NCBI GenBank assembly: GCA_025963955.1
Contig: JAOPZU010000348.1
Location: forward strand, 1 to 13,819
DNA length: 13,819 bases
DNA from: Solirubrobacterales bacterium
GTDB taxonomy: Bacteria > Actinomycetota > Thermoleophilia > Solirubrobacterales > Solirubrobacteraceae
Direction: 5' to 3'
Part shown: positions 1 to 13,819 of the stretch, in pieces
How positions within the stretch are numbered: position 1 is the first letter of the stretch
Layout: each line of letters starts with the position of its first letter
Position numbers and translations under genes: made by a program
The notes under the pieces: model-generated
Databases searched by the model: none
Told to the model about the DNA's origin: nothing
The model's input: the letters and a program-made list of their open reading frames with translations, nothing else

Positions 1-33
1 GACGAGTCCAGGCGCATCTGGCTGCATCCCGCG

Positions 34-39
34 TAGAGT
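34..39 (+). promoter_or_regulatory. Possible -10 element (TAGAGT) before the Gfo/Idh gene
   Basis: TAGAGT matches TANNNT and lies 9 nt before the GTG at 49, so the transcript would have a leader of only a few bases. No clear -35 lies 16-18 bp upstream. Bases 1-33 show nothing else recognisable. Confidence 0.3.
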
Positions 40-48
40 ATTGGCCTC

Positions 49-1077
49 GTGGCGAGCCAGGACACACCCCCCGCGCTGCACGGCGCGGTGCTCGGGCTCG
101 GGATGATCGGCCGCCACCACGCGCGGCTGCTCCAGAGCACCCCGCGGGTCCGCTTCGCCGGCGCCGTCGACCCCGTCGGGGACCGCCACGGCGTCCTGCG
201 CGACCCGTCCCGGCTGCACCCGAGCATCGCCGCGCTCCTGGCCGCGGGCCCCGTCGACTTCGCGATCGTCGCCGTCCCGACGGAGGAGCACCTGAGCGCC
301 GTGCGCGAGCTCGCCGCGGCCGGGGTCCACGTCCTGGTCGAGAAGCCGCTGGCGGCGACCGAGGCGGACGCGCTCGCCCTCATCGAGGCCGTCGAGGGCG
401 CCGGCCTGCACGGCGCGGTCGGCCACGTCGAGCGCTGCAACCCAGCGCTGCTCGAGCTGCGCCGGCGCCTGAACGCCGGCGAGATCGGACGGCCGTTCCT
501 CATCGCGACGGAGCGCATCGGCCCGTTCCCGGACCGCATCCGCGACGTCGGCGTGGTCAAGGATCTCGCCACGCACGACCTCGACCTCGTCCGCTGGCTC
601 GGCGGTGCGCCCGTCGCCCAGGTCGCCGCGCAGACCCAGCACCGGATGGGCCGCGAGCACGAGGACCTCGTCCTGGCCACCGGACGGCTCGGCAACGACG
701 TCGCCTTCAACTGCGTCGTCGACTGGCTGTCACCAACGAAGGTCCGCCGCACGCGCGTGCTCGGCGAGGGCGGCATGTTCGTCGCGGACACGCTGAACGC
801 CGACCTCACCTTCTACGCGAACGCGGCCACCGCGATCGAGTGGGACGCCGCGCAGCAGGCGCGGGGCGTCAGCGAGGGGGACATGACCCGCTTCGCCCTC
901 TCCCGCCGTGAGCCGCTCCTGGTGGAGCACGAGGCGTTCTGCGACCTGCTCCAGGGGATCGAGGGGGCCGGTGTGGCGGTCACGCTGCAGGAGGGCCTGG
1001 AGACGGTCCGCTGCGCCGAAGCCGTCCTGCGCAGCGCGGCCACGGGCACCACCCAGACCCTCGCCGCCCTGGTCTAG
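49..1077 (+). CDS. Gfo/Idh/MocA family NAD(P)-dependent sugar oxidoreductase (WlbA/WbpB-like)
   Basis: Cytoplasmic nucleotide-sugar dehydrogenase, 342 aa, GTG start. The N-terminal Rossmann fold shows GLGMIG (residues 16-21). The family's conserved Glu-Lys-Pro is at 98-100 (VEKPLAAT), GHVERCNPA is at 125-133, and the catalytic-domain signature DLATHDLD is at 172-179 with the His at 176. Length matches the family. The start is set by the Rossmann strand beginning at about residue 12. There is no Shine-Dalgarno, but TAGAGT lies 9 nt upstream. It is followed after 4 bp by a UDP-sugar 6-dehydrogenase, so the pair is probably cotranscribed. By family knowledge and context the likely reaction is oxidation of C3 of a UDP-GlcNAc-type sugar (WbpB/WlbA on UDP-GlcNAcA, or UDP-GlcNAc 3-dehydrogenase). 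The family is broad, so the substrate is inferred from neighbours. Confidence 0.88.
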   Translation: MASQDTPPALHGAVLGLGMIGRHHARLLQSTPRVRFAGAVDPVGDRHGVLRDPSRLHPSIAALLAAGPVDFAIVAVPTEEHLSAVRELAAAGVHVLVEKPLAATEADALALIEAVEGAGLHGAVGHVERCNPALLELRRRLNAGEIGRPFLIATERIGPFPDRIRDVGVVKDLATHDLDLVRWLGGAPVAQVAAQTQHRMGREHEDLVLATGRLGNDVAFNCVVDWLSPTKVRRTRVLGEGGMFVADTLNADLTFYANAATAIEWDAAQQARGVSEGDMTRFALSRREPLLVEHEAFCDLLQGIEGAGVAVTLQEGLETVRCAEAVLRSAATGTTQTLAALV

Positions 1078-1081
1078 GGCC

Positions 1082-2389
1082 ATGCGCGCGGTCGTCGTCG
1101 CCCTCGGGAAGATCGGCCTGCCGATCGCCGCGCAGCTCGCCCGGACCGGCCACACGGTCATCGGCTGCGACGTCGACGCGCGCGTGGTGGACCTCGTGAA
1201 CGCCGGACGGGAGCCGTTCCCTGGCGAGGCGGACCTCGCGGAGGTCCTCGCGGACGTCGTGGGCCGCGGCCTGCTCCGGGCCACGACGGACACCGCGGCG
1301 GCGGTCGCCACCGGGCCGGATCTCGTGATCGCGGTGCCGCCGCTGATCGTCGACGCGGCCGCGCAGCCGGATTTCTCGATCATCGACGCGGTGGTGGCGG
1401 ACATCGCGCGGGGCCTGGCGCTCGGCCACGACGCGCGGCGACGAACCCACCCACCCGAGGAGCTCATCACCGTCTCGATCGAGACGACGCTTCCGGTGGG
1501 CACGACGCGCGGCCGGATCGCCGCGGGTCTGGCGGGAGGCAGCGGCGGCCTCGTCCCAGGCTCCGGCTTCCACCTCGTCTTCAGCCCGGAGCGCGTCTTC
1601 AGCGGCCGGATCTTCCAGGACCTCGCGACCTACCCGAAGCTCGTCGGCGGCCTCGACGCGGCCGGCGAGGAGCGCGGCGCGCACCTGTACGAGCAGTTCC
1701 TGCCCGGCGTCGAGGTCCGGCGGATGGGCGGCGCGGAGGCGGCCGAGCTGACCAAGCTCGTCGAGACGACCTACCGCGACGTGAACATCGCGCTGGCCAA
1801 CGAGTTCGCGCGCCACGCCGACGCGCTCGGCCTCGACGTGCAGCGGGTGATCGACGCGGCGAACTCGCAGCCCTTCAGCCACGTGCACCGGCCCGGCGTC
1901 GCGGTCGGCGGGCACTGCATCCCGGTCTACCCGCGCTTCTACCTGGCGGGCGACCCGCAAGCGCAGCTGCCCGCCGTCTCCCGCGCCGTCAACGAGGCGA
2001 TGCCCGCCTACGCGGTCTCGCTGCTGGGCGACGAGGTGACCACGGGCGACCGCGTCCTCATCCTCGGCGTCGCCTACCGCGGCGGCGTGAAGGAGACCGC
2101 GTTCTCCGGCGCCTTCGGCGTCCGCGACGAGCTCCTGGCCCGGGGACTGGTGCCCGTGGCCGCCGACCCGCTGTACGACGCGGCCGAGCTCTCGGCCCTC
2201 GGCTTCGAGCCGTGGACCCCGGGATCGCCGGTGGACGCCGCGATCCTCCAGGCCGACCACGTGCAGTACGCGGCGCTCGGCCCGCAGGACACGCCCGGCG
2301 CCCGGGTCGTGGTGGACGGGCGCGGCGTGCTCGACGCCACCGCGTTCGCCGCCGCCGGGGTCCCCGTCCGGCGCATCGGCCGCCCGTAG
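1082..2389 (+). CDS. UDP-N-acetyl-D-glucosamine/mannosamine 6-dehydrogenase (WbpA/WecC-type)
   Basis: NAD-dependent two-step oxidation of the C6 hydroxyl of a UDP-HexNAc to the uronic acid; 435 aa, cytoplasmic. The N-terminal NAD-binding strand and loop is VVVALGKIGLPIA. The family motif FSPER is at 168-171 onward (Glu170). The central helix ELTKLVETTYRDVNIALANE holds the conserved Lys225. The nucleophilic cysteine is Cys279 in GGHCIP. The C-terminal UDP-binding domain covers roughly 310-435. The frame is open upstream inside the preceding gene, but homology begins at the ATG at 1082, 4 bp after the upstream TAG, so coupled translation is likely. The GGHCIPV and FSPERV forms favour the HexNAc branch (WbpA/WecC) over UDP-glucose dehydrogenase; gluco versus manno preference cannot be decided from the sequence. 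Confidence 0.9.
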   Translation: MRAVVVALGKIGLPIAAQLARTGHTVIGCDVDARVVDLVNAGREPFPGEADLAEVLADVVGRGLLRATTDTAAAVATGPDLVIAVPPLIVDAAAQPDFSIIDAVVADIARGLALGHDARRRTHPPEELITVSIETTLPVGTTRGRIAAGLAGGSGGLVPGSGFHLVFSPERVFSGRIFQDLATYPKLVGGLDAAGEERGAHLYEQFLPGVEVRRMGGAEAAELTKLVETTYRDVNIALANEFARHADALGLDVQRVIDAANSQPFSHVHRPGVAVGGHCIPVYPRFYLAGDPQAQLPAVSRAVNEAMPAYAVSLLGDEVTTGDRVLILGVAYRGGVKETAFSGAFGVRDELLARGLVPVAADPLYDAAELSALGFEPWTPGSPVDAAILQADHVQYAALGPQDTPGARVVVDGRGVLDATAFAAAGVPVRRIGRP

Positions 2390-2427
2390 GAGCGGACGGC
2401 CGGCGCCACGGCCCGCGCCTACGCTCC
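2389..2427. terminator. Possible bidirectional hairpin between convergent genes
   Basis: The plus-strand dehydrogenase and the minus-strand epimerase converge with 29 bp between stop codons. GGAGCG (2389-2394) pairs with CGCTCC (2422-2427), and inside it GGCGC can pair with GCGCC around a short loop. The element overlaps both stop codons and would serve both transcripts. There is no T-tract on either side, so intrinsic termination is uncertain. Confidence 0.3.
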
Positions 2428-3492
2428 CGCGAGTACGTCCAGCGCGGCGACGACGCGCTCCGCCGCGTGCCCGTCCCCGTAGAGCTCGGGTCGCGCGTCC
2501 GGCATCGTCCGGTCCAGGGCGGCCAGGGCCGCGTCCCGGTCCAGGTCGACCAGGACGTTCCAGCCGCTATGGACCGTCTCCACCCACTCCGTCGTGTCGC
2601 GCAGCGTCACGCACGGCACGCCCGCGAGGTAGGCCTCCTTCTGCACGCCGCCGCTGTCGGTGAGCATCGCCCGCGCCCGGGTCAGCAGCGCGGTGAAGGC
2701 GAGGTATCCGAGCGGCGGCGTCAGCCGGACGTGCGGCGCGGCCTGCAGCGTGTCGAGCAGCCCGGCGGCGTCCAGGCGGGCGCCCGTCCGCGGATGCAGC
2801 GGCAGCACGACGGGCAGCGGCAGCGCCAGGAGCAGGTCCACGAGCGCGCGCAGGCGGACCGGGTCGTCGACGTTGCCCGCGCGGTGCGCGGTCACCAGGA
2901 CGTACCGCCCGGGCTCCACCCCGGCGGCCCGCAGCGGCGCGTCGTCGGCGGCCGCGCGCGGCTGGAACATCAGCGCCACGTCGACCATGACGTCCCCCAC
3001 CAGCACACGCTCGCCGACGGCGTGCTCGCGTTGCAGGTTGTCCATCGCGGTCCCCGACGAGCACAACAGCAGCTGCGACATGTGGTCGGTCAGGACGCGG
3101 TTGAGCTCCTCGGGCATGCGGCGGTCGAAGGACCGCATCCCGGCCTCGACGTGCGCGATCGGGATCCCTGCCTGCGCCGCCGCGAGCGCACCCGCAAGCG
3201 TGGAGTTCGTGTCGCCGTAGACCAGGACGGCGTCCGGCCGCGCCTGGGTGAGGATCGGCTCGATGGCCGTCAGCATGCGGGCGGTCTGCGCGGTGTTGGA
3301 GCCGGAGCCCAGGCTCAGCTGCCGCTCGGGCGCCGGGATGCCGAGCTCGGTCACGAAGATCGTCGAGAGCTCGTCGTCGTAGTGCTGCCCCGTGTTGACG
3401 AGCAGCTCCTCGTGCTGCTCGCGCAGGATCCGGGAGACCGCCGCCGCCTTGACGAACTGCGGGCGGTTCCCAATGACGGTGACGAGCTTCAC
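2419..3492 (-). CDS. Non-hydrolysing UDP-sugar 2-epimerase, WbpI/WecB family
   Basis: Inverts C2 of a UDP-HexNAc or UDP-diacetamido-uronate in the cytoplasm; 357 aa, normal for the family. Signatures in order: IGNRPQFVKAA (7-17), NTGQHYD (33-39), GDTNST (93-98), HVEAGMRSFDRRMPEELNR (114-132) with Glu116 and Glu129, TAHRAGN (201-207) with His203, HPRT (233-236), and DSGGVQKEA then TEWVETVHSGWNVLV. The RPQF N-terminus and TEW-ETV block resemble WbpI (UDP-2,3-diacetamidoglucuronate 2-epimerase) more than E. coli WecB, which has GTRPEAIK. GTG was chosen because the first beta strand starts there (MKLVTVIG). It forms a 4-bp GTGA overlap with the upstream aminotransferase stop, so it is the last gene of a coupled operon. 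Family is certain; substrate is inferred. Confidence 0.9.
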   Translation of the reverse strand: MKLVTVIGNRPQFVKAAAVSRILREQHEELLVNTGQHYDDELSTIFVTELGIPAPERQLSLGSGSNTAQTARMLTAIEPILTQARPDAVLVYGDTNSTLAGALAAAQAGIPIAHVEAGMRSFDRRMPEELNRVLTDHMSQLLLCSSGTAMDNLQREHAVGERVLVGDVMVDVALMFQPRAAADDAPLRAAGVEPGRYVLVTAHRAGNVDDPVRLRALVDLLLALPLPVVLPLHPRTGARLDAAGLLDTLQAAPHVRLTPPLGYLAFTALLTRARAMLTDSGGVQKEAYLAGVPCVTLRDTTEWVETVHSGWNVLVDLDRDAALAALDRTMPDARPELYGDGHAAERVVAALDVLAGA

Positions 3493-4277
3493 GCGGAGTT
3501 CAGCGTCGACGCGACGTGCGCCGCGAAGGCCGTCGCCGCGGCCTCGGTCAACGGACCGGGGCTCGCCGGCAGCGCCCGCCCGTCGATGGCGGCCACGGGC
3601 TGCACCTCCCGGGTGGTCGAGGCGAGGAAGGCCTCGGCGAGCTGCGGCAGGTCGTCCCGGACGGTGACGCGCTCCTGCGCTCCCGTCAGCTCGATGACGT
3701 CCGCCCGCGTGATCGACGCGAGGATGTGGTCCTCCAGCGGCGGCGTGTAGAGCCGGCCGTCGTCGAGCGCGTAGAAGAGGGACGAGGTCGGCGCCTCGAG
3801 CACCCGTCCGTGCGGCGTGCACAGCAGCGCCTCGTCCGCCCCGACCTCCACGGCCAGCCGCGTGGCGAGCATGTTCGGCGCGTAGGAGAGCGACTTGATG
3901 CCGTCCATGATCCGGGTGGGGGCGTAGGCGACGGTGGCGAGCCGCACCTGCGGCGCGTGGGCTTTGACGTGCTCGAGCAGCGCGACGCGCCGACCGCCAC
4001 GCGTGAAGAAGACCCGCAGCTGGCCGTCGAACCCGGGGGCGCGCTCGAGCAGGGCGTCGACGTCGGCCTGCAGCGCGCCGAGGTCGATCTCCAGCTTGAG
4101 GTTGCCGGCGGAGCCGCTCATCCGCCGCAGGTGCTCCTCCCACGCGTACGGCTGCCCGGCGTAGAGGCGGACGACCTCGAAGACGCCGTCGCCGCGCAGC
4201 AGGCCCTCGTCGGTGACGGGGATCGTGGCGGCGGCGGACGGGGTGATCACGCCGTCGACGGATGCGAGGAGGTCCAC
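3489..4277 (-). CDS. Class IV PLP-dependent aminotransferase / aminodeoxychorismate lyase family
   Basis: Fold-type IV PLP enzyme, 262 aa, the usual length for aminodeoxychorismate lyase (PabC), D-amino-acid transaminase or a short BCAT-like protein. Visible signatures are the N-terminal RGDGVFEVVR (28-37), the Schiff-base lysine Lys128 in GIKSLSY, and the cofactor-binding DEALLCTPHGRVLEAPTSSLF with Glu161. The GTG start at 4277 is chosen because the fold begins immediately after it; TAAGGT lies 7 nt upstream and its TAA is the stop codon of the deacetylase. The 3' end overlaps the epimerase start by 4 bp. Context would suit a sugar-pathway aminotransferase, but known sugar 3-aminotransferases are DegT/DnrJ-type fold I enzymes, so PabC- or BCAT-like chemistry is equally likely. 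Confidence 0.87.
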   Translation of the reverse strand: MDLLASVDGVITPSAAATIPVTDEGLLRGDGVFEVVRLYAGQPYAWEEHLRRMSGSAGNLKLEIDLGALQADVDALLERAPGFDGQLRVFFTRGGRRVALLEHVKAHAPQVRLATVAYAPTRIMDGIKSLSYAPNMLATRLAVEVGADEALLCTPHGRVLEAPTSSLFYALDDGRLYTPPLEDHILASITRADVIELTGAQERVTVRDDLPQLAEAFLASTTREVQPVAAIDGRALPASPGPLTEAAATAFAAHVASTLNSA

Positions 4278-4284
4278 GCGGCGG

Positions 4285-4290
4285 ACCTTA
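4285..4290 (-). promoter_or_regulatory. TAAGGT element 7 nt before the aminotransferase GTG
   Basis: On the minus strand TAAGGT is followed by 7 nt and the GTG at 4277. It fits TANNNT of a leaderless -10 box, but also supplies AAGG as a ribosome-binding site, and its TAA terminates the deacetylase. The 16 bases 4275-4290 match 6354-6369 at 15 positions. In mid-operon a ribosome-binding role is the more economical reading. Confidence 0.3.
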
Positions 4291-5073
4291 CCGCCGGGAG
4301 CCGTCCTGGCCCGACGGCCCGGCGGTGGGCCGCACCGGCGCCGCGGGCGTCTGGGCAAGGCCGAGGAGATCGGTGACCGTCACGAGCTCGTACCCCCGCT
4401 GCCGCAGGGTGTCGATGATGCTCGGCAGCGCCCTGAGCAGCGCGCGGCCCCGGGCACCGTCCTCGTCGTGCGCGAGGACGATCGTGCCGGGGCCGGCTCC
4501 CGCGAGCACGTTGCGCTTGATGGCGGCTGCCCCCGGGCGGGTGTAGTCCGCGGAGTTGACGCTCCACAGGACGCTCGTCAGATGGCGCCGGCCCAGCGCG
4601 GCGAGGACGGCCGGGGCGTCGATGCCGTAGGGCGGCCGCATGAGGCAGGGCGTGAAGCCCGTGGCGCGAGCGATGGCGCGCTGTGTCCGGTCGAGCTCCT
4701 GCGCGAGGGCGCGCGGCGAGCGGGTCGCGAGGTTCGCGTGGGAGAAGGAGTGGTTCCCGATCGCGTCGCCGTCGGCGAGCATCCGCCGCAGCAGGGCCTC
4801 GTGGCCCCGCACGTGCCCGCCGAGCACGAAGAACGTCGCCGGAGCGCGTTTGTCCTCGAGCGCCTTCAGCAGCGCCGGAGCCGCGGCCGAGGGTCCGTCG
4901 TCGAAGGTCAGCGCGACGCGCGGCGCGTAGCTGTGCCCGCGCCGCACGCTCGTGTGCCGCGGGCTGTAGCCGCAGCCGCTCGGGGTCGTGACGGCCTTCC
5001 CGCCGTCGGCGAGCGCCACGCCGGTCCCGAAGATCGCCGCCCCGGCCACGAGGACGGCCAGGCGGCGCCTCAA
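4288..5073 (-). CDS. Secreted NodB-type polysaccharide deacetylase (carbohydrate esterase 4 family)
   Basis: Metal-dependent de-N-acetylase acting outside the membrane, 261 aa. The TTG start gives a signal peptide: RRR n-region, hydrophobic LAVLVAGAAIFGTGVALA, likely cleavage after ALA at residue 22. CE4 motifs are complete: TFDDGP (56-61; catalytic base Asp58, metal Asp59), HSFSH (108-112; metal His108 and His112), RPPYG (146-150), SADYTRPG (174-181, Asp176), and IVLAHD (198-203, His202). A proline-rich tail of about 20 residues follows the fold. The TTG forms a TTGA overlap with the SGNH hydrolase stop, implying coupling; a later GTG would remove the charged n-region. Substrate (peptidoglycan, exopolysaccharide or poly-GlcNAc) is unknown; the surrounding UDP-aminosugar genes favour a surface polysaccharide. 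Confidence 0.9.
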   Translation of the reverse strand: MRRRLAVLVAGAAIFGTGVALADGGKAVTTPSGCGYSPRHTSVRRGHSYAPRVALTFDDGPSAAAPALLKALEDKRAPATFFVLGGHVRGHEALLRRMLADGDAIGNHSFSHANLATRSPRALAQELDRTQRAIARATGFTPCLMRPPYGIDAPAVLAALGRRHLTSVLWSVNSADYTRPGAAAIKRNVLAGAGPGTIVLAHDEDGARGRALLRALPSIIDTLRQRGYELVTVTDLLGLAQTPAAPVRPTAGPSGQDGSRR

Positions 5074-6356
5074 CGGACGAGCCCGTCCGCGCGCAGCTGT
5101 TGCTCGATCACCCGGGCGGCGTACTGCATGCCGTACGGCGCGAGGTGGATGCCGTCGGCGTCCCGCACGACGTGCTCCTCGCCGTCGAGCATGACGCTCG
5201 GGTGGAAGACGTTGTCGGGCGTGAGACCGTCGCGGACGCCGGAAAGGGCGGCGACAGCGTCGGGGAATGTGCGTGCCGCCTGGACGACCGCCGCGTTCAC
5301 CGCGTCCCACTCGAGCCCGCGCGTCGGGTCCTCCGGACTCTCGCGGGGCGCGGGCAGCAGGGTCCAGTAGACGAGGGCGTGGCCATGCTGCAGCAGCGTG
5401 CTCATGACGTGGTGCACCTGGAGCGCGTAGGCGTCGATCCACGGCTGGTCGCAGCACGTGACCGTGCCGCCGTCGCGCCCGGCCAGCGGCCGTGCGTCCC
5501 GGGCGGCTCCGAGGATCATCACGGTCACGTCGGGGTGGATCTGCCGTCCGACGGCGAAGGCGTGGGCGGGCCAGTCGACGAGGTTGGTCTTGGTCAGGCC
5601 GGTGCCCGGGTGCGGGTCGCCGATCACGGCACGCGCCTGCTCGCCCAGCAGCGTCTGCAGCGGTGCCGGGATGCCGTAGGTCAGCGAGTCCCCGCTGATG
5701 AGCACCTTCAGGCCGCCGTCGGGCGCGACACGGAAGGTCCGGCGCTGCCGGCCACCGAACGGCAGTCCGACGGTCACCTCCCAGCGGCCCGCCCGGGTCA
5801 GCGCCACCGGCAGGCGCAGCGGCGTCGCCCCCGCCGGCAGGTGGGCGGTACGACACTGGTGCCGGTGCCCGACGAGCCCGACGCAGACGCGCACGGCCGC
5901 ACCGCCCAGCGTCCAGCGATCGGTCAGCCGGAGGACGGCGGTCGTCCGGGGCCGGAGCGTCCGGCCGACGAGCACGACGCCGACGCGCCTGCGGCAGGAG
6001 GGCGTGCGGATGTTCGCCACGGCCGCCACGACCCGGCCGTTCGGCGTCCGGGCCCGCGCCGTGAAGTGCCGCACCTGGCGATCGCAGCGCCACGCCACAG
6101 CCTGCGGCAGCACCACGACGCCGCCGCTCGCCGTCGCGACCGTCAGCGGCAGACTACGACCGCGAAGGCGCTCGACGATCTCGATCGTCGTGTCGGGCGC
6201 GTTCCGGACGACCAGGCGGACGTGGCCGCGGTCGCCGTTCGAGGCGCTCAGGCTCATCCGGCCGTGGGCGTCGGCGACGGACGGCAGGAGGACCGCGAGC
6301 CCCCCGAGGGCCACCGCGAGTACGGCGCCGCACCGGTCGGCTGCGAGGAGCTTCAC
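5070..6356 (-). CDS. Secreted SGNH/GDSL-type hydrolase with N-terminal beta-rich domain (DUF459-like)
   Basis: 428 aa, GTG start 7 nt after TAAGGT. Signal peptide MKLLAADRCG...VADA, cleavage predicted near residue 30. Residues 31-210 form a beta-rich, Cys-containing region of no family I recognise (Cys91, 121, 158, 168). Residues 216-428 are an SGNH domain: GDSLTYG with nucleophile Ser224, then YALQVHHVMSTLL and ALVYWTLLP typical of DUF459-like members, then block V DADGIHLAPYG with Asp401 and His404. The block III GxND is not present; the matching place reads GAARD (283-287). Such enzymes are often esterases on O-acetylated polymers, which would suit pairing with the overlapping deacetylase (4-bp overlap). 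Exact substrate is not deducible. Confidence 0.82.
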   Translation of the reverse strand: MKLLAADRCGAVLAVALGGLAVLLPSVADAHGRMSLSASNGDRGHVRLVVRNAPDTTIEIVERLRGRSLPLTVATASGGVVVLPQAVAWRCDRQVRHFTARARTPNGRVVAAVANIRTPSCRRRVGVVLVGRTLRPRTTAVLRLTDRWTLGGAAVRVCVGLVGHRHQCRTAHLPAGATPLRLPVALTRAGRWEVTVGLPFGGRQRRTFRVAPDGGLKVLISGDSLTYGIPAPLQTLLGEQARAVIGDPHPGTGLTKTNLVDWPAHAFAVGRQIHPDVTVMILGAARDARPLAGRDGGTVTCCDQPWIDAYALQVHHVMSTLLQHGHALVYWTLLPAPRESPEDPTRGLEWDAVNAAVVQAARTFPDAVAALSGVRDGLTPDNVFHPSVMLDGEEHVVRDADGIHLAPYGMQYAARVIEQQLRADGLVR

Positions 6357-6369
6357 GCCGCGGACCTTA
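6354..6369 (-). promoter_or_regulatory. Leaderless-type promoter candidate for the SGNH gene; 16-bp near-repeat of 4275-4290
   Basis: TAAGGT (6364-6369 on the minus strand) lies 7 nt before the GTG at 6356, fitting a -10 TANNNT box with transcription starting at or next to the start codon. The 16 bases including the GTG match 4275-4290 with one difference. No convincing -35 is visible. It may instead be a ribosome-binding site (AAGG). Confidence 0.4.
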
Positions 6370-6386
6370 GCGCGGCGCCGGCGGCG

Positions 6387-7166
6387 TCACACCACCGGGC
6401 GCACGCCCTCGGGCAGGCTCCCGCCGGCCAGCAGTTCCGCCGTCGCGTCCTGCAGCGCGGTCAACGCGACGCGATAGCCGAAGGGGCCGATCGAGGCGCG
6501 CGCGACGCCCAGTCGCTCGAGCTCGGCTATCGGGAGCGAGCCCGGCCCGGCGAGCACGCTCAGCCGCTGCGGGCCGAAGGCGTCGGCGAGCGCGGCGATC
6601 GTCTCCGGGTCGCGGGCGCCTGGGACGAAGACGCAGTCCGCGCCCGCGGCGAGGTAGGCGCGCCCGCGCACGGTCGCGTCCGCCAGGACGTCCGCCGGGG
6701 ACTTGCCCTCAGGCGCCTTGAGGATCGCGTCGGTCCGCGCGTTCAGGACGAATCCCGTGTTCTCGGCCTCGCGGGCGGCGACCACCGCTTCGACCGCCTC
6801 GATGGCGTCCATGACCGGCATGAGCTCGTCCTCGAGGTTCATGCCGACGGCGCCCGCGGCGATCGCCCGGCGCGTGGTCTCGCCGGGGTCTCCGTAGCCG
6901 GCCTCCAGGTCCGCGGTGACCGGGATCCCGACGCCCGCGGTGATGCGCTCGATGCTCGCCAGGTGCAGCTCGAGCGGGATCTGCTCGCCGTCGGGGTAGC
7001 CGTGTGCGGCGGCGATGGCGTGGCTGGCGGTCGCGAGGGCCGCGACGCCCTCGACCGCGGCCACGGCCCGGGCGCTCGCCACGTCCCAGACGTTCGCGAG
7101 GACGAGGATCTGCGGCGCTTGGTGGAGGCGGAGCAGCTCGGCGGCCTGAGCGTGACGATCGGTCAT
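6387..7166 (-). CDS. Isocitrate lyase/PEP mutase superfamily enzyme (COG2513-like)
   Basis: 259-aa cytoplasmic TIM-barrel enzyme that would make or break C-C or P-C bonds of alpha-keto acids. Family marks are LVLANVWDVASARAV (21-35) with Asp28, ATASHAI (45-51), DLEAGYGD (86-93) whose Asp86 and Glu88 are metal ligands in the family, NLEDE (110-114), and NARTD (142-146). The lyase loop KKCGH of isocitrate and methylisocitrate lyases is absent, so PrpB or AceA function is unlikely; the closest group is uncharacterised carboxyphosphonoenolpyruvate mutase-like proteins. ATG start; no Shine-Dalgarno, but TACGGT lies 6 nt upstream. It sits 25 bp after the protease stop and 30 bp before the SGNH gene. 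No phosphonate genes lie nearby, so the substrate is unknown. Confidence 0.85.
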   Translation of the reverse strand: MTDRHAQAAELLRLHQAPQILVLANVWDVASARAVAAVEGVAALATASHAIAAAHGYPDGEQIPLELHLASIERITAGVGIPVTADLEAGYGDPGETTRRAIAAGAVGMNLEDELMPVMDAIEAVEAVVAAREAENTGFVLNARTDAILKAPEGKSPADVLADATVRGRAYLAAGADCVFVPGARDPETIAALADAFGPQRLSVLAGPGSLPIAELERLGVARASIGPFGYRVALTALQDATAELLAGGSLPEGVRPVV

Positions 7167-7172
7167 CGGGTG

Positions 7173-7178
7173 ACCGTA
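7173..7178 (-). promoter_or_regulatory. Leaderless-type -10 element (TACGGT) for the PEP mutase-like gene
   Basis: TACGGT is followed by exactly 6 nt and the ATG at 7166, which would place the transcription start at the A of the start codon. No GGAGG-like sequence is present between the protease stop and this ATG, so a ribosome-binding site is not an alternative explanation here. No -35 is evident. Confidence 0.45.
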
Positions 7179-7191
7179 CCGCGAGGCGGGA

Positions 7192-9801
7192 CTATCGCCG
7201 TATCACGAGCGACCGCGCTCGGGGGGCGCTCGTCAGGCCGTCCGCCTGCGCCACTGCCGTGATGCGGTAGGTCCCCCGGGAAAGCGGGTGGCCCGCGAGC
7301 CGTCCGGAGAAGACGACCGTCGCGGTGCCCGCCCCGACGAGGGTGCGGAACGTCCCCAGCTTCACCGTGCGCAGGCATCGCGCTCTGCGGCGGTTGGCAG
7401 CGTTCACCGCGACGCATCGATCACGCACCCTCCGGCTTGCGACGGCCTTCGTGACGGTGAAGATCACGGTGGCCGGGCGATCCACGGTGACCCTGAAGGT
7501 CGCGGGGCGGCCCGACCGCGCGGCCGCCGGGCCGGTGAAGGCGGACACGATCGGGGCCATGACCGCCGTCGTCTGGACGTCGACCGGCGGCGGGACCACG
7601 AGCGGCACCGCGGGGACCTTGACCGCGTAGACGAGGGTGCTGGCCGAGGTGAGGCCCACCCCGTCCGTCGCCGTGGCGGTCAGGGTGTGGGTGCCGGGGC
7701 CCGTGTCGTATCCGGCGACGGTGCAGGAGGCGAGGCCGGAGGTGGCGTCGGAGGACGTGCACCCGACCGCGGCGGACGGCGGCAGGTCGCCCGCCGCGTA
7801 CTCGCGGGCAGCGATCCCCGTGAAGGCCGGTGGAGTGGGCGGGGTCGTGTCCCGCTTGACCGTGACGCTCGCGGTGGCGACGCCGCCACCGCTCTGCGCC
7901 GCGCAGGTGACCGTGGCGCCGGCGGTGTCGCTGCTCACCGTCGTGGCCGCGCACCCGGGGGGTTCGTAGACCGCGGATTGTGCGTCGGCCACCGTCCAGC
8001 TGACCGCGACGTCGCTCGTGTAGAAGCCGGCGGCCTGCTTGATGCCCGTGATCGCGGGCGTCACGGTCGGCGGCGTGACGTCGAGCGCCTGCTGCACCGT
8101 CGTGTCCGCGAAGACGAAGACGAAGCCGGCGCCGCAGTCCGGATCGGGAGAGAGGGGCGAGAGCATGCAGTCGCGGTTCCGGGCCGGGTCGCTCATGAGC
8201 GCCTCGACGGCGTCCGGTGACAGGGCCGGATCGGCCGAGAGCGCCAGCGCGGCGACGCCCGCAGCGCTGGGGGCGGCGGCGCTCGTGCCGTAGAAGGTCG
8301 CGAGCGGCGAAGGGACACCGGTCGCGACGCCATCGGCCGCGGCGAGTTGCGGTTTGAGCAGCACCCGCGGCGCCGTCAGCAGCGCCCCGTCCGTCCCGCG
8401 CAGGCGCGTCTTCGGCCCGCGCGAGCTGAAGCTCTCCGGCGTGTCGTGCCCGATGGCAGAGGCATCCACGGCGGCGACGGCGATCGCCCCACGGGCGGAC
8501 GCGGCGTCCGGGTTGATCGTGTCCGAGTCGGTCGGATACTCGGCGACGGCGAAGGCGCCGCCGCTGCCCCGTCGCACGATGTACTTCATGAACGGCGTCC
8601 CGGTGCCGGCCGTCCGCTTGATGCGGATCCCGACGGTCACGGTGGCACCCGTGGAGTTGGTCCAGGTCGCCGCCTCGGCCGGGTTGCCGTTCGTCACGAG
8701 GTTGTTCGTGGTCCCGCCGCTGACGCCGGTCAGGGGCGTCCCCGTCGCCGCGTTGACGAGCTGGACGTCGAGGTTCGTCGCCGCGGCGCCCCAGGGTTCG
8801 TTCCACTGCAGCGCGAACTGGATGAACGTGCCGTTCGGCACGCTCGTCACGGTCTGCGTGGTGTCGCCGTCCGCGCCGTTGAAGCTCTCGAAGCCGCCGC
8901 TGTCGGCGTACGTGCCCTCCCAGCTCTGTCGCGCGCGGTTGCCGGCGGAGGCGAAGTACGTGACGCCGGCGGCCTTGGCCGCGTCGACCGCCTGGGCGAT
9001 CTGGCCGTCCTGGAAGAACGGCTCGCTCAGGTAGTAGATGTCGTCGGCGATGACCTTGACGCCGGCGCCCACCAGGGCGCTGATGGCGTTCGCCTTGCCG
9101 ACCGCGCCGGTCGCCGTGCCCGAGGCGAAGACGAGCTGGTCGATGTTCGGCGTGGAGTCGTAGAGGATCTCGGCCATCGCTCGGCCCTCGTCGATCACGC
9201 CGGGGCCGGTGTCATCGGTCAGGACGGTGACCCGCGGATTCGGCGGCAGGTCGCCGTTGGCCTGCGAGGTGGCGATGCCGCCGTCGACCTGGTTCATCGA
9301 GTCCGAGATGATCCCGACCTTCACGCCGGCGCCCCCACCTGCGCCCGGCAACGCCCGCGCCGCCGGTCCCCGGTGTGCCGTGTCGCCCTGGCCGCCGTGG
9401 ACGGTGTCCGTCCCGAAGGCCACCACCGGCGCCACCGTCCGCACGACGCCCAGCGCCGCCAGGTCCTCCAGCGCGTCGACCGGGACGCGGCCCTCGGCGA
9501 TCGCCGTCGGCCGGGCGCCCGTCTCCCGCACCTCCATGCCCGCCGCCTGCAGCTGCGCGATCGCGGCGTCCGGTGGCCCCGCGAGGGTCACGTCGACCGA
9601 CACCCGCTGCCCCGGCGTCACCTCGAGCTGCCCGGCCCGGGCGCGCGCGGCGACGTCCCCGCCCACCGCGCTCGTGGTGCGGAGCCCACGCAGCGCCGAG
9701 TCGAGCTTCTGCACGGGATCGGTCGCCGCCCCGGACGGGGCGGCCACGGCGAGCAGGACCGCCCAGGCCGACAGGCCTGCGGACATGAAGCGCGTGCGCA
9801 C
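7192..9801 (-). CDS. Large secreted subtilase with sedolisin-like Glu in place of His, plus C-terminal beta-sandwich domains
   Basis: 869 aa. Signal peptide: MRTRFMSAG n-region, hydrophobic AWAVLLAVAAPSGA, cleavage near residue 26. Residues 40-130 look like an inhibitory prodomain ending VRTVAPVV. Catalytic core about 155-545: Asp167 in GIISDS, EGRAMAEILYD (205-215) where subtilisins have HGT, DDIYYLSEPFFQDG (253-266), oxyanion-type Asn288 in SAGN, a beta-rich insertion 300-410, and Ser507 in GTSAAAP. This is the pattern I recall for S53-like members of the S8/S53 clan. Residues 575-725 are two Ig/HYR-like modules opening with DVTPP and DTTPP; 745-869 is a beta domain with a Cys pair (RDRCVAVNAANRRRARC) common in Thermoleophilia. 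The GTG at 9801 (AGGG 7 nt upstream) is preferred; ATG at 9786 is possible. Confidence 0.88.
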   Translation of the reverse strand: MRTRFMSAGLSAWAVLLAVAAPSGAATDPVQKLDSALRGLRTTSAVGGDVAARARAGQLEVTPGQRVSVDVTLAGPPDAAIAQLQAAGMEVRETGARPTAIAEGRVPVDALEDLAALGVVRTVAPVVAFGTDTVHGGQGDTAHRGPAARALPGAGGGAGVKVGIISDSMNQVDGGIATSQANGDLPPNPRVTVLTDDTGPGVIDEGRAMAEILYDSTPNIDQLVFASGTATGAVGKANAISALVGAGVKVIADDIYYLSEPFFQDGQIAQAVDAAKAAGVTYFASAGNRARQSWEGTYADSGGFESFNGADGDTTQTVTSVPNGTFIQFALQWNEPWGAAATNLDVQLVNAATGTPLTGVSGGTTNNLVTNGNPAEAATWTNSTGATVTVGIRIKRTAGTGTPFMKYIVRRGSGGAFAVAEYPTDSDTINPDAASARGAIAVAAVDASAIGHDTPESFSSRGPKTRLRGTDGALLTAPRVLLKPQLAAADGVATGVPSPLATFYGTSAAAPSAAGVAALALSADPALSPDAVEALMSDPARNRDCMLSPLSPDPDCGAGFVFVFADTTVQQALDVTPPTVTPAITGIKQAAGFYTSDVAVSWTVADAQSAVYEPPGCAATTVSSDTAGATVTCAAQSGGGVATASVTVKRDTTPPTPPAFTGIAAREYAAGDLPPSAAVGCTSSDATSGLASCTVAGYDTGPGTHTLTATATDGVGLTSASTLVYAVKVPAVPLVVPPPVDVQTTAVMAPIVSAFTGPAAARSGRPATFRVTVDRPATVIFTVTKAVASRRVRDRCVAVNAANRRRARCLRTVKLGTFRTLVGAGTATVVFSGRLAGHPLSRGTYRITAVAQADGLTSAPRARSLVIRR

Positions 9802-9807
9802 TCCTGC

Positions 9808-9836
9808 ACCCTGGCGGACCGGCTGCCCCGCCGCAA
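9808..9836 (-). promoter_or_regulatory. Weak promoter candidate upstream of the protease gene
   Basis: The 61-bp gap between the lipoprotein stop (9863) and the protease start (9801) contains, on the minus strand, TTGCGG (9831-9836), 17 bp, then CAGGGT (9808-9813) 6 nt before the GTG. CAGGGT differs by one base from the TAGGGT seen before two other genes at the same distance. The same AGGG could instead be the ribosome-binding site. Confidence 0.25.
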
Positions 9837-9862
9837 CGAGCGTGGACCGATGTCGTGCCGGG

Positions 9863-12193
9863 TCAGCGGTTCCCTACGACGACCTGCATCCGCATCCCGG
9901 GCGCGTGCAGGGAGCACACGAGCTCGTAGGTGCCGGGCGCCCGGAAGCGGTGACGGAAGGAGCCGTCCTGGCGGACCTTGGAGGCGAACGCCGCGGAGGC
10001 CGGACCGTCGCGGAGCTGCACCGAGTGGGACTGGCGCGAACGCCAGCGCCACGTGATCAGCGTCCCCGCCTTCACGTGCAGCGTCGGCCGCTGGATGCCG
10101 TCCACGAACGCGTTGTCGGTGACCGCGACGGTGTCCGGGCCGTCGGCCACCGCCGGGCGCGCGGAGACCTCGACCGGGTCCGGGACGGGCGCGGGGGCCG
10201 GTGCCGCCGGCGGCACCGTGCGTCCGGCGTAGGCGACCTCTGGATGGCTGACCCGCCGGGTGCGGTGCCGCGCCAGGTCCCGCACGTAGATCGCGCGCGT
10301 GCCGTCGCCGGTCCCCGCGCCCAGGTCGGTCGCCGTCGAGGCGAACGCCACCCGCCGCCCGTCGGCGGAGATGGACGGGTCGCCGGAGAACCCGTCGGAC
10401 GGCCGGCCCCCCGGACCGCGGCTGAGGACGGACGCCGTCCCAGTCGCCGCGCTCCAGGCCATCACGCGCGCCGTGGACCCGGTCACGGCGGTGAAGGCCA
10501 CGACGCGGGCGCTCCGGGCCAGGACCGGGTCCAGCGGGCGGGCGCCCCCGGTCCGGATGCGGCGGGTGCGGCCGCGCTCGAGGTCCCGGAGGAAGAGCCC
10601 GACCTGCCCCGCGCCGACGCCGAGGTCCGGCGCCGTCGAGGTGAAGGCGACGTACCGGCCGTCCGGGGAGATGGCCGCGTCGGCGGAGAAGCCGTCGGCG
10701 AGCCGTCCGCGCCGTCCGTCCGCCCGGCTCGCGATGAGCACGCGCCCTGTGCGCAGGTCCCGCACGCGCACGGACGAGCGCGCGTCTGAGGGATCGGTCA
10801 CCGTCCCCTGCGCGAGCGTGTAGGCCACCCGCGCCCCGTCGGCGGTAAGCGTCGCCTCGAACGGGTCCGCGTACCGCGCCCCGCCCGCACGGGCCCCGGC
10901 GACGACGGTGCTCTCCCGGCCCGTCCGCACGTCCCGCGCCCGCACGACCGTCCGCCCGTCGCGGACGGCCTGGTAGATCATGCGCCGCCCCTCCGCCGCC
11001 ACGTCCGGGTTGTAGGAGGACTGCGAGTCCGGCGACGTGCGGTCCGGCCGGCCGACGGAGATCGTGCGCCCCGTCCGCACGTCCCCCAGGAGCGTGCCGA
11101 TGCGCCCGTAGCGCTTGGCGAAGTTCTGGTTGCCGGCGGAGGACTCGTACGTGACGCGCCGCCCGTCGCCCGAGATCGCCGGGTTGTAGGTGGAGGTCGG
11201 GTTCGGCCCGGCCGTTCCCCGCCCCGGGATCGCGCTGACCAGCCGGGTGCGCCCCGTCCGCAGGTCCGTCCGCAGCACGGCGATCTCGCCGAGCTGCACG
11301 GCCAACGGCAGCTTCTGACGGTAGGCCTCGTAGGCGACGAAGCGGCCGTCGCCCGAGATCGCCGGGTTGGACGCGTAGTCCGCCGGCTTCTCGACGAGGC
11401 TGCCGCGGTGCGTCGGCGGCGGGCCGTTGTAGCGCGCCTGGTCCAGCCAGCGGGGCAGCTGCGTGAGCTGCCGCCGCAGCAGCAGCGCGCCCTGCTCGCG
11501 GCTGATGTCGCCACCGTCGACACCCGCCCGGACGCGCTCGTCCAGGACCGCGATCGCCTCGCCCTCGACGCGGCTGGGCGACCGGCCCTGCAGGCGGCCG
11601 ATCGCCAGCGGGCTCAGCTCGTGCCGGCGCAGCGCGCGGAAGCTCACGTCCGTGACGCCAAAGATGTCGGGGGCCGCGCTCGGGATCGCGAACTGGTGCA
11701 GCGAGTGGAAGAACAGGTGCTGGGCGAGATGGCCCTGGGTGATGCTCAGCACCGCGCGCCGCGTCATCTCCCGCGTCCCCGCAGGGCCCAGTGCCCCGGC
11801 CCGCGGCGCCACGAGCACCGCGGCGAGCCTCGCCGGGTCCGGGTACCCGTGCTGCGCCGCCAGTCCGGCGAGCGTGCGGTGGTCGTCGCGCAGCTGCGCC
11901 CACAGCTCCGGCCGCGTGATGCCGAGCACCCGGTAGAGCCGCGCCTCGTCGTAGGGCAGCCAGTGGTTGTAGACCCAGGGCTCCGGCGGCAGCCAGTGAG
12001 CCGGAGCGGTCGCCGGGGCCGCGGAATCCGGGGACTTCTTGGCGACCCGCCCGGAGGAGGCGGCGGTTCCGGCGGACGGTGTGGCGTCCGCCACGTCCGT
12101 CGTCCGGCGTGCGCGCTCGTCCCCGCACCCGCCGCCCGCGACGGCGGACGCCGCCAGCAGTCCGGCGGTCAACGCTCGTCCCCTGGTGCGCAT
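9863..12193 (-). CDS. Lipoprotein with unknown N-terminal domain, seven PD40/TolB-like propeller repeats and a C-terminal cupredoxin
   Basis: 776 aa, exported. The N-terminus has RTRGR then a hydrophobic stretch ending AGGGC (Cys23), a weak lipobox, then a low-complexity Ala/Ser/Thr linker to about 65. Residues 66-260 are a helical region I do not recognise, with HWLPPEPW, NHWLPYDEARLYRVLG, and a histidine row His155, 159, 163, 166. Seven repeats of the form (N/D)PxISxDGRxVAYxS start near 276, 337, 395, 446, 504, 555 and 605, the count for a seven-bladed propeller. A Pro/Ala linker (660-675) leads to a cupredoxin (685-776) with complete type 1 copper ligands His723, Cys760, His763 and Met767. 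ATG at 12193 follows TAGGGT by 7 nt; a GTG at 12199 with GGAGG 7 nt upstream is an equal alternative (778 aa). Role unknown; copper or electron carriage at the outer face is inferred. Confidence 0.8.
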   Translation of the reverse strand: MRTRGRALTAGLLAASAVAGGGCGDERARRTTDVADATPSAGTAASSGRVAKKSPDSAAPATAPAHWLPPEPWVYNHWLPYDEARLYRVLGITRPELWAQLRDDHRTLAGLAAQHGYPDPARLAAVLVAPRAGALGPAGTREMTRRAVLSITQGHLAQHLFFHSLHQFAIPSAAPDIFGVTDVSFRALRRHELSPLAIGRLQGRSPSRVEGEAIAVLDERVRAGVDGGDISREQGALLLRRQLTQLPRWLDQARYNGPPPTHRGSLVEKPADYASNPAISGDGRFVAYEAYRQKLPLAVQLGEIAVLRTDLRTGRTRLVSAIPGRGTAGPNPTSTYNPAISGDGRRVTYESSAGNQNFAKRYGRIGTLLGDVRTGRTISVGRPDRTSPDSQSSYNPDVAAEGRRMIYQAVRDGRTVVRARDVRTGRESTVVAGARAGGARYADPFEATLTADGARVAYTLAQGTVTDPSDARSSVRVRDLRTGRVLIASRADGRRGRLADGFSADAAISPDGRYVAFTSTAPDLGVGAGQVGLFLRDLERGRTRRIRTGGARPLDPVLARSARVVAFTAVTGSTARVMAWSAATGTASVLSRGPGGRPSDGFSGDPSISADGRRVAFASTATDLGAGTGDGTRAIYVRDLARHRTRRVSHPEVAYAGRTVPPAAPAPAPVPDPVEVSARPAVADGPDTVAVTDNAFVDGIQRPTLHVKAGTLITWRWRSRQSHSVQLRDGPASAAFASKVRQDGSFRHRFRAPGTYELVCSLHAPGMRMQVVVGNR

Positions 12194-12200
12194 CGGCACG

Positions 12201-12206
12201 ACCCTA
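12201..12206 (-). promoter_or_regulatory. Leaderless-type -10 element (TAGGGT) for the lipoprotein gene
   Basis: Minus-strand TAGGGT lies 7 nt before the ATG at 12193. It is the left half of a perfect 8-bp inverted repeat, CGACCCTA (12199-12206) with TAGGGTCG (12239-12246), whose right half precedes the divergent map gene. GGAGG immediately upstream on the same strand could alternatively serve a GTG at 12199. Confidence 0.42.
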
Positions 12207-12238
12207 CCTCCCGCGCCGGTCTGCGCCCAGACGCTCGC

Positions 12239-12244
12239 TAGGGT
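12239..12244 (+). promoter_or_regulatory. Leaderless-type -10 element (TAGGGT) for map
   Basis: TAGGGT is followed by 6 nt (CGATCC) and the ATG at 12251, the exact spacing for transcription starting at the start codon. AGGG could instead be a ribosome-binding site with 7-nt spacing. Only about 50 bp separate the two divergent start codons, so any regulator bound here would affect both genes. Confidence 0.45.
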
Positions 12245-12250
12245 CGATCC

Positions 12251-12997
12251 ATGTCGATCGACACGCCTGAGGAGCTGGCGGCGATGCGCCGGGTCGGCGC
12301 GCTCGTCGCCCACACGCTGCGGGTCCTGCGCGCCGCCGTGCGGCCCGGCATCACCACGGGCGCCCTCGACGAGCTGGCCCAGAAGGAGTTCGCGCGGGCG
12401 GGCGCGAGTTCAGGCCCCGCCGACCTGGTGGGCTTCCCGGGCTGCATCTGCATCTCCGTCAACGAGGAGGTCGTGCACGGCGTCCCGGGCGCCCGCGTCC
12501 TGCGCGAGGGGGACCTCGTCTCGCTCGACGTGACGCCGCTGCTCGACGGCTTCTGCGCCGACGCGGCCATCACCGTGCACGTCGGCCGCCCGCGCGCCGA
12601 GGCCGTCCGGCTGCTGGGAGTGGCGGACGAGTGCCTGCGCGCCGCCGTGCGCGCCGCGGTCCCCGGTGCCGCGCTGAACACCATCGGCGGTGCCACCGAG
12701 CGCGTCGCCGACCGCGCCGGCGTCAGCGTCTACGAGGAGCTCACCGGCCACGGCGTCGGCCGCTCGATGCACGAGGAGCCCACCGTTCCGAACGTCTTCG
12801 TCCCCCGGCTGCGCCGGAAGCTGCAGGACGGGCTCGTCCTGGCCATCGAGCCGATGATCGGCCTCGGCTCGGACGAGCTCGAGCTGCGCGACGACGGCTG
12901 GACGATCGCCACCGCCGACGGGTCGCTGTCGGCCCACGTCGAGCACACGGTCGTCGTGCGGCGTGGCGGCGGGCAGATCCTGACGTCCGCCGCCTGA
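12251..12997 (+). CDS. map: Type I methionine aminopeptidase
   Basis: Cytosolic dinuclear-metal peptidase that removes N-terminal methionine from nascent proteins; 248 aa, the usual bacterial type I length, with no N-terminal zinc-finger extension. All five metal ligands are present: Asp93 (SLDVTP), Asp104 (GFCADAA), His167 (GHGVGRSMHE), Glu200 (AIEPM) and Glu231 (HVEHTV). The conserved substrate-site His76 (VVHGVP) and His174 are also kept. The ATG at 12251 is supported by direct start of homology (IDTPEELAAMRRVG). The gene is divergent from the lipoprotein gene and 57 bp before ctaA, not in the usual secY-adk-map ribosomal context, so it may be a second paralogue. No sign of damage. Confidence 0.95.
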   Translation: MSIDTPEELAAMRRVGALVAHTLRVLRAAVRPGITTGALDELAQKEFARAGASSGPADLVGFPGCICISVNEEVVHGVPGARVLREGDLVSLDVTPLLDGFCADAAITVHVGRPRAEAVRLLGVADECLRAAVRAAVPGAALNTIGGATERVADRAGVSVYEELTGHGVGRSMHEEPTVPNVFVPRLRRKLQDGLVLAIEPMIGLGSDELELRDDGWTIATADGSLSAHVEHTVVVRRGGGQILTSAA

Positions 12998-13004
12998 CCC
13001 GCGG

Positions 13005-13012
13005 CCACGTGG
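13005..13012. repeat. 8-bp palindrome CCACGTGG between map and ctaA
   Basis: A perfect CCACGTGG palindrome 8 bp after the map stop and 42 bp before the ctaA start. It could be an operator half or chance; no second copy was noticed nearby. Confidence 0.25.
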
Positions 13013-13019
13013 GCACGCA

Positions 13020-13035
13020 GCGCCACTCGTGGTGC
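13020..13035 (+). terminator. Weak hairpin after map
   Basis: GCGCCAC (13020-13026) can pair with GTGGTGC (13029-13035), including one G-U pair, and a short pyrimidine run (CCTTTCC, 13041-13047) follows. The loop is tight and the T-tract poor, so this may attenuate rather than end the map transcript before ctaA. Confidence 0.22.
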
Positions 13036-13054
13036 GGCATCCTTTCCAGGACGC

Positions 13055-13819
13055 ATGCTCGCCCGGTACCCCATCACCCCCGAGCGCTACGCGCTCATCA
13101 CCCGGATCGCGCTGGCGCTGCTCGTCCTGATCGTCTTCACCGGCGCCGCCGTCCGCCTCACCGGCTCCGGCCTCGGCTGCCCGACCTGGCCCAACTGCAC
13201 CGAGACGTCGGTCCACCCGTCGCTCAACACGCACGGCCTGATCGAGTTCGGCAACCGCGTGCTGACCTTCCTCGTCTCCGCGGGCGTGGTCCTCGCGGCG
13301 CTCGGTGCCTACCTCGTCACGCCCGAGCGGAGGGACCTGCGCTACCTCGCGCTGTCGCTGCCGTTCGGCGTCCTGCTGCAGGCGATCATCGGCGGGCTCT
13401 CGGTCCTCTTCAAGCTCGCCCCAGGCTGGGTGATGCTCCACTACCTCGTCTCGATGGTGCTGCTCGTGTGGGCCTTCGACCTGTGGTGGCGCAGCGAGCG
13501 CGCCGCGGAGGAGGTCCACGAGCAGCGCGCCGACCGGACCCTGGTGCTGCTCGCCCGCGGCCTGATGATCCTCGGTGCGATCGCGATCGCCCTCGGGACC
13601 GTGTCCACCGCCGCGGGGCCTCACGCCGGCGCCTCGGGGACGGGGGAGTTCGTCGGCCGCTTCGACTTCTGGGGCGCCGAGACGCTGCGCCGCGTGATCC
13701 ACGTCCACGGCTACGTCGTCACGGTGCTCGGTCTGGGGACCGTCTACGCCTGGTGGCGCTCCCGCCGGACCGGGAACGACGAGCTGACGCGCACGCTGCT
13801 GCTCACGATCGCGCTGCTC
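13055..13819 (+). CDS. ctaA: Heme A synthase, COX15/CtaA family (3' end outside window)
   Basis: Integral membrane enzyme converting heme O to heme A for cytochrome aa3 oxidase. 255 codons are present and the frame runs open off the window end, so the C-terminal part is missing. Six membrane segments are visible, near residues 14-34, 65-88, 97-118, 124-144, 163-184 and 214-233. Signatures: AAVRLTGSGLGCPTWPNC with the extracytoplasmic Cys pair 42/48, HGLIEFGNR with Glu64, WVMLHYLVS with His129, and RVIHVHGY with His216/218. In B. subtilis CtaA a heme-ligand His sits three residues after the Glu; here that residue is Asn67, and the nearest His is His60. The ATG at 13055 is the only start before the first helix; the ribosome-binding site is poor. 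Confidence 0.92.
   Translation, partial: MLARYPITPERYALITRIALALLVLIVFTGAAVRLTGSGLGCPTWPNCTETSVHPSLNTHGLIEFGNRVLTFLVSAGVVLAALGAYLVTPERRDLRYLALSLPFGVLLQAIIGGLSVLFKLAPGWVMLHYLVSMVLLVWAFDLWWRSERAAEEVHEQRADRTLVLLARGLMILGAIAIALGTVSTAAGPHAGASGTGEFVGRFDFWGAETLRRVIHVHGYVVTVLGLGTVYAWWRSRRTGNDELTRTLLLTIALL

Follow-up and report, generated by a model that had tools for sequence, protein, structure and literature searches.

Nitrous oxide reductase, NosZ, carries a seven-bladed propeller followed by a cupredoxin, and it requires seven propeller histidines for its CuZ site and two cysteines for CuA (PMC11573801). The cupredoxin amicyanin, for its part, serves methylamine dehydrogenase (PMC12723479). A third group, that of TolB and the PD40 proteins (TIGR02800, PF07676), is made of blade repeats.

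The window, i.e. the whole stretch of 13,819 nucleotides that was analysed, encodes a protein that can be compared with each of these. Like NosZ, it places a propeller before a cupredoxin in one exported polypeptide; in contrast to NosZ it has neither the CuZ histidine set nor the CuA cysteine pair, and it has an extra N-terminal domain as well as PD40-type blades. Amicyanin/plastocyanin-like cupredoxins are the best sequence match of its C-terminal part, and both have the same His-Cys-His-Met set; the ligand loop of the window cupredoxin is nevertheless one residue longer in the alignment with amicyanin, and this cupredoxin is, by contrast, joined to a PD40 propeller. Blade repeats are common to the window protein and to the TolB/PD40 proteins, and several of its database relatives are named TolB or Tol component, but the flanking domains differ.

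Layout of the protein and its surroundings

The protein of 776 residues begins with a signal sequence, which is followed by a domain of about 210 residues and by seven repeats; a Pro/Ala linker then leads to a cupredoxin. An earlier, sequence-only reading had described such an exported three-part protein, and we recover the seven propeller repeats, the linker and the cupredoxin in the translation and with profiles. The features, with the evidence on which each is placed, are:

9863..12193, (-): whole gene, 776 amino acids (translation of the ORF 12193..9863)
12125..12193, (-): signal sequence ending at Cys23, with a weak lipobox GGGC (translation, cysteine positions, comparison with relatives)
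11408..12034, (-): N-terminal domain, residues 54-262, four-His family (alignments of relatives; Pfam, NCBIfam and PDB searches)
11696..11731, (-): HxxxHxxxHxxH stripe, H155, H159, H163 and H166 (invariance in relatives)
10229..11386, (-): seven PD40/TolB-like repeats, residues 270-655, predicted seven-bladed propeller (profiles and repeat pattern)
10136..10228, (-): Pro/Ala linker, residues 656-686 (translation and end points of two-domain relatives)
9866..10135, (-): cupredoxin domain, residues 687-776 (amicyanin profile and structure matches; separate-gene homologue L006:9881-10234)
9893..10027, (-): type 1 copper ligands H723, C760, H763 and M767 (kept in relatives with the domain)

The boundary of the linker corresponds to query residues 655-659, where the alignments to most two-domain relatives stop. 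C23 and C760 are the only cysteines of the protein. Translation may start two codons upstream, at GTG 12199, as in the database copy P0002 (778 aa); in the sequence, a Shine-Dalgarno-like GGGAGG precedes this GTG by 7 nt.

The protein had also been called a lipoprotein. The signal sequence ending at Cys23 is indeed present, but the designation does not extend to the family: the lipobox GGGC23 is weak here and a lipobox is not found in all relatives. P0003, P0005 and P0006 carry a better one (LASC/LAGC), and a loose lipobox pattern is found in 38 of 66 other fused proteins, i.e. those with the cupredoxin in the same polypeptide, and in 3 of 36 unfused proteins (the nine-member clade of the window being left out of this count). 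The protein is exported and probably held at the membrane.

The gene is flanked by a divergent M24 peptidase gene and by a subtilase gene on the same strand, and sugar-nucleotide genes lie farther on. The subtilase gene, 61 nt downstream, encodes a subtilase-like S8 protein (7192-9801, (-), Pfam E 2.1e-10). Where subtilases usually carry their catalytic His, its sequence, read by eye, is DEGRAM. At 13055-13819 (+), not far from the gene described here, a gene cut by the window edge matches COX15/CtaA (heme A synthesis). No conserved set of neighbours of fused genes was found at the loci compared. Since no neighbourhood is conserved and the neighbours in the window are uninformative, no partner or substrate is indicated. 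In an unfused clade, an AsnB-like gene and an unassigned gene of about 450-490 residues lie directly upstream (L071, L072, L073/L074 and L078; Pfam on the L078 copies), and these two neighbours gave no functional lead.

The propeller and the cupredoxin

Seven PD40/TolB-like repeats had been counted by eye, and we find the same number, with cores beginning at residues 276, 337, 395, 446, 505, 555 and 605. The window protein matches Pfam PD40 with E 2.4e-15 and a TolB-like family with E 3.3e-11. A first, stricter blade pattern gave no copy in this protein; a loose pattern gives seven copies in residues 266-656 and at most two in any of 2000 shuffles, a generous comparison because the pattern was written after the repeats had been seen. 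TolB of the Tol-Pal system was considered and rejected, the score for TIGR02800 being 42.8 bits against a cut-off of 343.15.

Ten residues of repeats 1-2 are invariant among close relatives (E289, Y291, Q293, E303, E350, N355, N357, K360, R361 and Y362). Judging from this conservation, the polar ones may dock the N-terminal domain or a ligand. At alignment residue 370, in the second repeat, a single Cys is present in 35 of 35 unfused versus 3 of 75 fused close relatives, and is probably a clade marker. Relatives also carry two precomputed accessions, PF26549 and PF26550, without match in the Pfam copy used here; from the proteins that carry it, PF26549 seems to be located in the propeller.

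There is no His in residues 263-642, His 643 and 650 lying at the propeller's end; thus the propeller has no CuZ-type site. C760 is the single cysteine of the cupredoxin, so that a CuA pair is missing as well. On these grounds nitrous oxide reductase is ruled out, and the architecture is distinct from it, as the sequence-only reading had supposed. A divergent nitrous oxide reductase would account for the domain order, which is identical (PMC11573801), but with no propeller histidine in this range and one copper cysteine we give this explanation practically no chance.

The C-terminal domain matches the amicyanin profile TIGR02657 (E 6.7e-8) and, over residues 680-776, the PDB amicyanin 1sfd (E 5.9e-7). 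With Pfam Copper-bind (PF00127) the window protein scores 19.8 bits, just under the cut-off of 21.2, while the split cupredoxin homologue in L006 exceeds it (22.8 bits). Amicyanin proper was rejected, since TIGR02657 gives 32.8 bits versus a cut-off of 110.2. The intact His-Cys-His-Met set reported at 723, 760, 763 and 767 is correctly placed, and all 77 relatives with the C-terminal domain retain H723, C760, H763 and M767 without exception. These 77 rows are those with a C-terminal domain of cupredoxin length among 120 aligned (window included); they were picked by length and not by motif. Among stand-alone cupredoxin relatives, 94 of 97 carry CxxHxxxM; two of the exceptions go out of frame close to their end, and the third is a more remote cupredoxin.

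In 75 fused proteins the ligand loop is C-x2-H-x3-M, with L or I, not P/G, before the second His. PROSITE PS00196, its pattern taken as printed in PMC517927, matches none of these 75 nor any of the 97 stand-alone cupredoxins. This failure does not exclude a cupredoxin, because amicyanin and pseudoazurin have no PS00196 entry in the table of PMC517927. The loop HAPGM was considered as unique to this system and rejected: it is also found in unlinked cupredoxins of a related genus (L110, L112, L113 and L115), and is thus a local variant and not a mark of the system. From its conserved ligands, the cupredoxin very likely binds copper.

The N-terminal four-histidine domain and its distribution

Nothing familiar had been recognised in the N-terminal region, and our searches agree. 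Residues 51-268 of the window protein have no Pfam or NCBIfam match at E 1, and in the PDB the family profile has no credible match (best E 8.4). Other members give scattered weak matches, the best being RecX in NCBIfam (1.5e-5, one of 23 members) and a helix-turn-helix family in Pfam (E 0.0043). The domain is undescribed in the libraries searched (Pfam, NCBIfam and PDB). It also occurs alone, in exported proteins of about 220-340 residues, and some of these stand-alone members end in His/Met-rich tails.

H155, H159, H163 and H166 are shared by all 23 divergent members compared, the lowest identity to the window being 34%, whether or not a propeller and a cupredoxin are present. Seventeen residues are invariant across this set, including the four histidines, E83 and Q153; the share of His among them (4/17) has P = 0.004. 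In the alignment of 120 relatives the four positions are kept in 120/120, 120/120, 119/120 and 120/120 respectively. A second set of 117 (109 profile matches and 8 from loci, a few common to the first set) has HxxxHxxxHxxH in 95. Fifteen of the 22 motif-less members were read whole: they stop before or within the motif, start after it or lose frame at it, save P0189, where the motif is altered, and P0224, where its segment is missing. The other seven were read as snippets; six have a length of 115-150 residues, and the seventh, P0230, is hardly related. The description of the domain as His-rich is therefore to be narrowed: positions 155, 159, 163 and 166 matter chiefly, whereas H66 and H77, although constant close to the window, vary across the wider family, which weakens them as members of a core site.

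The four histidines fall within 80 degrees on an ideal helix, the helical conformation of the segment being assumed; 3 of the 45 placements that share these ends do so too. An amphipathic helix at residues 150-169 is unsupported, the hydrophobic moment being as high in 1371 of 5000 shuffles. The conservation of the stripe suggests a metal site, and from the sequences we would give about even odds that a metal is bound there.

The second half of the domain aligns with secreted DUF2680-like repeats of Thermoleophilia (e.g. L058, L063). Between the first and second half of the domain there is a weak match (hhalign p 6e-4, at a probability of only 28%), and an internal duplication is weakly supported by the sequences. 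PF10925 (DUF2680) is not among the 12 families matched by any of the 23 N-terminal domains at E 1. In contrast to the N-terminal domain, the DUF2680-like repeat proteins that were read have no HxxxHxxxHxxH stripe; their own DUF2680 scores are under the cut-off, and the window domain matches no Pfam family. PMC6544083 lists lineage-specific hypothetical Thermoleophilia proteins by accession; one of these signature proteins may belong to the N-terminal domain family. A tail Cys in an [LV]CxL-like C-terminal context was seen in several cupredoxin-less proteins with this domain (L071, L072, L075, L076, L077, L078, P0166, P0164, P0195, P0198 and P0202), and is the only Cys in L071, L072, L075, L077 and P0166.

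A search for homologues returned a family and not a singleton: at least 2473 proteins match the window protein at E <=0.001 (8000 candidates scored from 5.8 billion proteins). Organism names, where given among the best 120 of these 2473, are Solirubrobacteraceae, Paraconexibacter and Baekduia. The N-terminal domain profile finds 109 proteins at E 1e-5, and the few names given are Solirubrobacteraceae, Solirubrobacterales, Baekduia and one Thermoleophilaceae MAG; NCBI puts Thermoleophilaceae in Thermoleophilales, another order of the same class, while "order" here is the genome set's own grouping. The named genome loci with relatives, seven in number, are all Solirubrobacteraceae MAGs.

With the same profile 33 of 399 genomes of the class match at E 1e-5. 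Of these, 22 match below E 1e-30, all in the window's order. Among the weaker 11, G356 is a genuine member truncated at the end of its contig. Of the other ten, the seven that were read resemble repeat proteins; six were scanned, and four of these match DUF2680 under its cut-off. Phylum-wide, 4 of 396 genomes match the profile, all in the window's family, two of them weakly. In the genomes searched, all strong matches thus fall within a single Thermoleophilia order. A three-domain protein 72% identical to that of the window, P0005, is found in Paraconexibacter sp. AEG42_29. This strain is in culture and its genome is complete (PMC11737030); an erratum altered its DSM number (PMC12981099).

Fusion, splitting and candidate function

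A strong match is present in 22 of 146 family genomes. The cupredoxin is in the same frame in six (in one of them, G779, the match spans model positions 97-757 only), it is split off in two, and 14 have the N-terminal domain and propeller only. In L006 (MAG Chersky_296) two genes overlap by 4 bp, the first running to 9884 and the second starting at 9881; this second gene encodes 117 residues with their own signal peptide and cupredoxin. L007 (MAG Prado029) has the same 4-bp overlap and a new signal peptide, the contig ending inside the second gene. Direct adjacency was read at these two loci. As a proxy for a shared contig, we compared contig sizes with those of the 97 stand-alone cupredoxins: 15 of 34 unfused relatives (L006's included) lie on contigs identical in size to that of a stand-alone cupredoxin, versus 10 matches over 100 shifts in a shifted-size control (0.1 expected each) and 0 of 72 for the fused proteins.

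In the tree at least four changes between fused and unfused states are required, all four forced by branches with SH-aLRT >=95, and three if the cupredoxin-less clade is left out (120 rows, 119 labelled, LG+G4, quick, SH-aLRT without bootstrap; some long branches meet). When two parts have been joined or separated more than once, this is classic evidence that they act together. Thus the unit of N-terminal domain and propeller and the cupredoxin probably function jointly, as far as their sequences tell. Stand-alone cupredoxins are nevertheless common, 93 of 146 family genomes having a match at E 1e-6, which argues against a strict pairing. For the cupredoxin-less clade, no query-like cupredoxin gene was called nearby in any of the 10 genomes, out of 14, whose surroundings were examined.

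Two further observations concern unfused proteins. L073 and L074 end in a hydrophobic stretch followed by RRRRRR, likely a C-terminal membrane anchor. A small lipoprotein with cupredoxin-like ends (only the ends were read) is encoded at L074:12290-12688 (-), two genes past the cupredoxin-less propeller protein and in opposite orientation.

We propose that the protein is an exported copper electron-transfer module with a second, putative metal site, a reading to which, taken whole, we assign a probability of roughly one half. The cupredoxin would hold one type 1 copper and relay single electrons, and the propeller would be the scaffold that places it beside the N-terminal domain. There, the HxxxHxxxHxxH stripe, possibly together with the invariant E83, would form a metal site at which a small substrate or metal ion would be oxidised or reduced. 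We infer copper loading, closure of the propeller, the metal at the four-His site, the direction of electron flow and the substrate; catalysis by the module is likewise putative. A role in an envelope redox or copper system, as first suggested, fits because the ligands are conserved and the cupredoxin is repeatedly fused or split, while the redox or copper enzyme itself stays a candidate. Against this best explanation stands the cupredoxin-less clade, which accounts for 14 of the 22 strongly matching genomes, and the four His on one stripe could be structural.

The occurrence of the four-His domain alone and with the propeller only, as well as the His/Met-rich C-terminal tails of some stand-alone members, could also be explained by copper handling: outside the membrane, the domain would capture or store a metal, copper or a different one, which the cupredoxin would receive, buffer or sense. 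The four-His gene of L086, directly downstream of a response regulator and a sensor kinase (read by eye), would suit such a role. But a full type 1 copper site is usually an electron carrier and not a transport site, and none of the 10 other window genes matches a copper pump or resistance family (a weak point, the neighbours at other loci being read by their ends only); we hold copper handling to be possible but rather doubtful. PD40 propellers are common binding scaffolds, one clade lacks the cupredoxin, and the invariant residues of repeats 1-2 look like a binding or docking surface, all of which would agree with a protein for surface recognition or scaffolding, whose four-His stripe would be structural and whose cupredoxin would be an accessory redox reporter or anchor. 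This explanation appears unlikely to us: if copper did not matter, it would be difficult to account for the conserved ligands and for a cupredoxin that is repeatedly fused or split.

Coming back to the electron-transfer module, no paper on this architecture was found among the titles and abstract beginnings listed from open-licence PubMed Central. The system is real, conserved and, as far as that open-licence literature shows, undescribed; its parts are of known kinds except the four-His domain. Tentatively, and at odds well short of even, this domain might be a new class of extracytoplasmic metalloenzyme, with one or two metal ions on its stripe, using a PD40 platform and a dedicated blue-copper relay, either fused or co-translated. 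Such a class would have evolved in one Thermoleophilia order, as an independent invention of the logic of NosZ and of methylamine dehydrogenase-amicyanin. The idea is open to testing, since the cultured AEG42_29 carries P0005.

The finding thus describes an exported domain family that is specific to one lineage, has an invariant histidine stripe and is tied to a copper protein, in a group of soil actinobacteria that are abundant but little studied. Should the stripe bind metal, this would amount to a new metalloenzyme of the envelope that has an electron relay of its own.
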